A program made the translations under genes and the position numbers. The notes beneath the pieces were generated by a model that made no database searches, had not been told where the DNA came from, and saw nothing but the letters and a program-made list of their open reading frames with translations. From Thermosipho melanesiensis BI429 (GTDB lineage Bacteria > Thermotogota > Thermotogae > Thermotogales > Fervidobacteriaceae): a stretch of 64,000 nucleotides of DNA. The stretch spans positions 1,302,001 to 1,366,000 of the forward strand of contig NC_009616.1 in NCBI RefSeq assembly GCF_000016905.1, given 5' to 3'. Positions 1 through 64,000 of the stretch are shown here, piece after piece. How positions within the stretch are numbered: position 1 is the first letter of the stretch; the number at the start of each line of letters is the position of its first letter.

Positions 1-1259
1 CAGAAAAAGTTGTTCAAAAAAGCAAACAAATTGAAAATATAAATTCAAGGGAAATACCAGTAAAAAACTTAAAGTTTGAGAAAGACAATACAAAAATAAA
101 TGAAGCGAATTTGATAAAAAGACATTTAGATGATAATGAGAAGGTTGAAATTAGAGATAATGAAACTTTGATAATAAATTATGTTGTAAAGGAAAATAGC
201 ATAGAAAAAGTGGAAAAAAATACAGTACTTTCAAATAAAAAAGATGTTGTAGGGGAATTGAGAAAAAATAACAAGATAGCATTAAGGAATGGTATTGGGG
301 GATTATCTTCTATTGTTGTTGCTAATATAAAAGTTAACGAGAAAAAAGTAAGTGTTTTGTTAAATAAAATGGCCGAAAATAAAGTGGTTTTAGTAAAAAA
401 CGTGGTTTTGAATAAGAGTCAAAAGGATAAAAACCGTATTCCAAAGGTATCAGTGGAATTAGCACAAGAAGAAAATACGGTTATTTTAGAGAAAAAAATA
501 GCGGTAGGAATAATGAAAGATAAATTTATAGAAGTTAAACCTCAAGTTGTTGTAGGAGATGAGTTTACAAAGAAAAACAAGGATTTAAAATTTGTGAATT
601 TAAATGATATAAAAAATAAAGTATTTTCTTTGGAGCGCTTTGTTAGGAAAATAGAAGAGTCTATGAAGAATAATATAAATGAGGTAAAAGTAAAATTTTC
701 GTTTGAAAAAACTACTACTTATTTAGATAGAAAAACTGTAAAACCAGACATTTCGAATATTTCAGATAAGATTGTAAAGTTTAAGGCGAAAAAGGTTTAT
801 CAATCGAATGAACCCAGTGAAATACATTTTAATAATCAAAGTACAAAGATAGATACGACAAAAGTACTATTTGAGATACAAAATAGGAATATCGAAGAGA
901 TTTATAAAAAGATAACAGAATTAATTGAAAACAAAGATGTTTACAAACAAAAAGCGGTTATCGATTTAAAACATCCTGCTTTTGGAAAATTGGAGATTAA
1001 TGTGGAAAAAATGAATGACGAAATAGTTATACGCTTTGTATTTGAGAATAAAGAATCTAAAGAGATTATTGAAAAGGGATTGCATATTCTAAGGGAAAGA
1101 ATGGGAAATCTAGGGCTCGAAGTAAAAGAATATTCATTTGAAATAAAGGAAGAACAGGAATGGTATGAAGAAGAAAAACGGGAAAGAGATTCTGAGCAAC
1201 ATAAAAGGCAAAGAAGAAGGTGGGTGAAAAACGATGATGAATTGGATACAGATGAATAG
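1..1259 (+). CDS. fliK: Flagellar hook-length control protein FliK, 5'-truncated by window edge
   Basis: FliK measures hook length and switches the flagellar export apparatus from hook to filament substrates. The frame is open from base 3 of the window, so the TTG at 111 is probably an internal leucine codon and the gene starts upstream. The long Lys/Glu/Asn-rich low-complexity N-terminal part is typical of FliK. The last ~130 residues look like the conserved C-terminal hook domain: a basic-acidic segment with LKHPAFGKLEINV, then amphipathic helix and a charged tail. It overlaps flgD by 26 bases, and the fliK-flgD-flgE order is the classic one. Family assignment rests mainly on position and C-terminal character, because the N-terminal part of FliK is poorly conserved. 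Confidence 0.8.
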   Translation, partial: EKVVQKSKQIENINSREIPVKNLKFEKDNTKINEANLIKRHLDDNEKVEIRDNETLIINYVVKENSIEKVEKNTVLSNKKDVVGELRKNNKIALRNGIGGLSSIVVANIKVNEKKVSVLLNKMAENKVVLVKNVVLNKSQKDKNRIPKVSVELAQEENTVILEKKIAVGIMKDKFIEVKPQVVVGDEFTKKNKDLKFVNLNDIKNKVFSLERFVRKIEESMKNNINEVKVKFSFEKTTTYLDRKTVKPDISNISDKIVKFKAKKVYQSNEPSEIHFNNQSTKIDTTKVLFEIQNRNIEEIYKKITELIENKDVYKQKAVIDLKHPAFGKLEINVEKMNDEIVIRFVFENKESKEIIEKGLHILRERMGNLGLEVKEYSFEIKEEQEWYEEEKRERDSEQHKRQRRRWVKNDDELDTDE

Positions 1260-1899
1260 TATTTATCCTACAAATGTTACAAGGGAAAATGGTATAAAAA
1301 AAGAATTGGATAAAGAGGCATTTTTGGAATTGCTTGTTACTCAGTTGAAAAATCAAGATCCCCTTGAACCATTAAAAGATAGGGAATTTATCGCTCAAAT
1401 GACTCAGTTATCGACTTTGGAACAGATAACAAACATGAGTGAATCTGTTCAGAAGTTTGTTGAAAGTTCTGCTTCGTTGTATAGAGCACAAGTTTCATCA
1501 ATGGTGGGAAAATATGCGGTTGTAAAATCAAATATACTTGAGTTAAAAAATGGAAATGCAAGTACACAGGTTTTTAAATTGGAAGAGCCTTCGCATGTGA
1601 TTTTAAAAATCTATGATGAAAATGGAAAATTGGTAAAAGAAGAAGACCTTGGAAATTTAAATGCGGGGATGCAAACATTTTTATGGGATGGAAGGAATAA
1701 AGATGGTGTTAAATTACCAGATGGAAATTATACTTTTAATCTCTATTCAGTTGAAAGAGATGGAAGTTTGACTGAGATATCTGCTATGGATGGTGGAAAA
1801 GTAGAGGCTGTACAATTTAGAGATAACGATGTTTATGTGCTTGTAAATGGCAATTTATATCCCATAAGTTCAATAATAGAAATTTCGGAAGAGGGGTGA
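1234..1899 (+). CDS. flgD: Flagellar hook assembly scaffold FlgD
   Basis: FlgD caps the growing hook and is needed for hook polymerisation outside the cell. The 221-aa product has the conserved N-terminal export and scaffold segment at about residues 25-70 (LLVTQLKNQDPLEP, then FIAQMTQLSTLEQ), which is diagnostic for FlgD. A C-terminal Ig/FlgD-like region follows, with LWDGRNKDGVKLPDGNYTF at about 150-168. The ATG at 1234 has a GAAGGTGG ribosome site about 10 bases upstream inside the end of fliK, which supports this start. The spacing to flgE is only five bases, consistent with one operon. Confidence 0.95.
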   Translation: MMNWIQMNSIYPTNVTRENGIKKELDKEAFLELLVTQLKNQDPLEPLKDREFIAQMTQLSTLEQITNMSESVQKFVESSASLYRAQVSSMVGKYAVVKSNILELKNGNASTQVFKLEEPSHVILKIYDENGKLVKEEDLGNLNAGMQTFLWDGRNKDGVKLPDGNYTFNLYSVERDGSLTEISAMDGGKVEAVQFRDNDVYVLVNGNLYPISSIIEISEEG

Positions 1900-1904
1900 A
1901 ATAG

Positions 1905-4022
1905 ATGATAAGATCAATTTATAGTGGTGTTACAGGGCTTCAGGGATTTCAACAAGCAATCGATGTGGTTGGAAATAATATTGCAAATGTTAGTACAATA
2001 GGTTTTAAAGCATCACGTGTTACTTATGCAACTACATTTTCGCAAGTTTTAGAATTGTCAAAAAGAGCTACAGAACTTACTGGTGGAACAAATCCCAAGC
2101 AAATAGGTTATGGTGTAAAAGTTGCATCTATTGACAAAATAATGTCTCAAGGTAGTTTTCAAAATACCGGTAAAAAAACAGACTTGGCTATCCGAGGTGA
2201 TGGATTTTTCATTTTAAGAGACGGTGTGGGAAAAACGTATTATACAAGAGCTGGAAATTTTGATTTAGATGTAAATGGTACAATAATACAACCAACTTCA
2301 GGTTTAAAATTACAAGGATGGGTAGCAGAGCCTGATCCTGAATCAGGAAAAAGGTTTGTGGATACAAATAAACCGATTTCCGATATTCAAATTTCTGCGG
2401 GGCTTTCAATGGCGGCAAAAAAGACTACGTCAATGACTGTAGCAAATAATCTAGATGCAAGAGTAGGTCCTGGAAAAACAGTTATAACTTTATCAGGTTA
2501 TGGTGGAAATTCTGTAAATGTAAAAATTATATACGATAGAGATAAAGGTGGCCTTCAAGATCCATTCTCAGATTATCAAATCTACAGAGCTAAAGTATAC
2601 AGTGGAACAGATGATAACATAGATGGGGAGATATATATAAAATATGACAAATTTGGAAACGTAGTACAATCAGGGGCAATTAAGCAACAATTGAGTGTTA
2701 CAGCTACTACAGATGGTAGTTTAAGTTTAACGGGAATAGGTCAAGAAGATGGGAATTACACGTTTATAATTAGAGATACAAGTGGAAAAATTCTAGATGT
2801 CCAAACTGGAAGTGTGAGTTCTGGTAATGTTACTGTGTCATCAGACCAAATAAAAAATGGAAATAATTATGTGATTGAAGTAGCTAAAGATGTTGTTGAT
2901 CTTGCTACGCCTGGATTTATAGCTTCAACAGAAAGTGGAACGGTTGTTTCCGCAAGTCAATTAGATTTTACGTACAATGGAAGCGATATTACATCAAATG
3001 CCAAGGTATTTGTTAGAGATTCAAATGGGAATTTAGTCGCACAATACGATTTTACATCAGGATTAACTAATGGGACAAGTTATAGCTTAACGGGTATATT
3101 TGATCCTGCCGAATCTTACACGGTAGAAGTGTACAATGGTGCAACAATTAATAGTTTAGTGGTACCTGGAAGTGGAGAGCCAAGATTTTATGAGGCGGAT
3201 AATCCAACAAACTTTGCTGTAACAGAGTTCAATTCCCCATTTTATACAACTTCTGTGCAAGTATATGATACTTTGGGAAATGCATATACCCTTTATATAG
3301 ACTTTGTAAAATTAGCGGCTAATTATAACGATGGTTCTGCAGATTATAAAAATGCTTGGGCGTTTAGGGTGAGAAACGCAACTGGTGAGAATATTAAATA
3401 TTTGACAAATTACGATACTGGTCAGGAGATCACTAGTGGAACAGCAGGTGTTATGACATTTGACGAAAGTGGAAGGTTTACTGGATTGTATGCGTTTGAT
3501 CCAACTACTGGTCAAATTAATCGTGGGGAATCTATTGATGCAATAAAGTTTGATGCTGCAGAAAATGGTGATGGTGAGGTTAAAATTAAATTGTCATTAA
3601 CTGGTATTACCCAATTTGCGGCAACTTCTGATGCATATGTTGTAAATCAAAATGGAAATGCTCAAGGTACTTTAGAATCTTTCTCAATCGCAGAAAATGG
3701 TGATATTATTGGTACGTTTAGTAATGGACTTACTGATAAATTAGGAAAAGTGGCTTTGGCTATTTTCAACAATCCAGCGGGTCTTTTGGAAGCAGGTAAT
3801 TCTCTATATACAAAAAGTGCCAATAGTGGAAGTGCGATAATCAGACAACCGGGTTTTGGAGGAGCAGGGGCATTAATTTCAGGTGCACTTGAAATGTCTA
3901 ATGTAGACTTATCAGAGGAATTTACAAAACTTATAATTGCTCAAAGGGGATTTCAAGCTAATGCAAGAGTTGTAACAACTGCTGATCAAATTCTTCAAGA
4001 AGTTGTGAATTTGAGGCGATAA
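1905..4022 (+). CDS. flgE: Flagellar hook protein FlgE with enlarged central region
   Basis: FlgE polymerises into the flexible hook that joins rod and filament. The 705-aa product begins with the rod/hook N-terminal signature (YSGVTGLQGFQQAIDVVGNN), has FlgE core segments including AIRGDGFFIL at about 95-104, and ends with the conserved C-terminal helix (FTKLIIAQRGFQANARVV). At 705 residues it is far longer than the ~400-aa enterobacterial FlgE. The extra length sits in the surface-exposed middle, where residues about 262-425 form two similar segments (TFIIRDTSGKILD and KVFVRDSNGNLVA, each followed by an NG-rich turn and a YVIEV/YTVEV strand). I read these as tandem Ig-like insertions. Confidence 0.96.
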   Translation: MIRSIYSGVTGLQGFQQAIDVVGNNIANVSTIGFKASRVTYATTFSQVLELSKRATELTGGTNPKQIGYGVKVASIDKIMSQGSFQNTGKKTDLAIRGDGFFILRDGVGKTYYTRAGNFDLDVNGTIIQPTSGLKLQGWVAEPDPESGKRFVDTNKPISDIQISAGLSMAAKKTTSMTVANNLDARVGPGKTVITLSGYGGNSVNVKIIYDRDKGGLQDPFSDYQIYRAKVYSGTDDNIDGEIYIKYDKFGNVVQSGAIKQQLSVTATTDGSLSLTGIGQEDGNYTFIIRDTSGKILDVQTGSVSSGNVTVSSDQIKNGNNYVIEVAKDVVDLATPGFIASTESGTVVSASQLDFTYNGSDITSNAKVFVRDSNGNLVAQYDFTSGLTNGTSYSLTGIFDPAESYTVEVYNGATINSLVVPGSGEPRFYEADNPTNFAVTEFNSPFYTTSVQVYDTLGNAYTLYIDFVKLAANYNDGSADYKNAWAFRVRNATGENIKYLTNYDTGQEITSGTAGVMTFDESGRFTGLYAFDPTTGQINRGESIDAIKFDAAENGDGEVKIKLSLTGITQFAATSDAYVVNQNGNAQGTLESFSIAENGDIIGTFSNGLTDKLGKVALAIFNNPAGLLEAGNSLYTKSANSGSAIIRQPGFGGAGALISGALEMSNVDLSEEFTKLIIAQRGFQANARVVTTADQILQEVVNLRR

Positions 4023-4030
4023 GATAAGGG

Positions 4031-4252
4031 GTGAATAAAATTATTTTACTCACATATCTGAATAAAAAAAAGTTTTATCTTAATGCTGATTACATTGAGA
4101 AAATTGAGTCTTTACCAGATACAACAATTACTTTGTACAATGGAAAAAAATATATAGTTCTTGAGACTGCAGAAGAAGTTATTGAGAAAGTTATTGAATA
4201 TAAAAAGGAAGTTTTATCTATTCCCCCTTTGTATAAGGATGGTGAAGAATAA
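4031..4252 (+). CDS. flbD: FlbD family flagellar protein
   Basis: This 73-aa protein fits the small FlbD family, found between flgE and motA in many spirochaetes, Firmicutes and Thermotogota. Motility genes consistently include it, but its molecular function is unclear. The N-terminal strand pattern IILLTYLNKKKFYLNADYIEKIE, followed by a DTTITLYNGKKYIVLET turn, is the characteristic FlbD core. The start is a GTG, preceded by a GATAAGGG ribosome site in the nine-base gap after flgE. Its stop codon overlaps the motA start (TAATG), indicating translational coupling. It is unrelated to the Caulobacter regulator also called FlbD. Confidence 0.85.
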   Translation: MNKIILLTYLNKKKFYLNADYIEKIESLPDTTITLYNGKKYIVLETAEEVIEKVIEYKKEVLSIPPLYKDGEE

Positions 4253-5040
4253 TGGATATAGCGTTGTTGGGTGGAGTTGGACTTGCGTTTGTTATGGTTA
4301 TTTATGGTATTATTTCCGGTGGCGGTGATTTTGCTGCTTTTATAAATATTCCATCAATAGTTATAGTTATTGGTGGCTCTATAGGTGCTGCTGTTGCTGC
4401 TAATCCAAAAGATATAGCATTTAAATTTGTTCAGGTTACATTGGAAGCACTCAAAGAACCAAAAACAGATTATGTGAATCTTTTGAGAACGTTAGTTTCT
4501 TTGTCCGAAAAGGCAAGAAGGGAAGGGCTTTTATCTTTAGAAGAAAATATTGAACAATTAGATGATCCTTTTATGAAAAAAGGATTGCAATTATTGGTGG
4601 ATGGTACTGAACCTGAGGTTTTAAAATCGATGATGGAAATAGAGATAGAAGTGGCATCAAATGAGATGAATTTGAAGAAAGGGCTTTTTGAAGCAATTGG
4701 TGCATATGCTCCAGCGTTTGGAATGATAGGAACATTGATAGGATTAATACAAATGCTTAAAAGTTTGAATGATCCAAATTCCTTGGGGCCTTCAATGGCA
4801 GTTGCGCTTATTACGACACTTTACGGTTCTATAATGGCAAATGCGTTTGCGTTACCTATTGCCGAAAAAATGGGGAAAAGGGTATTGAATACAGAGCTTG
4901 AAAAGAATATGATTCTAGAAGGAATTTTATCTATACAAGCAGGAGAAAATCCAAGAATTTTGGAAGAAAAACTAAAAGCATTCTTACCACAAGCTGCAAA
5001 AGCTCAGTATGAAGCATCTACTCAGGAGGCCAATGCATAA
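4252..5040 (+). CDS. motA: Flagellar stator subunit MotA
   Basis: MotA forms, with MotB, the ion-conducting stator that drives flagellar rotation. The 262-aa length is normal. Two hydrophobic segments lie at the N-terminus (residues about 1-25 and 30-50), followed by a cytoplasmic loop rich in charged residues that contacts FliG. Two C-terminal membrane segments follow at about 155-175 and 182-205, around the conserved APAFGMIGTLIGLIQML and LYGSIMANAFALPIA motifs of the MotA/TolQ/ExbB family. It overlaps motB by one base (TAATG), consistent with coupled synthesis of stator partners. The coupling ion cannot be decided from MotA alone. Confidence 0.95.
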   Translation: MDIALLGGVGLAFVMVIYGIISGGGDFAAFINIPSIVIVIGGSIGAAVAANPKDIAFKFVQVTLEALKEPKTDYVNLLRTLVSLSEKARREGLLSLEENIEQLDDPFMKKGLQLLVDGTEPEVLKSMMEIEIEVASNEMNLKKGLFEAIGAYAPAFGMIGTLIGLIQMLKSLNDPNSLGPSMAVALITTLYGSIMANAFALPIAEKMGKRVLNTELEKNMILEGILSIQAGENPRILEEKLKAFLPQAAKAQYEASTQEANA

Positions 5041-5906
5041 TGGCTAAAAAACAAGAATGTCCAAAAGGTGCCCCTTTGTGGATGACCACTTATGGAGACA
5101 TGGTTACGTTGTTATTGACATTCTTTGTGTTGTTATTTGCTATGTCAAGTATTAGTCCAGGAAAATTCCAACAGGTTGCTGTAGGGTTAACATCTGCTTT
5201 AAATGGAAATCCTCCAAGTGTTTTAACTGGTGGAAAGTCATTGCAAACTGAACCGTTAATATCACAAAATCCAGGAGTTTATCAAGAAATTTTGAAAATA
5301 TCGGAAGAGTATAAAGGAAAGGTTACTGTTCAAGAAAAAGATGAAGGAACTCTAATTACAATTAGTGATTTGGATATATTTGAACCAGGTAGTGCAAGAT
5401 TAACCGCTGAAGCTAAAAGATTGTTAGAAAAACTTGGAACTGTAATAATAGAACATACAACAAATGTACTTGAGATTTATGGATTTGCAAACGAAATTCC
5501 ATTACCTGAGAGTTCCATTTATTTTTCAAATTGGCATCTTAGTTCTGCTCGTGCTGCGAGTGTTGTTCTTTTTTTTACAACTGAACTAAAGCAAAAAAGA
5601 TCCTTAGAGAGAATTGCTGATATACAACTTGGAAGATTTGATCCAGACTATTATTATGCACCGGAAAGATTTGTGCCAATTGGTAAAGGAGATATTGAAA
5701 TACAAAAAGAGATAAAAGCATTAAGAAATTTGTATGAATTTGAATTGGAACAGATGAGAAAAAAACTGGTTGCGGGTGAAATTACGCGTGAAGAATGGAA
5801 TAATTTCGTAGTAAAATTGACTAGTGAAACAGATCAAAAGATAGCTGATTTGAGGAATAAATATAGGAGAATTGATATCTTAATAAAAAGAGAGCTTGCA
5901 AAATAG
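5040..5906 (+). CDS. motB: Flagellar stator subunit MotB with helical insert in the OmpA-like domain
   Basis: MotB anchors the stator to peptidoglycan and carries the ion-binding aspartate. The plug and transmembrane region reads PLWMTTYGDMVTLLLTFFVL, with Asp20 as the expected ion carrier. Residues about 95-215 resemble the OmpA-like peptidoglycan-binding fold (IFEPGSARLT, then ALEIYGFANE-like and HLSSARAASV segments). Between the late strand at about 211 (FVPIGKGD) and the terminal YRRIDILIKRE strand lies a charged helical stretch at about 217-272, where ordinary MotB proteins have a short NRR loop. The aspartate motif and the neighbours make the identity secure; the effect of the insert is unknown. 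Confidence 0.94.
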   Translation: MAKKQECPKGAPLWMTTYGDMVTLLLTFFVLLFAMSSISPGKFQQVAVGLTSALNGNPPSVLTGGKSLQTEPLISQNPGVYQEILKISEEYKGKVTVQEKDEGTLITISDLDIFEPGSARLTAEAKRLLEKLGTVIIEHTTNVLEIYGFANEIPLPESSIYFSNWHLSSARAASVVLFFTTELKQKRSLERIADIQLGRFDPDYYYAPERFVPIGKGDIEIQKEIKALRNLYEFELEQMRKKLVAGEITREEWNNFVVKLTSETDQKIADLRNKYRRIDILIKRELAK

Positions 5907-5918
5907 GAGGGGATTTAA

Positions 5919-6440
5919 ATGCCTGAGGAAGAAATTCAAGAAGCTCAACCAAAGAAGAAAAAGGGGATAATGGGTTTATTAATGCCAATATTAATTCCGT
6001 TGGTTGTTTCTTTAGCGGTTAGTGTTGGGGTTGTCATGTTTTTGGGAAATAATACTCAACCTCAAACAAAGCAATCAGAACAAGCTACTACTGCCGCTGC
6101 AATACCTATAAAAGCTGTTGTAATTCAACCTGGAACTTATCAAACTTTTATGTTAAAAGGTGGAAAAGAGGTTGCAGTAATTGATTCTCTATCATTTAAA
6201 GTGGGGAGCGATCAATGTAGAAGCTTAATTGCTGAGAAAAATGATGAAATTATGGATGCCTTAATGTTAATATTTTTGAGTAAAGAAAGAACGGAAATAA
6301 ATACGCCTGCAGGTATTGAACTTTTGAAGAAGCAAATTAAGAATGCTGTAAATGAGATAACAGGATTCGTTGGTGAGAAGGAAAAACAAGGAGTGATAGA
6401 TGTTTATCTATACATAAAAGCAGTTAGTTCGGTTCAATAA
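5919..6440 (+). CDS. fliL: Flagellar basal body-associated protein FliL
   Basis: FliL is a single-pass inner-membrane protein that associates with the stator and supports torque. The 173-aa product has a short charged cytoplasmic N-terminus with a KKKK patch, one hydrophobic helix at about residues 20-43 (IMGLLMPILIPLVVSLAV), a Gln/Thr-rich linker, and a periplasmic domain in which AVIDSLSFKVG and a C-terminal EKQGVIDVYLYIKAV strand match FliL. The ribosome site AGGAGGGG lies 12 bases before the ATG. It sits between motB and fliM, the standard position. Confidence 0.92.
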   Translation: MPEEEIQEAQPKKKKGIMGLLMPILIPLVVSLAVSVGVVMFLGNNTQPQTKQSEQATTAAAIPIKAVVIQPGTYQTFMLKGGKEVAVIDSLSFKVGSDQCRSLIAEKNDEIMDALMLIFLSKERTEINTPAGIELLKKQIKNAVNEITGFVGEKEKQGVIDVYLYIKAVSSVQ

Positions 6441-6453
6441 TTGAGGTGATATT

Positions 6454-7443
6454 ATGTCCGATGTATTAAGTCAAGAAGAAATAGATCGATTATTGCAGGC
6501 TGTTAATCAGGGTGAAGTTTCAATTGAACAAGTAAAAAAAGAAGAAGAAGAAAAAAAAGTTAGAACATATGATTTTTTAAGGCCGAGAAAATTTTCCAAA
6601 GAGCAGGAAAGAACTTTACAAATGCTCCATGAAAACTTTGCAAGGACTTTGTCGACCTATTTTTCTGGAAGGCTTAGAAGTTTTGTTGCAGTAAATTTGG
6701 TAGGAATAGACCAAATGACTTATGATGAATTTATAAAATCCATAAAAAATCCATCTTTTATTACCATATTTTCAGCTAAGGAATTTGTTGGAAGTGCGGT
6801 TTTAGATATAGATTTAGCTATCTTTTACGGGATTTTAGAAATTTTATTGGGTGGACCTGGATCTATGACTGAGATTAATAGACCTCCAACAGAAACGGAA
6901 ATAGAAGTAATGAGAAAGGAAGTTGTAAACATATTAACAAATTTATCTCAAGCTTGGACTACCGTTTATTCTTTTGTTCCAGTTATAGAGGCTATTGAAA
7001 CGAATCCACAGTTTGTACAAGTTGTTGCTTTAAATGAAATGGTTTTAGTTATTACATTTTTTGTGAATATAGGAAATGTAGAAGGGTATGTAAATATTTG
7101 TTGGCCATCGTCTTTGATTGAGCCAATAGGTGAAAAACTAACCACTCAAAGTTGGTTTAAAACAAAACAAAAAGTTGTTTCAGAAGAAGATATGAAGGCT
7201 TTAAAGGAAAATCTTGCAAGAACAATTGTAGAATTATCTGCAACAATTGGAGAGACGAATTTGACTTTGTGGGATATTTTAAACCTAGAGGTTGGGGATG
7301 TTATTAGATTAAATACCTTTAAAGAAGATCCTTTGAAAATAAAACTGAATGGAAAGGATAAGTTTTTGGGTGCACCAGGAGTATTCAAAGGAAAGTATGC
7401 TGTTAAGATTTTGGAAGTGTTTGATGAGGAGGAGATAAAATGA
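6454..7443 (+). CDS. fliM: Flagellar motor switch protein FliM
   Basis: FliM is the C-ring component that binds phosphorylated CheY and switches rotation direction. The N-terminal CheY-binding peptide (VLSQEEIDRLLQAV) is intact at residues 4-17. The middle domain carries the family motifs YDFLRPRKFSKEQ and LEILLGGPG, and the last ~75 residues form a FliN-like surface-presentation domain (VVELSATIGETNLTLWDILNLEVGDVI). The 329-aa length is normal. Its end overlaps the start of fliY by four bases (ATGA). Confidence 0.97.
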   Translation: MSDVLSQEEIDRLLQAVNQGEVSIEQVKKEEEEKKVRTYDFLRPRKFSKEQERTLQMLHENFARTLSTYFSGRLRSFVAVNLVGIDQMTYDEFIKSIKNPSFITIFSAKEFVGSAVLDIDLAIFYGILEILLGGPGSMTEINRPPTETEIEVMRKEVVNILTNLSQAWTTVYSFVPVIEAIETNPQFVQVVALNEMVLVITFFVNIGNVEGYVNICWPSSLIEPIGEKLTTQSWFKTKQKVVSEEDMKALKENLARTIVELSATIGETNLTLWDILNLEVGDVIRLNTFKEDPLKIKLNGKDKFLGAPGVFKGKYAVKILEVFDEEEIK

Positions 7444-8552
7444 TGGGAGATGAACAATTTCTTTCTCAAGAAGAATTAGATTCCCTTTTGAGCCAAATCG
7501 ATGAATCTCAAAATGAGTTAACTGATCTTGAAAAAGATATGTTTGGAGAAATTGGAAATATAATAATGGGGAGTGGTACTACCGCGCTGTCCACTTTGCT
7601 TGGTAGAAAAGTAGATATAACGGTACCGGCGGTTGAAATAAAGAAATTGAAAGAAATAAGAGAAGAGGTTAAAGGAAAAAATGCTGTTGTTTCTATAAAT
7701 TTTAAGGGGGAAATAGAGGGGCTTAATGCCTTAGTTTTACCTCAAATGGCAGTTGCAAGAATTGCAAATATTATGATGGGTGGAGACGGAAATGTTGAAA
7801 CAGATGAAGTCGATGAAATTTCTTTAAGTGCAGTTTCTGAAGCAATGAATCAAATGATGGGAGCTGCAGCTACTTCACTTTCTGATATGTTGAAAAAAAC
7901 CGTGGATATAACTCCACCTACTGTTGAGTTACTGGATTTTGATGAGGAAGATGTAAAATTTCCACCTGTAGTTTCAAATGATGATGATATTGTTGCAAAG
8001 GTTAATTTTAAACTTGAAATAGAAGGTTTAGAACCTGCTGATTTCTTCCTAACAATGTCTCCTCCCTTTGTTAAAAAGCTTTATAGATTATTATTTGGAG
8101 AAGAAAAAAAACAAGCTTCTCCTCAGCAGCAAGCACAACCTTCTACACCGCAACAAGCTCCAACCACTGAAAATGAAAATATACAAAACGTTAAAATGTC
8201 GGAAAATATCCAAAAAAATCCCGTATCAGTTTCACCAGTACAGTTTCAATCGTTTGAAAGTGGTGGAATTGTAAAAAGTACATCCGAAATTCCGGAAAGG
8301 ATAAAGGCGCTTTTAGATATACCATTAAACGTTGTTGTTGAACTAGGTAAAACTAAACTTACTTTAAAACAAGTTATGGAACTTTCAGTTGGTTCACTAA
8401 TAGAACTTGATAAATTAACAGGTGAACCTGTGGATATAATTGTTAATGGAAAATTAATTGCTCGTGGAGAAGTAGTTGTAATAGATGAAAATTTTGGTGT
8501 GAGGATAACAGAAATAGTAAGCCCTCAAGAACGATTTTACACATTGGAATAA
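7440..8552 (+). CDS. fliY: Flagellar motor switch phosphatase FliY (CheC-FliN fusion)
   Basis: FliY combines a CheC-type CheY-P phosphatase with a FliN domain and replaces FliN in many Gram-positives and Thermotogota. The 370-aa product starts with a FliM-like peptide (FLSQEELDSLLSQI), then shows two CheC half-repeats with the phosphatase consensus: EIGNIIMGSGTTALSTLLG at about 36-54 and AVSEAMNQMMGAAATSLSDM at about 131-150. A Gln/Pro-rich linker at about 220-250 follows. The C-terminal FliN domain begins near 285 (LDIPLNVVVELGKTKLTLKQ). It is the last gene of this flagellar operon; a strong hairpin follows directly. Confidence 0.95.
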   Translation: MMGDEQFLSQEELDSLLSQIDESQNELTDLEKDMFGEIGNIIMGSGTTALSTLLGRKVDITVPAVEIKKLKEIREEVKGKNAVVSINFKGEIEGLNALVLPQMAVARIANIMMGGDGNVETDEVDEISLSAVSEAMNQMMGAAATSLSDMLKKTVDITPPTVELLDFDEEDVKFPPVVSNDDDIVAKVNFKLEIEGLEPADFFLTMSPPFVKKLYRLLFGEEKKQASPQQQAQPSTPQQAPTTENENIQNVKMSENIQKNPVSVSPVQFQSFESGGIVKSTSEIPERIKALLDIPLNVVVELGKTKLTLKQVMELSVGSLIELDKLTGEPVDIIVNGKLIARGEVVVIDENFGVRITEIVSPQERFYTLE

Positions 8553-8580
8553 ATCCCCCATAGATGGGGGATTTATTTTT
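8551..8580. terminator. Bidirectional intrinsic terminator between fliY and the NSS operon
   Basis: An 11-bp perfect stem (AAATCCCCCAT at 8551-8561 and its complement at 8564-8574) is followed on the + strand by a T-run. On the - strand it follows the end of the small transporter subunit gene, so it probably serves both convergent operons. Confidence 0.9.
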
Positions 8581-8674
8581 TCGCAGATTTTGCTGCTATT
8601 GAAAGTGCCCAAAAAAGTCCACCAAATAATACGACACCTGCAAAAATCATGAAAATTATTGCACTTACAGACAT
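8573..8674 (-). CDS. NSS transporter small subunit (MetS-like, 33 aa)
   Basis: This 33-residue peptide is predicted as a single membrane helix (MSVSAIIFMIFAGVVLFGG) followed by LFWALSIAAKSAKK. It matches in size and pattern the small-subunit family that accompanies bacterial methionine/alanine NSS importers; MetS of Corynebacterium is the studied case. A near-perfect ribosome site (GGGAGGAG) lies seven bases upstream of the ATG, in the 13-base gap after the stop codon of the large NSS subunit. The stop codon is inside the stem of the shared terminator. The gene is easily missed because of its length. I infer that it is needed for stability or activity of the upstream transporter. Confidence 0.8.
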   Translation of the reverse strand: MSVSAIIFMIFAGVVLFGGLFWALSIAAKSAKK

Positions 8675-8687
8675 TTTATCTCCTCCC

Positions 8688-10184
8688 TTACATTTCCTCT
8701 TTTTTGTAGTAATCGTTGTCTTTTGGAGGAACTTTAGATAATATAATTGCAATAATTGGTGTAGCGATTAATACTGCAAATCCAGTAAGTAATGCCCAAG
8801 TTGGATATCCACCGTATGGATTTTTAATTTCATCATAAAGTGTTAATCCCAAAATTATTATTAACGAACCTGGGATGATGTATCTTAATGAAATGTCAAA
8901 CCATTTTCCTATTTTAACTTCAGATACTTTGTTTATATAATTTCTCAATTTTTCCGCATCTAAAACCCACCCGATTATTATTGATTCAAGAATTCCAACA
9001 ATTAACAAAGCATAAATACTTAAGAAATGATCAATAATGTCAAGCCAGTACAAACCACCTTGTGTTGAGTAAAGAAGACCAACTAAGAATCCAAATATGG
9101 AAAAACCAATTAAGAAAGAGCGTTTGTTGAATTTAAACTTATCAGAAGCAGCTGCTTCTACCGCTTCTACCAACGAGAATGCAGAATCAATTCCAAGTGT
9201 AAGAAGCATTACAAAGAATGCGAGCCCTATTATTGATTGAACTATTACTCCACCTGGGAATAGAGAAATAGCTTGTGGATACACAACAAATGCAAGACCT
9301 ATACCACCACTTACAACTTCATCTATTGGAGAATTAATTTGGAGAGCCATATATCCGAGCACTGAAAAAACAGCAATTCCAGCAAGGAAAGATGTAGCGC
9401 TGTTTCCAAGGGCAGTTATAATAGCGTTGTTAGCAATATCTTCTTCTTTTTTATTATAGCTTCCATAGGCAATCATAATACCGAACGCAAGGCTTAGCGT
9501 AAAGAAAATTTGACCAAAAGCATTAGCCCAAACCCTTGGTTCTGCAAGTTTTGCAAAGTTTGGTTGGAATAAAAAATTAAGTCCCTGTGCTGCCCCTTCC
9601 AATGTAATTCCTCTGATTCCAAGTATAATCAATAAAATTACAGGAAGTGGAACTGTCCAAGCAACTGTTTTTCCCACAGAAGTTGTTCCTTTTCTTAAAA
9701 TGAAATAAATCCATAACCATGTCAAGGCAAGTCCAATAACTATTGGCCATCTAATTGAGCCTAATTCACTAGGACCATTGGATACTTGTAAGAATTCATT
9801 AAAGAAAAATTTGTTTGGATCGCCTTTCCATGCTACTCCAAATGAATAGTATAGATAGTTAAAGATGTATGCCATGATAACATTATAGTAAAACGTTATC
9901 AAAGCACCTGTTATAACAGCCCACCAACCAATAAATTCTGCACCTTTTTTAATTTTGGCAAGTGATCTTGGCGCACCACTTTGGAAGCCTTGTCCAATTG
10001 CAAATTCTGCCATTAAAAGTGGTATTCCCGCTAAAAATAATGCTATAAAGTACGGAACATAAAAAGCTCCACCACCGTTTGAATATGCCATATAAGGAAA
10101 TCTCCAAGCGTTACCCAAACCTGCAGCAGATCCTATAGCCGCAAGAACAAAAGCCCATCTTGAACCCCACTTTTGTCTAGCCAT
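8688..10184 (-). CDS. Sodium-dependent NSS family amino-acid transporter
   Basis: This protein is a member of the neurotransmitter:sodium symporter (LeuT-fold) family, which imports amino acids or related substrates with Na+. The 498-aa length with about 12 hydrophobic segments is normal. The first helix carries the diagnostic AAIGSAAGLGNAWRFPYMAY stretch at about 15-34, containing the unwound region that binds substrate and Na+. GGGAFYVPYFIALFLAGIPL follows. The start has a strong AAGGAGGGG site. The substrate is not readable from sequence; the paired small subunit suggests a methionine/alanine-type importer. Confidence 0.93.
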   Translation of the reverse strand: MARQKWGSRWAFVLAAIGSAAGLGNAWRFPYMAYSNGGGAFYVPYFIALFLAGIPLLMAEFAIGQGFQSGAPRSLAKIKKGAEFIGWWAVITGALITFYYNVIMAYIFNYLYYSFGVAWKGDPNKFFFNEFLQVSNGPSELGSIRWPIVIGLALTWLWIYFILRKGTTSVGKTVAWTVPLPVILLIILGIRGITLEGAAQGLNFLFQPNFAKLAEPRVWANAFGQIFFTLSLAFGIMIAYGSYNKKEEDIANNAIITALGNSATSFLAGIAVFSVLGYMALQINSPIDEVVSGGIGLAFVVYPQAISLFPGGVIVQSIIGLAFFVMLLTLGIDSAFSLVEAVEAAASDKFKFNKRSFLIGFSIFGFLVGLLYSTQGGLYWLDIIDHFLSIYALLIVGILESIIIGWVLDAEKLRNYINKVSEVKIGKWFDISLRYIIPGSLIIILGLTLYDEIKNPYGGYPTWALLTGFAVLIATPIIAIILSKVPPKDNDYYKKEEM

Positions 10185-10238
10185 AAAACCCCTCCTTTTT
10201 TTGGGATGTTGTTACAAAATGGAAATATTCTTATAAAT

Positions 10239-10268
10239 AATATAACATATTTAACATTAAAAATTCAA
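10239..10268 (-). promoter_or_regulatory. Probable sigma-70-type promoter of the NSS operon
   Basis: Read on the minus strand, TTGAAT (10263-10268) and TATATT (10239-10244) are 18 bases apart, about 55 bases upstream of the transporter start. Placed by eye; the A+T-rich background makes chance matches possible. Confidence 0.5.
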
Positions 10269-10270
10269 GT

Positions 10271-10299
10271 AAAAAAATCCCATCCGAATGGATGGGATT
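10271..10299 (-). terminator. Intrinsic terminator of the panB-scpAB-AAA operon
   Basis: The perfect 10-bp stem AATCCCATCC/GGATGGGATT (10276-10285 and 10290-10299) with a GAAT loop is followed, in minus-strand direction, by a T-run. It lies 20 bases beyond the stop of the AAA+ gene. Confidence 0.9.
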
Positions 10300-10318
10300 C
10301 AAAAACTATTTGTTAATG

Positions 10319-11344
10319 CTATATTGAAATTTTTTCAAGTATTTTATCACAAAAGATTCCTTTGTATCCAGGTTCGTTTGAAAGTTCATTTAGCAGTCGG
10401 ACTAGGCTAAAAAATGTATCTTTTGGAATGGATTTTGAAAGTGTTAAAAGGTTTTTTGAGATATTTTCCACGTTGTTTATTAATTCTTTAGATTCTTCTT
10501 CTGTAAGGTTTGAAACAAAATCTATGATTCTCAATATTATGGAATTTGCTTTGTGTATTTCTAAATTTTGTGGAATTTTTCCTTCAATCAACACGTCTCT
10601 TGCTGTAGGAATACTATGTGTTATATTTTCAACAAAAACTTTTGCAGCTTCGGGGCCAAGTATACCTGAAGCTATTTGATATCCATATTTTTTCTTTTCA
10701 TTTTCTGAAAGATTTTTAAAAACATTTCCCAATTTATGCCAACTTCTGGGGCTGGGTGTTATTGTAGCCTTTAACGAAACGTGGTTTGAACTATACAAGA
10801 ATTCTGGGTTTTTTTCTATGAATTTAATTATTTCATTGGGTATGTTATTTAGTTTTGCCCATTCAATCCATTCATTGATATCAGGTGTGATTTCTAGAAT
10901 AAAGAACCTTGAAAGGAAAGCTGGATCCGTTATTAGATCAACTTGGTCATATTCTTCATCCGGTGGATTCATAGATGCTACTATCCATGTGCCTTCTGGC
11001 AAAATGTGGTTGTGAATGCGTCTGTCTATGAGTAACTGCATTATGGCATTTCTTATACTTCTATGAGAGCGATTTATTTCGTCTAAAAATATTATGGTGT
11101 TTCCATCTTCGGGCCACCAATCAGGTGCAAGAAAAACTGTTTTTTCTTTGTCTTTTGAAGGTAGTCCTATTAGATCTCCTGGTTCCATTTGGGAAAGTAC
11201 TAATATTATTAAATTTCTATTAACTTCACAAGCAATTTCTTTGATTATGTCAGTTTTTCCAACTCCAAAGTGACCAATTAATAATGGGATTTCATTGCTT
11301 TCCATTATCTTTCTCGATATCATTTTGGCTTCTTTCAGTGTCAA
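10319..11344 (-). CDS. MoxR/dynein-type AAA+ ATPase
   Basis: The Walker A motif GHFGVGKT lies at about residues 24-31 and the Walker B motif TIIFLDEINRS at about 84-94. A sensor segment TWIVASMNPPDEEYDQVDL follows. This is the MoxR/AAA_5 layout, whose members usually act as chaperones remodelling a partner with a VWA domain. The frame can start at a GTG at 11353, but AGGAGG overlaps that codon. The TTG at 11344 is eight bases downstream of AGGAGG and is the likelier start. It overlaps scpB by 53 bases. No VWA partner is visible nearby, so its client is unknown. Confidence 0.85.
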   Translation of the reverse strand: MTLKEAKMISRKIMESNEIPLLIGHFGVGKTDIIKEIACEVNRNLIILVLSQMEPGDLIGLPSKDKEKTVFLAPDWWPEDGNTIIFLDEINRSHRSIRNAIMQLLIDRRIHNHILPEGTWIVASMNPPDEEYDQVDLITDPAFLSRFFILEITPDINEWIEWAKLNNIPNEIIKFIEKNPEFLYSSNHVSLKATITPSPRSWHKLGNVFKNLSENEKKKYGYQIASGILGPEAAKVFVENITHSIPTARDVLIEGKIPQNLEIHKANSIILRIIDFVSNLTEEESKELINNVENISKNLLTLSKSIPKDTFFSLVRLLNELSNEPGYKGIFCDKILEKISI

Positions 11345-11837
11345 AGTGTACACCTCCTAATTCGTCTAAGAGTTCTTCTATAAATGTTTCTTCTTTGAAT
11401 GTATCTGTTAAGCTATAAATATAACTCCTACCGGATTTTCGCCTCTTTACAACTCCACTCATTAGTAGCTGTTTTAGAATATTAGTGGAATCTTTTCCCC
11501 GAATTTCATCTATTTGCCTTTTTGTCGCTTTCTTTTTGGAAGCAAGTAAAATTACAATTTCAAGTTGTGAGGTGGTTAAGGTATTCAATGATCTTCTTTT
11601 TATAATTTTTTCAATATAAATTGCATATTTTTTTTTCGTGAAAAATTTGAAAAAGCCGTCAATATTTCTTAATTCAATACCAGATTCATTGTTTAAGTTG
11701 TACTTTTGTTCTAAGATTTTTACTATATCATCAAAATCTTTTTCGCTAACTTGAGCAATTTCCAATATTTTTTCTTTTTGTATACCTTTTGATGCAAAAA
11801 TTAACGATTCTATTATTGCCACTTTTTCACTATCCAT
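11292..11837 (-). CDS. scpB: Segregation and condensation protein B (ScpB)
   Basis: ScpB is the winged-helix kleisin partner that, with ScpA and SMC, forms the bacterial condensin. The 181-aa length is normal. An N-terminal helix (VAIIESLIFASKGIQKEKIL) is followed by two winged-helix domains. The second contains the conserved LTTSQLEIVILLASKKKATKRQIDEIRG, written here only as its core LTTSQLEIV...IDEIRGKDS at about 92-118, and an RRKSGRSYIYSLTDTFKE-type wing. It overlaps scpA by eight bases. The neighbouring scpA makes the call secure. Confidence 0.92.
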   Translation of the reverse strand: MDSEKVAIIESLIFASKGIQKEKILEIAQVSEKDFDDIVKILEQKYNLNNESGIELRNIDGFFKFFTKKKYAIYIEKIIKRRSLNTLTTSQLEIVILLASKKKATKRQIDEIRGKDSTNILKQLLMSGVVKRRKSGRSYIYSLTDTFKEETFIEELLDELGGVHFDTERSQNDIEKDNGKQ

Positions 11838-12489
11838 TTTTTATTCTCCTTATTTTAAGGTTTTCTTCCAAAACTATCTTATTCATTTTTATTAATTCCA
11901 AAATTGCTAAAAATTTTAATATCACTTCATATTTACTTTTTGAGTTTTTTAATATAGTTATTATATCTTCTTCTGCTGTGGTTAAAATTTGGCTCATAAT
12001 AGTTTCAAGTGATATTTCTTCTCTTTTTATTTTGTAAATTTTTTGTTTTAACTCCACTTCTTTTAATATACTTGTTATTAGTTTTTTTAATTTTTTTTCG
12101 TTGATTTTTGGAAATATAGCTTTGACTGATATGGGAACTTTTTTTGGACTTAATTTTTCAACTGATTTTACCTTTTCCGTAAATTCTTTTATTTTTGCGT
12201 ATTGCTCTACCTGAGAATAAAATTTTTCTTTCTTTTTTTGAAACTCACTGTCTTCATTGCTTCTAGGCAATAAACTTTTTGATTTTAATTCCATTAGATA
12301 TGCAGCTGTTGCAATGAATTCAGATGTTAGTTTTAAGTTAAATTCTTTCATTTTTTTTATATATTCATAAAATTCATCGGCAAGCTGGGAAATAGGAATT
12401 TCCCTAACGCTAAGCTTTTTCTTTTGTACAAGAAAAATAATCAAATCTAATGGACCTTCAAACTCTTCAAATTTGAAGATTAACTCCAT
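11830..12489 (-). CDS. scpA: Segregation and condensation protein A (ScpA)
   Basis: ScpA is the kleisin subunit bridging SMC heads and binding ScpB. The N-terminus shows the family signature FEGPLDLIIFLVQKKKLSV at about 9-27, followed by ISQLADEFYEYIKKM and AAYLMELKSKSLLPR. A charged linker follows, and a short C-terminal winged-helix segment (ILKFLAILELIKMNKIVL) closes the 219-aa protein. Its start overlaps the stop of the upstream CBS-ACT gene by one base, and its end overlaps scpB. Confidence 0.93.
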   Translation of the reverse strand: MELIFKFEEFEGPLDLIIFLVQKKKLSVREIPISQLADEFYEYIKKMKEFNLKLTSEFIATAAYLMELKSKSLLPRSNEDSEFQKKKEKFYSQVEQYAKIKEFTEKVKSVEKLSPKKVPISVKAIFPKINEKKLKKLITSILKEVELKQKIYKIKREEISLETIMSQILTTAEEDIITILKNSKSKYEVILKFLAILELIKMNKIVLEENLKIRRIKNG

Positions 12490-13091
12490 TAAAACCCTTC
12501 TTCTTCAATTATTGAAAGATACTTAATATTGTATATTTCAAGTAAGTTTGCAACTGTTTCTGGATCATCACATTGTATTTTTATTGAAACCTGTCTTTTA
12601 TTATTTTCTTTTAATGTAAGAATGGATAATATGTTCATTTTATTATTTGCAAGTACATCGATCATTTTCTTAAGTTCACCTGGTTTATCTTCTAATTCTA
12701 AAATGATTCGTGTTCCACGTTCATCCATTGCTGAAAGTTCAGTGAAAGCTTCTAAGACCTCTTGCACCGTTAGTACTCCAATTACTTCGGCGTTATTGTT
12801 AACAACGGGCAATATTTGATCTTTGTTTTCAATTAACATTAGTGCCGCTTCTTCAACATTTGAATCTTCTACAACGTAAAAGTCTGGGAACGTAACATAC
12901 ATTTCTATTTTTTCATCAAATTGTGAATCTCTAATACTAGATTTGTAAATTACACCTTCAAATTTGTCATTTTCATCTAAGACTATACTGTAATCACAAG
13001 AAAATTCTCTCATTTTTCTTAATGCATCTCCAACTGTATTCTCTCTTTTTAACGTTGGAAAATGTGTAAGTATCCATTTTTTCACATTCAT
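12489..13091 (-). CDS. CBS-domain pair plus ACT domain protein
   Basis: The 200-aa protein has two CBS motifs (about residues 10-65 and 75-130, with DALRKMREFSCDYSIVLD and AALMLIENKDQILPVVN) followed by a C-terminal ACT domain (IILELEDKPGELKKMIDVLA at about 138-157). CBS pairs usually bind adenine nucleotides and ACT domains amino acids, so a ligand-sensing role is likely. The architecture resembles AcuB-like proteins. No catalytic domain is present. It is co-transcribed with coaBC upstream and scpA downstream; no specific target can be named. Confidence 0.85.
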   Translation of the reverse strand: MNVKKWILTHFPTLKRENTVGDALRKMREFSCDYSIVLDENDKFEGVIYKSSIRDSQFDEKIEMYVTFPDFYVVEDSNVEEAALMLIENKDQILPVVNNNAEVIGVLTVQEVLEAFTELSAMDERGTRIILELEDKPGELKKMIDVLANNKMNILSILTLKENNKRQVSIKIQCDDPETVANLLEIYNIKYLSIIEEEGF

Positions 13092-13106
13092 GTATTTTAC
13101 CTCCCT

Positions 13107-14051
13107 TTAAAATATATTTATTTCACCATTTTCTGCTCCTACAACCACTATTTCATTATTGTGTTTGAATATATCAATGGGATATTTTGAAGTTTCGAAT
13201 ATGGATATATTACCGTTATTGTCTATTTTTAATAGTTTGTTGTATGGTGCGGATAGTATGTACATATTGTTGTTAATTATCTTCCCATTTGTTGCAGAAT
13301 ATTTTAATTTATTCCATAAGACTATTTTACCATTTTTTAGTGTATAAATTTCATTACTATACATTGAACTAAAATAAAGAATTCCTTTCCAATTTAATGC
13401 AAATGAAATGTAAGGAGATGCTTTGTATGTGATTTTTGTGATAAAGTCCAGGATTGTTCCTCCACGTGTGTCTATTATGTAGTTATCAACAACTAAAGTT
13501 GGAGTGATTAAATTAAAGTTGTACAACTTATCTTTATATTCAACATCAAAATCTTCTCTCCAAACATAGAGTCCTAATGGATAATCTTTGTAGATGTAAA
13601 AGTAATTAGGGGAAGATAGAAATTTGTGGTAAGATACCATATTTAAGTTAAAATCATAACCGTATATGTTACCTTTTGTGTCAAGAACGTAAACAATATC
13701 GTTGTATCTTTGGTAGAACATCAATTTGTTTTCAAAATATTTTACATTTTTCTGGTTGGTTTTTATATTAATTAAAATAATTTTTTTCCCAACAGTATCT
13801 ATGACTAGTAATTTGTTGTCCTTTAGGAAAGAAATTGAAGGATAAAATCCTACATTATCAAAGTAGTATTCAATCTTTTTGCTTTCAAGGTTGAAAATAG
13901 CTACTATCCTTTGAATTGAACTTGTTAAAACCAAATAATTTTTATATTTTGTATTTCTGAATGTATAATTTATTCCCGTATAATATGTTTTTGAAAATAT
14001 GGATAAACTAAATATTATTAGAAGAAATAAAACTAAGTACTTCTTTTGCAA
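13107..14051 (-). CDS. Exported beta-propeller-like protein of unknown function
   Basis: The product begins with a basic stretch and one hydrophobic helix (YLVLFLLIIFSLSIFS), likely a signal peptide. After it come repeated short strands with aromatic and Asn-Gly turns (for example DTKGNIYGYDF, KNGKIVLWNK, IDNNGNISIFE), the texture of a six- or seven-bladed propeller. A longer frame starts at 14072, but the AAGGGAG site at about 14062-14068 points to the TTG at 14051. Either start overlaps coaBC. I do not recognise a specific family. Being inside a CoA/condensin operon says little about function. Confidence 0.65.
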   Translation of the reverse strand: MQKKYLVLFLLIIFSLSIFSKTYYTGINYTFRNTKYKNYLVLTSSIQRIVAIFNLESKKIEYYFDNVGFYPSISFLKDNKLLVIDTVGKKIILINIKTNQKNVKYFENKLMFYQRYNDIVYVLDTKGNIYGYDFNLNMVSYHKFLSSPNYFYIYKDYPLGLYVWREDFDVEYKDKLYNFNLITPTLVVDNYIIDTRGGTILDFITKITYKASPYISFALNWKGILYFSSMYSNEIYTLKNGKIVLWNKLKYSATNGKIINNNMYILSAPYNKLLKIDNNGNISIFETSKYPIDIFKHNNEIVVVGAENGEINIF

Positions 14052-15186
14052 TTTTTTCTTTACTCCCTTCAAACGTAAGTGTTTGTTTTTTTGTTATGAG
14101 AAATGCTTCGGCATTTTCATTACCCATTACCTTTAAGGCGTTGTTTGCAATTATACAGTCAACTCCTTTTTTTTCTAATTTTTCTTTTCCGTATTCAATT
14201 ATATTTTGTGTTTCAGCCGCAAATCCAATAATTATCTGATCTTTGGACTTTTTCTTTGAGATTTCTTTTAAAATGTCTTTTGTTCTTTCAAGTTCTAATG
14301 TTAATAAATCCTTATTGGATTTTTTTATTTTGTTCTTTTCTTTTTTCTTGGGAGTAAAATCTGCTACAGCTGCACTCATTACGATAATATCAAAATCATG
14401 GTATCTTTTAATTATTTCGTTGTACATTTCATTTGCGGAAGTTACTTTAATAAAGTTGTCAATAAAATATGGCGGTTTGATATTTGTTGGGCCTGAGATA
14501 AGTGTTACATACGCTCCCATTCTTTTTGCAACTTTTGCAAAAGCATATCCCATTTTTCCGCTTGAATGGTTTGTAATATACCTTATTGGATCAATTTGCT
14601 CATAAGTAGGTCCAGCAGTTACTAGCACTTTTTTTCCTTTTAATTTTTTTTCTTCAAGTATTAATTTTATAGTCTCAATAATTTTGGTATTTTCTGGATA
14701 TCTACCTTTTCCAATATCTCCGCATGCAAGATGGCCAACATCAGGTTCTATTATATACCATCCAAATCTTTTTAACTTTTCTATATTTTCTATTGTAATT
14801 TTATTTTCATACATTCTTGTATTCATTGTTGGAACTAATGCTTTAGGAGTAGAATTGGGAATGGCAAGTACAGTTGTAGTTAAAAGATTATCGGCAAATC
14901 CATTTGAAATTTTAGCAATGGTATTTGCGGTAGCAGGTGCGAGTAAAAACAAATTTGTCTTTTTAGAAAGTTCAGTGTGTGTAATATATCCTCCACTTAC
15001 ATTGAAAATATCGGTGTAAACGTTACAATTTCCTACTGCTGAGAACACAGTTGGAGATAACAGTTTTGCTGCATTTTTAGTCATTATTACGTCTATTTCA
15101 AAGTTTTCTTTTCTTAGTTTACTTACTAAATCTACGGTTTTATATATTGCTATTCCGCTTGATACGCCTAAGAGTATATGCACCAT
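14008..15186 (-). CDS. coaBC: Bifunctional phosphopantothenoylcysteine decarboxylase/synthetase CoaBC
   Basis: CoaBC couples phosphopantothenate to cysteine using CTP (CoaB) and decarboxylates the product with FMN (CoaC) in coenzyme A synthesis. The N-terminal flavoprotein half shows ILLGVSSGIAIYKTVDLV, the PTMN motif (VPTMNTRMYEN at about 118-128) and the active-site cysteine in HLACGDIGKGRYPE at about 152-165. The CoaB half shows KVLVTAGPTYEQIDPIRYI and NHSSGKMGYAFA at about 183-213. The 392-aa length is normal. It follows panB, another CoA-pathway gene, after only one base. Confidence 0.97.
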   Translation of the reverse strand: MVHILLGVSSGIAIYKTVDLVSKLRKENFEIDVIMTKNAAKLLSPTVFSAVGNCNVYTDIFNVSGGYITHTELSKKTNLFLLAPATANTIAKISNGFADNLLTTTVLAIPNSTPKALVPTMNTRMYENKITIENIEKLKRFGWYIIEPDVGHLACGDIGKGRYPENTKIIETIKLILEEKKLKGKKVLVTAGPTYEQIDPIRYITNHSSGKMGYAFAKVAKRMGAYVTLISGPTNIKPPYFIDNFIKVTSANEMYNEIIKRYHDFDIIVMSAAVADFTPKKKEKNKIKKSNKDLLTLELERTKDILKEISKKKSKDQIIIGFAAETQNIIEYGKEKLEKKGVDCIIANNALKVMGNENAEAFLITKKQTLTFEGSKEKIAKEVLSFISSNNI

Positions 15187-15187
15187 T

Positions 15188-15982
15188 TTATTTTCCTCCT
15201 TTAAATGTATGCCTTTCTTTAGGAAAGTTTTTTTCTTTTACATCTTTTTTAAATTCTTTTAGCGCGTTTAACATTATTGAGTATGTATTTGCGTATTGTT
15301 TTGAAAATTTAGGTTTAAAGTTTGGATTTAACCCTACTATGTCGTGGAAAACCAATACTTGTCCATCGCAATATCTTCCAGCACCAATTCCAATTGTTGG
15401 AATTGAAATTTTTTCAGTAATTTCTTTTGCTAATTCTTCTGTAACCATTTCAAGAACAATGGAAAAAACTCCACATTGTTCTAAGGCAATGGCACTTTCA
15501 AGAATCGTTTTTTTTGAATCTTCTTTTTTTCCTTGAACTTTGTATCCACCAAATATGTTTATTGATTGAGGGGTAAATCCAAGATGTCCCATAACTGGAA
15601 TGCCAATGTTGATACATTTTTCAATTAAATTGCAATGGAATTTTCCTCCTTCTATTTTTACAGCATTTGCACCATTTTTAATTAATATACCTGCGTTTTT
15701 AACAGCTTCTTCTATACTATGTCCGTACGATAGAAATGGCATATCTGCGACTATAAAAGAATTTGGTGCGCCACGTCTTACCGCTTTAAGATGAATTATT
15801 ATTTCCTCCATTGTTACTGGGATTGTTGAATCATATCCAAGTACATTATTTCCAATTGAATCTCCTATCAGGATTATATCTACGCCAGCTTCTTCTGCTA
15901 TTTTTGCTGTGGGTGTATCGTAAGCTGTTACCATTACTATTTTTTCTTTTCCTTTCATAGCTAAAAATTTTTGTATTGTCAT
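15188..15982 (-). CDS. panB: 3-methyl-2-oxobutanoate hydroxymethyltransferase PanB
   Basis: PanB transfers a hydroxymethyl group from methylene-tetrahydrofolate to ketoisovalerate, the first step to pantothenate. The motifs VTAYDTPTAKIAEEAGVD, ILIGDSIGNNVLGYDST and ADMPFLSYG are all present and include the Mg-binding aspartates; the catalytic Glu lies near IGAGRYCDGQVLVFHD. The frame is open up to 16060, but that extension crosses a terminator. The ATG at 15982, preceded by AAAGGAGC, is clearly the start and gives 264 aa, the family's usual size. It leads the pan/coaBC operon. Confidence 0.96.
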   Translation of the reverse strand: MTIQKFLAMKGKEKIVMVTAYDTPTAKIAEEAGVDIILIGDSIGNNVLGYDSTIPVTMEEIIIHLKAVRRGAPNSFIVADMPFLSYGHSIEEAVKNAGILIKNGANAVKIEGGKFHCNLIEKCINIGIPVMGHLGFTPQSINIFGGYKVQGKKEDSKKTILESAIALEQCGVFSIVLEMVTEELAKEITEKISIPTIGIGAGRYCDGQVLVFHDIVGLNPNFKPKFSKQYANTYSIMLNALKEFKKDVKEKNFPKERHTFKGGK

Positions 15983-16014
15983 AATTTCACGCTCCTTTGG
16001 AACAATTTTAACAT

Positions 16015-16039
16015 AAAAAACCCCCTCCTTTAAGAGGGG
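16015..16039 (-). terminator. Intrinsic terminator after the MBL-fold hydrolase gene
   Basis: In minus-strand direction, a CCCCTC/GAGGGG stem (16034-16039 and 16022-16027) is followed by a run of six Ts. The stop codon of the hydrolase gene lies in the loop region, and panB starts 33 bases further on. Confidence 0.85.
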
Positions 16040-16770
16040 ATAAGGTTCTCTAAACTCCATTTAAACAATTCTGGGTGTTTTCTATCTTTAAAGTTAGGGT
16101 CATTTTCAATTTTATTTGGGCTTATACTTCCTTCTTTTAATTGTTTGATCTTTTTAAGATAATCAATCATATTTTCTATTTCTATTTCATTACTTATTGC
16201 ACCATGACCGGGTACTATGTTCAAAGATTTTGGCATGTTTTCAAGGGTGTTGAGCCATAAATCTAAATTGCTGTCAGGGACTATTTCCGGATGAATACCT
16301 GTTACTATTGTATCACCGGCGATTAATATATCTTCAGATTCAATATATATATATGATGAGTCAAGGGTATGACCAGGTCCATTGTATATTACCAATTTTA
16401 TCCCATCTTCATATTCAAAGTAGTTTTCAAATATTACATTTGGCAGCTTTATTTCTACGTTTTCCATATTTAAATGTTTGAAATAGTCCACATCCATTTT
16501 TTTCATAAATTCTCGTGTTAATCTATTTGCAACTATAGGACAATCAAATACTATATTTCCAAATGTATGATCAGGGTGATAATGTGTGTTTATTACTAAT
16601 GTAATGTCCTTTCCTGAAATATCTTTGGAAAATTCCTTTATCTTTTCCGCTTTTTTTGGAAACAATGAAGTATCAACTAATATATTTCCTTTTTTGCCTA
16701 GTATCAGTGTGCTATTTGCTGCAAGATCATTTTCAATAACATATATTTTATTGTTGATGTTTTTAATCAT
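16030..16770 (-). CDS. Metallo-beta-lactamase-fold hydrolase
   Basis: The zinc-binding signature THYHPDHTFGN is at about residues 81-91, with further metal ligands in YNGPGHTLDSS and AGDTIV and a late VPGHGA. This defines the MBL superfamily, whose members include glyoxalase II, quinol-type hydrolases and many uncharacterised enzymes. The frame opens at 16800, but AGGGGGAG lies four bases before the ATG at 16770, so that codon is chosen (246 aa). It is transcribed alone and divergently from csaB. The substrate is not predictable. Confidence 0.88.
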   Translation of the reverse strand: MIKNINNKIYVIENDLAANSTLILGKKGNILVDTSLFPKKAEKIKEFSKDISGKDITLVINTHYHPDHTFGNIVFDCPIVANRLTREFMKKMDVDYFKHLNMENVEIKLPNVIFENYFEYEDGIKLVIYNGPGHTLDSSYIYIESEDILIAGDTIVTGIHPEIVPDSNLDLWLNTLENMPKSLNIVPGHGAISNEIEIENMIDYLKKIKQLKEGSISPNKIENDPNFKDRKHPELFKWSLENLIPS

Positions 16771-16832
16771 TTGTCTCCCCCTATATGTTATACTTTTCAT
16801 AGAAATATTTCTCTATTGGGAGGTTATATTCC

Positions 16833-17795
16833 TTGAAGAATAAAATTTTACTTGTGGGATATTATGGATTTGGAAATTTTGGTGATGAGTTAATGAGAAG
16901 AAGTATTAAAAATTTTTTGAAAGAAAGAAACTATGAAGTTTATGAATTGTTGCCTAAAGAAAATCTTGATGCGAGAAGTTATAACAGATTTAATTTTTTT
17001 TCCGTTATTTCTGCTATTTTAAAATCTGATATTGTGGTTTGTGGGGGTGGCGGGATTCTTCAAGATAAAACCAGTCTAAAGAGTTTTTTATATTATTATT
17101 CCATTTTTAAACTATCGTTGATTTTAAAAAAACCTGTTTTATTTTTTGGAAATAGTTTTGGTCCATTAAATTATTATGTTTCTAGGGTTTTAATAAAAGG
17201 TTTGTTAAGAAGTGGGAAATTGTATGTTTTTGCGAGAGATCCTGTTTCGTATAAGTTTTCAAGCTGCTTCAATGCGAACACCCATCTTGGTACTGATCCA
17301 GGGATTTTGGGTTTAGAAGATAAGGTTGTAACATTTGAAAAGAAAGTGGTGATTATTCCAAGAAAGTTGAAAAGTTATGTACCAATATTGTTTGATTTAA
17401 AAAGAAATGGTGTAGAGGAAGTGGTATATTTACCATTTGCACCTGAAGATATAAATCTTTCAAAAAAACTTTCAAGTTTTTCCATAAAAGGACTTAAGGT
17501 GAGGTTTTCAGATGATATAAACGAGATATTGAGTGCTAGTGCGGTAATTTCAGAGAGATTTCATGGTTCTCTTGTTTCTGCATTTTATGGGAAGCCTTTT
17601 ATATCAGTAAATGACGAGAAATTTAGGAGATTTTTTTCAAGATATGATGATAGAGATTATTACGCAAAAGATCTGTTTCAAGCGAGTTTGAAGTTAAAAA
17701 AGTTAAATGTTCCACAGGTTAGAGCCGATATGATAAAGGATTGTAAAGATATGTACGAAAAATTTGAGAAATTACTGTTAAATGTTATACGGTAA
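16833..17795 (+). CDS. csaB: Polysaccharide pyruvyl transferase CsaB
   Basis: CsaB adds pyruvate to a cell-wall polysaccharide so that SLH-domain surface proteins can bind it. The N-terminal Rossmann-like motif GYYGFGNFGDELM at about 8-20 and VVCGGGGILQDK at about 69-80 are characteristic, as are RDPVSYKF, GTDPG and the late ISERFHGSLVSAFYG at about 237-251. The start is TTG with GGGAGG nine bases upstream. Its last 11 bases overlap the convergent ABC ATPase gene. It suggests a pyruvylated wall polymer and S-layer-like outer envelope attachment in this organism. Confidence 0.9.
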   Translation: MKNKILLVGYYGFGNFGDELMRRSIKNFLKERNYEVYELLPKENLDARSYNRFNFFSVISAILKSDIVVCGGGGILQDKTSLKSFLYYYSIFKLSLILKKPVLFFGNSFGPLNYYVSRVLIKGLLRSGKLYVFARDPVSYKFSSCFNANTHLGTDPGILGLEDKVVTFEKKVVIIPRKLKSYVPILFDLKRNGVEEVVYLPFAPEDINLSKKLSSFSIKGLKVRFSDDINEILSASAVISERFHGSLVSAFYGKPFISVNDEKFRRFFSRYDDRDYYAKDLFQASLKLKKLNVPQVRADMIKDCKDMYEKFEKLLLNVIR

Positions 17796-18549
17796 CAATG
17801 GGATAATTATATTTAGGATGGTTTATTATGTGAAAATCTTTGTTATACAATTTTTTGATATTTTCTATTGTTATAACATCTTTTGGAGCGCCTTCAAATA
17901 ATATTTGACCGTCTTTTAGGGCGTATATATAATCACAGTATTTTGATGCTATATTTATGTTATGGAAAGCTGATAGAATGCTTTTCCCCTTTTTTGTGAG
18001 TTTTTTTAAAATCTCAACAATTTGGACGGCGTGAGATATGTCTAAATGTGCTGCCAATTCATCGACTATTATAATTGGAGTTTCCTGATACAAACTTCTG
18101 GCAATTAGGACTCTTCTTTGCTCACCACCGCTTAATGTTGAGAAATATCTATCTTCATATCCTGAAAGTTCAACCATATCCAAACAGTTTTTTATTTTTT
18201 GCTGATTTTCTATTGAAGTAAAGAAACTTTTTTTTCTATGGAGAGCACCAAGTTCTATAATATCCTTAACTTTAAATTCAAATACAGGATTGAATTCTTG
18301 CCTTACAAAAGATATTTTTGATGCAATGTATGTTCTTGTACAATTTTCTAGATTTTTTCCAAACAATAATATTTTCCCTGATTTGGGCTTTAAAAGTTTG
18401 GTAACTAATTTCAAGGTAGTTGATTTTCCACTACCATTAGGACCAATAATACCGATGAATTTTCCTTTTTCGATTGTAAGGTTTATATTCTTCAAATTAA
18501 AATTTTCATAATCAAAAGAAAGGTTTTTAACCTCAAGAATTTTTTTCAT
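17785..18549 (-). CDS. FecE-type ABC transporter ATP-binding protein, without its permease
   Basis: The protein is a complete 254-aa nucleotide-binding domain. Walker A is GPNGSGKSTT, the Q-loop region is SFVRQEFNP, the signature is LSGGEQRRVLIARSL, Walker B is PIIIVDEL, and the switch histidine is in SAFHNINIASKYCDY. The layout resembles FecE/BtuD-type subunits for siderophore, haem or cobalamin import. In Walker B the catalytic Glu is present, followed by LAAHLD. No permease or binding-protein gene is adjacent, so the partner must lie elsewhere. It overlaps the upstream lytic transglycosylase gene by 17 bases. Confidence 0.9.
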   Translation of the reverse strand: MKKILEVKNLSFDYENFNLKNINLTIEKGKFIGIIGPNGSGKSTTLKLVTKLLKPKSGKILLFGKNLENCTRTYIASKISFVRQEFNPVFEFKVKDIIELGALHRKKSFFTSIENQQKIKNCLDMVELSGYEDRYFSTLSGGEQRRVLIARSLYQETPIIIVDELAAHLDISHAVQIVEILKKLTKKGKSILSAFHNINIASKYCDYIYALKDGQILFEGAPKDVITIENIKKLYNKDFHIINHPKYNYPIVTV

Positions 18550-19066
18550 AAGTACTTGCCACCTTAAGCATTTGATTGTATTTTTTCAGTATTTTTTCTG
18601 CGTATACTTCTTTGTATATTCCGCCGTTGTAGTGTTTTACTGCTTTTTGAATACTTCCGAATTTATCATAAAGATATTTTAGGTAATAACTTCCTATCTT
18701 TATGTTTAATTTAAAATCCCAAAGAATTCTTGTCCAACCCTCCTTTGGTTTTTCTAAGTTATAATAGTTTGCAACGAAATCTGCAGTTTCAGGTTTTATC
18801 TGCATCATTCCAAGTTCACCATACATTCCAATAACATTTCTAAATTCACTTTCGACGATTATGACAGATGTTATTAGTAAAGGATCTAAACCTGTTTCTT
18901 TGGAAGCATCGAGAATTGCATTTTCAATTTTTAATAGTAATTCATCATCTGTCGGTAAATCATAAGCGCTTCTATAATCTCTTACAAAATCTCTAAACCA
19001 TTCACCAGGAAGCGCAAAAATGAGTGAACTGATTATCAAAAAAAATAAGAAATAACATTTTTTCAT
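18533..19066 (-). CDS. Secreted lytic transglycosylase (SLT domain)
   Basis: The 177-aa protein starts with a signal peptide (FLFFLIISSLIFALPGEW). It then shows the SLT/goose-lysozyme fold: the catalytic Glu in IIVESEFRNVIG at about 69-80, GELGMMQIKPETADF, an LNIKIGSYYLKYL segment and KAVKHYNGG near the end. Such enzymes cleave the glycan strand of peptidoglycan to give 1,6-anhydro ends during growth or secretion. It lies 10 bases downstream of the DUF212 gene in one operon. Confidence 0.9.
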   Translation of the reverse strand: MKKCYFLFFLIISSLIFALPGEWFRDFVRDYRSAYDLPTDDELLLKIENAILDASKETGLDPLLITSVIIVESEFRNVIGMYGELGMMQIKPETADFVANYYNLEKPKEGWTRILWDFKLNIKIGSYYLKYLYDKFGSIQKAVKHYNGGIYKEVYAEKILKKYNQMLKVASTYEKNS

Positions 19067-19076
19067 ATTTTTCCTC

Positions 19077-19418
19077 CTATTTTGGAATTATAAACGCAAT
19101 TAATGTTCCAAGTAAAAAACCAGCTAAAGCTTCTGTGAAAGTATGACCACTGTTGGGATCCACTTTTCTTCTTAATCCTACGGCATCTGAAGCAACTATT
19201 GCCAAAAAAATGGCTGCAATAGCAGTTTCGGTTGAATTGTAACCAGTAATCCTTGCAACTTTCCAAGCAAGTGCTGAGACTGTTGCAACATGTGCACTTG
19301 GCATACCGCCGTATCTTCCAAAACTTTTTATATCTTTGTATATGATAACTTTTAAAAATTGAGCTGTTAAAAAACCAAAAAACGCTGTAATTAAAGCGTT
19401 ATTTGTCAATAATCCCAT
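19077..19418 (-). CDS. Divergent PAP2 (DUF212) family membrane protein, short form
   Basis: The motifs FLTAQFLKVIIY, GGMPSAHVATVSALAW and ASDAVGLRRKVD, and a terminal GHTFTEALAGFLLGTLIAF, mark the DUF212 (acid phosphatase/vanadium-haloperoxidase-related) family. The predicted protein has about four membrane segments. At 113 aa it lacks the usual ~35-40-residue acidic insert between the RR motif and the GHT motif. The family's function is unknown. It lies between an RsbW-like gene and a lytic transglycosylase gene. Confidence 0.85.
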   Translation of the reverse strand: MGLLTNNALITAFFGFLTAQFLKVIIYKDIKSFGRYGGMPSAHVATVSALAWKVARITGYNSTETAIAAIFLAIVASDAVGLRRKVDPNSGHTFTEALAGFLLGTLIAFIIPK

Positions 19419-19426
19419 TTTTCCTC

Positions 19427-19834
19427 CTAAATTTCGTATTCTTTTGATAAGAATAATAAATTACCATTTTCTACATTCCTAAATTCCATAACATTAAAAA
19501 CTTTTTTTATTATATATACACCTAACCCACCAGGTCTTATTTCTTCTAACTTTCTAGGTTTTACATTACTGGGATCAACCTTTGGACCAAAATCTCTTAA
19601 ATATACCTCTAGAGTATTTGGTTCAATCCATTTTAACGTCATCTTTATTATTTTATCTTTTTCAAAATTATATGTATGTTCTATAACGTTAGCTATTGCT
19701 TCGTTAACGGCAAGTTCTGTGTCAAAAATATCTTGTTCATTTAAGTTTTTTTGAGATAAAAAGTTTTGTATAATGCTTCGGGCTATTTTTATGTTTTCAC
19801 TTTTCGATAAAAATGTTAATGAAATAAAGTCCAT
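19427..19834 (-). CDS. RsbW-like anti-sigma/serine kinase ATPase
   Basis: This is a GHKL-type single-domain ATPase of the RsbW/SpoIIAB class. The N-box is ELAVNEAIANVIEHTY, the G1-like box is LRDFGPKVDPS and the G2-like box is GGLGVYIIKKVFN. Such proteins bind a sigma factor or phosphorylate an STAS anti-antagonist. The frame opens at 19891, but AAGGAGAG precedes the ATG at 19834, where the queH stop overlaps (TAATG). The revised product is 135 aa, the usual RsbW size. No STAS or sigma gene is adjacent. Confidence 0.85.
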   Translation of the reverse strand: MDFISLTFLSKSENIKIARSIIQNFLSQKNLNEQDIFDTELAVNEAIANVIEHTYNFEKDKIIKMTLKWIEPNTLEVYLRDFGPKVDPSNVKPRKLEEIRPGGLGVYIIKKVFNVMEFRNVENGNLLFLSKEYEI

Positions 19835-20625
19835 TATAGACTCTCCTTTATTAACTTTATTTTTTGATTGTAATTTCCCAATCTGTTCCACCCTTCTTTT
19901 AGATTAAATTTTTTCATTACGTATGTATCTATATATAGAAGCTTAGGTCTTGTTAGTTTTAGAACCTCTTTTAAATTTTCAATAATTTCTTTGGGAGAGC
20001 TTTTAGTTATCTTAAAGGTTTCGGGAAATGGTTGTAGATACTCTAAACCCATTTCTTTAAGTTTTTCTTTTGCCTTTTCTTTAAGTTTTTTTATTTTTTC
20101 TTCATTTTCAATTTTTGAAAATATACATCCACAATAGTTTTGTCTGTATATTTTATTTTCTTTTATAAATCTTGCAGCAAGGTGAGATTCTATACCTTTT
20201 CTAAAATGTGTTTCAACGTATTTAACTTTTTCTTCTTCCCCTACTATTTTACCAATATTATTTATTTTTTCCAAAATTTTTTTTCTCGAACCTGTTAAAG
20301 TTGTGGCAAATGATGTAAAATTATGTTTTTTTGCTGTGTTTGCGGTGTTTAGCAATCTAAGATAAATGCATTTATCACACCGTGCCGAATTCTCCCCCAA
20401 ATTTTCTAAACCCTTAACATATTGAAAAAATTCATCTGGATTGTATTTACTTTCTATCATTTTCAAATTCCAGAGTTTTGCTAATTTTTTTACTTCATTT
20501 AATCTTTTTATATATTCTCCTTTTGGATGTATGTTTGGGTTGTAAAAATATATATATTTAATTTTATCTTTTAGATGAAAGTATGCTGCAACAAGGTCAG
20601 GTGCGCAACATACATGTAAAAGCAT
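19834..20625 (-). CDS. queH: Epoxyqueuosine reductase QueH
   Basis: QueH performs the last step of queuosine tRNA modification, reducing epoxyqueuosine, and is the non-homologous replacement of QueG. The family cysteines are visible: the N-terminal HVCCAPD (Cys6, Cys7), RCDKCIYLR at about 83-91, and NYCGCIFS at about 167-174, which together bind the Fe-S cluster and an extra iron. The FYNPNIHPKGEYIKR segment is also conserved. The 263-aa length includes a C-terminal extension with DTYVMKKF. It overlaps dtd by one base. Confidence 0.93.
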   Translation of the reverse strand: MLLHVCCAPDLVAAYFHLKDKIKYIYFYNPNIHPKGEYIKRLNEVKKLAKLWNLKMIESKYNPDEFFQYVKGLENLGENSARCDKCIYLRLLNTANTAKKHNFTSFATTLTGSRKKILEKINNIGKIVGEEEKVKYVETHFRKGIESHLAARFIKENKIYRQNYCGCIFSKIENEEKIKKLKEKAKEKLKEMGLEYLQPFPETFKITKSSPKEIIENLKEVLKLTRPKLLYIDTYVMKKFNLKEGWNRLGNYNQKIKLIKESL

Positions 20626-21077
20626 TAGAACACCTTCTTTGAATCCAAAAGTAAAGTTACTGGTCCATCATTTTCAAGATTTACTTTCATATATGCACCA
20701 AACTCTCCTGTTTCAACTTTAATGTTATATTCTTTTCTTATTTTTTCAACAAAATATTCGTAAAGTTTTTTTGCTTTTTCAGGGGAAGCAGAATCAGAGT
20801 ATGAAGGCCTTCTGCCTCTTCTACAGTCTCCGTAAAGCGTAAATTGTGAAACTATTAAAATATCGCCTTTAATATCTAAAAGTGATAGATTCATTTTTCC
20901 TTTATTATCATCAAAGATTCTAAGATTTAAGATTTTATTAACTAAGTATTCAGCATCACTTTCAGTGTCGTTTTTTCCAACACCAAGCAACACGAGCAAT
21001 CCCTTTTTTATTTTTCCAATAATTTTTCCATTTACATCTACATTTGCACTATTTACCCTTTGAACGACTGCCCTCAT
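20625..21077 (-). CDS. dtd: D-aminoacyl-tRNA deacylase Dtd
   Basis: Dtd hydrolyses D-aminoacyl-tRNA and so keeps D-amino acids out of proteins. The 150-aa length is typical. The start [15 protein letters not shown], the active-site motif [18 protein letters not shown] at about 77-94, and the C-terminal Gly-cisPro segment [11 protein letters not shown] at about 136-146 are all intact. Its ATG overlaps the relA stop by four bases. In Thermotogota and Firmicutes dtd is frequently linked to relA, as here. Confidence 0.97.
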
Positions 21078-23200
21078 TTTCTTTTCACCCTCAATATTCC
21101 AGCCTTTTTTTCCAACTCTTTTTTTATATTATGAATTTCACTTAATGATTTTACCACAATTGTTATATTTGCAAATACCGTATTCCAATTTTTTGATTCA
21201 GTGAGTTTGAAACTTGTAACGTTTATTTTGTTAGATATTAATAAATTCATTATTTCTGGAAGTCTATCATTTTTATCAAACTCAATTTCTAACATAGTTG
21301 TAAACCCATTTTCATCGTTTTTTGCCCATCTAGCTTGGAATATTCTATCTTCATCTATGTTTCTAATATTTTTACAATTTATTCTGTGAACAGTTATACC
21401 ACGTCTACTTGAGACCCCTACAATTTCATCTCCTGGAACTGGCATACAACATTTTGCGATGTGAACATCTAAATTTGTTATTCCATCAATTACTACAACA
21501 TTTTTTAAATTTGATGATTTTTTTCTTGATTTTTTTTCTTGTTTTTCTTGTTTTTTTTCAATAATCGAAAGAAGATCGGTAAAGGTGATACTTCCTTCAC
21601 CGATTCTAGAATATAATTCTTCAATAGTTAAATTGTGACTTTTTAAAAAATTTTGAATTTTTTCAAGTTCAAAGAATTTTTCTATTGAAAGATTTAATCT
21701 TTTTGCGAGTTTTCTAATTACATCTTTTCCAGACTCAATTAATTTTTCTTTTTCTTTTTCTCTAAAAAACCTTCTTATTTTAGCTTTTGTCCTTGGGCTT
21801 TTTGCATGCTTTATCCAACTTAAGCTTGGTCCTTTACTTGCTTTGTTTACAAGTATTTCAACTACATCTCCGTTTTTTAGTTTATAATCTATTGGTACTA
21901 TTTTTCCATTTACTTTTGCACCTGAAAAGTGATGGCCAATTTCCGTGTGAATTGCGTATGCAAAATCAATGACTGTGGAACCAATAGGCATATGTATTAT
22001 TTCTCCTTTAGGTGTGAGAACAAATACTTCATCAAGTTGAAGTTCATTTTTTAATTCAGATAAATTTGTACTTCCCTGTAAAAGTTCCTTTCGCCAATCA
22101 AGTAGCTGTATTAACCACTTTTGCTTTAAATTAACGTTTTTTTCTTTATATATCCAATGAGCTATAAGTCCGTATTCGGCCTCATTGTGCATTTGTACAT
22201 CTCTAATTTGAATTTCAAGTGGTTCACCGTATTGGGTTATTACAGTTGTGTGTATTGATTTGTATCCGTTAGATTTTGGAGCGGCTATATAATCTTTGAA
22301 TCTTCCAGGAAGAGGTACCCATATTTGATGAACTACTCCAATAGCAGAATAACAGGAATTAACATCATTTACGATAGCACGTATGCCAATGAGGTCGTAA
22401 ATTTCTTCAAATTTTTTCTTTTTTTCTTTCATTTTTTTCCAAATACTATAGTAATGCTTATACCTTCCTTCGACTTTTGCGGATATGTTATGTTCTTTTA
22501 GTGCAAGTCTTAGTTGATTAACATATTCATTTGTTCTTTCTTCTCTTTCTTTTTTCTTTTCTGCAACTAATTCTTTTATTTTGTAGTATTCTTTTGGATA
22601 TAAAACTTTAAATGATAAGTCTTCAAGTTCCCATTTTATGATATGAATTCCAAGTTTATGAGCTATGGGTGCATAAACTTCGAGTGTTTCGAGGGCTTTG
22701 TACTTTCTTTTCTTGGGATCTTTTACAAAATGTATAGTTCGCATGTTGTGTAATCTATCTGCAAGTTTAACGAATATTACTCTAACGTCTTCAGCCATTG
22801 CGAATAACATTTTTTGAATAGTTTCACTTTTTTTCTTTTGTTCTATGTTCCCAACTGGGGCGTTTATTTTGCTTACTTTTGTTACACCGTCTACTATTAA
22901 CGCGATTTCTTTTCCAAAATTTTTTTCAATGTCTTCCAATGTTACTTTTCCTTCGCTGTCTTCTACTACATCGTGAAGTATTCCGGTAATAATTGTTTCT
23001 AAATCTAAATTTAAAGATGCAAGAATCTTTGAAACTTCTAGTGGATGCGTAATAAATGGTTCACCTGATTTTCTGTAAAAACCTTCATGTGCAAATTCTG
23101 CAATTTTTATAGCTTTTTCCAGGAGCTTAATTTCTGATTCATTTAATTCTTTTTTTAGAATCGTTTCCAAGTTATTTATAAATTCTTCAATATTTATCAT
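21074..23200 (-). CDS. relA: Bifunctional (p)ppGpp synthetase/hydrolase (RelA/SpoT, Rsh)
   Basis: Rsh enzymes make and degrade the stringent-response alarmone. Domains in order are: HD hydrolase (about residues 25-170, with [23 protein letters not shown] and [12 protein letters not shown]), synthetase (about 220-350, with [10 protein letters not shown] and GYKSIHTTV), TGS (about 375-440, [16 protein letters not shown]), a zinc-finger-like segment ([16 protein letters not shown]) and a C-terminal ACT domain. Both catalytic halves look intact, including the HD pair. The frame extends to 23239, but AAGGAGTGG directs translation to the ATG at 23200. It is first in a seven-gene operon. Confidence 0.96.
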
Positions 23201-23234
23201 TGTAACCACTCCTTGCATTCTTGGAAATAATTTT

Positions 23235-23258
23235 AACACATTTTTGTAAGAATGTGTT
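23235..23258. promoter_or_regulatory. Inverted repeat in the relA/cohesin-lipoprotein divergent region
   Basis: AACACATT (23235-23242) and AATGTGTT (23251-23258) are perfect 8-bp inverted arms separated by eight bases. It lies 35 bases upstream of relA and 60 bases upstream of the lipoprotein gene, a natural operator position for either operon. No T-run follows on either strand, so a terminator is unlikely. Confidence 0.45.
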
Positions 23259-23317
23259 ATAACATATCAACGAAATATTTTTCTTTAATCATATCTTAAA
23301 AAAAGGGAGGGGTCAAG

Positions 23318-24637
23318 GTGAGAAGATTTTTGTTATTTTTACTAGCTGCTTCTTTGTTGTTGGTAGTTTTAAGCGGATGTATTGGTAACTTTTTTAAGAC
23401 ATATGATTACAAAGTAAAAACTAACATTGGTGAAGGTGAAGTTTTGCCACCAAAAAGTATTGTAAGTTTTGAGTTATTAAAAGATGGAAAACCAATTTCT
23501 TCTCTGATTAAGGTGTATAAAGATAGTCAACTAGATTATGAAGCAACAAAGCTAGCTCTAAAGCACGATTTTATTGCAGAAGATGAAGGAAAATATAAGG
23601 TTGAGGTCTATGATCAAGATAACGAATTAAGGAAAGTATTGAATTTTAGTGTTACTGCACTTGAAAGAGAGATTTATATTGACGGTGGGATAATCTATTA
23701 TGATAAATTATCAGAGGAGATACTATCTCCAGCCACAACTTTGTGGTTAAGATTTTACAAGTATACTGAAAAAACTTTAGATGATGGTACAAAATCACCT
23801 GAAAGAGCAAGATTAAAGTTAGTAGATCCAGATAGTGATGGAATATATGATAGTTGGGAAGAATTACCAGCTGCTTCATCTACTGAGCAAGGATGGATTG
23901 TTATTCAAAATCCTTTGAATATGTACAATACAACTTGGGAAGTAAGTTACATAGAATACAGAGAAAATTCAATAAAGGTAGTTTACAGTGGAGTTTCAGG
24001 GGATTATAAAGGATATTCTTTGACTTCGACAATTTCGAAAGTTGGTTTTGAACTTAATAAACGATATGCAAGATATGTTATGAATAATGATGGTAGTAAG
24101 CATTTATATGGCCAATTTATGATTCATGAAAGGTATAATTCTGATAATAAACCAGAATTCAGAGTATCCGTGGATAAATCAAGTGCTAATCCAGGGCAAG
24201 AAGTAAAGGTTTTTGTGAATGCAGAACATGTTGCAGATTTTGCGAAACTTTACGATGTGAGATATATGCAATTTGCTTTAAAACATAGCACAATGCTTGT
24301 GCTAGATTCTGTGGAACTCCCAGAATTCATGGATGGATTAAAAGAAACAGGCACGTATTTAAACAATGATAATTCAGTTGTAATTTATAAGGGATATTTC
24401 GATGAAGAAGATGAAACAGCAAATGCAACATCAACAATTGCCATTTTAACTTTCAAACTTTCAGAAGATGCTACAGGAGCTCTTTCAGTTAATCTTGTGT
24501 ATGAAGGTTGGTGGGATTCATATGGAAATTACCCAGATTTGCCAAATCCTATAATAAAGGATAAAAACAATTCAAATGTTGATGGGTTTGTATTTGATCA
24601 TAATCCAGTAATAATCACCGTGGGAGGTGAAGAATAA
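23318..24637 (+). CDS. Lipoprotein with C-terminal cohesin-like domain
   Basis: The N-terminus is a classical lipoprotein signal with lipobox LSGC (Cys21), so the mature protein should be membrane-anchored outside the cytoplasm. Residues about 30-115 look like a beta-sandwich module, and 116-270 a second unrecognised domain. From about 280 to the end the sequence has the cohesin pattern: an opening RVSVDKSSANPGQEVKVFV, a strand LYDVRYMQFALKHSTMLVL, then DNSVVIYKGYF, TSTIAILTFKLSEDATG and a closing FDHNPVIITVGG. Cohesins bind dockerins, and the next gene, with which it overlaps by one base (TAATG), encodes a dockerin-bearing protease. The cohesin assignment is by eye and somewhat divergent. 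Confidence 0.75.
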   Translation: MRRFLLFLLAASLLLVVLSGCIGNFFKTYDYKVKTNIGEGEVLPPKSIVSFELLKDGKPISSLIKVYKDSQLDYEATKLALKHDFIAEDEGKYKVEVYDQDNELRKVLNFSVTALEREIYIDGGIIYYDKLSEEILSPATTLWLRFYKYTEKTLDDGTKSPERARLKLVDPDSDGIYDSWEELPAASSTEQGWIVIQNPLNMYNTTWEVSYIEYRENSIKVVYSGVSGDYKGYSLTSTISKVGFELNKRYARYVMNNDGSKHLYGQFMIHERYNSDNKPEFRVSVDKSSANPGQEVKVFVNAEHVADFAKLYDVRYMQFALKHSTMLVLDSVELPEFMDGLKETGTYLNNDNSVVIYKGYFDEEDETANATSTIAILTFKLSEDATGALSVNLVYEGWWDSYGNYPDLPNPIIKDKNNSNVDGFVFDHNPVIITVGGEE

Positions 24638-26115
24638 TGAGCAAAAGATTAATATCCATTTTTATAATAGTTTTGTTTGGTTTATTGTTATTTGCTAATT
24701 CCGTAGTTGAGCAAGCCATTCAATATGCAGAAAATGTAACACAAAAAATTAAACAATATGGATTTTTATGGTATGCAAGTCCAAATAAAGAATTTTTTGA
24801 AGAATTTGAAAAGTTCAATGTCACTTCTATTGATGAAATAATGAGAAAAATAAATGGAACAAGAGAGTTACCAGAAGAGGTTAAAAGCAAGATATTTAAT
24901 TATTTGAATTTGTTGAGAAATAATAATGGGAAAATAGCTCCTGATAGTATGACAACAACCGATGATTTAATGATGGCTTCATTTATTTTGATAAAACCTG
25001 AAAATATTACTGATAAGACCTTTTATAGATTAGAACCAGTTAAAGACCAATATATGCATGGAAGTTGTTGGGCATTTTCTACTGCTGCAATGATGGAAAG
25101 TGCTTATGCTGTTCAAGTTTTAAATAAAGAAGAAGGTAATATTAATAATTTGGTGGATTTTTCTGAACGATGGGCAGCGTATCATAATATTGATTGGGAT
25201 GTATATGTTAAATCAAAATACGAATATGTTCAAGATAAAAATTCGTTAGAAGGTGGAAATGTTTATTTCTCATCATACAATATGATTAGATATGGTATGG
25301 TAAAAGAAGAATCAGCACCATATGAAGATGTATATCTTGTATCTGATGAAGTTATTCCTCTACCACCACAAGCATATAGAGCACCAAGAATTAAGGCAAG
25401 TAAAACAGTAATGATTCCGGATGCGAAGAGTTCAAAGACTTTAGGTTATAGCTATGACGATTATATCAACATGATAAAAACAGCTTTAAAGAAGTTTGGT
25501 TCTTTATCAGTTGCATATACAGTTCCAAAAGACTTTGGTTCTTACAGTAAAGGTATCTATGTTCCAACAACTTCAGAAAACTCAGGAGGACATGCAGTTA
25601 CACTTGTTGGATGGGTTGATGGAAAAGACTTAGATGATGTTGTTCTTGCTGAAAGGGTTGATCCATCAGCTTCGACTATTTTGGATGTGGAGTTACCTGA
25701 TGGCTCCTACACGTACTATGATCCAACGGTAGATGCAACATTTACAACAAATTTGTTCTGGATAATAAAAAATTCATGGGGATATAGCTGGGGAGATGGA
25801 GGTTATTATGTAGTACCAGCAATTTCTAAAGAAGCATATGAGAATGGCAAAGTAGGTTGGTGGATGATAGAAAATAGAAATATGTATATATCTATTTTTG
25901 ATTCTTTAGCAAAACATGAAGGTGATAGCCTTGATTGTAATAATGATGGTGTGGTAAATATTGATGATTTTAAATATTTAGTTTCAAAGATTGGAACAAC
26001 AAATTCCGAAGAAATTTCAAAATTTGATATCTCTTTCCCTGAGGATGGAAAGGTTGATGGGAACGATGCTGCAACATGGGTTTATTTATATAACAAACTA
26101 TATGGTAAAAAGTAA
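24637..26115 (+). CDS. Secreted papain-family cysteine protease with C-terminal dockerin
   Basis: After a signal peptide (residues 1-21) and a propeptide-like region, the C1A protease domain shows the oxyanion Gln138 and catalytic Cys144 in VKDQYMHGSCWAFSTA, His319 in SGGHAVTLVGW and Asn379 in FWIIKNSWGYSWGDGGYY. All papain catalytic residues are therefore present. Residues about 432-490 form a dockerin: the first calcium loop and helix is DCNNDGVVNIDDFKYLVSKI; the second, more degenerate, contains FPEDGKVDGNDAATWVYLY. The start codon overlaps the cohesin-lipoprotein stop. I infer that the protease docks onto that lipoprotein at the cell surface. A bidirectional terminator follows. Confidence 0.88.
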   Translation: MSKRLISIFIIVLFGLLLFANSVVEQAIQYAENVTQKIKQYGFLWYASPNKEFFEEFEKFNVTSIDEIMRKINGTRELPEEVKSKIFNYLNLLRNNNGKIAPDSMTTTDDLMMASFILIKPENITDKTFYRLEPVKDQYMHGSCWAFSTAAMMESAYAVQVLNKEEGNINNLVDFSERWAAYHNIDWDVYVKSKYEYVQDKNSLEGGNVYFSSYNMIRYGMVKEESAPYEDVYLVSDEVIPLPPQAYRAPRIKASKTVMIPDAKSSKTLGYSYDDYINMIKTALKKFGSLSVAYTVPKDFGSYSKGIYVPTTSENSGGHAVTLVGWVDGKDLDDVVLAERVDPSASTILDVELPDGSYTYYDPTVDATFTTNLFWIIKNSWGYSWGDGGYYVVPAISKEAYENGKVGWWMIENRNMYISIFDSLAKHEGDSLDCNNDGVVNIDDFKYLVSKIGTTNSEEISKFDISFPEDGKVDGNDAATWVYLYNKLYGKK

Positions 26116-26140
26116 AGATAGTAGCTATTAGTAATGAAAA

Positions 26141-26172
26141 ATCCCCAGGGGTTATCCCTGGGGATTGTTTTT
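26141..26172. terminator. Bidirectional terminator between the protease and molybdenum-enzyme operons
   Basis: A perfect 10-bp stem ATCCCCAGGG/CCCTGGGGAT (26141-26150 and 26156-26165) has a five-base loop and a T-rich tail on + (TGTTTTTT). On - it is followed by TTTTTC. The xdh stop codon lies in the loop. Confidence 0.9.
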
Positions 26173-28458
26173 TAATACTTTTTCAGGAGTTATTGGAAGA
26201 CTGTTAATTCTCACACCTACAGCATTGTATATAGCATTTGCAATAGCTGCTGGTGGTGTGTCAATACCAATTTCACCTACCGATTTTGCTCCAAAGGGTC
26301 CCGTTGGTTCATAACTTTCAATGAATTTTACAATAATATTTCCTATATCTTTTCTAGAAGGAATCTTGTAATACATTAGGTTATTAGTTAGTAGTCTTCC
26401 ACTTGGTGAATATTTTACATCTTCAAAAAGAGCCATTCCTATTCCTTGAACTATTCCACCTTCAATTTGAACTTTTGCAAGATTTGGATTTATTGTAACA
26501 CCACAATCTACCACACCAATATAGTTTAAAAGCATAACTTTTCCCGTCTCAATATCCACTTCTACTTCTGCAAATCCAGCCATATATGGTGGAGGAGATT
26601 CTTCTCCTACGTATGAAGCGTCAGCTACAAGTTGTTTTTGATTTTCTGTATAAAATAGTAAAGTTGCAAGTTTCTTTAGAGAGATTTTTTTGTCTCCGTC
26701 TTTTTCAAATATATATTTTCCATCAAAATCCACGTTTTTTTCGTTTAGATTTAACTTTTTTGACCCTTCTTTTAAAATTAATTTTCTCATTTTTTCTGCT
26801 GCTTTTTTTACTGCATTTCCCGAAACATATGTTGTACTGGAGGCATATGCACCAGTATCAAATGGGGTTATATCTGTATCAGATGAATATACGATAATAT
26901 CTTCTGTTTTTGTATTTAAAACTTCTGCTGCTATTTGTGCTAGTATGGTATCACTACCAGTACCGAGATCTGTTGCACCGACTAATAAGTTAAATGAACC
27001 GTCATCGTTAAGTTTTAGAACAGCGGCCCCCATATCTATGTTGGCAATTCCTGAACCTTGCATGGCAATTGCCATGCCTACTCCACGAAATTTTGTTTCA
27101 GAAATCTTTTTTCTTGGAAATTTCTTTTTCCAGTTAATTAATTTCATTCCTTCTTCGATACATTCATTTAATTTACAGCTTCTTACTATCATATCTACCC
27201 CTTCACGACCCTCACCCATTATTTTAAAGATAGGTGAGGTTTCTCCTTCTTTTATCATATTTTTCTTCCTAAATTCAATTGGATCCATGGCAAGTTTTTC
27301 CGCTAACATATCAATTGCAGATTCTAATGCAAAGTTCCCTTGAATTGCTCCATAACCTCTAAATGCACCTCCAGGTGCTTTGTTTGTATATACTACTTTT
27401 CCGGAAAATCTAACAGCATCTACTTTATTATATAGTGGTAGAGTTTTTGCACCTGCTACCATAAAGGTGGTGAGTGCGTGTTCACCGTATGCTCCTGTAT
27501 CTGAAAGCCCTTTCATATCGATGACTTTTAACTTTCCATCATTTGATGCACCTAGTGTAATATCATATCTCATAGGATGTCTGCTATAAGTTGCTTCAAA
27601 TACTTCTTTTCTTGAATAAACTATTTTAGCTGGTTTTCCTGTTTTTAAAGTTACAGCAGCAACAAGAGGTTCACCGTGAATTGCCTGTTTTCCGCCAAAA
27701 CCTCCACCTATTCTTGGTTTGATTACCCTAATATCTTTTATGGGAATACTAAAAGCTTCTGCGATAATTCGCCTTACATGAAAAGGAACTTGGGTAGAAG
27801 ATATTATAATTAATCTTCCATACATATCTATATAGGAAGTTGCTGTATGCGGTTCAAAAGCTACATGGGCCTGTGCTTGGGTGTAAAATCTTTCTTTAAT
27901 TACAACATCACACTTTTTAAGTTCTTCTTCTACGTTTCCAATTTCCATTTCATACGAAGCTGCGATGTTTTTTTGTGCATCAAAACCTATTTCAAACATT
28001 GGATGTGTTTCTTTTTCAGGGTGGATTATTGAAGGGTGGTTTTCTGCTTTTTCAAAGTCCAAAACAGGTTCGAAAATTTCGTAATCAACTTCTATTTTTT
28101 TTAATGCCTCATCCACACACCTCTCATCTTTTCCGGCTATAATTGCAACTTCATCTCCTACATATCTAACGTATTTATCTAATATATACCAATCATGTGG
28201 AGAAGGTTCAGGATATCCTTGTCCAGCCCGTGTTATCGGAATTTTTGGAACATCTTTATAGGTTAAAATACATTCAATTCCTTCAATTTTTTCGGCTTTG
28301 GAGGTATCTATATTTTTAATTTCTGCAAATGCGTGGGGGCTTCTTAAAACTTTTACCACTAGCGCTTCTTTTGGCGATAAGTCATTTGTATATACTGGTT
28401 TTCCAAGTAAAAGTCCCAATGAATCTTTTTTTGGAATTTTTCTGGTGACCTCTTTCAT
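26152..28458 (-). CDS. Xanthine dehydrogenase family, molybdopterin-binding catalytic subunit
   Basis: This is the large subunit of a molybdenum hydroxylase. The N-terminal domain at about 15-120 starts with GLLLGKPVYTNDL. The molybdopterin loops are visible as RIGGGFGGKQ at about 249-258 and GAFRGYGAIQG at about 362-372, with later MQGSGIANIDMGAA and ATDLGTGSDTILAQIA. The catalytic Glu motif is AKSVGEIGIDTPPAAIANA near 725. The 768-aa length fits a three-subunit XDH or a CO-dehydrogenase-like enzyme. Lack of the AYRCSFR loop typical of CO dehydrogenase favours a hydroxylase. The substrate (purine, nicotinate, aldehyde) cannot be fixed from sequence. Confidence 0.93.
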   Translation of the reverse strand: MKEVTRKIPKKDSLGLLLGKPVYTNDLSPKEALVVKVLRSPHAFAEIKNIDTSKAEKIEGIECILTYKDVPKIPITRAGQGYPEPSPHDWYILDKYVRYVGDEVAIIAGKDERCVDEALKKIEVDYEIFEPVLDFEKAENHPSIIHPEKETHPMFEIGFDAQKNIAASYEMEIGNVEEELKKCDVVIKERFYTQAQAHVAFEPHTATSYIDMYGRLIIISSTQVPFHVRRIIAEAFSIPIKDIRVIKPRIGGGFGGKQAIHGEPLVAAVTLKTGKPAKIVYSRKEVFEATYSRHPMRYDITLGASNDGKLKVIDMKGLSDTGAYGEHALTTFMVAGAKTLPLYNKVDAVRFSGKVVYTNKAPGGAFRGYGAIQGNFALESAIDMLAEKLAMDPIEFRKKNMIKEGETSPIFKIMGEGREGVDMIVRSCKLNECIEEGMKLINWKKKFPRKKISETKFRGVGMAIAMQGSGIANIDMGAAVLKLNDDGSFNLLVGATDLGTGSDTILAQIAAEVLNTKTEDIIVYSSDTDITPFDTGAYASSTTYVSGNAVKKAAEKMRKLILKEGSKKLNLNEKNVDFDGKYIFEKDGDKKISLKKLATLLFYTENQKQLVADASYVGEESPPPYMAGFAEVEVDIETGKVMLLNYIGVVDCGVTINPNLAKVQIEGGIVQGIGMALFEDVKYSPSGRLLTNNLMYYKIPSRKDIGNIIVKFIESYEPTGPFGAKSVGEIGIDTPPAAIANAIYNAVGVRINSLPITPEKVLKNNPQG

Positions 28459-28901
28459 TATTCCACCCCCAAAAATTTTTCAATGGCCCTATGTTGACTT
28501 ACATATCCAGTACATCTGCAAAGATTTCCAATTAATTTTGATTTTATTTCGTCTTTATCTTTTACTCCCATATTTTTTAGATATATTGTATTTACTATTA
28601 AACCCGGACTACAAAATCCGCATTGATCAGCTCCCTCTTCGGCTAATAATTTTGCTAGTTCTTTTGCCTCTTTTAATCCTTCAACAGTTGTTATACTATG
28701 CCCATCTACTTTTGCGGCAAATATTGAGCATGATGGAACGGGTTTCCCATCTAAAAGAACAGTGCAGATACCACACATTCCCGTATCGCAGCCCCTTCTT
28801 ACACTATAGTATCCCAACCTTCTAAGAACATCTAATAGTATTTCGTAAGGTTTAATATCAACCTCTTCTGTTTTTCCATTTATTTTTAATGTTATTTTCA
28901 C
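28458..28901 (-). CDS. Molybdenum hydroxylase [2Fe-2S] subunit, copy A
   Basis: The 147-aa iron-sulfur subunit carries two [2Fe-2S] sites. The plant-ferredoxin-type cysteines are in GCDTGMCGICTVLLDGKPV and the following PSC. The helical-domain cysteines are in ADQCGFCSPGLIVN and NLCRCTGYVSQ. It starts with GTG, overlapping the FAD-subunit stop (TAGTG), and its own stop overlaps the large-subunit ATG (TAATG), so translation is tightly coupled. A second copy of this subunit type lies at 30487-30942. Confidence 0.94.
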   Translation of the reverse strand: MKITLKINGKTEEVDIKPYEILLDVLRRLGYYSVRRGCDTGMCGICTVLLDGKPVPSCSIFAAKVDGHSITTVEGLKEAKELAKLLAEEGADQCGFCSPGLIVNTIYLKNMGVKDKDEIKSKLIGNLCRCTGYVSQHRAIEKFLGVE

Positions 28902-29659
28902 TATAAAACCTCCTTTAAAGCTCTTTTTAATAATACTTTACAGACTTTTTTTCTGTAAACTTTTGTTGCCCTTATGTCATCTGAAAAATTCACGTTTTCC
29001 AATAACTTATCTATTTCTAAATTGCTAAAATATTCTAGTGGTTTTTTGATTAGTGTAGCTACTGATGGTCTTGAGCCAATTGCTATTTTAAGCGTGTTAT
29101 TTGATTTTGATACTGCAACGTTTAAAATTGAAAAATCATATTCTGAGAACCTTATATTTTCGAAAGAGGTTTTTAAATTTTCTTTTTTTATTACTATCTT
29201 TTCAATTATGTCTTTTTTTATTGTTGTTTTTAAGAATTTTTCAAGGGATATTTTACCATTTTTAAATAGGTAGATTTCTGTATCAAGTACCAAAAGCCCT
29301 GTAATTAAGTCGGAAAAACCTAACTTTGGAAAAATCGTTCCACCAATTGTTATGATATTTCTCATTTGTAAATTTAAAATATCTTTAGTTATATTTTTTA
29401 AGAATCCGTTGTAAAAAGATGATAATATGGGATTTTCTTCAAATTTACTAAGGGTAACAGTTGATCCTATTTCAACTTCAGTTTCTGTTTCATTTACAAA
29501 ATTTAGGTTTGCATCTATTAGGTCAATTGCAACATCAAAACTTTGATTTGAAAGTTTTAGAAAAGTAGCTCCACCTATTATTTTAGCGTTTTTAGATGTT
29601 AGTATTTCATAGGCTTCTTCTATGATTTTAGGCTTTGCATATTCTTTAAAGTAAATCAT
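28901..29659 (-). CDS. Molybdenum hydroxylase FAD-binding subunit, copy A (divergent)
   Basis: The 252-aa protein has the FAD-binding family layout: an N-terminal YAKPKIIEEAYEIL, an AKIIGGATFLKL motif corresponding to the usual AGGTDL pyrophosphate loop, MRNIITIGGTIFPKLG corresponding to the second FAD motif (RNxxTxGGN), and a C-terminal DDIRATKVYRKKV. Both FAD motifs are altered (GGAT for GGTD, GGTI for GGN), so cofactor binding may be weaker. It is followed after four bases of spacing by copy B upstream in the operon. Confidence 0.85.
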   Translation of the reverse strand: MIYFKEYAKPKIIEEAYEILTSKNAKIIGGATFLKLSNQSFDVAIDLIDANLNFVNETETEVEIGSTVTLSKFEENPILSSFYNGFLKNITKDILNLQMRNIITIGGTIFPKLGFSDLITGLLVLDTEIYLFKNGKISLEKFLKTTIKKDIIEKIVIKKENLKTSFENIRFSEYDFSILNVAVSKSNNTLKIAIGSRPSVATLIKKPLEYFSNLEIDKLLENVNFSDDIRATKVYRKKVCKVLLKRALKEVL

Positions 29660-29663
29660 ACAC

Positions 29664-30494
29664 TCACCACCCTTTTAAATTATGAAAAGCTTTTATTGTA
29701 AGGTTGTGTACCAATTTTTTTCTCTCATCTTTTGTAGCCCTAATATCATCAATTGGAGTTGATAATTTTTCGAAAGTACTTGCAATGTATTTGAATGTTT
29801 CAAGAGATACTTTTTCACCTATTAATCTTTTTTCAAATTCTTTATTTCTAAGAATTGTTGGAGCTACAGAACCATAACAGACTGATATATCTTCAATTTT
29901 TCCATCCTTTTCCTTTAAAAGTAAAGCAATACTTGAAATGGAAATTACCATTGCATTTCTTCGCCCTATTTTTTCAAAGTAGAATTTATAGTTTTCCTTT
30001 ATGTCTAACTCTATTCCATATATAAATTCGTTTTGAGAAAGGTTTATTTTTGAAGGTCCTAAAACAAAGTTTTCAATTGGTATTATTCGGTTTGAAGGTT
30101 TAATCAATACCTGACCATTTAAAAGATAACTTACAAGAAGAAAATCTCCGGCAGGTGAAGCGTTTGCAATATTTCCAATGGGTGTTCCCCTATTTCTTAT
30201 CATGGGAGAACCTATAAGTTTTATAACCTGTTTTAAAAAGGTATTTTTTTGTTCTTTTTCAATGTAGGTTAATAATTCGGTGTAGGTTATATTCATTGGA
30301 ATGAAAATTTTTCTATTATTGCACGTTATTTTTGTATTTATCTTTTTAGTATCTATAACAATTTCGGGATCAATAATTCCATACCTCATTTTTACAAAAA
30401 GATCTGTTCCACCTGAAAATAGTACGCCGTTAATATTGGATTTTAGATTTTCGAGTTCTTCTAAAGAGGTAGGTGAGAAATATTTTTTAATCAT
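29664..30494 (-). CDS. Molybdenum hydroxylase FAD-binding subunit, copy B (canonical)
   Basis: The canonical FAD motifs are present: LFSGGTDLFVKMR at about 26-38 and MIRNRGTPIGNIANASPAGD at about 99-118, plus a C-terminal DDIRATKDERKKL. The frame opens at 30518, but AAAGGACGTG precedes the ATG at 30494, just inside the end of the [2Fe-2S] copy B gene, giving 276 aa. In the XDH family this subunit passes electrons from the Fe-S clusters to NAD or another acceptor. Confidence 0.9.
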   Translation of the reverse strand: MIKKYFSPTSLEELENLKSNINGVLFSGGTDLFVKMRYGIIDPEIVIDTKKINTKITCNNRKIFIPMNITYTELLTYIEKEQKNTFLKQVIKLIGSPMIRNRGTPIGNIANASPAGDFLLVSYLLNGQVLIKPSNRIIPIENFVLGPSKINLSQNEFIYGIELDIKENYKFYFEKIGRRNAMVISISSIALLLKEKDGKIEDISVCYGSVAPTILRNKEFEKRLIGEKVSLETFKYIASTFEKLSTPIDDIRATKDERKKLVHNLTIKAFHNLKGW

Positions 30495-30942
30495 TTTTTT
30501 CACGTCCTTTTGCTGCAAGTTTTACTGCATCTAAGATTTTTATATAACCGGTACACCTACATAAATTCCCCTCAAGTGCTTCTTTTATTTCACTTTCGTT
30601 TGGTGAAGGATTATTATCAAGTAAAAATTTTGTGGAAATTATAAATCCAGGTGTGCAAAAACCGCATTGTATTGCACCTGCTTCAATAAATGCATTTTTT
30701 ATATGATCTTCCACACCTTCGAGAGTTATTATATCTTTTCCATCTAACTCAACGGCAAGCATTAGACATGAATGTACCGTTTTTCCATTAACAATTATAG
30801 TACACGCTCCACATTCACCTTCCCCGCAACCTTCTTTTACTGATGTTATCTTTAAATCGTCACGAAGAAAGTCTATAGCTCTTTTGTGAACTTCTACTTC
30901 TCTTTCCATTTTATTTCCGTTGATTTTAAATTGAATTTTCAT
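30487..30942 (-). CDS. Molybdenum hydroxylase [2Fe-2S] subunit, copy B
   Basis: A second complete 151-aa two-cluster iron-sulfur subunit is present. Cysteines lie in GCGEGECGACTIIVNGKTV plus HSC, then IQCGFCTPGFIIS and NLCRCTGYIKIL. It differs clearly from copy A along its length, so it is an old paralogue and not a recent duplication. Its ATG overlaps the stop of the threonine-synthase-like gene (ATGA). The position next to FAD copy B suggests that copies B form a pair. Confidence 0.94.
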   Translation of the reverse strand: MKIQFKINGNKMEREVEVHKRAIDFLRDDLKITSVKEGCGEGECGACTIIVNGKTVHSCLMLAVELDGKDIITLEGVEDHIKNAFIEAGAIQCGFCTPGFIISTKFLLDNNPSPNESEIKEALEGNLCRCTGYIKILDAVKLAAKGREKND

Positions 30943-32147
30943 TTTATCACCTCAATGAAGTCTAAAATCTCTTTTAGATTTGGGTTGACTTTTTGAATGT
31001 TTAAATTATTCATTATAGGGCTAATGTCTTTTAATCCGTTTCCGGTAATAAATATAGCTACTGTATTTTCTTTAGAAAGTAATTTATATTCTAAGGCTTT
31101 TTTGAATCCCGCATAAGCAGCGGCACCTGCAGGTTCTGCAAATATTCCCGTTTTTTGCGCAAGTTCAAATATGGCGTTTTTAATTTCACTATCTGAAACT
31201 CTTAAAAATTTGCCCCTACTTTTTTCTACATATTTACATGCTTTAATGACATCTCTGGGTTTTCCTACAGAGATACTGTCAGCTATAGTATGGGGAATTA
31301 TGTCAACAGGAGTGTATGGTTTTCCATTTTCGAAAGTTTTTACAATTGAATCTGCTCCTTCTGCTTGAACACCAATAATTTTTGGAATTTTGTTTATTAT
31401 ATTTAATTTGTAAAAATCATAAAATCCTTTGAAAATTCCACTTATTACAGTTCCATCACCAGCACTAACAAATACCACATCTGGAACTTTAAAATCAAAT
31501 TGAACTACTAGTTCTAATGCACCGGTTTTTTTTCCTTCAAGTAAATAAGGATTAATTGCAGAATTTCTAGAATACCAATTTAGTTTTTCTCCTACTTTTA
31601 TAGAAAATTCAAAAGCAGTATCATAATTTCCATCTATTTGAATTACTCTTGCCCCGTAAACTACCAATTGTGAAAGTTTTGCTGGAGGAATATTCGAAGG
31701 AACGAATATATACGTTTTAAGTTTTGTGGTAGAAGAAAGACCAGCTAGCGAACTTGCTGCATTCCCGGTAGAAGCGCAATAAATGGTATTATAACCATAT
31801 TCGTATGCTTTTGCAATAGCGATGGTAGTTGCTCTATCTTTGTATGAGCCAGTTGGATTTGTTCCATCGTATTTAAAAATTACATTTTTGATTCCAAAGA
31901 AATTTTTAAAAGATAATACAGGAGTATTTCCAACTTTTTGTATAACTGGATAATTGGTAATAGGAAGTAGGTGTTTAAATTGTGAAATATCCCCACACTT
32001 ATCAAAATGTGTTTTTTTAATATTTAGTTTTTCATAGTCGTATATTACCTCAAGTGTCCCATATCTTTGGCCACATTTATCACATGTGTATAATGATGGA
32101 GAAGGTTCAAATAATTTTCCGCAAGATATACATCTTAATTTATACAT
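30939..32147 (-). CDS. Threonine synthase-like PLP enzyme with N-terminal zinc ribbon
   Basis: The N-terminal zinc ribbon has four cysteines (LRCISCGKLF and YTCDKCGQRYG). The fold-type II PLP core has the lysine motif PTGSYKDRATT at about 98-108, the phosphate-binding loop CASTGNAASSLAG, SAGDGTVISGIFKGF and a late FITGNGLKD. This is the threonine synthase pattern (phosphohomoserine to threonine). No homoserine kinase or dehydrogenase gene is near; instead it leads the molybdenum-enzyme operon with overlapping genes. It may be the biosynthetic enzyme or a paralogue working on an amino-acid-derived substrate. The gene symbol is therefore left open. Confidence 0.85.
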   Translation of the reverse strand: MYKLRCISCGKLFEPSPSLYTCDKCGQRYGTLEVIYDYEKLNIKKTHFDKCGDISQFKHLLPITNYPVIQKVGNTPVLSFKNFFGIKNVIFKYDGTNPTGSYKDRATTIAIAKAYEYGYNTIYCASTGNAASSLAGLSSTTKLKTYIFVPSNIPPAKLSQLVVYGARVIQIDGNYDTAFEFSIKVGEKLNWYSRNSAINPYLLEGKKTGALELVVQFDFKVPDVVFVSAGDGTVISGIFKGFYDFYKLNIINKIPKIIGVQAEGADSIVKTFENGKPYTPVDIIPHTIADSISVGKPRDVIKACKYVEKSRGKFLRVSDSEIKNAIFELAQKTGIFAEPAGAAAYAGFKKALEYKLLSKENTVAIFITGNGLKDISPIMNNLNIQKVNPNLKEILDFIEVIK

Positions 32148-32172
32148 CTTTATCCTCCAATATTTTTTCTAA

Positions 32173-32202
32173 ATTATACTTTTTTAATTTGAAAAATTGA
32201 AA
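32173..32202 (-). promoter_or_regulatory. Probable promoter of the threonine-synthase-like/molybdenum-enzyme operon
   Basis: On the minus strand, TTTCAA (32197-32202) and a consensus TATAAT (32173-32178) are 18 bases apart, ending 26 bases before the start codon. Confidence 0.6.
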
Positions 32203-32242
32203 TATGTAAAATTTAAAGAAAAATTGAATTGTTAGTGTTTTT

Positions 32243-32270
32243 TTGAGTATAATAGTGTATAGTTTATGAT
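32243..32270 (+). promoter_or_regulatory. Probable promoter of the HD protein-thrS operon
   Basis: TTGAGT (32243-32248) and TATGAT (32265-32270) are 16 bases apart, 24 bases upstream of the first ATG. It is divergent from the promoter at 32173-32202. Confidence 0.6.
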
Positions 32271-32294
32271 ATACTATATTTTGGAGGTGTGATA

Positions 32295-32837
32295 ATGGAT
32301 AGAAATGAAGCATTAAAACTTTTAAAAGAACACGTAAAAACTAAAAATTTAATAAAACACTGTATTGCTACTGAAGCATTAATGAGAAAATTTGCAAAAT
32401 ATTTTGGAGAGGATGAAGACAAGTGGGGAATTGCAGGACTTCTTCATGACCTTGATTATGAATACACAAAAGATAATCCTGAGTTGCACGGGTTGAAATC
32501 TGTAGAGATATTGGGAGATAAAGTTAGTGAAGATGTTAAAAATGCAATATTAGCCCATTGCGGAAAAAAGAAAAGGGAAACTTTGATGGAAAAAGTAATT
32601 TATGCAGCAGATCCCACAACAGGTTTTATTGTTGCCGCTGCGTTGATTAGACCTGAAAAAAAGTTAGAGCCTGTAGATGTAAGATTTTTGATGAAGAGAT
32701 TTAAAGAAAAATCTTTTGCAAAAGGAGCTAATAGAGAGCAAATGAAAAGTTGTGAGGATTTTGGATTAACATTGGAAAAGTTTTATGAGATGTCATTGGA
32801 TGCAATGAAAGAAATTTCAGAGGAGCTTGGTTTATGA
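32295..32837 (+). CDS. HD-domain phosphohydrolase (HDIG type)
   Basis: The HD signature GIAGLLHDLDYEYTKD at about 47-62 with His23 (LIKHCIATEALM) and His85-type (AILAHCGKK) metal ligands identifies a small HD hydrolase. This group probably acts on nucleotides or phosphate esters; no specific substrate is known. A GTG two codons upstream is possible, but GGAGG seven bases before the ATG at 32295 supports that start (180 aa). Its stop overlaps the next gene (ATGA). Confidence 0.85.
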   Translation: MDRNEALKLLKEHVKTKNLIKHCIATEALMRKFAKYFGEDEDKWGIAGLLHDLDYEYTKDNPELHGLKSVEILGDKVSEDVKNAILAHCGKKKRETLMEKVIYAADPTTGFIVAAALIRPEKKLEPVDVRFLMKRFKEKSFAKGANREQMKSCEDFGLTLEKFYEMSLDAMKEISEELGL

Positions 32838-33238
32838 TTGCTAGGATGTTTTTTTGGATGTTTCCTTTTCTTTTACTACTTTTTGATATGGCTTTTTATG
32901 ATATTTTTGTATTGTTTCCTGTGTTTTTCTTTTTGGAGGCTACAAGAGAATTTGATTTTGAAAAGGCAATAAGATATGTATTCTATTTAGGAGTATACAC
33001 AATTGCAACCTTTAATTCTTTTAGAATAGAGAATATAATAGTCATTTTTTTGGTGATATTACTTGATTCTTTTAAAGAAAATTTTTTGAAAGTATGGGTA
33101 CTTTCATTGTTGGAAAGCGTTGTTTTTTTTGGAATAAGAATTTTTGTTTACAAAGATTTAGTTCCAATTTATTCGATTTTGTTTGCGCTTCTTTTCAATT
33201 TTTATCTTTTACAAAAGAAGATAATAAAATATAGATAG
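32834..33238 (+). CDS. Small membrane protein of unknown function
   Basis: The 134-aa protein is very hydrophobic, with about four to five predicted membrane helices and few charged loops (EATREFDFEKA and DSFKENFLK). Its size and position resemble rod-shape protein MreD-like or S-component-like proteins, but I see no diagnostic motif. It is coupled to the HD gene by a four-base overlap and is 12 bases from thrS. Confidence 0.6.
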   Translation: MIARMFFWMFPFLLLLFDMAFYDIFVLFPVFFFLEATREFDFEKAIRYVFYLGVYTIATFNSFRIENIIVIFLVILLDSFKENFLKVWVLSLLESVVFFGIRIFVYKDLVPIYSILFALLFNFYLLQKKIIKYR

Positions 33239-33250
33239 GAGGTATAGGTT

Positions 33251-35161
33251 ATGAAGATAAAATTTCCCGATGGTAATGTTAAAGAATTTGAAAAGGGAAT
33301 TACTCCTGGTGAGATAGCGAAAAGTATAAGTGAGGGGTTATATAGAAATGCAGTTGGAGCAATTGTTGATAATATATTGTGGGATTTAAACAGACCTATT
33401 AATTTTGATTGTAGTTTGAAAATAGTTACGAAAAAAGATAAAGAGGCACCAGAATTTTTCAGGCATACTATGGCGCATATTTTAGCTCAAGCTGTTATGA
33501 GAATTTATGGAGAAGAGAACGTAAGGTTAGGCATAGGTCCCACAATCGAAAATGGTTTTTACTATGATTTTGAAATTTTGAATGGAACTATAAAGGAAGA
33601 GGATTTGGAAAATATAGAAAAAGAGATGAAAAAGATTATAAAGGAAGATTTACCAATTGAAAGATTTGAGCTTCCAAAAGATGAAGCAATTGATATGATG
33701 AATAAAAAAGGGCAGATATATAAGGTGGAGTTAATAAATGAGATAAATGATGAAAAAGTTAGCTTTTACAAACAAGGTGAATTTGTAGATTTATGTAGAG
33801 GGCCACATCTTCCAAGAACAGGAATGATAAAACATTTTAAATTGCTTTCGGCATCGGGAGCTTATTGGAGAGGTAGCGAAAAAAATCCCATGCTCCAGAG
33901 AATTTACGGAACTGCATTTGCAACCAAAGAGGAATTGGAAAATTATTTGAAGATGTTAGAGGAAGCAAAAAAGAGAGATCATAGAAAATTAGGACCAAAA
34001 TTGGGATTATTTTTCATAAATACAGATGTTGCTGCGGGCATGCCTATTTTCTTACCAAAAGGAACAATTATTTTGAATGAGCTAATGGCTTTTTCAAGAA
34101 GTCTTCACGAAGAATATGGATATACAGAAGTGATGACACCGTTGGTAATGAATGTAAAGTTATGGTATCAGAGTGGGCACTGGGATCACTACAAGGAGAA
34201 TATGTATTTTACTGAAAAAGAAGAAGTGGAATATGCTATAAAGCCTATGAATTGTCCAGGACATATTTTGATATACAAAAACAACGTAGTTTCATATAGA
34301 GATTTACCCATTAGATTGTTTGAATTTGGAAAAGTTCATAGATATGAGAGAAGTGGAGTTTTACATGGACTTTTAAGGGTAAGGGCGTTCACTCAAGATG
34401 ATGCCCATATTTTTTGTAGACAGGATCAAATAGAAGAAGAAGTAAGTAAAGTGGTAAAACTTATTGATCAGTTATATAAACCATTTGGATTTTCATATAG
34501 AGCTACACTTAGTACAATGCCAGAAGATCACATGGGTGATGAAGAAACTTGGGAAAAAGCAACCAATGCTCTAAGAAAAGTATTGGAAGACATTAAACTC
34601 GAATTTGAAGTGGCAGAAGGAGAAGGGGCATTCTATGGGCCAAAGGTTGATTTTCATGTAAGAGATTCTTTAGGAAGAGAGTGGCAATGTGCAACTATTC
34701 AACTTGATTTCCAAATGCCAGAGAGATTTGAATTGACTTATGTTGATAAAGATGGAATTGAAAAAAGACCGGTAATGATTCATACTGCAAAGTACGGCTC
34801 ACTTGAGAGATTTTTCGGAATACTTATTGAGCATTTTGCCGGAGCATTTCCACTTTGGCTTTCTCCAATTCAGGTTGTTGTGTTACCTGTTTCAGATAAA
34901 TATGTATCTTATGCAAGAAAGATATACAGTATTCTTATGGAAAATGGTGTAAGGGTATCGGTTGATGATAGAAATGAAACGTTGGGGTATAAAATTCGTG
35001 AGGCTCAAATAAACAAGATACCATATATGATAATAGTTGGGGAAAGAGAAGAAGAAAGTGGTAAAATAAGTATTAGAAGTAGGGATGGTGTAGAGCAAAA
35101 AGATATAGCTGTTGAAGAATTTTTAGACCTATTGAGCGTGTCTATAAAGGAAAGAAGGTGA
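33251..35161 (+). CDS. thrS: Threonyl-tRNA synthetase
   Basis: ThrS charges tRNA-Thr. The 636-aa length is standard. Domains in order are: TGS (about 1-60, [19 protein letters not shown]), editing domain (about 61-225, with [11 protein letters not shown] and the [12 protein letters not shown] zinc/editing motif), class II catalytic core (about 240-530, with the [13 protein letters not shown] zinc cysteine, [20 protein letters not shown] motif 2 and [12 protein letters not shown] motif 3) and anticodon-binding domain. The ribosome site AGGAGGT precedes the ATG. No T-box is visible upstream because the gene is inside an operon. Confidence 0.98.
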
Positions 35162-35165
35162 TATT

Positions 35166-35972
35166 TTGCTGAATAAAAAGTTGTTAGATTATATAGAAAA
35201 GTACAAAGATGATTTGGGATTTGAAAAAGGCGAAAAGAGTATAAATATATTTAAAGAGGGTGATTTTATAAAGCTTGAAAAGGATGGAAAGGTAATATTT
35301 GATTTGGTTGATGAAGAAAAGTATTACGAGTTACTTCCATTTATACTTGAAAAAGTGGTAAAAGGTCATTTGAATGTTTTGATAAAAGAAAAGGCCGAAG
35401 ATCTTATTGTTGATTTATTGGTTAATATTATTGTTTTGAGTGAAATAGAAGATGAAGAGGGATTTAGCCATACGCAAAGAGTTGCGAAAATGGCAGAAAG
35501 GTTTGGGAAATTTATTGGTATGGATGAAAAAGAATTGAGAAAATTTGTTAAGCATGCTTATTTGCATGATGTGGGAAAGATAAGTTTGGAACAAATAATG
35601 CTTTATTCTCCTACGAGGATAAGTCTTTTTGAAGATAATTATCAAGATCATACAGTTATGGGAAGTATATTTTTATCAATGTTCGATGTGTTGTGGGAAT
35701 ATATTCCAACTGTAAGATACCATCATGAACGCTGGGATGGAAAAGGTTTTCCAGATGGTCTTTCTGGGAAACAAATACCATTCTATGCGCGTGTAATCTC
35801 AATTTTAGACTATTTTGACGAGACAACGCATTTTATTTCTTCCGAGTGGGAGGCGGTTTTAAAGACACCAAAAGAGGCACTCGAGTTAATAAAAAAACTA
35901 TCTGGAAGATATTTTGATCCAAATTTGGTTGAAAAATTTGAAGAATTTTTAAAGAGTGAGGGGGTGGTATAA
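35166..35972 (+). CDS. HD-GYP domain phosphodiesterase-like protein
   Basis: Residues about 100-265 form an HD-GYP domain: the HTQRVAKMAERFGKF first histidine, YLHDVGKISLE, and HHERWDGKGFPDGLSGKQIP, where GFP replaces the usual GYP. Metal-ligand histidines and aspartates are in place, so c-di-GMP or related cyclic-dinucleotide hydrolysis is plausible. The N-terminal ~95 residues (KSINIFKEGDFIKLEKDG) are not a recognised sensor. The start is TTG with AAGGTG upstream. The stop overlaps the likely start of nfeD (TAATC). Confidence 0.85.
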   Translation: MLNKKLLDYIEKYKDDLGFEKGEKSINIFKEGDFIKLEKDGKVIFDLVDEEKYYELLPFILEKVVKGHLNVLIKEKAEDLIVDLLVNIIVLSEIEDEEGFSHTQRVAKMAERFGKFIGMDEKELRKFVKHAYLHDVGKISLEQIMLYSPTRISLFEDNYQDHTVMGSIFLSMFDVLWEYIPTVRYHHERWDGKGFPDGLSGKQIPFYARVISILDYFDETTHFISSEWEAVLKTPKEALELIKKLSGRYFDPNLVEKFEEFLKSEGVV

Positions 35973-36409
35973 TCAGTCCAGTAATATTTTGGATTGTATT
36001 GGGATTAATTTTAATGGCACTGGAAATATTAACACCGACATTTTTTATCTTCTGGTTTGGGGTGGGAGCGTTAGCATCATCTTTGGTGGCATATTTTATT
36101 GGAAATACCATATGGGAACTTACGGTATTTGTTGTTGTTTCTGGGATATTAGTGATTTTAACAAGACCGATTATTAATAAAATGACAGGAGATGAACCAA
36201 GAAAGATAAATGTAGATGATATTGTCGGAAAAAAAGCACTTGTGATAGAGGAAATTAACAATAAGAAAGCAAAAGGCCTTGTTAAAATCAATGGAGATAC
36301 TTGGCGAGCTTTTTCGAAAAATGATGAGATAATCGAAAAAGATAAATATGTAAAAGTTTTAAAAGTTGAAGGAGCACATTTAATTGTTATTGAGGAGGGG
36401 GAAGAATAA
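35972..36409 (+). CDS. NfeD family membrane protein, probably starting at a non-standard codon
   Basis: NfeD proteins pair with stomatin/SPFH proteins in membrane organisation. The protein shows an N-terminal helix [18 protein letters not shown], a second hydrophobic segment, and a C-terminal OB-fold ([16 protein letters not shown], then [14 protein letters not shown]). The first standard start, TTG at 35999, would cut the first helix in half. The frame is open for 14 codons further upstream but contains no ATG, GTG or TTG. The ATC at 35972 sits exactly where a TAATG overlap would be expected, just after a GAGGGGGTGG ribosome site. I therefore place the start there, with the alternative ATA at 35969. 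Confidence 0.8.
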
Positions 36410-37323
36410 TGTATATTTTATTTTTGATTTTCATATTCTTTTTGTTTATATTGGCTTCATCTGGAATAAGGATAGTTAGGCCTTATGAAAGAGGTTTAGT
36501 GGAAAGATTGGGGAAGTTTAAAAAAGAAGTAAAAGCGGGAATCCATTTTATTGTCCCATTTTTTGATAAAATGATCAAAGTAGATTTGAGAGAACATGTC
36601 ATAGATGTTCCACCGCAAGAGGTAATTACAAAAGATAACGTTGTTGTTACAGTAGATGCTGTTATTTATTATGAAATTACAGACGCATACAAGGCAGTAT
36701 ATAACGTCAGTAATTTCGAATTTGCAACTGTAAAACTTGCACAAACTAACCTGAGAAACGTGATAGGTGAATTAGAACTTGACCAGACGTTGACATCCAG
36801 GGAGGAGATAAATACAAAATTGAGGACAGTTCTCGATGAAGCTACTGACAAATGGGGAATTCGTATTACAAGAGTGGAAATTAAAAAGATAGATCCACCT
36901 AAGGATATAATGGAAGCTATGAGTAAGCAAATGAAGGCAGAAAGAACCAAAAGAGCTGCAATTCTTGAAGCAGAAGGTATAAGGCAATCGGAGATTTTGA
37001 AGGCGGAAGGTCAAAAACAAGCAGCCATATTAAAGGCGGAAGGTGAGGCAGAAGCTATTAAAAAGGTTGCAGAGGCTAATAAATATAAATTAATTGCAGA
37101 AGCGCAAGGACAAGGAGAAGCTATTATGTATATCTTTAAATCTATCCATGAGGGGAATCCAACAAATGATGTTATTGCAGTGAGATACCTTGAAACATTG
37201 AAGGAAATGGCAAATGGAAATGCGACGAAAATTTTCTTGCCTATGGAAGTTTCTGGGATTTTAGGAAGTATTGGGGCCATTTCTGAGATGTTCAAAAATG
37301 GCGGTGAGGGAAATAATGATTAA
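36409..37323 (+). CDS. SPFH/stomatin-like membrane protein (QmcA type)
   Basis: The protein has an N-terminal membrane helix followed by the SPFH domain ([18 protein letters not shown] at about 22-39, [12 protein letters not shown], and the [18 protein letters not shown] segment). A long Ala/Glu/Lys coiled coil ([20 protein letters not shown] and repeats [11 protein letters not shown]) spans about 180-240. Such proteins assemble into large ring-shaped membrane microdomains. It follows nfeD with a one-base overlap, the conserved NfeD-stomatin pair. Confidence 0.95.
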
Positions 37324-37795
37324 TGTTTTTCTAGTTGTAACTTTTTCAGGAGCCTTAGGGCTCCTCTTTTCGGTTTTATTTGCATTTTTTATAGTTGTAT
37401 CTAATTCTTTTTTTAAATATGGAACTTTTCGTTTGTTTAATGAACTAATGGTTTTAGGATTTGGAGTTTTAGGCTGGTATTTTTTTCCAAATGGATTTTT
37501 TCAAATTTTGTATTTTTTACTTTTATCGATTTTTTATCAGTTGTATAGAATAGTAAGGGAGATTTATTCTATAGATGTAAGATTTAGAATTTTAGTTCTT
37601 GCACTTGGAAAAGATAGGTTTGAATATGCAATTTTTTCCCTTAAAAGGGTTCGTAAAAGAATAATTGGAACCTTTTTTAAACTTTTGACCATTTTAATTG
37701 CTTCTTATTCCATTTCTCAGTCCTTGCAAGCTTTAATAGTAGGTGTTATATCTTTAATAGTTGGGGTTGTCCTTATCATATTAAAGTTGGACTGA
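37316..37795 (+). CDS. Membrane protein of unknown function
   Basis: The 159-aa product has about four membrane helices separated by a central charged region ([14 protein letters not shown] and KRVRKRIIG). The frame opens at 37271, inside the stomatin gene, but the ATG at 37316 is preceded by GGTGAGGG and overlaps the stomatin stop, so I choose it. No known family is recognised. Position suggests it may join the NfeD-stomatin membrane complex. Confidence 0.6.
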
Positions 37796-37809
37796 GAAAG
37801 GGGATTAAA

Positions 37810-38934
37810 GTGAAGAGAATTAGAATTGAAGCTTTGATGTTTTTGGTGTTTTTGTTTTTAATTTTTTGGGGCGTAGACTCCTACATGGGGGTTTCTAATT
37901 TTTTTAAAACATTAATGCTTACAGCACATGATTTGTTGATAAATACCGTTTTTTTTATTATGGCGATTGCCGTTTTAACTGGTGGTTTTTCCGCTCTTTT
38001 ATTTGAGTTTGGAGTGGCGGATTTGATTGATATATTGTTGAAACCTTTAATAAAGCCTCTTTATAACCTTCCTGGTGTAGCGGCTATGGGGATATTATCT
38101 ACATATTTTTCAGATAATCCTGCAATTATTGCACTTGCAAAAGACAAGAGGTTTATGAAAAATTTTGATAGATGGCAACAGCCATTGCTGTGTAATCTTG
38201 GAACTTCATTTGGTATGGGTTTAATAGTTTCTACATTTATGATAGCGCAAGGGACGCGTATGTCAGTTAATCTTTTTCCGGCTGTTTTAATTGGAAATAT
38301 AGGTGCGCTAGTTGGAAGTATAGCAAGTGTAAGAATTTTTTCAGTTTATACAAAAAATAAGTTGGGTACGTTTTCAAATGATGAATTTATTCCTGAGAAA
38401 TATTACACAGAAACAAGACCTGGAAGCTTTATGGAAAGATTTTTGGAGGCACTTTTAGATGGAGGTAAAAGCGGTGTGGAAATTGGTTTGGGTATAATCC
38501 CAGGTGTGTTGATAATAAGCACATTTGTTATGATGATAACTTTTGGTCCCAAAGATCAAAATGTGGGATATCAAGGGCTTGCATACGAAGGTATTCCCCT
38601 TTTGCCATATATTGGTGAGAAAATTTTTGTTGTACTTAGATGGCTATTTGGTTTTTCCAACCCAGAATTAATAGCATTTCCTCTAACTTCACTTGGTTCA
38701 ACAGGTGCTGCATTGGCTCTTGTGCCAAAATTTATTGATATGAAGATTGTTACTCCAAATGATATAGCTGTTTTTACTGCAATGGGTATGACCTGGAGTG
38801 GATATTTAAGTACACATATCGCTATGATGGATGAGTTAGGATACAGGTATCTTACTGGTAAAGCTATTTTTTCACATACTATTGGTGGTATTGTTGCGGG
38901 AATTACTGCTCATTTAATTTATATGTTTTTTTAA
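37810..38934 (+). CDS. Nucleoside-recognition (Gate) domain membrane protein
   Basis: The 374-aa protein has about eight to ten membrane helices. Gate-domain features include AVLTGGFSALLFEFGVADLI, LPGVAAMGILSTYFSDNPAI at about 89-107 and ALTSLGSTGAALALVPKF-like helices at about 296-315. Gate proteins are related to concentrative nucleoside transporters and to spore-maturation SpmA/B; many probably move ions or small solutes. The transported substrate is unknown. It is the last gene of the operon. Confidence 0.8.
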   Translation: MKRIRIEALMFLVFLFLIFWGVDSYMGVSNFFKTLMLTAHDLLINTVFFIMAIAVLTGGFSALLFEFGVADLIDILLKPLIKPLYNLPGVAAMGILSTYFSDNPAIIALAKDKRFMKNFDRWQQPLLCNLGTSFGMGLIVSTFMIAQGTRMSVNLFPAVLIGNIGALVGSIASVRIFSVYTKNKLGTFSNDEFIPEKYYTETRPGSFMERFLEALLDGGKSGVEIGLGIIPGVLIISTFVMMITFGPKDQNVGYQGLAYEGIPLLPYIGEKIFVVLRWLFGFSNPELIAFPLTSLGSTGAALALVPKFIDMKIVTPNDIAVFTAMGMTWSGYLSTHIAMMDELGYRYLTGKAIFSHTIGGIVAGITAHLIYMFF

Positions 38935-39048
38935 CCCCACCCCGCAATTGTAACTTTTTGTAGCTAAATGTTAAAAAAAAATACGTTTTAATGTAGCATT
39001 AAATAGTTTATTATTTATTTAGATTTTGATATGAAGGGAGTGGGGTCC

Positions 39049-40209
39049 GTGAATAAGATACTTGTAAATGAGAGATTAAAAAGGGTTGCTGAAACTTTTG
39101 GAACTCCTGTTTTAGTTATGGATTTGAATATAGTTAAGGCAAACTATGAGAAACTTATTGACAATGTAAGAAATTCAAGAGTATATTATGCTGTTAAAGC
39201 CAACTCCCATATAGAGATTTTAAAGCTTTTAAGAGATTTAGGTAGTTATTTTGATGTTGCTTCAAGACCCGAGATAGAGAAGTTGCTTAGTATAGGTGTT
39301 GAACCTGAAAGGATGAGTTTTGGAAACACTATAAAAAAAACTAAAGATATTAGTTTTGCGTATAATAATGGAATAAGAATGTTTGCGGTGGATAGTGAAA
39401 TGGAAATTGAGAAAATAGCGGACAATGCCCCTGGCTCAGATATATACGTTAGAATAAGTACCAATGGAATGGAAGATGATGCTGATTGGCCACTTACAAG
39501 GAAATTTGGAACAAGCGTTGATCATGCAATAAAATTGGTTAAGTATGCTGTTGATTTAGAGTTAAATCCCATTGGTGTAAGTTTTCATGTTGGTTCCCAA
39601 AATTATAACCCTGACAATTGGCGGGTTGCAATACGCGAAGTTTCTGTGGTGTTTGAAGAAGCAAGGAAAATGGGGATAGATATGTACATGGTAAATACGG
39701 GCGGAGGAATGCCTGTAAAATATTCAAGAAACATTCCATCTGTTGAGGAAATTTCAGAGGTAATAAATAAAGCAATAGTAGATTATATAGGTGAAAATAC
39801 TTTGGTTGTTTTGGAGCCGGGACGGTCAATGGTAGGGAGTGCCGGGGCGATGGTTACAAGCGTAATATTGAGAAGTAAGAAAGGTGAAGAAAATTGGGTA
39901 TATACCGATGCAGGGATATTTCATGGTTTAACGGAAACTATTCAAAACATCAGATATGAAGTGGAAGTAATAGGTAGAGAACTTGAAGAAAAGGGAAAGT
40001 TCGTACTTGCAGGGCCAACTTGTGACAGTGTTGATGTAATGTATTATGATATAGAACTTGCTAAGAATGTAACTATTGATGATTTGATTGTATTGTATAA
40101 CACAGGTGCGTATACTACTGAGTATAGTACAAATTTTAATGGAATAGAACCACCTAAAGTGGTTTTTGAAGAGATATTTGTAAAGGAACCATTGACAGAA
40201 GAAGTGTGA
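39049..40209 (+). CDS. Fold-type III PLP decarboxylase (ornithine/lysine/DAP decarboxylase family)
   Basis: The PLP lysine is in YYAVKANSHIEIL at about 46-58, the GSYFDVASRPEIE strand follows, then SFHVGSQ with the stacking histidine, NTGGGMPVKY for phosphate binding, EPGRSMVGSAG and the cross-subunit GPTCDSVDVMYYD with the substrate-contacting Cys and Asp. The length and loop pattern resemble ornithine/lysine decarboxylases of polyamine synthesis more than LysA. The frame begins at 39031, but AGGGAGTGGGG precedes the GTG at 39049, giving 386 aa. Confidence 0.9.
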   Translation: MNKILVNERLKRVAETFGTPVLVMDLNIVKANYEKLIDNVRNSRVYYAVKANSHIEILKLLRDLGSYFDVASRPEIEKLLSIGVEPERMSFGNTIKKTKDISFAYNNGIRMFAVDSEMEIEKIADNAPGSDIYVRISTNGMEDDADWPLTRKFGTSVDHAIKLVKYAVDLELNPIGVSFHVGSQNYNPDNWRVAIREVSVVFEEARKMGIDMYMVNTGGGMPVKYSRNIPSVEEISEVINKAIVDYIGENTLVVLEPGRSMVGSAGAMVTSVILRSKKGEENWVYTDAGIFHGLTETIQNIRYEVEVIGRELEEKGKFVLAGPTCDSVDVMYYDIELAKNVTIDDLIVLYNTGAYTTEYSTNFNGIEPPKVVFEEIFVKEPLTEEV

Positions 40210-40220
40210 TATAATATTTT
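40192..40220 (+). promoter_or_regulatory. Probable tRNA-Leu promoter
   Basis: A consensus TTGACA (40192-40197) and TATTTT (40215-40220) are 17 bases apart and end 12 bases before the mature tRNA. The -35 box lies inside the last codons of the decarboxylase gene. Confidence 0.6.
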
Positions 40221-40232
40221 AAGGAAAAAAGA

Positions 40233-40319
40233 GCCGAGGTGGCGGAATTGGCAGACGCACATGACTCAGGATCATGTGGGATTTTTCCCGTGCGGGTTCA
40301 AGTCCCGCCCTCGGCACCA
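40233..40319 (+). tRNA. tRNA-Leu (anticodon CAG)
   Basis: The 87-nt class II tRNA includes the encoded CCA end. The acceptor stem GCCGAGG pairs with CCTCGGC, the anticodon loop CTCAGGA (anticodon CAG) is closed by CATGA/TCATG, a long variable arm (TGGGATTTTTCCCG) follows, and the T-loop is GTTCAAG. The long variable arm and CAG anticodon identify tRNA-Leu reading CUG. Confidence 0.98.
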
Positions 40320-40342
40320 TTCCCGGGCTTCCGGGAATTTTT
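40320..40342 (+). terminator. Intrinsic terminator directly after tRNA-Leu
   Basis: A 7-bp stem TTCCCGG/CCGGGAA (40320-40326 and 40331-40337) with GCTT loop is followed by five Ts. The stem begins at the base after the CCA end. Confidence 0.85.
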
Positions 40343-40369
40343 CTATTTAAAATTAGAAAGGTGGAAGAC

Positions 40370-41086
40370 GTGGAAGTAGTAAATTTCTCGCAGTTGAGAT
40401 TAACTATTGGAAGTGAAGAAGAAGTAAGAAAAAAGATAGTTGAAGATGTTAATAACGGTGTAAAAACATTTGTAGTTACTTTAAATGCGTCTATTCTTTT
40501 ACGTACATTAAAGGATAGTTATTATAGAAAAATTGTTGAGGAAGCTAATTATATTATTCCAGATGGTTCTGGTATAGTTTGGGCGTTAAAAAGGAATAGG
40601 AAAATATTGACGGACAGAATTACCGGTATAGATACAATGCTTTATCTGTGTGAAAAGGCGAAAATATATGGTTGGAAAGTATATTTACTTGGAGCCAAAA
40701 GGAAGGTTGTAGAAAAGGCTGCCAGAAAATTAAAAAAAAGAGGTATAAATGTTGTAGGGTATTATCATGGGTATTTTTCAAAAAGTGATACTACTCCCAT
40801 TGAAGAAATAGAGTCTTTAAAACCAGATCTTTTATTTGTTGGCATGGGAGTTCCTAAGCAAGAAGAATGGATATACGAAAATTTTTCTTTGCCCTTTAAG
40901 TTGGCTATGGGTGTAGGTGGGAGTTTTGATGTTATTTCAGGTAGTAAAAAGAGGGCTCCTGTATTTTTTCAACGGATGAAACTTGAGTGGTTTTACAGAT
41001 GGTTGCAATCCCCGATAAAAAAAAGGCATATTCCCATTGAAATTGTAAAATATACATTTATGGTTTTAAGAGGAAAGATAAGATGA
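40370..41086 (+). CDS. WecG/TagA/CpsF family glycosyltransferase
   Basis: This GT26 family transfers N-acetyl-mannosamine or related sugars to undecaprenyl-linked acceptors in wall teichoic acid or surface polysaccharide synthesis. The family motifs are [16 protein letters not shown], the catalytic-Asp segment [13 protein letters not shown] at about 61-73, [14 protein letters not shown] and [15 protein letters not shown] longer frame at 40274 would overlap the tRNA, so the GTG at 40370, with AAAGGTGG upstream, is chosen (238 aa). It overlaps rsmG by four bases. With csaB and the UDP-sugar dehydrogenase in this window it fits surface-glycan synthesis. Confidence 0.92.
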
Positions 41087-41712
41087 AAAAAGAATCTCTA
41101 ATTAAAAACTATATAAAAGAAATAGTTAATGCTCCTTTCAATCTCACTGCCATAAAAAACGAAGAGGAAGCTTTTCACTTACTTGCATTAGATAGTTTAT
41201 TACCACTAGAAAAAATGAATTTAATAGGTAATTTTTTAGACGTTGGTACCGGTGGGGGTGTACCTGGGGTATTTATTGGAATAATGTTTAAAAAATTGAA
41301 AGGAACATTAATAGATGCGTCTAGAAAAAAAATAAATTATGTCAAAAATGTGTGTATAAAGCTTGGAATAGATAATTTGGAATTTGTTCATGGTAGAATA
41401 GAGGAGCAGATAGATTTTATTGAAAAATTTGATAATGTATTTTCAAAAGCTGTAGCAGAGTTAAGAATAATTCTGGAGCTTACAGTTCCTTATGCAAAAG
41501 TGGGTGGAAGAATTTTGTTGTACAAGGGAAAAGAATATTTGAAAGAATTAAATGATGCGAAAAACGCGATAGATGTTTTAAATGTAGATTTAGAGGATGT
41601 TGTTGAATACGAGATATTAGATAGAAAAAGGGTGTTGCTAATTTTTGAAAAAAAAGATAAAGTAAATGGTTTTCCAAGAAGGTATAATAGAATTTTGAAA
41701 AATCCTTTATAG
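41083..41712 (+). CDS. rsmG: 16S rRNA (guanine-N7) methyltransferase RsmG
   Basis: RsmG methylates G527 (E. coli numbering) of 16S rRNA using SAM. The SAM-binding loop is [17 protein letters not shown] at about 47-63. The [16 protein letters not shown] segment, the [17 protein letters not shown] motif and the [11 protein letters not shown] strand are all conserved. The 209-aa length is usual. It lies 12 bases before mnmE, a pairing often seen near the chromosomal origin. Confidence 0.95.
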
Positions 41713-41724
41713 GGAGGATAAAGC

Positions 41725-43050
41725 GTGTTTGATACAATAGCAGCGGTTTCATCTCCTCATGGAACAGGTGCAATTGCGGTTATTAGAATAGATGGGCCAA
41801 AAAGTCATGATATAGCGAAAAAGTTAACAGGGTTAAATAAGGTAGAGTATCGTAGAGTGTATACTACATATTTGAATTTTGAAGGAGATATTTTAGATCA
41901 GGTTAATATAGTTTTTTTTAAATCGCCAAATAGCTATACAGGTAATGATTTAATTGAAATATACACACACGGTGGTATTTTAGTAACACAAAATGTTCTT
42001 GATGCAATTCTAAAGAGTGGGGCTAGAATAGCAAAAAGAGGAGAATTTACCAAAAGAGGATTTCTTAATGGGAAAATTTCACTTGTGCAAGCAGAAGCTA
42101 TTTACCAAATTATAGAGGCAAAGAGTGAAGTATCTTTGAAAATGTCATTACAAAATTTGAAGGGAAAATTAGGTGAAGAAATAGAGTATTATCGCGGAGA
42201 GATATTAAACGTATTGTCGGAAATAGAAGTAACATTTGATTATCCGGATGATATAGAATTAGATGAAAAAAGCATATTGAATCTGCTTTCAAAGTTAAAA
42301 GATGAGGTAGGTAGAAAGATTGAAGATAGTAAAAAATCCATAATGCTAAATAATGGAATTGTTATGACAATTGTTGGAAAACCTAATTCCGGAAAGTCAA
42401 CACTTTTAAACAGACTTCTTTTGGAAGATAGAGCAATTGTAACTGATATACCAGGAACAACACGGGATGTGATAAAAGGTGAAATAGAAATTAATGGTAT
42501 TAGATTTGTAATTGTGGATACCGCTGGAATCAGAGAAACAAAAGATGTAGTAGAAAAAATTGGTATAGAACGGAGTTTAAAAGAAATACAAAAGGCGGAT
42601 GTAATTCTTTTTGTTTTAGATGCAACTACTGGTTTTACAAAAGAAGATAAGCTAATTTTGAGGAAAATTGAAGGTGGAAATTATATACCTGTGTGGAATA
42701 AATGTGATGAAGGAAATAATTTTAATAAGATATTTGATGGTGAAATAAAAATTAGTGCTCTTAATGGAGAAGGTTTAAAGAATTTAGAGAATAAAATAGT
42801 ATCTAAGGTTAAAAATATTATAGAAAGCGGAACGGCTTCTCACGTTATAACCCAGAGACAGGTTGAAATATTGGAAAGGGTATATACTCATCTGGAAAGT
42901 GCGGTAAATAACTTAAATATGGGATATGAAATAGATTTAATATCTATTGATTTGAGGAGAGCACTTGAAGAGTTAGATATGCTAATTGGAAGAAAATTTT
43001 CCGATGATCTTTTGGATAACATATTTTCAAACTTCTGTGTTGGAAAATAA
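41725..43050 (+). CDS. mnmE: tRNA uridine-modification GTPase MnmE
   Basis: MnmE works with MnmG to install the carboxymethylaminomethyl group at U34 of certain tRNAs. The N-terminal folate-binding domain (IAAVSSPHGTGAIAVIRIDG) leads into a helical domain and a G domain at about 210-370 with G1 GKPNSGKST, G2 IPGTTRD, G3 DTAGIRET and an unusual G4 WNKCD (NKCD). The C-terminal FCVGK matches the family FCIGK tail that contacts the substrate. The 441-aa length is normal. The start is GTG with GGGAGG upstream. Confidence 0.96.
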   Translation: MFDTIAAVSSPHGTGAIAVIRIDGPKSHDIAKKLTGLNKVEYRRVYTTYLNFEGDILDQVNIVFFKSPNSYTGNDLIEIYTHGGILVTQNVLDAILKSGARIAKRGEFTKRGFLNGKISLVQAEAIYQIIEAKSEVSLKMSLQNLKGKLGEEIEYYRGEILNVLSEIEVTFDYPDDIELDEKSILNLLSKLKDEVGRKIEDSKKSIMLNNGIVMTIVGKPNSGKSTLLNRLLLEDRAIVTDIPGTTRDVIKGEIEINGIRFVIVDTAGIRETKDVVEKIGIERSLKEIQKADVILFVLDATTGFTKEDKLILRKIEGGNYIPVWNKCDEGNNFNKIFDGEIKISALNGEGLKNLENKIVSKVKNIIESGTASHVITQRQVEILERVYTHLESAVNNLNMGYEIDLISIDLRRALEELDMLIGRKFSDDLLDNIFSNFCVGK

Positions 43051-43119
43051 AAAAATACGGGCCTTTTTTTGGCCCGCTCAAAGTTGTGGGGGGTGTATCT
43101 CAAGGGGGATAGGGGGGTT
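43049..43119 (-). ncRNA. Candidate C-rich small RNA (~70 nt)
   Basis: On the minus strand a promoter-like pair (43126-43154) is followed about seven bases later by a short region with three cytosine runs: C6 (43112-43117), C5 (43104-43108) and C6 (43088-43093). The region has no obvious strong pairing partners and no reading frame. It ends in a CGGGCC/GGCCCG hairpin with A7 loop (43058-43076) and a U7 tract (43049-43055). Unpaired C-rich motifs plus an intrinsic terminator are hallmarks of sRNAs that pair with G-rich Shine-Dalgarno sequences, as known for RsaE-type RNAs in Firmicutes. It could instead be the 3' end of the AIM24-family mRNA. Ends are inferred. Confidence 0.5.
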
Positions 43120-43125
43120 TCTCTA

Positions 43126-43154
43126 ATTAAAATGATACATTGTTTATGTTACAA
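43126..43154 (-). promoter_or_regulatory. Probable promoter of the small-RNA candidate
   Basis: On the minus strand, TTGTAA (43149-43154) and TTTAAT (43126-43131) have a 17-base spacer. They lie within a 253-base gene-free stretch whose remaining part (43155-43303) shows only A+T-rich sequence and nothing else I can name. Confidence 0.45.
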
Positions 43155-43303
43155 AGTTAGGCAAACCGAAGTTTCTATTACGAACCATTTGTGTTAATAA
43201 TTAATTACAAGTAGCGTTTTTAATAATATATAAATGACTTTCCCTTATCTTTACACCTATTTTGACTTAATGTCTACAAATTTAGTTCATAAATAATAAG
43301 AAA

Positions 43304-43978
43304 TTATCTACTTCCAGTGTCTTTTGGTGATAAGCTTTTTATCCATTTTATATACTCAGGGTAATTTCTCGTTTGAATATATATTTTTCCAGGACCGATG
43401 AAATCTACTACTAATCCTTCTCCACCGAAAATGGTAGATTTAAATCCGCCAAAAGTTCTAACTGAATAATTCACTGATTCGTCAAATGCCACTACATGAC
43501 CTGTGTCTATTGTTATTTTTTCATCTTCTTTTAGCTCTAAACTAAATATTGCTCCAAAGGATGAAATAGCGAGTTTTCCATATCCAGAAAGTTTAAGCAA
43601 GAAAAAGCCTTCCCCTGAGAAAAACGATTTAAATCCGGTAAATTTTGTGTCTAAATTTATACCTTCTTCTGATGCAAGAAAAGAAGTTGATTGCAAATAT
43701 ACTGTTCCATTTAAATCTATTATATCGATATCACCGGGTAATTTTGGGGCAAAAGATATTCTACTTTTATTTTTTGCTTTATATTTATTTAAAAATATGT
43801 GTTCACCACCTAGAAATGCTCGCTTTAAGGCTTTGAATACTCCCCCAGTAGAGGTTTCGATTTCTAAATCTCCTGACATTGTAACCATTGCGCCAGGTTC
43901 ACCTATTATAATTTCTCCGGGTTCAAGATCTACAAAGAGTATTGAGTAGGAACCTTTGAAATTAACGTTAAAATTCAT
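43304..43978 (-). CDS. AIM24/TIGR00266 family protein
   Basis: The 224-aa beta-rich protein has the family's glycine-rich strand-turn pattern: EPGEIIIGEPGAMVTMSGDL near residue 17, LNKYKAKNKSRISFAPKLPG, GFKSFFSGEGFFLLKLSG at about 113-130 and a late YSVRTFGGFKSTIFGGEGL. The family forms a trimeric double-stranded beta-helix-like fold and is linked to mitochondrial biogenesis in yeast (Aim24); bacterial function is unknown. The gene stands alone on this strand. Confidence 0.85.
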   Translation of the reverse strand: MNFNVNFKGSYSILFVDLEPGEIIIGEPGAMVTMSGDLEIETSTGGVFKALKRAFLGGEHIFLNKYKAKNKSRISFAPKLPGDIDIIDLNGTVYLQSTSFLASEEGINLDTKFTGFKSFFSGEGFFLLKLSGYGKLAISSFGAIFSLELKEDEKITIDTGHVVAFDESVNYSVRTFGGFKSTIFGGEGLVVDFIGPGKIYIQTRNYPEYIKWIKSLSPKDTGSR

Positions 43979-44039
43979 GTTAACCCTCCTTTAATCCAGA
44001 ATTAAATAAATTGTGGTAATATCTAAATGAGGTGATAAT

Positions 44040-44813
44040 TTGAAAAAACTTATTTTCATATTAATAATTATATCATTTTTAATTTTTGACTTTTGGATTA
44101 TTTATTCGGAATTTGATTATATTTCTTTTTTTAAAGAAGTGTCTCTTAGTTTTGAAAGTTGGAAGGATTTAAAGGCATTTTTTGATGAGATCGGGTATGA
44201 TTCACTGAAAAATCCTCCAAAGGTTTATGTTACTTCCTTTCCTAAGGATCTCAAAGATGCTCCTGTAGATATTAGAAAAGAACTTTTTGTTAAGATAATG
44301 ATACCTATAATTAGAAAGGTTAACGAAGAAATACTTAGAGAGAGAAAAGAAATTATTACTGCTATGGAAAAAGGTGATACTTTAACATTGAAAAAGTATT
44401 ACAAGAAATATAATGCAAAATCAAACGAAGAATTACTTTTAAAAGTAGATGCTATTCCAGAAGATATTGCTATTGCGCAAGCGGCTATTGAGTCGGCATG
44501 GGGGACTAGTAAATTTGTCGTTATTGCTAATAATATATTTGGCGAATGGACTTATGAACCTGGTACTGGAATAATACCAGATGAAAGACCAGACGGCGAG
44601 ATATATGAAATAGAATATTTTAAAAATTTAGAAGATTCTGTGAGAAGTTATGCGATGAATTTAAATAAATTGCCATATTATGAAAAATTTCGTCTTATTA
44701 GAGCTGGTATTGAAAAAGGCCATCCTGCAGATGGCCTGGTGTATTATTCACAAATGAGAGAAAAGTATGTGGAAATAGTAAAAAATGTTATTAAACATCT
44801 TCCTGATTTATAG
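44040..44813 (+). CDS. Bax-like glucosaminidase-domain membrane protein
   Basis: After an N-terminal membrane anchor or signal (residues about 2-22) and a helical region, residues about 140-250 show the glucosaminidase fold of Bax/FlgJ-type peptidoglycan hydrolases: IAQAAIESAWGTSKFVVIANNIFG, whose core AAIESAWGTS contains the catalytic Glu, then GIIPDERPDGEIYEIEYF and DSVRSYAMNLNKLPYYEKFR. The start is TTG with GAGGTGAT upstream. The end overlaps the convergent UDP-sugar dehydrogenase by six bases. The role is probably cell-wall turnover. Confidence 0.87.
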   Translation: MKKLIFILIIISFLIFDFWIIYSEFDYISFFKEVSLSFESWKDLKAFFDEIGYDSLKNPPKVYVTSFPKDLKDAPVDIRKELFVKIMIPIIRKVNEEILRERKEIITAMEKGDTLTLKKYYKKYNAKSNEELLLKVDAIPEDIAIAQAAIESAWGTSKFVVIANNIFGEWTYEPGTGIIPDERPDGEIYEIEYFKNLEDSVRSYAMNLNKLPYYEKFRLIRAGIEKGHPADGLVYYSQMREKYVEIVKNVIKHLPDL

Positions 44814-46112
44814 AACAAATACGTTGTTTTTTTTGAGGTTTTTGAGTATGTTTTTTGTATCAAATACAAATGGCACATTCTCTACGATGAGGTTGTAGTC
44901 TATACCAACGGTATGTGCAGTCGTTATTATTGCTCCGTCAAATTCTTTAAGCCTTTCTTTTTCTAACTTAATCGAATGGTATTTTTTTCCATTTAGTTCA
45001 AATGATGGAATAAATGGATCAAAATATGAAATATTTGCCTTTTTCTCTTCAAGGATTTCAATAACTTTTAGAGCAGGACTTTCTCTCATATCATCTATAT
45101 TTCCTTTATATGCAACGCCTAAAACCAAAATTTTACTACCATTAAACGGTTTTTTGTACTTATTTAATATATCTCCCAATCTTTGGACAACATAATATGG
45201 CATTTCGTCAGCAACTTGTCCCGCCTGCTCCACCAACATTAAATGTAAGTCATATTCCCTTGCCTTATATGATAGATAAAACGGATCAATAGGAATACAA
45301 TGACCTCCAATTCCAGGACCAGGGTAAAAAGGCATATATCCGAAGGGTTTTGTAGCTGCTGCGTCAATGACTTCCCATATATTGACATTCATTTTTTCAG
45401 CTACTTTTGTCATTTCTTGGACTAAAGCAATATTAACTAATCTAAAAGTATTTTCCAATATTTTAGCCATTTCAGCTGCTTTTGGAGAACTTACAGGAAA
45501 AACTGGTGCATCTAAAACATTTTCATAAAGTGCTTTTGCGTGTTTTGTACATTCTTTAGTTATTCCACCAACCACTTTGGGAGTATTCCTTGTTTTGTAC
45601 CTTATGTTTCCAGGGTCAACCCTTTCAGGACTAAACGCAAGATAAAAATCTTCTCCTACTTTTAAACCTGTTTCTAGTAAAATAGGAAGAACAATTTCCT
45701 CAGTTGTACCTGGATATGTTGTACTTTCCAAAATTATTAATTGTTCTTTATGGAGTCTTTTTGCAATGTCTTTAGATGTTTGGATTATGTAAGAAAGATC
45801 TGGTTGTTTGAATTTATCTAGTGGAGTTGGAACACATATACTTACAACATCGCATTTTGATAGTTTGTCAAAGTTTGTGGTTGCAGTTAGTTTGTTTTTT
45901 TTGACTAATTCTTCAAGTTCCTCGTCTTGGACATCTCCGATGTAGTTTTGTCCATTGTTTATCATGTCTACCCTCTTTTGTTGAATATCAAACCCTATAA
46001 CTTTATACCCTGCCCTTGCTTTTTCGACTGCAAGTGGTAATCCTACATATCCAAGCCCCATGACACCTATTATTGCCTTTTTTTCAATAATTTTGTTGTA
46101 TAACTTTGACAT
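44808..46112 (-). CDS. UDP-N-acetylhexosamine/UDP-sugar 6-dehydrogenase
   Basis: This NAD-dependent enzyme oxidises C6 of a UDP-sugar. The Rossmann motif is VMGLGYVGLPLAVEKARAGY at about 12-31. SICVPTPLDKFKQPDLSYI and ILESTTYPGTTEEI follow. The catalytic cysteine is in PGIGGHCIPIDPFYLSYK at about 260-277. The GVAYKGNIDDMRESPALKV segment is in the C-terminal UDP-binding domain. Together these resemble the WbpA/TviB group acting on UDP-GlcNAc. The frame opens at 46130, but GGAGGTGAG precedes the ATG at 46112. The gene is monocistronic, under a consensus promoter with a palindrome at its start site. Confidence 0.93.
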   Translation of the reverse strand: MSKLYNKIIEKKAIIGVMGLGYVGLPLAVEKARAGYKVIGFDIQQKRVDMINNGQNYIGDVQDEELEELVKKNKLTATTNFDKLSKCDVVSICVPTPLDKFKQPDLSYIIQTSKDIAKRLHKEQLIILESTTYPGTTEEIVLPILLETGLKVGEDFYLAFSPERVDPGNIRYKTRNTPKVVGGITKECTKHAKALYENVLDAPVFPVSSPKAAEMAKILENTFRLVNIALVQEMTKVAEKMNVNIWEVIDAAATKPFGYMPFYPGPGIGGHCIPIDPFYLSYKAREYDLHLMLVEQAGQVADEMPYYVVQRLGDILNKYKKPFNGSKILVLGVAYKGNIDDMRESPALKVIEILEEKKANISYFDPFIPSFELNGKKYHSIKLEKERLKEFDGAIITTAHTVGIDYNLIVENVPFVFDTKNILKNLKKNNVFVL

Positions 46113-46128
46113 TTTCTCACCTCCATTC

Positions 46129-46143
46129 ATTCACTGAGCGAAT
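46129..46143. promoter_or_regulatory. Candidate operator upstream of the UDP-sugar dehydrogenase
   Basis: ATTCACTGAGCGAAT is an imperfect 15-bp palindrome (12 of 15 positions symmetric; half-site ATTCRCT). It begins about eight bases beyond the -10 box, just where transcription would start. That is a typical repressor-binding position. Confidence 0.5.
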
Positions 46144-46151
46144 GCAAGAAA

Positions 46152-46180
46152 ATTATATAATCAAATAAAAGTATTGTCAA
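46152..46180 (-). promoter_or_regulatory. Consensus promoter of the UDP-sugar dehydrogenase
   Basis: On the minus strand, TTGACA (46175-46180) and TATAAT (46152-46157) match the sigma-70 consensus exactly with a 17-base spacer. It is the strongest promoter-like sequence I found in the window. Confidence 0.85.
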
Positions 46181-46256
46181 GTAAGGTTTAAAGATGAAAA
46201 ATATAGGATAGTATGGTAGAATGAAGGTAAAATAGTAAAAATGGAAGGTGATAGAG

Positions 46257-46871
46257 TTGAAAAAAGGTATTTTCTTGATTGTAGTTTTACTAGGAAGTTT
46301 CTGTTTTTCTTTTTCACTAGATGAAATAATTTTAGATATAGAATCTGTGGAGTTTAACCTTGGAGATGTTTTATTACTTTCTGGGACGTTTTTTTTTGAT
46401 GGATATGTTAATACCTTAGATTTAGGTGTTTTTGATAATGTCGTTATAGAGAAAATTAACAAAATGGATGAACGTGATTTTTTTATTTGTTTAGGAATTA
46501 TCTCAATGTTTACTTATTTTGACGATCCATATACATCTTTTACTATTGTTGAAAGTGTTGGTGTTACTAGTTTAATTACTTATGCTGTAAAGTTCCTTGT
46601 GGGGCGTGGAAGACCAAATAGCTATGATAGTCCTTTTGTGTTTAATTTTATGTCTTTTAATGATAAAAATCATTCATTTCCTTCAGGTCATAGTTCTTTT
46701 GCGTGGGCTCTTTTCACACCTTTAGCTGAAAGGTATGGAAAGCCCCTTTATTTTATCCCGTTTTTATTTTCTCTTGCAAGAGTAGTTGGTGACTATCATT
46801 GGGTGAGTGATGTTATTTTTGGAGCTTTTCTTGGCTATACAATAGGAAAATCATTTTACTATACAAAATAG
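46257..46871 (+). CDS. PAP2-superfamily phosphatase
   Basis: The three phosphatase motifs are KFLVGRGRPNSYDS at about 111-124, SFPSGHSSFAWAL at about 138-150 and ARVVGDYHWVSDVIFG at about 176-191, containing the catalytic histidines. A signal peptide or first helix (FLIVVLLGSFCFSFS) is at the N-terminus. Members dephosphorylate lipid phosphates such as phosphatidic acid or undecaprenyl diphosphate outside the membrane. A GTG at 46248 is possible, but AAGGTGAT places the start at the TTG at 46257. Confidence 0.9.
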   Translation: MKKGIFLIVVLLGSFCFSFSLDEIILDIESVEFNLGDVLLLSGTFFFDGYVNTLDLGVFDNVVIEKINKMDERDFFICLGIISMFTYFDDPYTSFTIVESVGVTSLITYAVKFLVGRGRPNSYDSPFVFNFMSFNDKNHSFPSGHSSFAWALFTPLAERYGKPLYFIPFLFSLARVVGDYHWVSDVIFGAFLGYTIGKSFYYTK

Positions 46872-46873
46872 CT

Positions 46874-46901
46874 TTCCAGGTGTATACCTGGAATTTTTTT
46901 T
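46874..46901 (+). terminator. Intrinsic terminator after the PAP2 gene
   Basis: An 8-bp stem TTCCAGGT/ACCTGGAA (46874-46881 and 46886-46893) with GTAT loop is followed by eight Ts. Confidence 0.9.
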
Positions 46902-46948
46902 ATTTTAAAGTATAATTAATTTGTAAAGCTAACAAAAAGGAGGATTAT

Positions 46949-48103
46949 ATGGCTATTGCAAATAGAATAATATTTTTTACTTTGATAAATGGTATTTCAG
47001 GAAATATTTATCAAGTGTTATTCAATTTGTATTTGAAAGATTTGGGGTATCATAACGATATTATTGGAAATGTTATGTCTTTTAACTTATGGGGAAGTGC
47101 TGTCTTAGGACTAATAATTGGTATTTTGGCAGATAGAATAGGTAGAAAAAGGGTGTTGTTTATTGTACAACCTCTAGTAATTTTCTTTGCAATTATGCGT
47201 TTGTTTCCTTCGAATTTAACTTTACTTTACTTTTTTTCTTTTTTCTTTGGAGGATTTAATGCTTCAATTCGGTTGTTAACAGATGTTTTTTTGGTAGAAA
47301 GTACTAGTCATGGAAATCGTGCAAAGTATTTTGGGATAAATTTTGGTGTTAATATGTTAACTGGTGTATTAGGGAATAGCATAGGTGGATTTTTGGGAGA
47401 CTTTTTTGGATTTAGAAAGGTGATGTTTTTTGCCATGCTTTTAAGGTCTTTTGCATTGGTTCCTATATTGAATTTAAAAGAGAAAAGAAATGTAAAATTT
47501 AAAAAAGTTAAATTAGATGATTTTCAAAAAAAGATATTCACTTTTTATATTTTTTCAACAGCTAGTGTAGGATTTGGTGCGGGATTATTTATTCATTTTG
47601 GAAATGTGATTTTCTATGATTTATTTTCCATGAGTGCAACCTTCATTGGATTTATACTTGCATTTGCACAACTTGGGACAAGTATTGGTTCGGCATTTTC
47701 TCACAAGATTGGGAAGAGATTTGGGGCGGCAAAAGCATTGATGCTTTCAAATATAACCGTTCCATTGTTAATATTAATGTTAGCTTTTGTAAGGGAACCT
47801 ATTTCGTTTACAACCATTTATATTAGCAGGTTTACAATAATGAATATGGTTAATCCCATCTTTAATACCCTTGTTTTGTCATATCTTCCGTCAAATATTT
47901 TAGCGGCTAGTACCGGCTTGAGAAATTTTGCAAATAATGCCAGTAGGGCTTTTGCATCAATGCTATTTTCAATACTAGCTACTTCAAATAGTGGATATAC
48001 TACGATATTTTTGATAAGTTCTGTTTTTTACTTTACAAATGGTATTTTAATGTTTGTTTTTTACAAAACAATAGGAGGAAAGGATAAAAAATTTTATAGT
48101 TGA
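46949..48103 (+). CDS. Major facilitator superfamily transporter
   Basis: The 384-aa protein has about twelve predicted membrane helices. The MFS loop 2-3 motif is present as GILADRIGRKRVLF at about 56-69, and a matching loop in the second half is SHKIGKRFGAAKAL. The charged central loop (LKEKRNVKFKKVKLDDFQKK) separates the two halves. A drug or sugar efflux role is possible, but no substrate-specific motif is seen. AAGGAGG precedes the ATG. The two alpha/beta hydrolase genes follow closely on the same strand. Confidence 0.9.
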   Translation: MAIANRIIFFTLINGISGNIYQVLFNLYLKDLGYHNDIIGNVMSFNLWGSAVLGLIIGILADRIGRKRVLFIVQPLVIFFAIMRLFPSNLTLLYFFSFFFGGFNASIRLLTDVFLVESTSHGNRAKYFGINFGVNMLTGVLGNSIGGFLGDFFGFRKVMFFAMLLRSFALVPILNLKEKRNVKFKKVKLDDFQKKIFTFYIFSTASVGFGAGLFIHFGNVIFYDLFSMSATFIGFILAFAQLGTSIGSAFSHKIGKRFGAAKALMLSNITVPLLILMLAFVREPISFTTIYISRFTIMNMVNPIFNTLVLSYLPSNILAASTGLRNFANNASRAFASMLFSILATSNSGYTTIFLISSVFYFTNGILMFVFYKTIGGKDKKFYS

Positions 48104-48130
48104 TTTGATATAATATTTCTGGTGATTGAT

Positions 48131-49030
48131 GTGAATTTAAAAGTTAGTTTTAAAGTTGTTGTATATGTATCTTTGTTAATTTTTTCATTTTTAAATTTTT
48201 TCATAGCATTTTTAATCTTTTTTCTCTTGCAAATTCCTTTTTTGAGAAGGTCTCTTTTGGGGAAACTTCCGTTTGATTTGGAGAAAAAGCCATGGTCTAG
48301 AAAAATAAGTTATAAATACAAAGAAAATCTTTGGCTAGATATATATTATCCAAAAACTGACTCAAACCAAATTATTTTGTTTGCACATGGTGGTGGTTGG
48401 ATTAGTGGATATAGAAGGCAACCGAACAACATTTCGTGGTATAGATATTTGGTTTCAAAAGGATTTACGGTAGCGACTATAGATTATAGATATGGATATT
48501 TAAACGATATAGAACTATTAGTAGAGGATATTTCCGATGCTTATAAATTTGTGAGTGAAAAGTTTCCAAAATTAAAAATAAGTTTAATGGGATTGTCTGC
48601 AGGCGGGCATCTTGCTTTATATTTTGTTTTAAAGTATAAGCCAAAAGTTGAAAATGTTGTAGCATATTACACACCTTGCGATCTTTTAGATATTTGGAAA
48701 AGCCCATCATTATTTGCAAAATTTGCCGTTTCGACAACCTTGAAAAGATTGCCAAATAAATCAAAAGATTTATACATTAAATACTCTCCAATTTCATATG
48801 TGGATAAGAACCTTCCACCAATTTTGTTAGTACATGGTTTAAAGGATAAGGTAGTGCCATTTATTTCTTCTGTTAGGATGTATAAGAAATTAAGAAAAAT
48901 GGGGAATAAAGCAAAGTTGTTACTACATCCCAAAGGTGATCATGGATTTGAATTTGTCTTAAAAGATGATAAGACAAGGGAAATACTTGAAAAAACAATA
49001 AAATTTTTAAGGGGAGATTTATATGATTAG
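48131..49030 (+). CDS. Membrane-anchored alpha/beta hydrolase (esterase type)
   Basis: After a long N-terminal hydrophobic segment (VVYVSLLIFSFLNFFIAFLI), the catalytic domain shows the oxyanion motif FAHGGGWISGYRR at about 85-97, the nucleophile elbow GLSAGGHLALYF at about 155-166 with its serine, LLVHGLKDKVVPF with the aspartate and PKGDHGFEF with the histidine. This is the BD-FAE/HSL-like esterase pattern. The frame opens at 48122, but the GTG at 48131 is better placed relative to GGTGAT. Its end overlaps the next hydrolase gene by eight bases. Confidence 0.88.
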   Translation: MNLKVSFKVVVYVSLLIFSFLNFFIAFLIFFLLQIPFLRRSLLGKLPFDLEKKPWSRKISYKYKENLWLDIYYPKTDSNQIILFAHGGGWISGYRRQPNNISWYRYLVSKGFTVATIDYRYGYLNDIELLVEDISDAYKFVSEKFPKLKISLMGLSAGGHLALYFVLKYKPKVENVVAYYTPCDLLDIWKSPSLFAKFAVSTTLKRLPNKSKDLYIKYSPISYVDKNLPPILLVHGLKDKVVPFISSVRMYKKLRKMGNKAKLLLHPKGDHGFEFVLKDDKTREILEKTIKFLRGDLYD

Positions 49031-50012
49031 TTTTAAATTTGATTTTAAAAAGCCGGATTTTTCATCAGGATATATTTTAAAATCAAAACGGTTTAGAGTT
49101 TCATATATAAAGTTTCCTTCTCTTTATAAAGAATGCGAGAAAGGGACTGAGACTGTAGAAGTTTATCTGTTTGAGCCAAAAAAAGATGTAGGCGGCTCTT
49201 TGATGATATTACATGGTCTTGGAACTAGTAACATACCATTTCTTTTATGGATGGGGACGCATCTTGCAAATGCAGGACTTAGAACTGTAATACCAATTTT
49301 ACCCGGTAATTTTACAAGAGTTCCAAATAATTCCGTTAGTGGAAAGGATTATTTTTCAACGGATGTAAATCGTGCAACAAAATTTTGGGAGCATGCGGTT
49401 GTTGATGTAATTAGTGTATTAAAGTTTTTTAAGGAGCTAAAATTATGGCATGAAAATAATTGTTTGCTGGGGTTTTGTTTAGGTGGGATGCTAGGTGTTA
49501 TTTTAAACGCTATTACAGATGATTTTAAAAAAACAATACTTATGACTACAGGAGGAGATATTGCTACTTTGATTTGGTATTCACCAACTTTAGCGTTCAT
49601 GAGAAGAGATATTAAAAAGGGATTGGGTGGAGATATAAGGGATAAAGGGAAGTTTTTGAAGAGATTTGAAGATGATATAAAGAAGCTTAAAAAGTTTGAA
49701 ACTGTTGAGGATATGCAAAATAGTGATATCCATCCATTTTTAAAGGTTGATCCAATTGCTTATGCAAAGTTTGTGAATAAAGAACGCATAATATTTATCG
49801 AAGCCTTATTTGACAAAGCGTTGCCAAAAAAAAGTAGAAAACTCCTCTGGGAAATGTTGGGAAAACCAAGAAGACATATTATATTTTCCGGCCATGTAAC
49901 ATGGCTTCCCTTTCAATATTTTTTGGCAAGATTTATTTTAAAAGAAATGGATGTAAATGAATTTAGAAGGCAGGCAAGATTGTTGGAAAAAATAAAATAC
50001 GAAGAAAAATAG
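49023..50012 (+). CDS. Alpha/beta hydrolase with cysteine at the nucleophile elbow
   Basis: The 329-aa protein has an alpha/beta-hydrolase core: LMILHGLGTSN at about 60-70, the elbow LLGFCLGGMLGV at about 148-159 and a late FSGHVTWLPF with the putative histidine. The elbow residue is Cys152 in place of serine, as in dienelactone hydrolase. The family resembles DUF3141/prolyl-oligopeptidase-like putative hydrolases, but no exact one is recognised. Coupled expression with the preceding esterase suggests related substrates. It is convergent with the diguanylate cyclase gene, with no gap. Confidence 0.78.
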   Translation: MISFKFDFKKPDFSSGYILKSKRFRVSYIKFPSLYKECEKGTETVEVYLFEPKKDVGGSLMILHGLGTSNIPFLLWMGTHLANAGLRTVIPILPGNFTRVPNNSVSGKDYFSTDVNRATKFWEHAVVDVISVLKFFKELKLWHENNCLLGFCLGGMLGVILNAITDDFKKTILMTTGGDIATLIWYSPTLAFMRRDIKKGLGGDIRDKGKFLKRFEDDIKKLKKFETVEDMQNSDIHPFLKVDPIAYAKFVNKERIIFIEALFDKALPKKSRKLLWEMLGKPRRHIIFSGHVTWLPFQYFLARFILKEMDVNEFRRQARLLEKIKYEEK

Positions 50013-51524
50013 CTATTTTCTTTTTAGTTTCATCTTGTACATTAAAATATCTACGTTTTCTAAAGTTTTTTCAACAGACTTATCAAATTTCGTTATTCCC
50101 CATGAAAAAGCAGGAGAAATTTTATCGGATTGTTTGAATTTTTTTAGTATGTTATTTATTATCTTTTTGCCTTTTCTTTTAGAACAGTTTTTTAAGACTA
50201 ATAAGAATTCATCGCCACCTAGTCGAATTAGCAAATCATTTTTTCTAATAAATTGTTTTACGGTTTGTGAAAATTTTACGAGTATTTTATCTCCAGTTTT
50301 GTGACCAAATGTGTCATTTATTTCTTTTAATTTGTTTATATCAATATATATAAATACATCCTCTGAAGAAAAGTTTTCAAATTCAAAGATATTTCGATTG
50401 AATGCTCCTGTAAGGTTGTCTTTTAGACTTTTTTCATAGAGTTTTTCTTTTTCAATTGTGGTGGATTTGTATTCATAAAGAATTATATACGAAAATACAA
50501 AGAAAAGAATCATCCCTCCAATAGGACTTAAAAGTTTGCTTTCAATATCAAATAAAAGGATTATAGTGTCATGTATAGTAGTTAGGATAAATAGTGTTAG
50601 TATAAAAAATAGGTAATAGTTTTGGGTTTTTTTCTTAAAGTATAAATAAAGAAGGAAAATAGATGATATTATAAATATTACAGAAAAGTAATTATGTAAT
50701 AAATGAAGTGATAATATATTAGTTTGAAAAAGTAATAAAAGTGCCATAAAATAAAAAGCATAAACCAGAAAATTTCCTAGTTTGTTTAAATAATAGAAAA
50801 ATATAAGACTTCCCTTTAGTAAAAATGAATAACCTAGATATAAGCTTATAATAAACAATTTTTTGAATTTTAAGAAACCTTGAATACTTTCAAAATCACT
50901 TATAGGTAACAGATCAATTATCCATATACTTGCAAATATTGATGACAGACTAAAGTAATGAAATATCTTCTTTTTATTTAATGAAGTTGTACTTTTTGAT
51001 AGTAAGTAAAGTATAATAGATAGGGAGATGAAAATGCCGATAAGTATGAGTGTACTGTGGAATGTTAAGAAGTTAAGAATCCAAAATTTATATTTTTGAG
51101 ATTCATCTACAACGTATATGGGAAATTCTATACCAATTTCATATACACCGCTTAATTTAATTTTTAATGTAGAAATTTTTGGAGGTAGAGGTATAAAATA
51201 TGGCGTATAAAAGAAATGGCCCGCTTTGGATGAATAACCTTTTTTTAATATGGTTGTGTTATTTGCTAAAATTTCAATATATGATGCATCTATTTGTGGA
51301 ATGTAAAGGTATTTGTTGCTAGATTTTGGAATTTGTATTTCAAAAGTTAAACTAGTGGGAGATTTTAAATGTGTATAATATGGAAGTTTTACATATAAAT
51401 CTTTTTCCATTATTTTCAAATTATCAATTTCTATTCCAGTTGGATTCAGTGAAAAATGGTATAATCCTAATATTAATGTTATAAAGAAAAAGGCAATAAA
51501 TAAAGTAAGTAAACTTTTTGTAAT
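50013..51524 (-). CDS. Membrane diguanylate cyclase (7TM sensor-GGDEF), probable ATT start
   Basis: The C-terminal GGDEF domain (about residues 335-500) has the active-site IRLGGDEFLLVL and the inhibitory-site RKND five residues before it; LTGAFNRNIFE and IDINKLKEINDTFGHKTGD are conserved. So c-di-GMP synthesis with product feedback is likely. A seven-helix membrane region precedes it, after an extracytoplasmic beta domain of the 7TMR-DISM type. The first standard start (TTG, 51419) leaves that domain without export signal. The 35 upstream in-frame codons encode a signal-anchor helix (SLLTLFIAFFFITLILGLYH) behind an AAAGGGGG ribosome site, but only ATT codons (51524 or 51527) are available as start. 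Confidence 0.85.
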   Translation of the reverse strand: MTKSLLTLFIAFFFITLILGLYHFSLNPTGIEIDNLKIMEKDLYVKLPYYTHLKSPTSLTFEIQIPKSSNKYLYIPQIDASYIEILANNTTILKKGYSSKAGHFFYTPYFIPLPPKISTLKIKLSGVYEIGIEFPIYVVDESQKYKFWILNFLTFHSTLILIGIFISLSIILYLLSKSTTSLNKKKIFHYFSLSSIFASIWIIDLLPISDFESIQGFLKFKKLFIISLYLGYSFLLKGSLIFFYYLNKLGNFLVYAFYFMALLLLFQTNILSLHLLHNYFSVIFIISSIFLLYLYFKKKTQNYYLFFILTLFILTTIHDTIILLFDIESKLLSPIGGMILFFVFSYIILYEYKSTTIEKEKLYEKSLKDNLTGAFNRNIFEFENFSSEDVFIYIDINKLKEINDTFGHKTGDKILVKFSQTVKQFIRKNDLLIRLGGDEFLLVLKNCSKRKGKKIINNILKKFKQSDKISPAFSWGITKFDKSVEKTLENVDILMYKMKLKRK

Positions 51525-51590
51525 AATTTTTCCCCCTTTAATTAATATTTTATCAACGATTTAAAATTTTGCAACTAAGGAGTGGTAGAT

Positions 51591-52286
51591 GTGAAAATAT
51601 TGGGTCATAGAGGTTATTCTGAAAAATACGTTGAAAATACATTAGAATCTTTTCAGAAGGCGATTGAATATGGAGCGGATGGTGTGGAACTCGATGTTTA
51701 CTGGACAAAAGATGGGGAGGTAGTTGTAACACACGATAGTAATTTAAAAAGAGTGTTTAATGTGGATTTAGATGTAAGAGAAGTTAACAGTAAAAAAATA
51801 CCTAAAAACATTCCAAGGCTTTATGAAATATTTGAAATAATGTTAGATGATAAGATAATAAATGTGGAGATTAAGGATGCAAATAACGCAGAGAAGATAG
51901 TACAATACGTTTTGAAAAAAAGAAAACAGGAGATTATTTTTAGTTCTTTTGAACATGATATAATAATAAAACTTTCTAGAATTTATGGGAATGAGAAGTT
52001 TGGATTATTATTTGATGAGAGACACAAGAACTTGAACTTAAATGATTTGAGAGATTTGTTCTATAAAACAAATATTTTTAGTGCGCATATTCCTATTCAG
52101 TTATATTACATAGATGAAAAGTTGTTTTTTGAATTTTTAACTTTTTTAAAAAAACTAGGAAAAAAGATAGTAATTTGGACGGTTAATAGTGAAGAAGAAG
52201 TAGAAATGTTAAAAGGATTGGCAGATTATATAATAACAGATTGTGTGGAAAAAATAGTTGGATATTTGAAAAAAACTGGCCGATAA
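51591..52286 (+). CDS. Glycerophosphodiester phosphodiesterase
   Basis: GDPD enzymes hydrolyse glycerophosphodiesters to glycerol-3-phosphate and an alcohol. The catalytic segment LGHRGYSEKYVENTLESF at about 3-20 has both active-site histidine and glutamate context. GVELDVYWTKDGEVVVTHD at about 34-52 carries the metal ligands and the second histidine, and NVEIKD, FSSFEHD and VIWTVNSEEE are also conserved. The 231-aa length fits the cytoplasmic UgpQ type. The frame begins at 51582, but AAGGAGTGG points to the GTG at 51591. Confidence 0.94.
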   Translation: MKILGHRGYSEKYVENTLESFQKAIEYGADGVELDVYWTKDGEVVVTHDSNLKRVFNVDLDVREVNSKKIPKNIPRLYEIFEIMLDDKIINVEIKDANNAEKIVQYVLKKRKQEIIFSSFEHDIIIKLSRIYGNEKFGLLFDERHKNLNLNDLRDLFYKTNIFSAHIPIQLYYIDEKLFFEFLTFLKKLGKKIVIWTVNSEEEVEMLKGLADYIITDCVEKIVGYLKKTGR

Positions 52287-52296
52287 TGGCCAGTTT
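52273..52296. terminator. Terminator between GDPD and kbl genes
   Basis: A perfect 9-bp stem AAACTGGCC/GGCCAGTTT (52273-52281 and 52288-52296) has a GATAAT loop. The minus strand continues with TTTT, so the signal is strongest for the tdh-kbl operon. Confidence 0.85.
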
Positions 52297-53470
52297 ATAT
52301 TACTCCCAATTTCTTTCCTACTTTTTCAAATTTTTCAAGGGCAAAATCAAGGTCTTCTTTTGTGTGAACTGCACTTATCATTACCCTTATTCTTGCTTTT
52401 CCTTTTGGAACTGTTGGATAACCTATTGATTGTGCAAAGATGCCCTCTTCAAATAGTTCTTTGCTAAATTGTGTTGAAAGTTTTGCATCGTATAACATGA
52501 CGGGCGTAATTGGAGTTTCACTTTCACCTGTGTCAAAACCCAATTTTTTCATTTCTTCTTTAAAGTATTTTGCATTATCCCAAAGTCTCTTTACTCTTTC
52601 ATCTGATTCTTGGAGAATTTTTGTCGCTTCTAATGCAGCAGCAGTGTCTGCAGGTGATAATGGACTACTAAAAAGGAATGGTCTTGCTTTTTGTTTTAGA
52701 TAGTCAATGAGTTCCTTTTTACCTGCGATGTAACCACCGAGAACACCAAATGCTTTTGAGAGAGTACCTATTTCAATATCTACTCTACCGTGTAATCCAA
52801 AGTGATCTACTATACCTCTTCCATGACTTCCAAGTACTCCTTCACCATGGGCATCATCTACCATTACCATGGCATTGTATTTTTCAGCGAGCTCAACAAT
52901 TTCAGGTAATGGAGCCAAATCTCCGTCCATGCTAAATACACCATCTGTGATTATTAATTTTCTTCTAGCATCTTTAGCTTCTTTAAGTTTTTCTTCAAGA
53001 TCTTTAATATCTCTGTGTTTCCAAACAAATCTTTTTGCTTTTGATAATCTAACACCATCAATGATACTAGCATGATTTAATTCGTCTGAAAGAATAGCAT
53101 CTTCTTCATTTGTGATAGCTGGTATAACGGCTTGATTTGCAACAAAACCTGATTGTAAGAATATTGTTGCTTCTACTTTTTTAAACTTTGCCAAAGTTTC
53201 TTCTAATTCATTATGTAAAGAAAAAGTACCTGCAATAGTTCTAACTGCACCAGGACCTACACCCCATTTTTCAACAGCTTGTTTTGCTGCGTTTTTTAAT
53301 CTTTCTTCATTTGCAAATCCAAGATAGTTATTAGAACAAAGATTTAACACCTTTTTCCCATCAATAACCAACCATGCACCTTGGGGTGATTCGAGAGTTC
53401 TAATATATGTGTACAATCCCTGGTTTTTTAATTCATCAATTTCTTTTGCAAAAATGCTGTAATCAAACAC
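52295..53470 (-). CDS. kbl: Glycine C-acetyltransferase (2-amino-3-ketobutyrate CoA ligase)
   Basis: Kbl cleaves 2-amino-3-ketobutyrate with CoA to glycine and acetyl-CoA, finishing threonine breakdown. The alpha-oxoamine synthase features are [16 protein letters not shown] at about 42-57, [46 protein letters not shown] at about 201-213, and the PLP lysine in [17 protein letters not shown] at about 233-249. The 391-aa length is typical. It lies 11 bases downstream of tdh, forming the usual tdh-kbl operon. Confidence 0.96.
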
Positions 53471-53481
53471 AGTTACACCCC

Positions 53482-54513
53482 CTAATCAAGATTTAATACT
53501 ACTTTTCCACATTTTTTGTTTAACATAAGTTCAAAGCCTTTTTCCCATTGATCAAATGGAAGAACGTGAGTTACTACCTTTGAAAGATCAACTTTTTTGT
53601 TTTTTAATAACTCATCTGCTACTTTCCAAGTATCGAACATTCTTCTTCCTGTAATACCGTATACGGTAATACCTCTCATTATCACCAGTGAATCAAGGTT
53701 AATATCGATGCTTCCGCCAAATATGCCTAGCAAAGAAGCTTCTCCACCCATAGTCACGCATTTTAGACCGTCTTCCAAAGCTTTTTTATTTCCACTCATT
53801 TCTAGTAAGATATCTACACCATCATTGGTTATTGTGTATATACTTTTTACTAAATCTTGTTCCAAAGGGTTTATTACTATATCTGCCCCATTTTCTTTAG
53901 CCATTTCTATTCTTAACGGATCTACTTCCGTTGTAATTACAAGACTTGCACCTGCGGCTTTTGCTACTTGTATGGCCATTAAACCTATTGGCCCAGATCC
54001 AGTTATGAGAACCTTTTTACCAGTTAGATCACTTACAAGTGCGGTATGTACAGCATTTCCAAAAGGTTCCATTACAGAAGCAAAATCTAGCGGTATTTCT
54101 TTTGAGAATTTCCATAACACTGTTTCTGGGATTACAGCATATTCTGTAAATACACCATTTCTATCTACTCCTAATATCTCGAGATTTTTACAAACATGCA
54201 TGCGGCCTGTTTTACATTGATAACAGTGTTCACATGGAATGTGAGTTTCGGCAGAAACCAAATCTCCCACTTTAACTTGGGTTACTGCTTCACCTACTTC
54301 TACAACTTCGCCAGCCATTTCATGCCCAACTATCAATGGTGGTTTTATTCTTGACTGTGACCATTCATCCCATTTGTATATATGAACATCTGTTCCACAA
54401 ATGGAAGCTCTTCTGATTTTAACAAGTACATCCCTTGGACCTAATTTTTCCGGTTTATTTACATCTCTCATTGTAAATCCAGGACCTGCATTTTCTTTTA
54501 ATATTGCTTTCAT
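53482..54513 (-). CDS. tdh: L-threonine 3-dehydrogenase
   Basis: Tdh oxidises L-threonine to 2-amino-3-ketobutyrate with NAD+. The zinc-alcohol-dehydrogenase features are [14 protein letters not shown] with the catalytic zinc Cys at about 38-51, [14 protein letters not shown], the structural zinc cysteines in [18 protein letters not shown], and the Rossmann [18 protein letters not shown]. The frame opens at 54540, but GGAAGGAGG precedes the ATG at 54513, giving 343 aa, the family norm. With kbl it converts threonine to glycine and acetyl-CoA. Confidence 0.96.
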
Positions 54514-54545
54514 ATTAATCCTCCTTCCAGTTTTATCCATCTATA

Positions 54546-54574
54546 ATTATATTACTTAAAAGTGCCTTAGTAAA
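54546..54574 (-). promoter_or_regulatory. Probable promoter of the tdh-kbl operon
   Basis: On the minus strand, TTTACT (54569-54574) and TATAAT (54546-54551) are 17 bases apart, ending 33 bases upstream of the tdh start. Confidence 0.55.
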
Positions 54575-54634
54575 TCAAGATAATAGTTTATTAAACGAAA
54601 TTATAGTTTCTTAGAATATAATTAAAACAGTATA

Positions 54635-55959
54635 TTAATTGTTATTTAACTTTTTAAGGAATGTTTTCCCAATTATGAAGAATAATAATCCATATATTAG
54701 CATTAAAATTAACCCGAAAAAGTTAAAGATATTTCTTCCTGTTGAAATAGAAAAAGCAGGAAGATTTAGTATGATAATTAGTGGTAAACCTATAGCTATT
54801 GAAATACCACAGACTAAGTTTTTTGCTGCTCCCGTTTCAAGTATTGGATCTACCTCTCTTAACAGAGCTATACCAGTTGATATGGTACATGTTAGCATTC
54901 CGTAAAATGCAACCCTATTTTCAATTTCGTATCTTTTAAATATTCTTTTAGTTAATGGCATTATAAAGAAATATGTTAAAACGCCTGCGGTAAATGTAAT
55001 TATAAATATTCCCCAGAATTCGTCTTTAATTTTTGAAAGTACAACTGCGCTTATGGAAGCAATAACCATAAAGTCAAATACAATACCTGCAATTCTTTGT
55101 AATAAAAAGTTATTCAAATAATTTTCTCTGGCTATATTTTTTTCTTTAAGTTTGTTATAAATAAATCTAAACGCCATTCCAGAAATAGCACCTATAACAA
55201 AATGAAATCCCCACAAAATAGTTGAAAGTGTATGTTCTATATTTCCTAATGGTAAAAGTATTTTTTCTACAAAGCTTAAGAAAATAAAAGTTATTAGATA
55301 AATAATACCAATTATCACCATTTGTATGGTCATGCCATCCATGTCAGAAAATTCATAATCTGCTACTTTTATCGCTTTTTTTCAACAATCTCTCTCTTTT
55401 TTGATTTAATAAGTAGTATATTTAAAATTACTATTTCTCCAAGTGTTGCCCGACCAAATCCGGAAGCGGCTATTGCAAGACTTATTGAACTTCCATTATG
55501 AAGACCAACTATTTCCCATTGATGTCCAACGGAATATGCCTGACCAGATCCCTGGCCAAATCCAAGTGGGACTATGTATCCAATGGCAGGTGAAAATGTT
55601 TTATCAAATGTATTTATTAAAAATCCTAGAGAAACTCCTAGAATACCTTGAAAAAGGTAAGTAGCAACAATTACTAACCCAGCACCAAGATAACTTCTTT
55701 AATTAAAATTTTCAATTTTTCTTAGAGAAAGTGATATAAAACCTATTGCCATTAGGTGATAAATTAATTTTCCTAGAAAATTTACATCTACTTTTATTAG
55801 ATTAAGAAAATTAGGTCCTATAATAAATCCAATAAATCCAGCAAGAATTGAATTGGGTATAATCATTTTTCTAAGTGGAGGGATAAATCTTTTTAATAAG
55901 ATAGCTATTGAAAATAAAACTGATATAACGAAAAAGGTTTTAACCGTTGTTGTAAACAT
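54635..55959 (-). pseudogene. Sodium/glutamate symporter-like (GltS/ESS) gene, broken
   Basis: Three pieces together make a ~440-residue, ten-helix protein. Piece one, 55959 to a TAA at 55699-55701, encodes MIIPNSILAGFIGFIIGPN. Piece two continues in the same frame (GAGLVIVATYLFQGILG, then IVPLGFGQGSGQAYSVGHQW), so the TAA is an in-frame nonsense codon, probably from AAA. A frame change at the T7 run 55376-55382 (A7 on the coding strand; one base lost) separates it from piece three, 55342-54635, with DMDGMTIQMV and a helix-rich C-terminal half. GltS-type proteins import glutamate with Na+. The fragments may be translated but no intact transporter is expected. The ATG has AGGAGG upstream. Confidence 0.82.
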
Positions 55960-57002
55960 CTTTATACCTCCTAATTAAATAATATAGTAAAAGACTTTCA
56001 TTTTCTGTTTTTATTCTAATTACGTATTTTGAGTTGTATATAAATTCGGTGAAACGTTTTAAGAATGTTGTAACACCTTTTATTTGATTAAAGCTTAGGT
56101 TTAAATTATCAAATTTCATTTCATGCTTGAGGAATTGGATATTTCCCTTTTTTAATATTTTTATTTTGTTTGTGTTTTTTCTCTTACAATCAATTTTGCA
56201 TTTTCTATGATTTTTATTTTGTTAAAGTTATCATTTAAAGCTTTAACTTGAGAATTTAAAATTTTATCAATTCTTTGGTTATTTAAGTAATCATATTTAT
56301 CTATGTGAAATTCATGTTTACAATTAATGCAAAGGGCATAATTTTTATTGTTTTTTATAGACCTAAAAGCACCACATTTTGGACAAAACCATAGAATTCT
56401 TTCTATTCCATTAGTTTTGTTTTTTCCTTCGAATTTTATCTTTTCTTTTTCTTGCCATTCCCATTCATTGTGGTTTATAAAGTCTAAAACATCTTTTCCG
56501 GAAAATTGTTTTATTTCTAAAATTATTTTGCCTCTTCTATTGTAATTAGCCCATCTTGTATTTAATAGATAGCCTCCCTTAATTTTTACTGCTACTATTG
56601 GAACTTTAACCATTTCAGGCAATTTTTCTGTTCCGGCAGGGAGTAATTGAAAAACTCCATTCCGAGTAATGGAGCCTTCTGGAAATATACCTACAACTTT
56701 TCCGCTTTTTAAATTTTTAAAGATTTTTCTTATAGTACTAATGTCTGGTTCACCTTTTTGTTTTGGTATAAAGTTTAGTGATTTAAATAAGGAGCCAATA
56801 AATGGTTTATTAAAATTACCTTTTGCAACGACCCAGGTGATAGGTTTATCGAAAAAGGAACTTATAAAAAACGGATCAAAGGTATTGGTGTGGTTTGAAA
56901 TTAAAAGAAGGGGTGTTTTAGGAATTTTCCTTTTATCTCAAGATTAAATCTTTCCTTAAAAAAAGGGGCCAAAATAGGTCTAAGATACCATATAGGATGC
57001 AT
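55940..57002 (-). pseudogene. PlsC-like acyltransferase gene with zinc ribbon, two frameshifts
   Basis: Reading three frames in order rebuilds a 1-acylglycerol-3-phosphate acyltransferase-like protein. It starts at the ATG at 57002 behind GGAGGG. After a one-base loss near 56924-56928 the frame shows the catalytic NHTNTFDP and the FPEGS motif, and later a four-cysteine zinc ribbon (CPKCGAF and CINCKHEF), unusual for PlsC. After another one-base loss near 56165 the frame continues with a hydrophilic C-terminal domain (NQIKGVTTFLKRFTEFIY) and stops at 55940, overlapping the gltS-like start. Both lesions fall at short coding-strand A-runs, so sequencing error is possible. Confidence 0.75.
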
Positions 57003-57035
57003 TTAATCCCTCCAAAACATTTACTTTTGCATAAA

Positions 57036-57070
57036 ATTATAACAAATATTGTATTATTGTATGTTATAAT
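57036..57070. promoter_or_regulatory. Symmetric divergent promoter region (plsC-like / MATE)
   Basis: TTATAACA (57037-57044) and TGTTATAA (57062-57069) are perfect inverted repeats 17 bases apart. Each strand thereby carries an extended -10 element TGTTATAAT facing outward (57065-57070 on +; 57036-57041 on -). No good -35 boxes are seen. Confidence 0.5.
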
Positions 57071-57093
57071 TATCTTTACGGAAGGAGGAAATT

Positions 57094-58455
57094 ATGCCCG
57101 CAAGAGATTTAACAAGAGGTAGTATAATAAAGCAAATATTTTTGATGGGCTTACCTACTGCAATAGGTTTTTCTTTTCAAATGTTTTATGATATCATAGA
57201 TATTTTTTGGATTGGGAAGATTTCGTCACAAGCAATTGCAGGAGTAGGTATTTTTACCACAATTTTTTGGGTTGTTGAAGCTTTAAACGAAATAATAGGT
57301 GTTAGTTCAATTTCGTTGATTTCCCAAAGCTTTGGAAAAAAAGATTTTGAAAAAACTAATATGGCTATAGAGCAAACAATAACTTTTAAGTTCCTTGTAG
57401 CGTTAATTGGAAGTTTGATTTTAATAGTGTTTTTAAAGCCATTGATGTCATTGTTTGCTGGTACACAAATTGTATTTTATGGACTAGAATATGGATATTT
57501 AAGAATCTTCTTTTTACCTATTATGTTTTCTTCTTTTTCAGTTAATACTGCATTAAGGAGTATAGGTGATTCTAAAACACCTATGTTGTTAATGATACTT
57601 TCAAGCGTTGTGAATATTATTTTAGATCCAATTTTGATGTTTGATAAATTACCTATAGTTAATATTCGTGGTTTTAATATGGGAGTTAAAGGAGCAGCAT
57701 TAGCTACTATTATTGCGCAATCTTTGGCATTTTTAATTGGTTTTTATGTACTTTTTAGTGGGAGAGAAAACATAAAGCCTTCTTTTAAAAGATTGTTTAG
57801 GTTAATTTTTGAGTTAGACAAAAAACTTATTTTAATAGGTCTTCCAAATGGCTTTGAAGTTTTCATGAGACAATTATCAGCTGTAGTAACTCTTTATTTT
57901 GTTGCAATATATGGTGAAGCTAATATTACAGCTTATACAATAGGTGGCAGGATTTTTGGATTTGTTTTTATGCCTTTATGGGGTTTTTTAATGGGAGGAT
58001 CTGCTATTATAGGTCAAAATTTAGGTGCAGAAAAAATTTCTAGAGCGGAAAAAATTGCAAAGATTTCAGGTTGGTTTTCAGTAGTATTTACTGCGATATT
58101 TTTAATTTTTATTTTAATATATGCTCCAAGTTTAATTTCAATTTTTTCCAAAGAAGAAAATATTATAGAAAGTGGAGCTTTGTTTTTGAGGTATAGTACT
58201 TTGGGATTATTGTTTTTGGCATACGCAATTGGATTAAGTATAGTTTTTCCAGGTTCTGGATACAATTTACCTTATCTTTTTATGAGTCTTGGTTCTAGGT
58301 GGTTTGTTCAGATTCCTTTAATGTATATTTTTGCAATAGTTTTTAGATTACCAGTAATTTGGCTTTGGTTATCATTTGCTTTTGGAGATATATCGGAATT
58401 TATAATAGCTATCTATTTTTACAAAAAAGGTGGTTGGAAATATAAAAGAGTTTAG
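57094..58455 (+). CDS. MATE family efflux transporter
   Basis: The 453-aa protein has twelve predicted helices in two MATE halves. Characteristic segments are MGLPTAIGFSFQMFYDIIDIF and its internal counterpart IGLPNGFEVFMRQLSAVVT, GSIGDSKTPMLLMIL-type linker (ALRSIGDSKTPMLL) and GSAIIGQNLGAEKISRAEKIA. MATE pumps export drugs or organic cations using Na+ or H+. GGAAGGAGG precedes the ATG. It is expressed divergently from the plsC-like gene. Confidence 0.92.
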   Translation: MPARDLTRGSIIKQIFLMGLPTAIGFSFQMFYDIIDIFWIGKISSQAIAGVGIFTTIFWVVEALNEIIGVSSISLISQSFGKKDFEKTNMAIEQTITFKFLVALIGSLILIVFLKPLMSLFAGTQIVFYGLEYGYLRIFFLPIMFSSFSVNTALRSIGDSKTPMLLMILSSVVNIILDPILMFDKLPIVNIRGFNMGVKGAALATIIAQSLAFLIGFYVLFSGRENIKPSFKRLFRLIFELDKKLILIGLPNGFEVFMRQLSAVVTLYFVAIYGEANITAYTIGGRIFGFVFMPLWGFLMGGSAIIGQNLGAEKISRAEKIAKISGWFSVVFTAIFLIFILIYAPSLISIFSKEENIIESGALFLRYSTLGLLFLAYAIGLSIVFPGSGYNLPYLFMSLGSRWFVQIPLMYIFAIVFRLPVIWLWLSFAFGDISEFIIAIYFYKKGGWKYKRV

Positions 58456-58494
58456 GACTTTAATCGTAAATTTTTCATATAAGGAGGTGGAAAG

Positions 58495-59337
58495 ATGATA
58501 ACAAATAAAGATAAAGTAGTTAAACTTTCAATAATGGTTGAAGTGGCTCATCCAGTAGTTAGAATACCAGTTCTTGATGGGGAGGGTAATGCACATTATT
58601 TTCCAGGTGTTGGTGGAATAACTTATAATTTCGGATTGGGCGATAATGCATTTAAAATGCATGGAGATCATATTGAACCAGATGTTTCTACTAAAAATAG
58701 TGATGCTAAGCTTAATGATACTTGTATGACTTTGGCATGTATTGGAAATGAAGCGGAAGTTGTTTCTGGAGATGCAAAAGGCATGAAAGGTTTTGTTATT
58801 GGAAAACATGGAGGTGTAGATCATATCTTAGTATATTTTAAAGAAAAGGAAAAATTGAGAGTAGGAGATAAAATTCAAATTAAAGCATGGGGCCAGGGGC
58901 TTGAATTAACAGATTATCCTGAAGTAAGAATCTATAATATCGATCCGAAATTATTTGAAAAAATTCCAATTGAAGAAAAAGATGGAAAACTAATAGTCCC
59001 TGTTACTGCAGAAATTCCAGCCCATTTAACTGGGTCAGGAATAGGAGCCTCAAATCCAGCAGATACAGATTACGATATAAATACACATGACATGGAAGAA
59101 ATAAAAAGACTAGGAATTGATAAAATAAAAATAGGAGATATAGTTGCAATAAAAGATCATTACAGTGGTTTTGGGGTTGGTGGTTATAGGAAAGATGCGG
59201 TGTCTATAGGTGTAGTAGTACATTCAAATTGTGTTAAAACAGGTCATGGTCCAGGGGTTGTTGTAATTATGACTTCTGCAAATGGAATAATAGAGCCAAA
59301 AAAAGTTTCTCAGATGAATATAAAGGATTTTATTTAA
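58495..59337 (+). CDS. DUF4438 family protein
   Basis: The 280-aa product is a soluble, glycine-rich protein with recognisable blocks: VVRIPVLDGEGNAHYFPGVG, GDNAFKMHGDHIEPDVSTKN, CIGNEAEVVSGDAKGMKGFV and HLTGSGIGASNPADTDYDIN, ending in HSNCVKTGHGPGVVVIMTS. This matches a Thermotogota/Firmicutes family of unknown function (DUF4438), as I recall its members. The many conserved His, Asp and Gly residues suggest an enzyme with a metal site. It follows the MATE gene after 39 bases and has AAGGAGGTGG upstream. Confidence 0.75.
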   Translation: MITNKDKVVKLSIMVEVAHPVVRIPVLDGEGNAHYFPGVGGITYNFGLGDNAFKMHGDHIEPDVSTKNSDAKLNDTCMTLACIGNEAEVVSGDAKGMKGFVIGKHGGVDHILVYFKEKEKLRVGDKIQIKAWGQGLELTDYPEVRIYNIDPKLFEKIPIEEKDGKLIVPVTAEIPAHLTGSGIGASNPADTDYDINTHDMEEIKRLGIDKIKIGDIVAIKDHYSGFGVGGYRKDAVSIGVVVHSNCVKTGHGPGVVVIMTSANGIIEPKKVSQMNIKDFI

Positions 59338-59411
59338 ACATTTGATTTAAAATTTAGAAATAAAGAAGTTTGGTATTTGTTTATTTTCAATTCCTATTCC
59401 AGAAGAACTGA

Positions 59412-59438
59412 AAAAAACAGGCCTAATGCCTGTTTTTT
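59412..59438. terminator. Bidirectional terminator between DUF4438 gene and ABC operon
   Basis: An 11-bp stem AAAAAACAGGC/GCCTGTTTTTT (59412-59422 and 59428-59438) has a CTAAT loop, with T-runs on both strands. It separates convergent operons. The sequence 59338-59411 shows nothing else I can name. Confidence 0.9.
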
Positions 59439-59444
59439 GTATTG

Positions 59445-60251
59445 TTAAAATAATTTTATTTCTTGTTTTTCATTCAAATATCCAATTATAATTTCATTTA
59501 GTTTTGGATATCTACCTATATCCTCATCAGTTTTCACAAGTAAGTTATTTCCTACAAGACCTATTATGGTTCCTGTTTTCGTATCCTGATATGCTTCAAT
59601 TATGCGATGTTTTTCCTTGGCATGATCTATATAATCATGGTATATAACTTCTCCATCCTTTATTATTGCAATTTTATCTGCGTATTCTTCGATTTCAAAG
59701 ATTTCATGTGATGAAACCAGGACATGTTTTTCATTATCAGCGTATTCTCTCATTATTTTCATAATTTCTACCCTTATAGTTGGATCAAGGTGTTGTGTGG
59801 GTTCATCTAGTAGTAATATTTCAGCGTTAGATGAAACAGCTAAAGCGACTAAAAATAATGTTTTTAAACCTTGAGAGTATTTTTCAATCTTTTTATTTAA
59901 GTCTAAATTATACTTTATTGCAATTTTTTCAAAGACATTTTCATTCCAATTTGGGTAAAGATTAGACCAGATTTTTTTATAATCATATCCGTTAAGATTT
60001 TGAAAAATATTTCTATCTTCCGGAACGTATGCTAATTGGTGTTTCATGTTTTCAGTAAATTCTTCATTGTTGAAAAATATTTTTCCATTGTCTTTTTTTA
60101 CTACATGCGATATACAATTTAGTGTAGTTGTTTTTCCAACGCCATTTGGACCTATTAATGCTAAGATTTCACCTCTATCTATTTTAAAAGAGATATTACT
60201 CAATACAATTTTGTCTTTGAATGACTTTTTTAAATTTTCAATTTTTAACAT
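59445..60251 (-). CDS. ABC transporter ATP-binding protein (YtrB-like)
   Basis: Walker A is GPNGVGKTTT, Walker B is AEILLLDEPTQHLDP, the signature is the degenerate YSQGLKT at about 132, and the switch histidine is in VSSHEIFEIEEYADK. The SQG-type signature and the ~80-residue C-terminal extension are typical of ATPases paired with a GntR/YtrA regulator. The frame opens at 60284, but GGAGGTGAAAG places the start at the ATG at 60251. It overlaps the membrane-protein gene by 14 bases; the two probably form one transporter. Confidence 0.9.
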   Translation of the reverse strand: MLKIENLKKSFKDKIVLSNISFKIDRGEILALIGPNGVGKTTTLNCISHVVKKDNGKIFFNNEEFTENMKHQLAYVPEDRNIFQNLNGYDYKKIWSNLYPNWNENVFEKIAIKYNLDLNKKIEKYSQGLKTLFLVALAVSSNAEILLLDEPTQHLDPTIRVEIMKIMREYADNEKHVLVSSHEIFEIEEYADKIAIIKDGEVIYHDYIDHAKEKHRIIEAYQDTKTGTIIGLVGNNLLVKTDEDIGRYPKLNEIIIGYLNEKQEIKLF

Positions 60252-60783
60252 AGCTTTCACCTCCAGTGTAAGACTTATATGCAAAGTATAATAAAGCTAT
60301 TGAAAAGATTGCAGAAAGAAAAACATTTCCCTGAGTAGTAGGACTTATTAGTAAGTAAGGGTTAAAGTTTGAACCAAAATTTAACTCTCCAAAACTTGTG
60401 AGAATGCCATCTAATATTAAAAAGATGATGGTAATTGCAAAGTTGTCTAACCCAAAAGATGCTGATAAGGTTGCAATTGAAAAAATAGCAGTGGAAAAAA
60501 TAAGTATGAAGGTTAGTTTTTCTGGTTCTACAAGTAGAGTTGTTGAGGAAATAATAAGTATTAGAAATAAATAAGTATATAGCATAATTTCTTTTTTTGT
60601 AAAAGGGAGATAGTAGTAGGATTTGTCTTTTTTAGATTTAATTTTTGAAGCTAAAGTGAGGTTTGAAAGGAAAAATATAGAGAACATATTTGCATAAGGT
60701 ATAAATAAAAGTAAAAACCAAAAAAACCAACTTCCACTTTTTTCTTTTATTATAATCTCAGCTAATGTTTCAAATTTTTTCAT
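60238..60783 (-). CDS. Membrane protein, likely permease of the adjacent ABC ATPase
   Basis: The 181-aa protein has about five to six predicted helices (for example FWFLLLFIPYANMFSIFFL and TYLFLILIISSTTLLV). No sequence family is recognised. It is shorter than common ABC-2 permeases but is encoded between the GntR regulator and the ATPase with overlaps on both sides. The start ATG has AGGAGGTG upstream, inside the regulator gene's end. Confidence 0.7.
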   Translation of the reverse strand: MKKFETLAEIIIKEKSGSWFFWFLLLFIPYANMFSIFFLSNLTLASKIKSKKDKSYYYLPFTKKEIMLYTYLFLILIISSTTLLVEPEKLTFILIFSTAIFSIATLSASFGLDNFAITIIFLILDGILTSFGELNFGSNFNPYLLISPTTQGNVFLSAIFSIALLYFAYKSYTGGESYVKN

Positions 60784-61132
60784 TTTTCCACACCTCCTCT
60801 AATATGATAAATAGTGTTTGAAGGTCAATATTTAGTTTCTTTAAATTTTTTACTATTTCTCGGATTTCATTTGTTATTTTGGGATCTATTTTTAGATTTT
60901 TATTCACAAAATAACCTATTCCCTGCTCAGAAGAAACTATTCCTTCTATTTTCAGTTTTTCAAGTGCCTTAAGAACGGTGTTAATATTAACTTGAAATAT
61001 TTCTTTCAGTTTTCGAACTGTTGGAAGTTGGGCTCCTGGATTTAAGTTTCCAAGTAAAATTTCAGATTTTATCATATTTATTATTTGTATATACGCAGGA
61101 ATGCCGCTATGCTTATCCACTTGTTTTAACAT
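60770..61132 (-). CDS. GntR family regulator (YtrA subfamily)
   Basis: The 120-aa protein has an N-terminal GntR winged helix (IPAYIQIINMIKSEILLG, then LPTVRKLKEIFQVNINTVLK and LKIEGIVSSEQGIGYFV) and only a short helical C-terminal part. This is the YtrA layout, which usually represses its own ABC operon in the absence of envelope stress. AGGAG seven bases before the ATG at 61132 decides the start over 61150. It lies directly after the DUF4097-like gene. Confidence 0.92.
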   Translation of the reverse strand: MLKQVDKHSGIPAYIQIINMIKSEILLGNLNPGAQLPTVRKLKEIFQVNINTVLKALEKLKIEGIVSSEQGIGYFVNKNLKIDPKITNEIREIVKNLKKLNIDLQTLFIILEEVWKNEKI

Positions 61133-61136
61133 GCGA

Positions 61137-62111
61137 TCACTCCTGTTCAAGAGTTAATTTTACGCCTTTAACATTTAAAGTGGCATTTTTATAATTTTTT
61201 ACTTTTACATTTCCTGAAGTTCCATAAGCTGTAAAGTAAGAATTAGAATTTGAAAGATCGATATCACCGTTAATAGATGTTCCAGAAAGTTCTATTGAAT
61301 CTGTCGAATTTCCAACGTTAAAATTCAAGTTCATTCCTGTCCCATTTATTACCAAAGAGTTATAGTTAATTTTTCCTTTAATATTTATTCCCGTTCCATC
61401 TACTTTGAATATTTTTCCAGAAAGAATACCGTTAATGTTGATACCCGTTCCATCAACTTCAAGAATATTTGATTCTATATTCCCTCTTAAGTTTATTCCT
61501 GTTCCATCTAGTTTGATGTATGAGCTTTTTATATTTGTATTTTCTAAATCTATGCCAGTGCTGCTTATTTCTAAATTTTCAAGTGAAGCATTTCCAAGTA
61601 TTTTAGTGGAATTTGTATTTATTTTTAAACTTTTTAATTGGCTATTACCTATCTTGATAACGTAATATTTATTTACCTTATAAGTTTTTGGTATATTTAT
61701 ACTAATTTTAAGTTTGTTGTTTTCCTGTGTGATGTTTAGTTCATCAGGGTATTCGATGTTGTTTCCATCTATAAGATGTAATATAAGATTTGCATTTTCG
61801 AATTTTATAGATACTTCTTCATAATTTAAAGTTGTTATTCTGTTTGGATTTATGGTTTCTTTTTTCACAGGGTTGAAGAAGTTTGGAATGAAATTAATAG
61901 TAACGTTTTCTAATAAAAAAGGAAATGAGAAAATCAAGACTAGTATTATGAATCCTATTGCAGCATTTTTGAGTATAGTTCCAAACAGAAAAACACTTAT
62001 TACAAATATTATAATTTTAACACTCCAAAAGGGTATAACAATACTAAGTATTCCTAATATAATTAGTGCTATGATTTTTGAAGTTATAGGGTATGCTTTC
62101 ACAAAGTCCAT
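61137..62111 (-). CDS. Membrane protein with DUF4097-like beta-helix repeats
   Basis: Residues about 8-70 contain two to three membrane helices. From about 110 the protein is a regular beta-helix: repeated rungs with the pattern DGTGINLRG, DGTGININGI, DGTGINIKG, NGTGMNLNF, the texture of DUF4097/DUF2807-type putative adhesin domains. The frame extends to 62243, but GGAGGTGATACT precedes the ATG at 62111. In several Firmicutes such domains are linked to envelope-stress ABC operons. It leads the GntR-permease-ATPase operon. Confidence 0.8.
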   Translation of the reverse strand: MDFVKAYPITSKIIALIILGILSIVIPFWSVKIIIFVISVFLFGTILKNAAIGFIILVLIFSFPFLLENVTINFIPNFFNPVKKETINPNRITTLNYEEVSIKFENANLILHLIDGNNIEYPDELNITQENNKLKISINIPKTYKVNKYYVIKIGNSQLKSLKINTNSTKILGNASLENLEISSTGIDLENTNIKSSYIKLDGTGINLRGNIESNILEVDGTGININGILSGKIFKVDGTGINIKGKINYNSLVINGTGMNLNFNVGNSTDSIELSGTSINGDIDLSNSNSYFTAYGTSGNVKVKNYKNATLNVKGVKLTLEQE

Positions 62112-62128
62112 AGTATCACCTCCATATT

Positions 62129-62174
62129 TATATATTGTTCTATATAAGTATAACACATACAAAGAAAAAAACAA
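62129..62174 (-). promoter_or_regulatory. Promoter and palindrome of the DUF4097/GntR/ABC operon
   Basis: On the minus strand, TTGTTT (62169-62174) and TATACT (62147-62152) are 16 bases apart. Immediately downstream lies TATATA-N6-TATATA (62129-62146), a possible site for the operon's GntR regulator, although its low complexity makes chance likely. Confidence 0.5.
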
Positions 62175-62202
62175 ATAAAAATTTAAGTAAAATTTGAATA
62201 GT

Positions 62203-62762
62203 TCACATATGTACAATCTCAAAATCGTTGTGTAAAATATCAAAAAACAAAATTTTGTTAATTAGTGAGTTTTCAAAGTCATTATTAAGTACTTTCAAAG
62301 CTTCTGATCCTTGAATGGAAGCTGTAATAAAAACTGATGGTGGTAGAACTTGCGGAGATTTTGGGAAAGCATATCCAAGAAAAATCTCTCTCAAAGTTTT
62401 TGTTTTTCCAGGTTATCAGCACAATCAAATATCAAATCAATTTCTTGATCAAAACTTTTTGTTATCTTTTCATTGAAAATTTCTATATTACATGAAAGGT
62501 TAATTTTTAGAAGATTTTCTTTAGAGACAAATACTTTTCTTTTTCCTATATCCTTGCTATTATATAAGACTTGTCTATTTAAATCAGAAAGGTCTATTTC
62601 TTTGTAATCATAATAGATAATAATATTTTTAAATCCCAAACGCACAAGATTTTCCAAAACGACACTTCCTAGGCTACCAGCTCCAACAACTAAAATACGT
62701 TAGTTATTGATTTTATCTAATATATTTTTAACATGATTTACATGCCGTGGAATATCAAGCAT
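62203..62762 (-). pseudogene. HesA/MoeB/ThiF family (E1-like) gene, broken
   Basis: The protein would adenylate the C-terminal glycine of a MoaD/ThiS-type sulfur carrier. The frame starts at 62762 (overlapping the moaD-like stop), hits an in-frame TAA at 62700-62702, then continues with the nucleotide motif ILVVGAGSLGSVVLENLVR, the DLSDLNRQVLYN adenylation motif and DLIFDCADN. A one-base loss at the A5 run 62403-62407 shifts the frame before the C-terminal ITASIQGSEALKVL helix. The region that normally holds the two CxxC zinc motifs seems deleted. A functional enzyme is not expected. Confidence 0.8.
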
Positions 62763-63044
62763 TAGCTACCACCTACTGGCATGATAATTAATAATTCACC
62801 GTCTTCAAGTTTTTCTTTCTTTAAAATATTTTATTGTTGTGTATGACTACAGAAAATCGCGTTTCCTTCCCATCTTCTTTCAATATAATAAAAGTTTTGT
62901 TCGTTTCTTTTTCAAGAACAAATTTAATTTTTGCTTTAATTTTGATGCTGATGGATTTAAAAATGTCATCTAATGTACCAAAATCAATCTCAACTTCTTT
63001 TTTACAATTAAATACCTTATTCCACCAACAAAATTAGCCTTCAT
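62762..63044 (-). pseudogene. MoaD/ThiS-like sulfur-carrier gene, broken
   Basis: The frame starts at the ATG at 63044 and reads MKANFVGGIRYLIVKK. After one base lost in an A-run the expected EVEIDFGTLDDIFKSI follows, and after a second loss near a short A-run the frame ends with EDGELLIIMPVGGS. The C-terminal Gly-Gly (followed here by one serine) marks ubiquitin-like MoaD/ThiS sulfur carriers of about 90 aa. GAGGTG lies at the end of the aspartase gene. Both lesions are single A losses. Confidence 0.72.
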
Positions 63045-63053
63045 TTTTTCACC

Positions 63054-64000
63054 TCAAAAACCAAGTTTAGTTAGATTTTGGGGGGTTATTTTTTTCAATA
63101 ATTCTTCTTTAGGCAAGTTATTTTTCTGAGAAAGTATTTCAATTGCTTTGAATAAGTTATAATTTGCTTCTTTTATTGTATTTGATACTTCATCATAGCC
63201 AAATAGATTGATTAAGGGTGTAAGATTAGATATTGATTTTTCGAGATTTTCTTTACATTTTTCTTCATTTGCTTTTATTTTATCTATATAGCTTACTAAA
63301 GCTAAACAAGCGTTTTTTAGAAATTTTAGTGATTTTAGTGTATAATGAACTATAATTGGTGCAAACTGGTTTAGTTCAAGATTTCCTTGAGCACATGCGT
63401 GATTTATTAGACTATCGTGTGCAAAAACGACTAGAGAAAGTTGCATAGCGTATTCAGAAACTACTGGATTAATTTTTCCAGGCATAATGGAGCTTCCAAT
63501 TTGAACTGGAGGAATAATTAATTCTCCAATACCACTATTTGGGCCACTTGAAAGTAGTCTAATATCATTGGAGATTTTGTAAATGTTAACGGCTAAAGAT
63601 TTTAGGAGACCATGAACTTCAGAGAACACGTCCATATTTTGTGTGCAATCTATTAAATTATCTGCTTTTGCTATTTTTACTTTTGAAATCTCTCTTAATG
63701 TGTTTGTTATTTTAAGCACATATTCTTTTGGTGCACCAATTCCAGTTCCAATTGCCGTTCCTCCAATGTTTACATTTCTAATTCTTTCCTCTACTTTGTT
63801 TAGCCTCCATCTATCACGGGCAAGTGCATCGGCAAATGCACCGAATTCTTGTCCAAGCATTATTGGTGGGCCATCCATTAATTGTGTTCTTCCAACTTTT
63901 CTGATTCTATAGAATTCTTTTTCTTTTTGTTGTATGACATCTTGTAAGGTTATAACTTCACCAATAAGTTCTCTGAGCCTTACTATTGTGGCAATCTTGC
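63054..64000 (-). CDS. Aspartate ammonia-lyase/fumarase family enzyme, N-terminus beyond window
   Basis: The superfamily signature GSSIMPGKINPVVSE and its flanks (SSGPNSGIGELIIPPVQ) identify the class II fumarase/aspartase group. Upstream blocks are VGRTQLMDGPPIMLGQEF and NVNIGGTAIGTGIGAP. The frame is open to the right edge of the window, so about 315 C-terminal residues are present and the N-terminal domain is missing. An ATG at 63878 is internal. Aspartase (Asp to fumarate plus ammonia) and fumarase are both possible; I lean to aspartase. The moaD-like and hesA-like pseudogenes follow closely on the same strand. Confidence 0.9.
   Translation of the reverse strand, partial: KIATIVRLRELIGEVITLQDVIQQKEKEFYRIRKVGRTQLMDGPPIMLGQEFGAFADALARDRWRLNKVEERIRNVNIGGTAIGTGIGAPKEYVLKITNTLREISKVKIAKADNLIDCTQNMDVFSEVHGLLKSLAVNIYKISNDIRLLSSGPNSGIGELIIPPVQIGSSIMPGKINPVVSEYAMQLSLVVFAHDSLINHACAQGNLELNQFAPIIVHYTLKSLKFLKNACLALVSYIDKIKANEEKCKENLEKSISNLTPLINLFGYDEVSNTIKEANYNLFKAIEILSQKNNLPKEELLKKITPQNLTKLGF

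Follow-up and report, generated by a model that had tools for sequence, protein, structure and literature searches.

Two adjacent genes in the window (the whole stretch of 64,000 nucleotides of Thermosipho melanesiensis BI429 that was analysed), designated A and B here, very probably form a dedicated two-gene surface-protease cassette, in which the secreted protease B would be held by the lipoprotein A through a dockerin-cohesin contact. This reading is built on the domain sequences, on structure models of the two proteins and on genome comparisons. The features of the unit, in positions of the window, are:

23305..23312, + strand: putative ribosome-binding site GGGAGGGG, 5' of gene A (sequence reading)
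23318..24637, + strand: gene A, an open reading frame with a GTG start for a lipoprotein of 439 aa (with AF2 model), with two beta/Ig-like regions in its N-terminal part and a cohesin at the C-terminus
23369..23380, + strand: lipobox LSGC, residues 18-21 of A, with Cys21 as the predicted lipidation site (sequence)
24158..24622, + strand: cohesin domain, residues 281-435 of A (Pfam PF00963, AF2 and Foldseek)
24622..24629, + strand: putative ribosome-binding site of B, GGGAGGTG, within the end of A (sequence reading)
24637..26115, + strand: gene B, for a secreted papain-family (C1A) protease of 492 aa with a C-terminal dockerin
24637..24699, + strand: signal peptide without lipobox, residues 1-21 of B (cleavage point approximate; helix 2-18 in the model)
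25024..25896, + strand: papain catalytic domain, residues ~130-420 of B (131-393 in Pfam)
25927..26103, + strand: dockerin, residues 431-489 of B (Pfam PF00404 and model helices)
25933..25968, + strand: dockerin calcium loop 1, DCNNDGVVNIDD, residues 433-444 of B, with D433, D437 and D444 invariant
26026..26067, + strand: dockerin calcium loop 2, DISFPEDGKVDGND, residues 464-477 of B, with D464 invariant
26140..26166, no strand assigned: bidirectional intrinsic terminator closing the A-B unit (12-pair stem and T run)

The stop codon of A and the start codon of B overlap as TAATG on the + strand. As both neighbouring genes, a relA/spoT-type gene upstream and a xanthine dehydrogenase-type gene downstream, run on the opposite strand, A and B constitute a stand-alone two-gene unit. 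In the whole 1.9 Mb genome, one cohesin and one dockerin were detected at E <= 0.001, both of them on this pair. A cellulosome, with a multi-cohesin scaffoldin and dockerin-bearing carbohydrate-active enzymes, was not found, the sole dockerin detected in the genome being that of a protease.

At the sequence level, A has the signal peptide and lipobox cysteine of a bacterial lipoprotein. Cys21 was nearly invariant across family A, and a lipobox was present in every member with a readable N-terminus. In the mid-region of A, an acidic motif resembling thrombospondin type 3 (residues ~172-184, DPDSDGIYDSWEE) suggests a further candidate calcium site; the Pfam model TSP3_bac gave weak matches in two relatives.

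The cohesin was recognised mainly by its fold. PF00963 matched residues 283-387 of A with an E-value of 5.7e-4 and 20.5 bits in the whole-protein Pfam scan, and the same site with 23.3 bits in the whole-genome search, both values being lower than the curated cut-off of 24.1 bits; only 3 of the 24 members of family A reached an E-value of 0.1. The AF2 model of A, derived from 14 sequences, had a mean pLDDT of 78.6, with values of ~90 or more across most of residues 281-390/396, and its C-terminal domain presented the cohesin jelly-roll. The best PDB matches for A in Foldseek were the Clostridium cellulolyticum cohesins 2vn5 and 1g1k (E 7e-6 to 8e-6; TM 0.66-0.68 on the target), and the non-cellulosomal cohesins 2xdh of Archaeoglobus fulgidus and 2jh2 of Clostridium perfringens were also among the best matches. 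Among the comparisons with the PDB, cohesins were returned by that of the fold alone: PDB sequence searches with A, with the A1 profile and with the diverged homologue from a Mesoaciditoga MAG (L073) returned none. hhalign produced no usable alignment when the profile of the A cohesin was compared with one known cohesin sequence or with the cohesin of L073.

Four residues of the A cohesin (Y316, Q318, D422 and G423) were invariant in the 24 aligned pairs. In a hand alignment with a C. thermocellum cohesin, whose reference sequence is identical to 1ohz and 2ccl, Y316 and Q318 fall on N37 and D39, strand-3 residues known to contact dockerin. Because no program yielded an alignment, and the Pfam coordinates agree with that by hand only if compensating indels are allowed, this mapping is treated as a lead, by which Y316 and Q318 may mark the dockerin-binding face of A.

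Identification of B as a protease was straightforward. Peptidase_C1 (PF00112) matched with an E-value of 2.3e-23, far above the cut-off, and the AF2 model (pLDDT 81) showed a papain fold, for which the best PDB matches in Foldseek were falcipains, Der p 1 and cathepsins. With the catalytic residues Q138, C144, H319 and N379, all invariant in 24 homologues, B has both the fold and the Gln, Cys, His, Asn set of peptidase family C1A in sequence and model. For the dockerin, the Dockerin_1 model gave an E-value of 4.3e-4 and 20.9 bits in the whole-protein hmmscan, under the cut-off of 22.9 bits, and 24.1 bits in the whole-genome search, over it; 21 of the 24 members of family B were matched at E <= 0.1. 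Three helices (442-450, 457-463 and 475-489) form the dockerin fold in the AF2 model, and the sequence contains two EF-hand-like calcium loops, with D433, D437, D444 and D464 invariant in the 24 homologues. Loop 2 has a two-residue insertion relative to a 12-residue loop, and its P468 was kept in 22 of the 24 members. Since the two loops differ and the second carries the insertion, a single binding mode of the B dockerin appears more likely than a dual one.

The Mesoaciditoga pair exceeded the cut-offs for both the cohesin (E 6.7e-7, 30.0 bits) and the dockerin (E 6e-8, 33.2 bits), and most of the doubt that the marginal window scores had left is thereby removed. Although each of the window matches is marginal alone, chance is excluded as their origin by the residue conservation, the recurrence of Dockerin_1 in family B, the scores of L073 and the fold matches of A. 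The sequence-only reading had described A as a lipobox protein with a C-terminal cohesin, translationally coupled to a papain with all catalytic residues and a C-terminal dockerin, and had placed the two docking modules at residues ~280-436 of A and ~432-490 of B; these assignments and limits proved correct, the cohesin falling below the Pfam cut-off but matching cohesins in fold. Pfam searches and a genome scan had been proposed there as checks, and gave the scores reported above and, at E <= 0.001, no dockerin in the genome other than that of B.

Homology searches of 103 Thermotogota genomes found gene A in 25 and gene B in 31. A was located directly upstream of B on the same strand at all 26 assessable loci (in 25 genomes), adjacency being counted where the neighbourhood was complete; the pair of G100 is split by contig ends. 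One genome (G046) harbours two diverged pairs as a tandem A-B-A-B (L065:3792-9611, G046:C33), so that nature itself provides a test of how specific the pairing is. G048 retains A in truncated form and lacks B, beside the same leuS neighbour as in G042 and G044. Outside Thermotogota, the matches in the named genome collection were papains only, none of them next to a recognisable cohesin of the A type and a few of them with weak dockerin-like matches. In the trees of the A cohesin and of the B protease, the window pair was placed near pairs from other families (G062 and G100), and the pair was absent from the genomes of its own family outside the genus in the searches of the 103 genomes; on these two grounds, horizontal arrival of the window pair is likely.

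Other docking modules were observed in the phylum. At L158:5064-9806 (G025:C17), a lipoprotein of 1580 aa combines a cohesin, a dockerin, a caspase-like Peptidase_C14 domain and Fn3/Ig domains, and a lipoprotein of 269 aa that matches cohesin weakly is encoded upstream of it; this locus may represent another docking system linked to a protease in the phylum. Four consecutive dockerin matches were present on neighbouring genes at L151 (G102:C64:1-8473), in a genome with no Pfam cohesin match, the genes including those for a NosD/beta-helix protein and for a protein with weak amidase/NlpC-P60 matches. Long frames of ~1200-1650 aa at L124-L130, mostly from family f10, genus g32, had cohesin matches over the Pfam cut-off, and in G063 and G064 another long frame also matched the dockerin model.

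The predicted manner of anchoring differed between the papains with and without a dockerin. The dockerin-less Thermotogota paralogues (L143-L149) carried a lipobox in 7 of 7 cases and had no recognisable cohesin partner, whereas a clear lipobox was present in none of the 26 dockerin-bearing papains, one of which has an ambiguous LLAC (Fisher p about 2e-6, related genomes being counted as independent). From this contrast it appears that enzymes of the same type may be attached by a lipid of their own or via a docking pair.

A related alternation was found at the chromosomal site itself. In G012, G013 and G015, sibling species from the same family, this site is occupied by another two-gene operon, which encodes an Ig-like lipoprotein and a fervidolysin-type lipoprotein subtilase, and the flanks of the papain pair in G014 and of the subtilase pair in G013 share 92-93% DNA identity. 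The subtilase was present in 16 of the 18 near-complete genomes of the family, and the papain pair only in the remaining two, the window genome and G014, so that the two were mutually exclusive in all 18 (p 0.0065, with relatives counted as independent). Across the phylum, co-occurrence was rare, at 3 of the 29 papain-pair genomes (p about 2e-6, counted in the same way). The same-site subtilase operon, the near-identical flanks and the mutual exclusion are our grounds for reading this as a site at which one predicted surface-protease cassette is exchanged for another. The first gene of the subtilase operon (L165, L166 and L167) codes for a lipoprotein of 535-543 aa that is Ig/MG3-like and may correspond to A.

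In the mechanism that we propose, A would be exported, lipidated at Cys21 and placed on the cell envelope, where the N-terminal beta domains would act as a stalk for an outward-facing cohesin. B, which has an ordinary signal peptide, would be exported as a zymogen of the papain family, and its dockerin captured by the A cohesin in a calcium-dependent contact, one enzyme per anchor. The outcome would be a cell-bound endopeptidase substituting for a self-lipidated protease, and its role would probably be in feeding, external proteins being cut to peptides for uptake. The computational support covers the domain identities, the catalytic and calcium residues, adjacency, exclusivity and replacement at the site; lipidation, the contact between A and B and its calcium dependence are what we infer beyond these, as is the feeding role, which is drawn from the occurrence of surface proteases at the corresponding locus of related species. 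As a tentative extension, docking by cohesin and dockerin might serve Thermotogota generally as a calcium-dependent substitute for lipidation in holding proteases at the cell surface. It would come as an exchangeable cassette that takes the place of self-anchored proteases from another catalytic class at a fixed chromosomal site and possibly releases its enzyme at low calcium.

The proximity of a lipoprotein of Ig-like fold to a protease gene, with translational coupling, could also be explained if the C-terminal domain of A inhibited the papain or assisted its folding as a chaperone, shielding the cell from it, the dockerin serving only to stabilise B via calcium. Chagasin-type inhibitors are Ig-fold proteins, and staphostatin beside staphopain is a comparable pairing. 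However, Pfam matched no inhibitor family in any of the 24 A members, the best fold matches were cohesins rather than chagasins, and no inhibitor was among the listed Foldseek matches. The dockerin-less papains would need an inhibitor equally, yet they have a lipobox and no partner gene, and we consider this explanation improbable.

Binding of each module to some other ligand is very unlikely: the B dockerin would attach to another surface protein and the A cohesin to a different ligand, the genes being co-transcribed for a common task. According to PMC9012536, archaeal and bacterial cohesins and dockerins do occur with unclear partners, and Pfam could miss additional partners that score weakly. 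Against this, no other cohesin or dockerin was detected in the genome at E <= 0.001, A and B are inherited and decay together, and the match between the presence of the partner gene and that of the dockerin would have to be a coincidence. It is more improbable still that A is an adhesin attaching the protease to an extracellular substrate or surface instead of to the cell. The Ig/PKD-like beta domains of its N-terminal half are known from adhesins; the conserved lipobox with Cys21 in family A and the replacement by self-lipidated proteases both point to the cell envelope. The preferred reading, that of B docked on A, suggests that a cohesin-dockerin pair can act as a simple enzyme-tethering device. 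The system comprises a single socket, a single plug and a single enzyme, with a clear genomic contrast between lipobox and dockerin, which makes it accessible to tests on the two domains in purified form; pairs from thermophiles may serve as heat-stable coupling parts for biotechnology.

The sequence-only reading had regarded the pair as a surface tether of one anchor and one enzyme outside any cellulosome, and as a candidate for an undescribed system. Such a tether is supported by the comparisons made here, as it fits the sole modules, the adjacency at 26 of 26 loci and the trade-off between lipobox and dockerin; the lipoprotein subtilase at the equivalent site and the truncated A without B in G048 also speak for it. 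The claim of novelty stands in part: the dedicated one-anchor/one-protease cassette, swapping with a self-anchored protease, appears to be undescribed, whereas cohesin-dockerin tethering is known, as are non-cellulosomal pairs. In a literature search that took in few subscription papers, there was no match for a phylum-wide cassette of this type that is an alternative to self-lipidation and exchanged at a fixed site, nor any relevant match linking Thermotogota with dockerins.

Non-cellulosomal cohesins and dockerins occur in bacteria and archaea, with roles described as unclear in PMC9012536 (citing Peer 2009). Those of A. fulgidus (2xdh) and C. perfringens (2jh2) resemble A-B in the lack of a scaffoldin and in fold; A-B differs as a conserved unit of one anchor and one protease found phylum-wide, whereas the partners and roles of the known modules are mostly unclear according to the same paper. 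In Ruminococcus flavefaciens, RflaF_05439 has papain-like/NlpC-P60 modules and an X-dockerin bound to the ScaE cohesin (PMC3573020). Like B, it is a protein of cysteine-peptidase fold held at the surface by dockerin and cohesin, but it belongs to the NlpC/P60 fold class and to a full cellulosome with a sortase-anchored ScaE and no dedicated pair. For a Clostridium thermocellum S8 protease with a double dockerin, surface anchoring by dockerin and cohesin was also proposed (reviewed in PMC12484212); unlike B, it is of the subtilisin family, comes from a cellulosomal host and binds the cell-bound scaffoldin ScaD. The fervidolysin-type operon differs from A-B in that both genes have a lipobox and the serine protease is self-lipidated, with neither cohesin nor dockerin, but it shares with A-B the same site and a two-gene organisation in which the second gene encodes a secreted protease.

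Follow-up and report, generated by a model that had tools for sequence, protein, structure and literature searches.

Organisation of the locus

The convergent genes mnmE (41725-43050, plus strand) and an AIM24-family gene (43304-43978, minus strand) enclose a short region that we examined within a stretch of 64,000 nucleotides, referred to here as the window. On the minus strand, this region carries a predicted small RNA (Table 1). The C-runs of 6, 5 and 6 residues, the G+C-rich stem-loop and the U7 tract all lie where the first-pass annotation had placed them. The terminator, made up of a stem-loop (43077-43057) and a T7 tract (43055-43049), is the one match returned by a terminator scan of 42500-44200, in which 0.6 were expected, and the core pattern at ≤3 mismatches likewise has a single match in the window (0 expected). 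Folding of a 73-nt segment gave -14.7 kcal/mol (z = -2.97), nearly all of it supplied by the terminator. C-runs 1 and 3 are unpaired in the predicted fold and C-run 2 falls mostly in the loop of a small hairpin which, with 4 base pairs, is unlikely to be stable at growth temperature.

Table 1. Predicted features of the small RNA locus, in window positions
Feature	Position	Strand	Basis
GTAAC, phylum-conserved promoter element (T/G)TAAC upstream of the -10	43148..43152	-	42/53 distinct upstream sequences
TATCAT, predicted -10 box	43132..43137	-	Aligned position across loci
Predicted small RNA, ~77 nt	43049..43125	-	Comparative -10 position, terminator, conservation; 5′ end inferred
Invariant 30-nt core CCCCTATCCCCCTTGAGATACACCCCCCAC	43086..43115	-	No differences among the 29 aligned loci of the order
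C-run 1 (C6)	43112..43117	-	Sequence; most relatives 5 or 6 C, few 4
Small hairpin UAUC[CCCCUUGA]GAUA	43096..43111	-	Fold; pairing preserved despite stem changes in diverged copies
C-run 2 (C5), mostly inside the loop of the small hairpin	43104..43108	-	Sequence, fold
C-run 3 (C6); with following ACA/ACG, best-supported target-pairing segment	43088..43093	-	Target-side evidence
Intrinsic terminator GCGGGCC-A7-GGCCCGT, A, T7	43049..43077	-	Terminator scan, fold

Among 53 distinct upstream sequences, 42 have the motif (T/G)TAAC with a -10-like hexamer 9-13 nt downstream; letter shuffling leaves a mean of 1.6. At this locus, the positions of GTAAC and TATCAT therefore predict a transcription start near 43125-43123, in place of the 5′ end at 43119 given by the first-pass annotation. 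The promoter proposed there, TTGTAA-17-TTTAAT, is present as letters (43154-43149 and 43131-43126) but its assignment as -35 and -10 is doubtful: it was absent from a consensus promoter scan, TTGTAA overlaps the conserved (T/G)TAAC and TTTAAT sits directly after the likelier -10. Comparison favours GTAAC with TATCAT, and the -10 box is probably the latter hexamer rather than TTTAAT. A Rex-type operator in the promoter was considered and not established.

Conservation across the Thermotogota

A 161-nt query was searched against the own genome and 40 relatives. Of these 41 genomes, 37 gave a match at E ≤ 1e-10, and G023, G038, G039 and G040 did not; outside the nearest genera, the match is mostly limited to the C-rich core and the terminator. 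Alignment of 29 of 30 loci (A1; L009 was excluded, lying at a contig end), drawn from three families of one order, revealed 30 consecutive invariant columns, with variable columns upstream. At the level of the phylum, the core was found at ≤3 mismatches in 42 of 103 genomes and the reversed pattern in 0, and a covariance model, which has 4 base pairs and rough E-values, detected the RNA in 63 of 103 at E ≤ 1e-4 and in 96 of 103 at E ≤ 1, chance matches included. A scan of named genome contigs returned 12 stretches, all from Thermotogota (Thermosipho, Fervidobacterium, Pseudothermotoga, Thermotoga and unassigned Thermotogota MAGs).

The pattern CCCC(C)-UAUC-CCCC persists in diverged copies from other families, with altered spacers and quite different terminator stems; the stem sequence varies between families while a stem and T-run are retained, and diverged copies in other orders carry unrelated terminator stems. 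Some genomes of another family have a second, more diverged copy. The small hairpin recurs with changed stems (UUAUUC/GGAUAA, CUAUC/GAUAG and, in the second copy, CUAUUC/GAAUAG), which were compared by eye, without covariation statistics, because automatic alignment misplaces insertions. A coding reading of the core is disfavoured by changes in C-run length and by in-frame stops in the diverged copies. Genome searches, alignment and covariance model thus bear out the expectation that both C-runs and terminator would be conserved in Thermotogota relatives. For a trans-acting sRNA, near-invariance within an order, with copies recognisable throughout a phylum of thermophiles, would in our judgement be unusually deep.

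In some genomes of another family, an RNA-like copy (L117, L119) lies just upstream of a gene pair, one for a Rho_N-like small protein (below threshold) and the other similar to the branching-enzyme gene of G000; a similar pair in the own genome (345452, 346240) has G5-G6 ribosome sites.

Genomic context

In the neighbour comparison (INDEPENDENCE), 18 of the first 30 loci adjoin mnmE, all within the own family. Different genes flank the RNA in the other families, and an AIM24-family gene is near just 8 of the 55 loci compared. In one Fervidobacterium genome (G016), core and terminator are set apart by an insertion of approximately 1 kb. Since the RNA persists where its neighbours differ, and given this insertion, it is not the tail of an upstream mRNA; rather, the element is a predicted free-standing small-RNA gene of about 77 nt. 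The G016 insert itself (C1 ~1943442-1944595, L046) has inverted-repeat-like ends and a repeated GCTTTATG, like an insertion element.

G-rich ribosome sites as candidate targets

A first-pass target search covered 864 kb of the own genome (45%) and 400 kb from each of two relatives, using crude gene calling. G5 or longer runs precede 79 of 792, 43 of 355 and 43 of 347 starts in these three genera (10-12%), far above background. As a class, these G-run ribosome sites are conserved between genera no better than a GGAGG control (similar odds). The subtype GGGGGGAT was rejected as a special target class, as GGAGGG followed by AT shows largely the same (22/36 vs 38/93) and ribosome pairing geometry accounts for most of it. 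A GGGGG site alone therefore defines no target.

Ranking and shuffle tests used an ungapped pairing score, which is cruder than duplex energy. In the own genome, this ranking brought up long complementary stretches at purH (15 nt, counting wobble pairs) and at a Xan_ur_permease-family gene (14 nt), presumably AzgA-like and referred to below as the permease, together with long matches at other genes. A genome-wide pairing excess over spacer shuffles was not upheld as a general property (34, 3 and 112 of 1000 shuffles as good in the own, Fervidobacterium and Thermotoga-type genomes, respectively), and a reversed core did no worse than the natural core when applied to the own genome. Among ortholog pairs, the five best shared sites of Thermosipho and Fervidobacterium, which include rnfE- and glpK-like genes, beat 499 of 500 spacer-shuffled RNAs; Fervidobacterium-Thermotoga pairs were intermediate, with 22 of 500 shuffles as good, and Thermosipho-Thermotoga pairs had no pairing excess (250 of 500).

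Several genes for the catabolism of ornithine and other amino acids have G5-G6 ribosome sites (L123-L142 and the window), NCBIfam searches having covered 40 of 45 G5 genes. A regulon of amino-acid and ornithine catabolism, suggested by the first 400 kb and the window, was set aside when the next 400 kb, inspected by eye, gave no obvious repeat. For a protein family without a Pfam hit (L137:9634-10233, L383 and the G005 ortholog), members from Thermosipho, Fervidobacterium and a Thermotoga-type genome all have G6 at the ribosome site.

Complementary sites at nucleotide genes in Fervidobacterium

The 9-mer CGTGGGGGG, complementary to CCCCCCACG of the RNA (C-run 3 plus ACG), is common to purH, guaA and the permease in Fervidobacterium. 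It occurs 53 times in six Fervidobacterium genomes, compared with 6 occurrences of the reversed pattern. The RNA locus accounts for 6 of the matches, 32 are located just upstream of an open frame, at ribosome sites, and 15 lie elsewhere; by eye, the last group comprises recurring coding motifs (11) and CRISPR-like repeats (4, at L325, L331, L337 and L371). The ribosome-site matches are at purF (5), guaA (5), purH (4), the permease (6), pyrB (6) and purK (1), the remainder being at a small ORF with weak similarity to sigma-70 region 2 (3) and an ECF sigma factor (2). Nucleotide synthesis and nucleobase uptake genes hence make up 27 of the 32 matches and 6 of the 8 families, one member of each family having been named by a tool and the rest by alike N-termini. 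A rough hypergeometric estimate for 27 of 32 is 2e-9, on the assumption of 40 such genes in 1900, both figures being assumed. At purK and at two of the small ORFs the match extends to 18 nt (GCATAAAGCCGTGGGGGG), reaching into the terminator base. The two sigma-factor-like genes with CGTGGGGGG at the ribosome site, one of them only weakly sigma-like, are found at L323, L369, L340, L350 and L373.

The Thermosipho version, TGTGGGGGG, shows no genome-wide enrichment over control in Thermosipho; among its matches, of which 30 of 35 were read and named by eye, are pyrB (two genomes) and, in one further genome, guaA and a purB-like gene. The matches to CGTGGGGGG read in Pseudothermotoga- and Thermotoga-type relatives (30 of 65) are mostly unrelated. 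Complementary ribosome sites at a coherent gene set are found in the Fervidobacterium group and not in the Pseudothermotoga and Thermotoga groups. In three Pseudothermotoga-type genomes (L380, L390 and L392, family f2), a LacI-family gene has GCCGTGGGGGG near its start and is a candidate target; the longest version, AAAGCCGTGGGGGG, is complementary over 14 nt.

Shuffle tests on orthologs

We collected orthologs of rnfE, guaA, purH and the permease from throughout the order. When one Thermosipho-type core was applied to every locus, purH outscored every one of 500 shuffles, the permease 498 of them, guaA 437 and rnfE 351. The test was repeated with lineage-specific cores on the start regions of 22 rnfE, 30 guaA, 27 purH, 30 permease, 30 purF and 26 pyrB genes (Table 2). 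These came from the best 30 of 39 guaA, 30 of 37 purH, 30 of 35 permease, 30 of 35 purF and 27 of 27 pyrB loci and, for rnfE, from the 22 closest orthologs, many paralogous matches being excluded; loci with no usable start were dropped for all genes. Group names were assigned from the genera seen in the scan of named contigs.

Table 2. Shuffled RNAs scoring as well as the natural, lineage-specific core, out of 1000 (raw counts, uncorrected for multiple tests)
Group	guaA	purH	Permease	purF	pyrB	rnfE
Fervidobacterium	2	2	24	15	20	453
Thermosipho	70	2	1	282	377	204
Pseudothermotoga	794	811	205	87	180	177
Thermotoga	322	66	77	10	75	

In the Fervidobacterium group, the way in which guaA, purH and the permease came to be selected has no bearing on their tests, and the tests of purF and pyrB are circular because both genes were found through CGTGGGGGG there. 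The purH and permease tests in the Thermosipho group are partly circular since these genes were picked in the own genome, and guaA, purF and pyrB are not significant in that group. None of the 8 tests on guaA, purH, the permease and pyrB in the Pseudothermotoga and Thermotoga groups reached 5%, with the RNA itself kept; purF in the Thermotoga group, with 10 shuffles as good, counts in favour of pairing. As a conserved target, rnfE failed in all three groups tested.

The paired segment of the RNA differs between genera. For the permease, pairing is with UCCCCCUUGAGAUA in Thermosipho and with CCCCCCACG in Fervidobacterium, and for purH it is with UUGAGAUACACCCCC and UACACCCCCCACG, respectively; one gene being matched to different segments by genus, a shared cis motif would not explain the complementarity. 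The base just after C-run 3 also differs between groups (CACA or CACG), and the targets mirror this difference, with TGT/CGT counts before the G-run of 3/0 versus 6/35 (Fisher p = 0.006, the orthologs not being independent). For 11 chosen sites, the duplexes predicted at 70 °C with the RNA range from -12.3 to -20.0 kcal/mol, and those of the 16S anti-Shine-Dalgarno sequence with the same sites from -4.3 to -8.3 kcal/mol. At a consensus GGAGGTG site this order is reversed (RNA -3.0 versus anti-Shine-Dalgarno -8.8 kcal/mol, 70 °C). The first-pass proposal that the C-runs pair with G-rich ribosome sites is thereby supported from the target side in Fervidobacteriaceae, with the qualification that a GGGGG site does not by itself make a target.

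Proposed mechanism and alternative explanations

We propose that the RNA would be transcribed from its own promoter and end at its intrinsic terminator, and that its largely single-stranded C-rich core would pair with G-rich ribosome-binding sites, the predicted targets in Fervidobacteriaceae being the purF, purH, guaA, pyrB, purK and permease mRNAs. Pairing would cover the Shine-Dalgarno sequence, so that ribosome binding should be blocked. What the analysis shows is conservation, the anatomy of the gene, complementarity and enrichment of targets; we infer expression, repression as the sign of regulation and the controlling signal; if it is a repressor, the RNA might be expected to be abundant when purines are plentiful. 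A phylum-wide trans-acting sRNA, with a C-rich core that pairs with G-rich ribosome sites, nucleotide synthesis and uptake mRNAs as its best-supported targets in Fervidobacteriaceae and translational repression as the outcome, is the reading to which we give a probability of roughly 0.7. In this respect, the trans-acting translational regulator of the first-pass annotation gains computational support from conservation, independence from the AIM24 mRNA and target complementarity in Fervidobacteriaceae.

The position between convergent mnmE and AIM24-family genes could suggest that there is no RNA gene here, only the 3′ end of the AIM24-family mRNA, an alternative raised in the first pass, or a bare convergent terminator. 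We consider this scarcely credible, as the core is invariant in genomes with other neighbours and has its own conserved promoter element. Rho and KH-domain proteins prefer C-rich RNA, and an unstructured C-rich RNA of fixed sequence might act as a sponge for such a C-binding protein, the G-rich sites being unrelated. This seems improbable: C-richness alone needs no invariant spacer UUGAGAUACA, and functionally coherent genes carry target sequences complementary to the RNA of their own lineage. It is less probable still that CGTGGGGGG is a separate cis motif of nucleotide genes, a protein or DNA site complementary to the RNA by coincidence. That it recurs at a constant position ahead of several genes would fit, but Thermosipho purH and permease carry different sequences, whose pairing partners lie elsewhere in the RNA, and the matches at purK and the small ORF extend up to 18 nt, into the terminator base.

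The likeliest rival concerns the width of the regulon. A conserved sRNA might block many G5-G6 ribosome sites broadly, acting in central metabolism or redox in the manner of RsaE/RoxS, with the nucleotide genes as the subset of one lineage. The frequency of G5 or longer runs at starts in three genera, the long own-genome matches at other genes and the Thermosipho-Fervidobacterium ortholog pairs, rnfE- and glpK-like genes among them, all point this way; against it stand the failure of the rnfE orthologs, the lack of any excess in Thermosipho-Thermotoga pairs and the near-equivalence of GGGGGGAT and GGAGGG followed by AT. We put the chance of such a broad regulator a little below even. That one ancient RNA, nearly invariant in the Thermotogota, regulates nucleotide synthesis and uptake at the level of translation in Fervidobacteriaceae, its targets having switched the paired segment between genera while the RNA stayed fixed, is in our estimation somewhat likelier to be true than false.

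Comparison with known systems

No Rfam family matched the RNA at gathering threshold. The suhB/mmgR RNAs, an alphaproteobacterial family, are C-rich with a terminator, and suhB/mmgR (RF00519) was the best sub-threshold match at 19.3 bits (E 0.064), far below the gathering score of 41, which leaves the RNA outside that family. RsaE was not among the sub-threshold Rfam matches, which likewise places the RNA outside the RsaE/RoxS family by sequence. Three features of C-rich anti-Shine-Dalgarno trans-acting sRNAs are nevertheless present: unpaired, conserved C-rich motifs, according to fold and alignment, an intergenic location with a predicted promoter and intrinsic terminator of its own and, in the Fervidobacterium group, complementary ribosome sites at a coherent gene set. 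We judge the predicted RNA to be RsaE/RoxS-like in function though outside that family by sequence; its conservation is unusually deep and its predicted regulon is new. Among staphylococcal C-rich sRNAs, IsrR belongs to the iron-starvation response.

In Staphylococcus and Bacillus, unpaired C-rich motifs of RsaE/RoxS pair with G-rich ribosome sites and lower translation, with metabolic targets (PMC6435200, PMC5419742), and binding of staphylococcal RsaE over the Shine-Dalgarno sequence keeps the ribosome off (PMC6435200). The Thermosipho RNA resembles these in being C-rich, largely unpaired and predicted to pair with G-rich ribosome sites of metabolic genes; it differs in belonging to another phylum, in the three C-runs of its 30-nt core, in its predicted nucleotide-gene targets and in having no shown Rex site. 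IsrR and other staphylococcal C-rich sRNAs are likewise reported to act on Shine-Dalgarno sites (PMC11448259).

Very few small RNAs are annotated in Thermotogota. A review lists one for Thermotogae (PMC9029176), and the literature searched yielded no description of the present RNA, which may be among the 13 putative ncRNAs of T. maritima (PMC3636130). The predicted targets offer a testable account of nucleotide-synthesis regulation. Elsewhere, purine synthesis and uptake genes are controlled by PurR repressors and the purine riboswitch (PMC4052901, PMC3766115), and E. coli PurR orthologs are reported from three bacterial orders only, Enterobacteriales, Pasteurellales and Vibrionales (PMC4052901). 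Those regulators are proteins or cis-acting RNAs, whereas the Thermosipho RNA is predicted to act in trans. If our reading is true, this RNA would fill in Fervidobacteriaceae the role taken elsewhere by PurR proteins or purine riboswitches.
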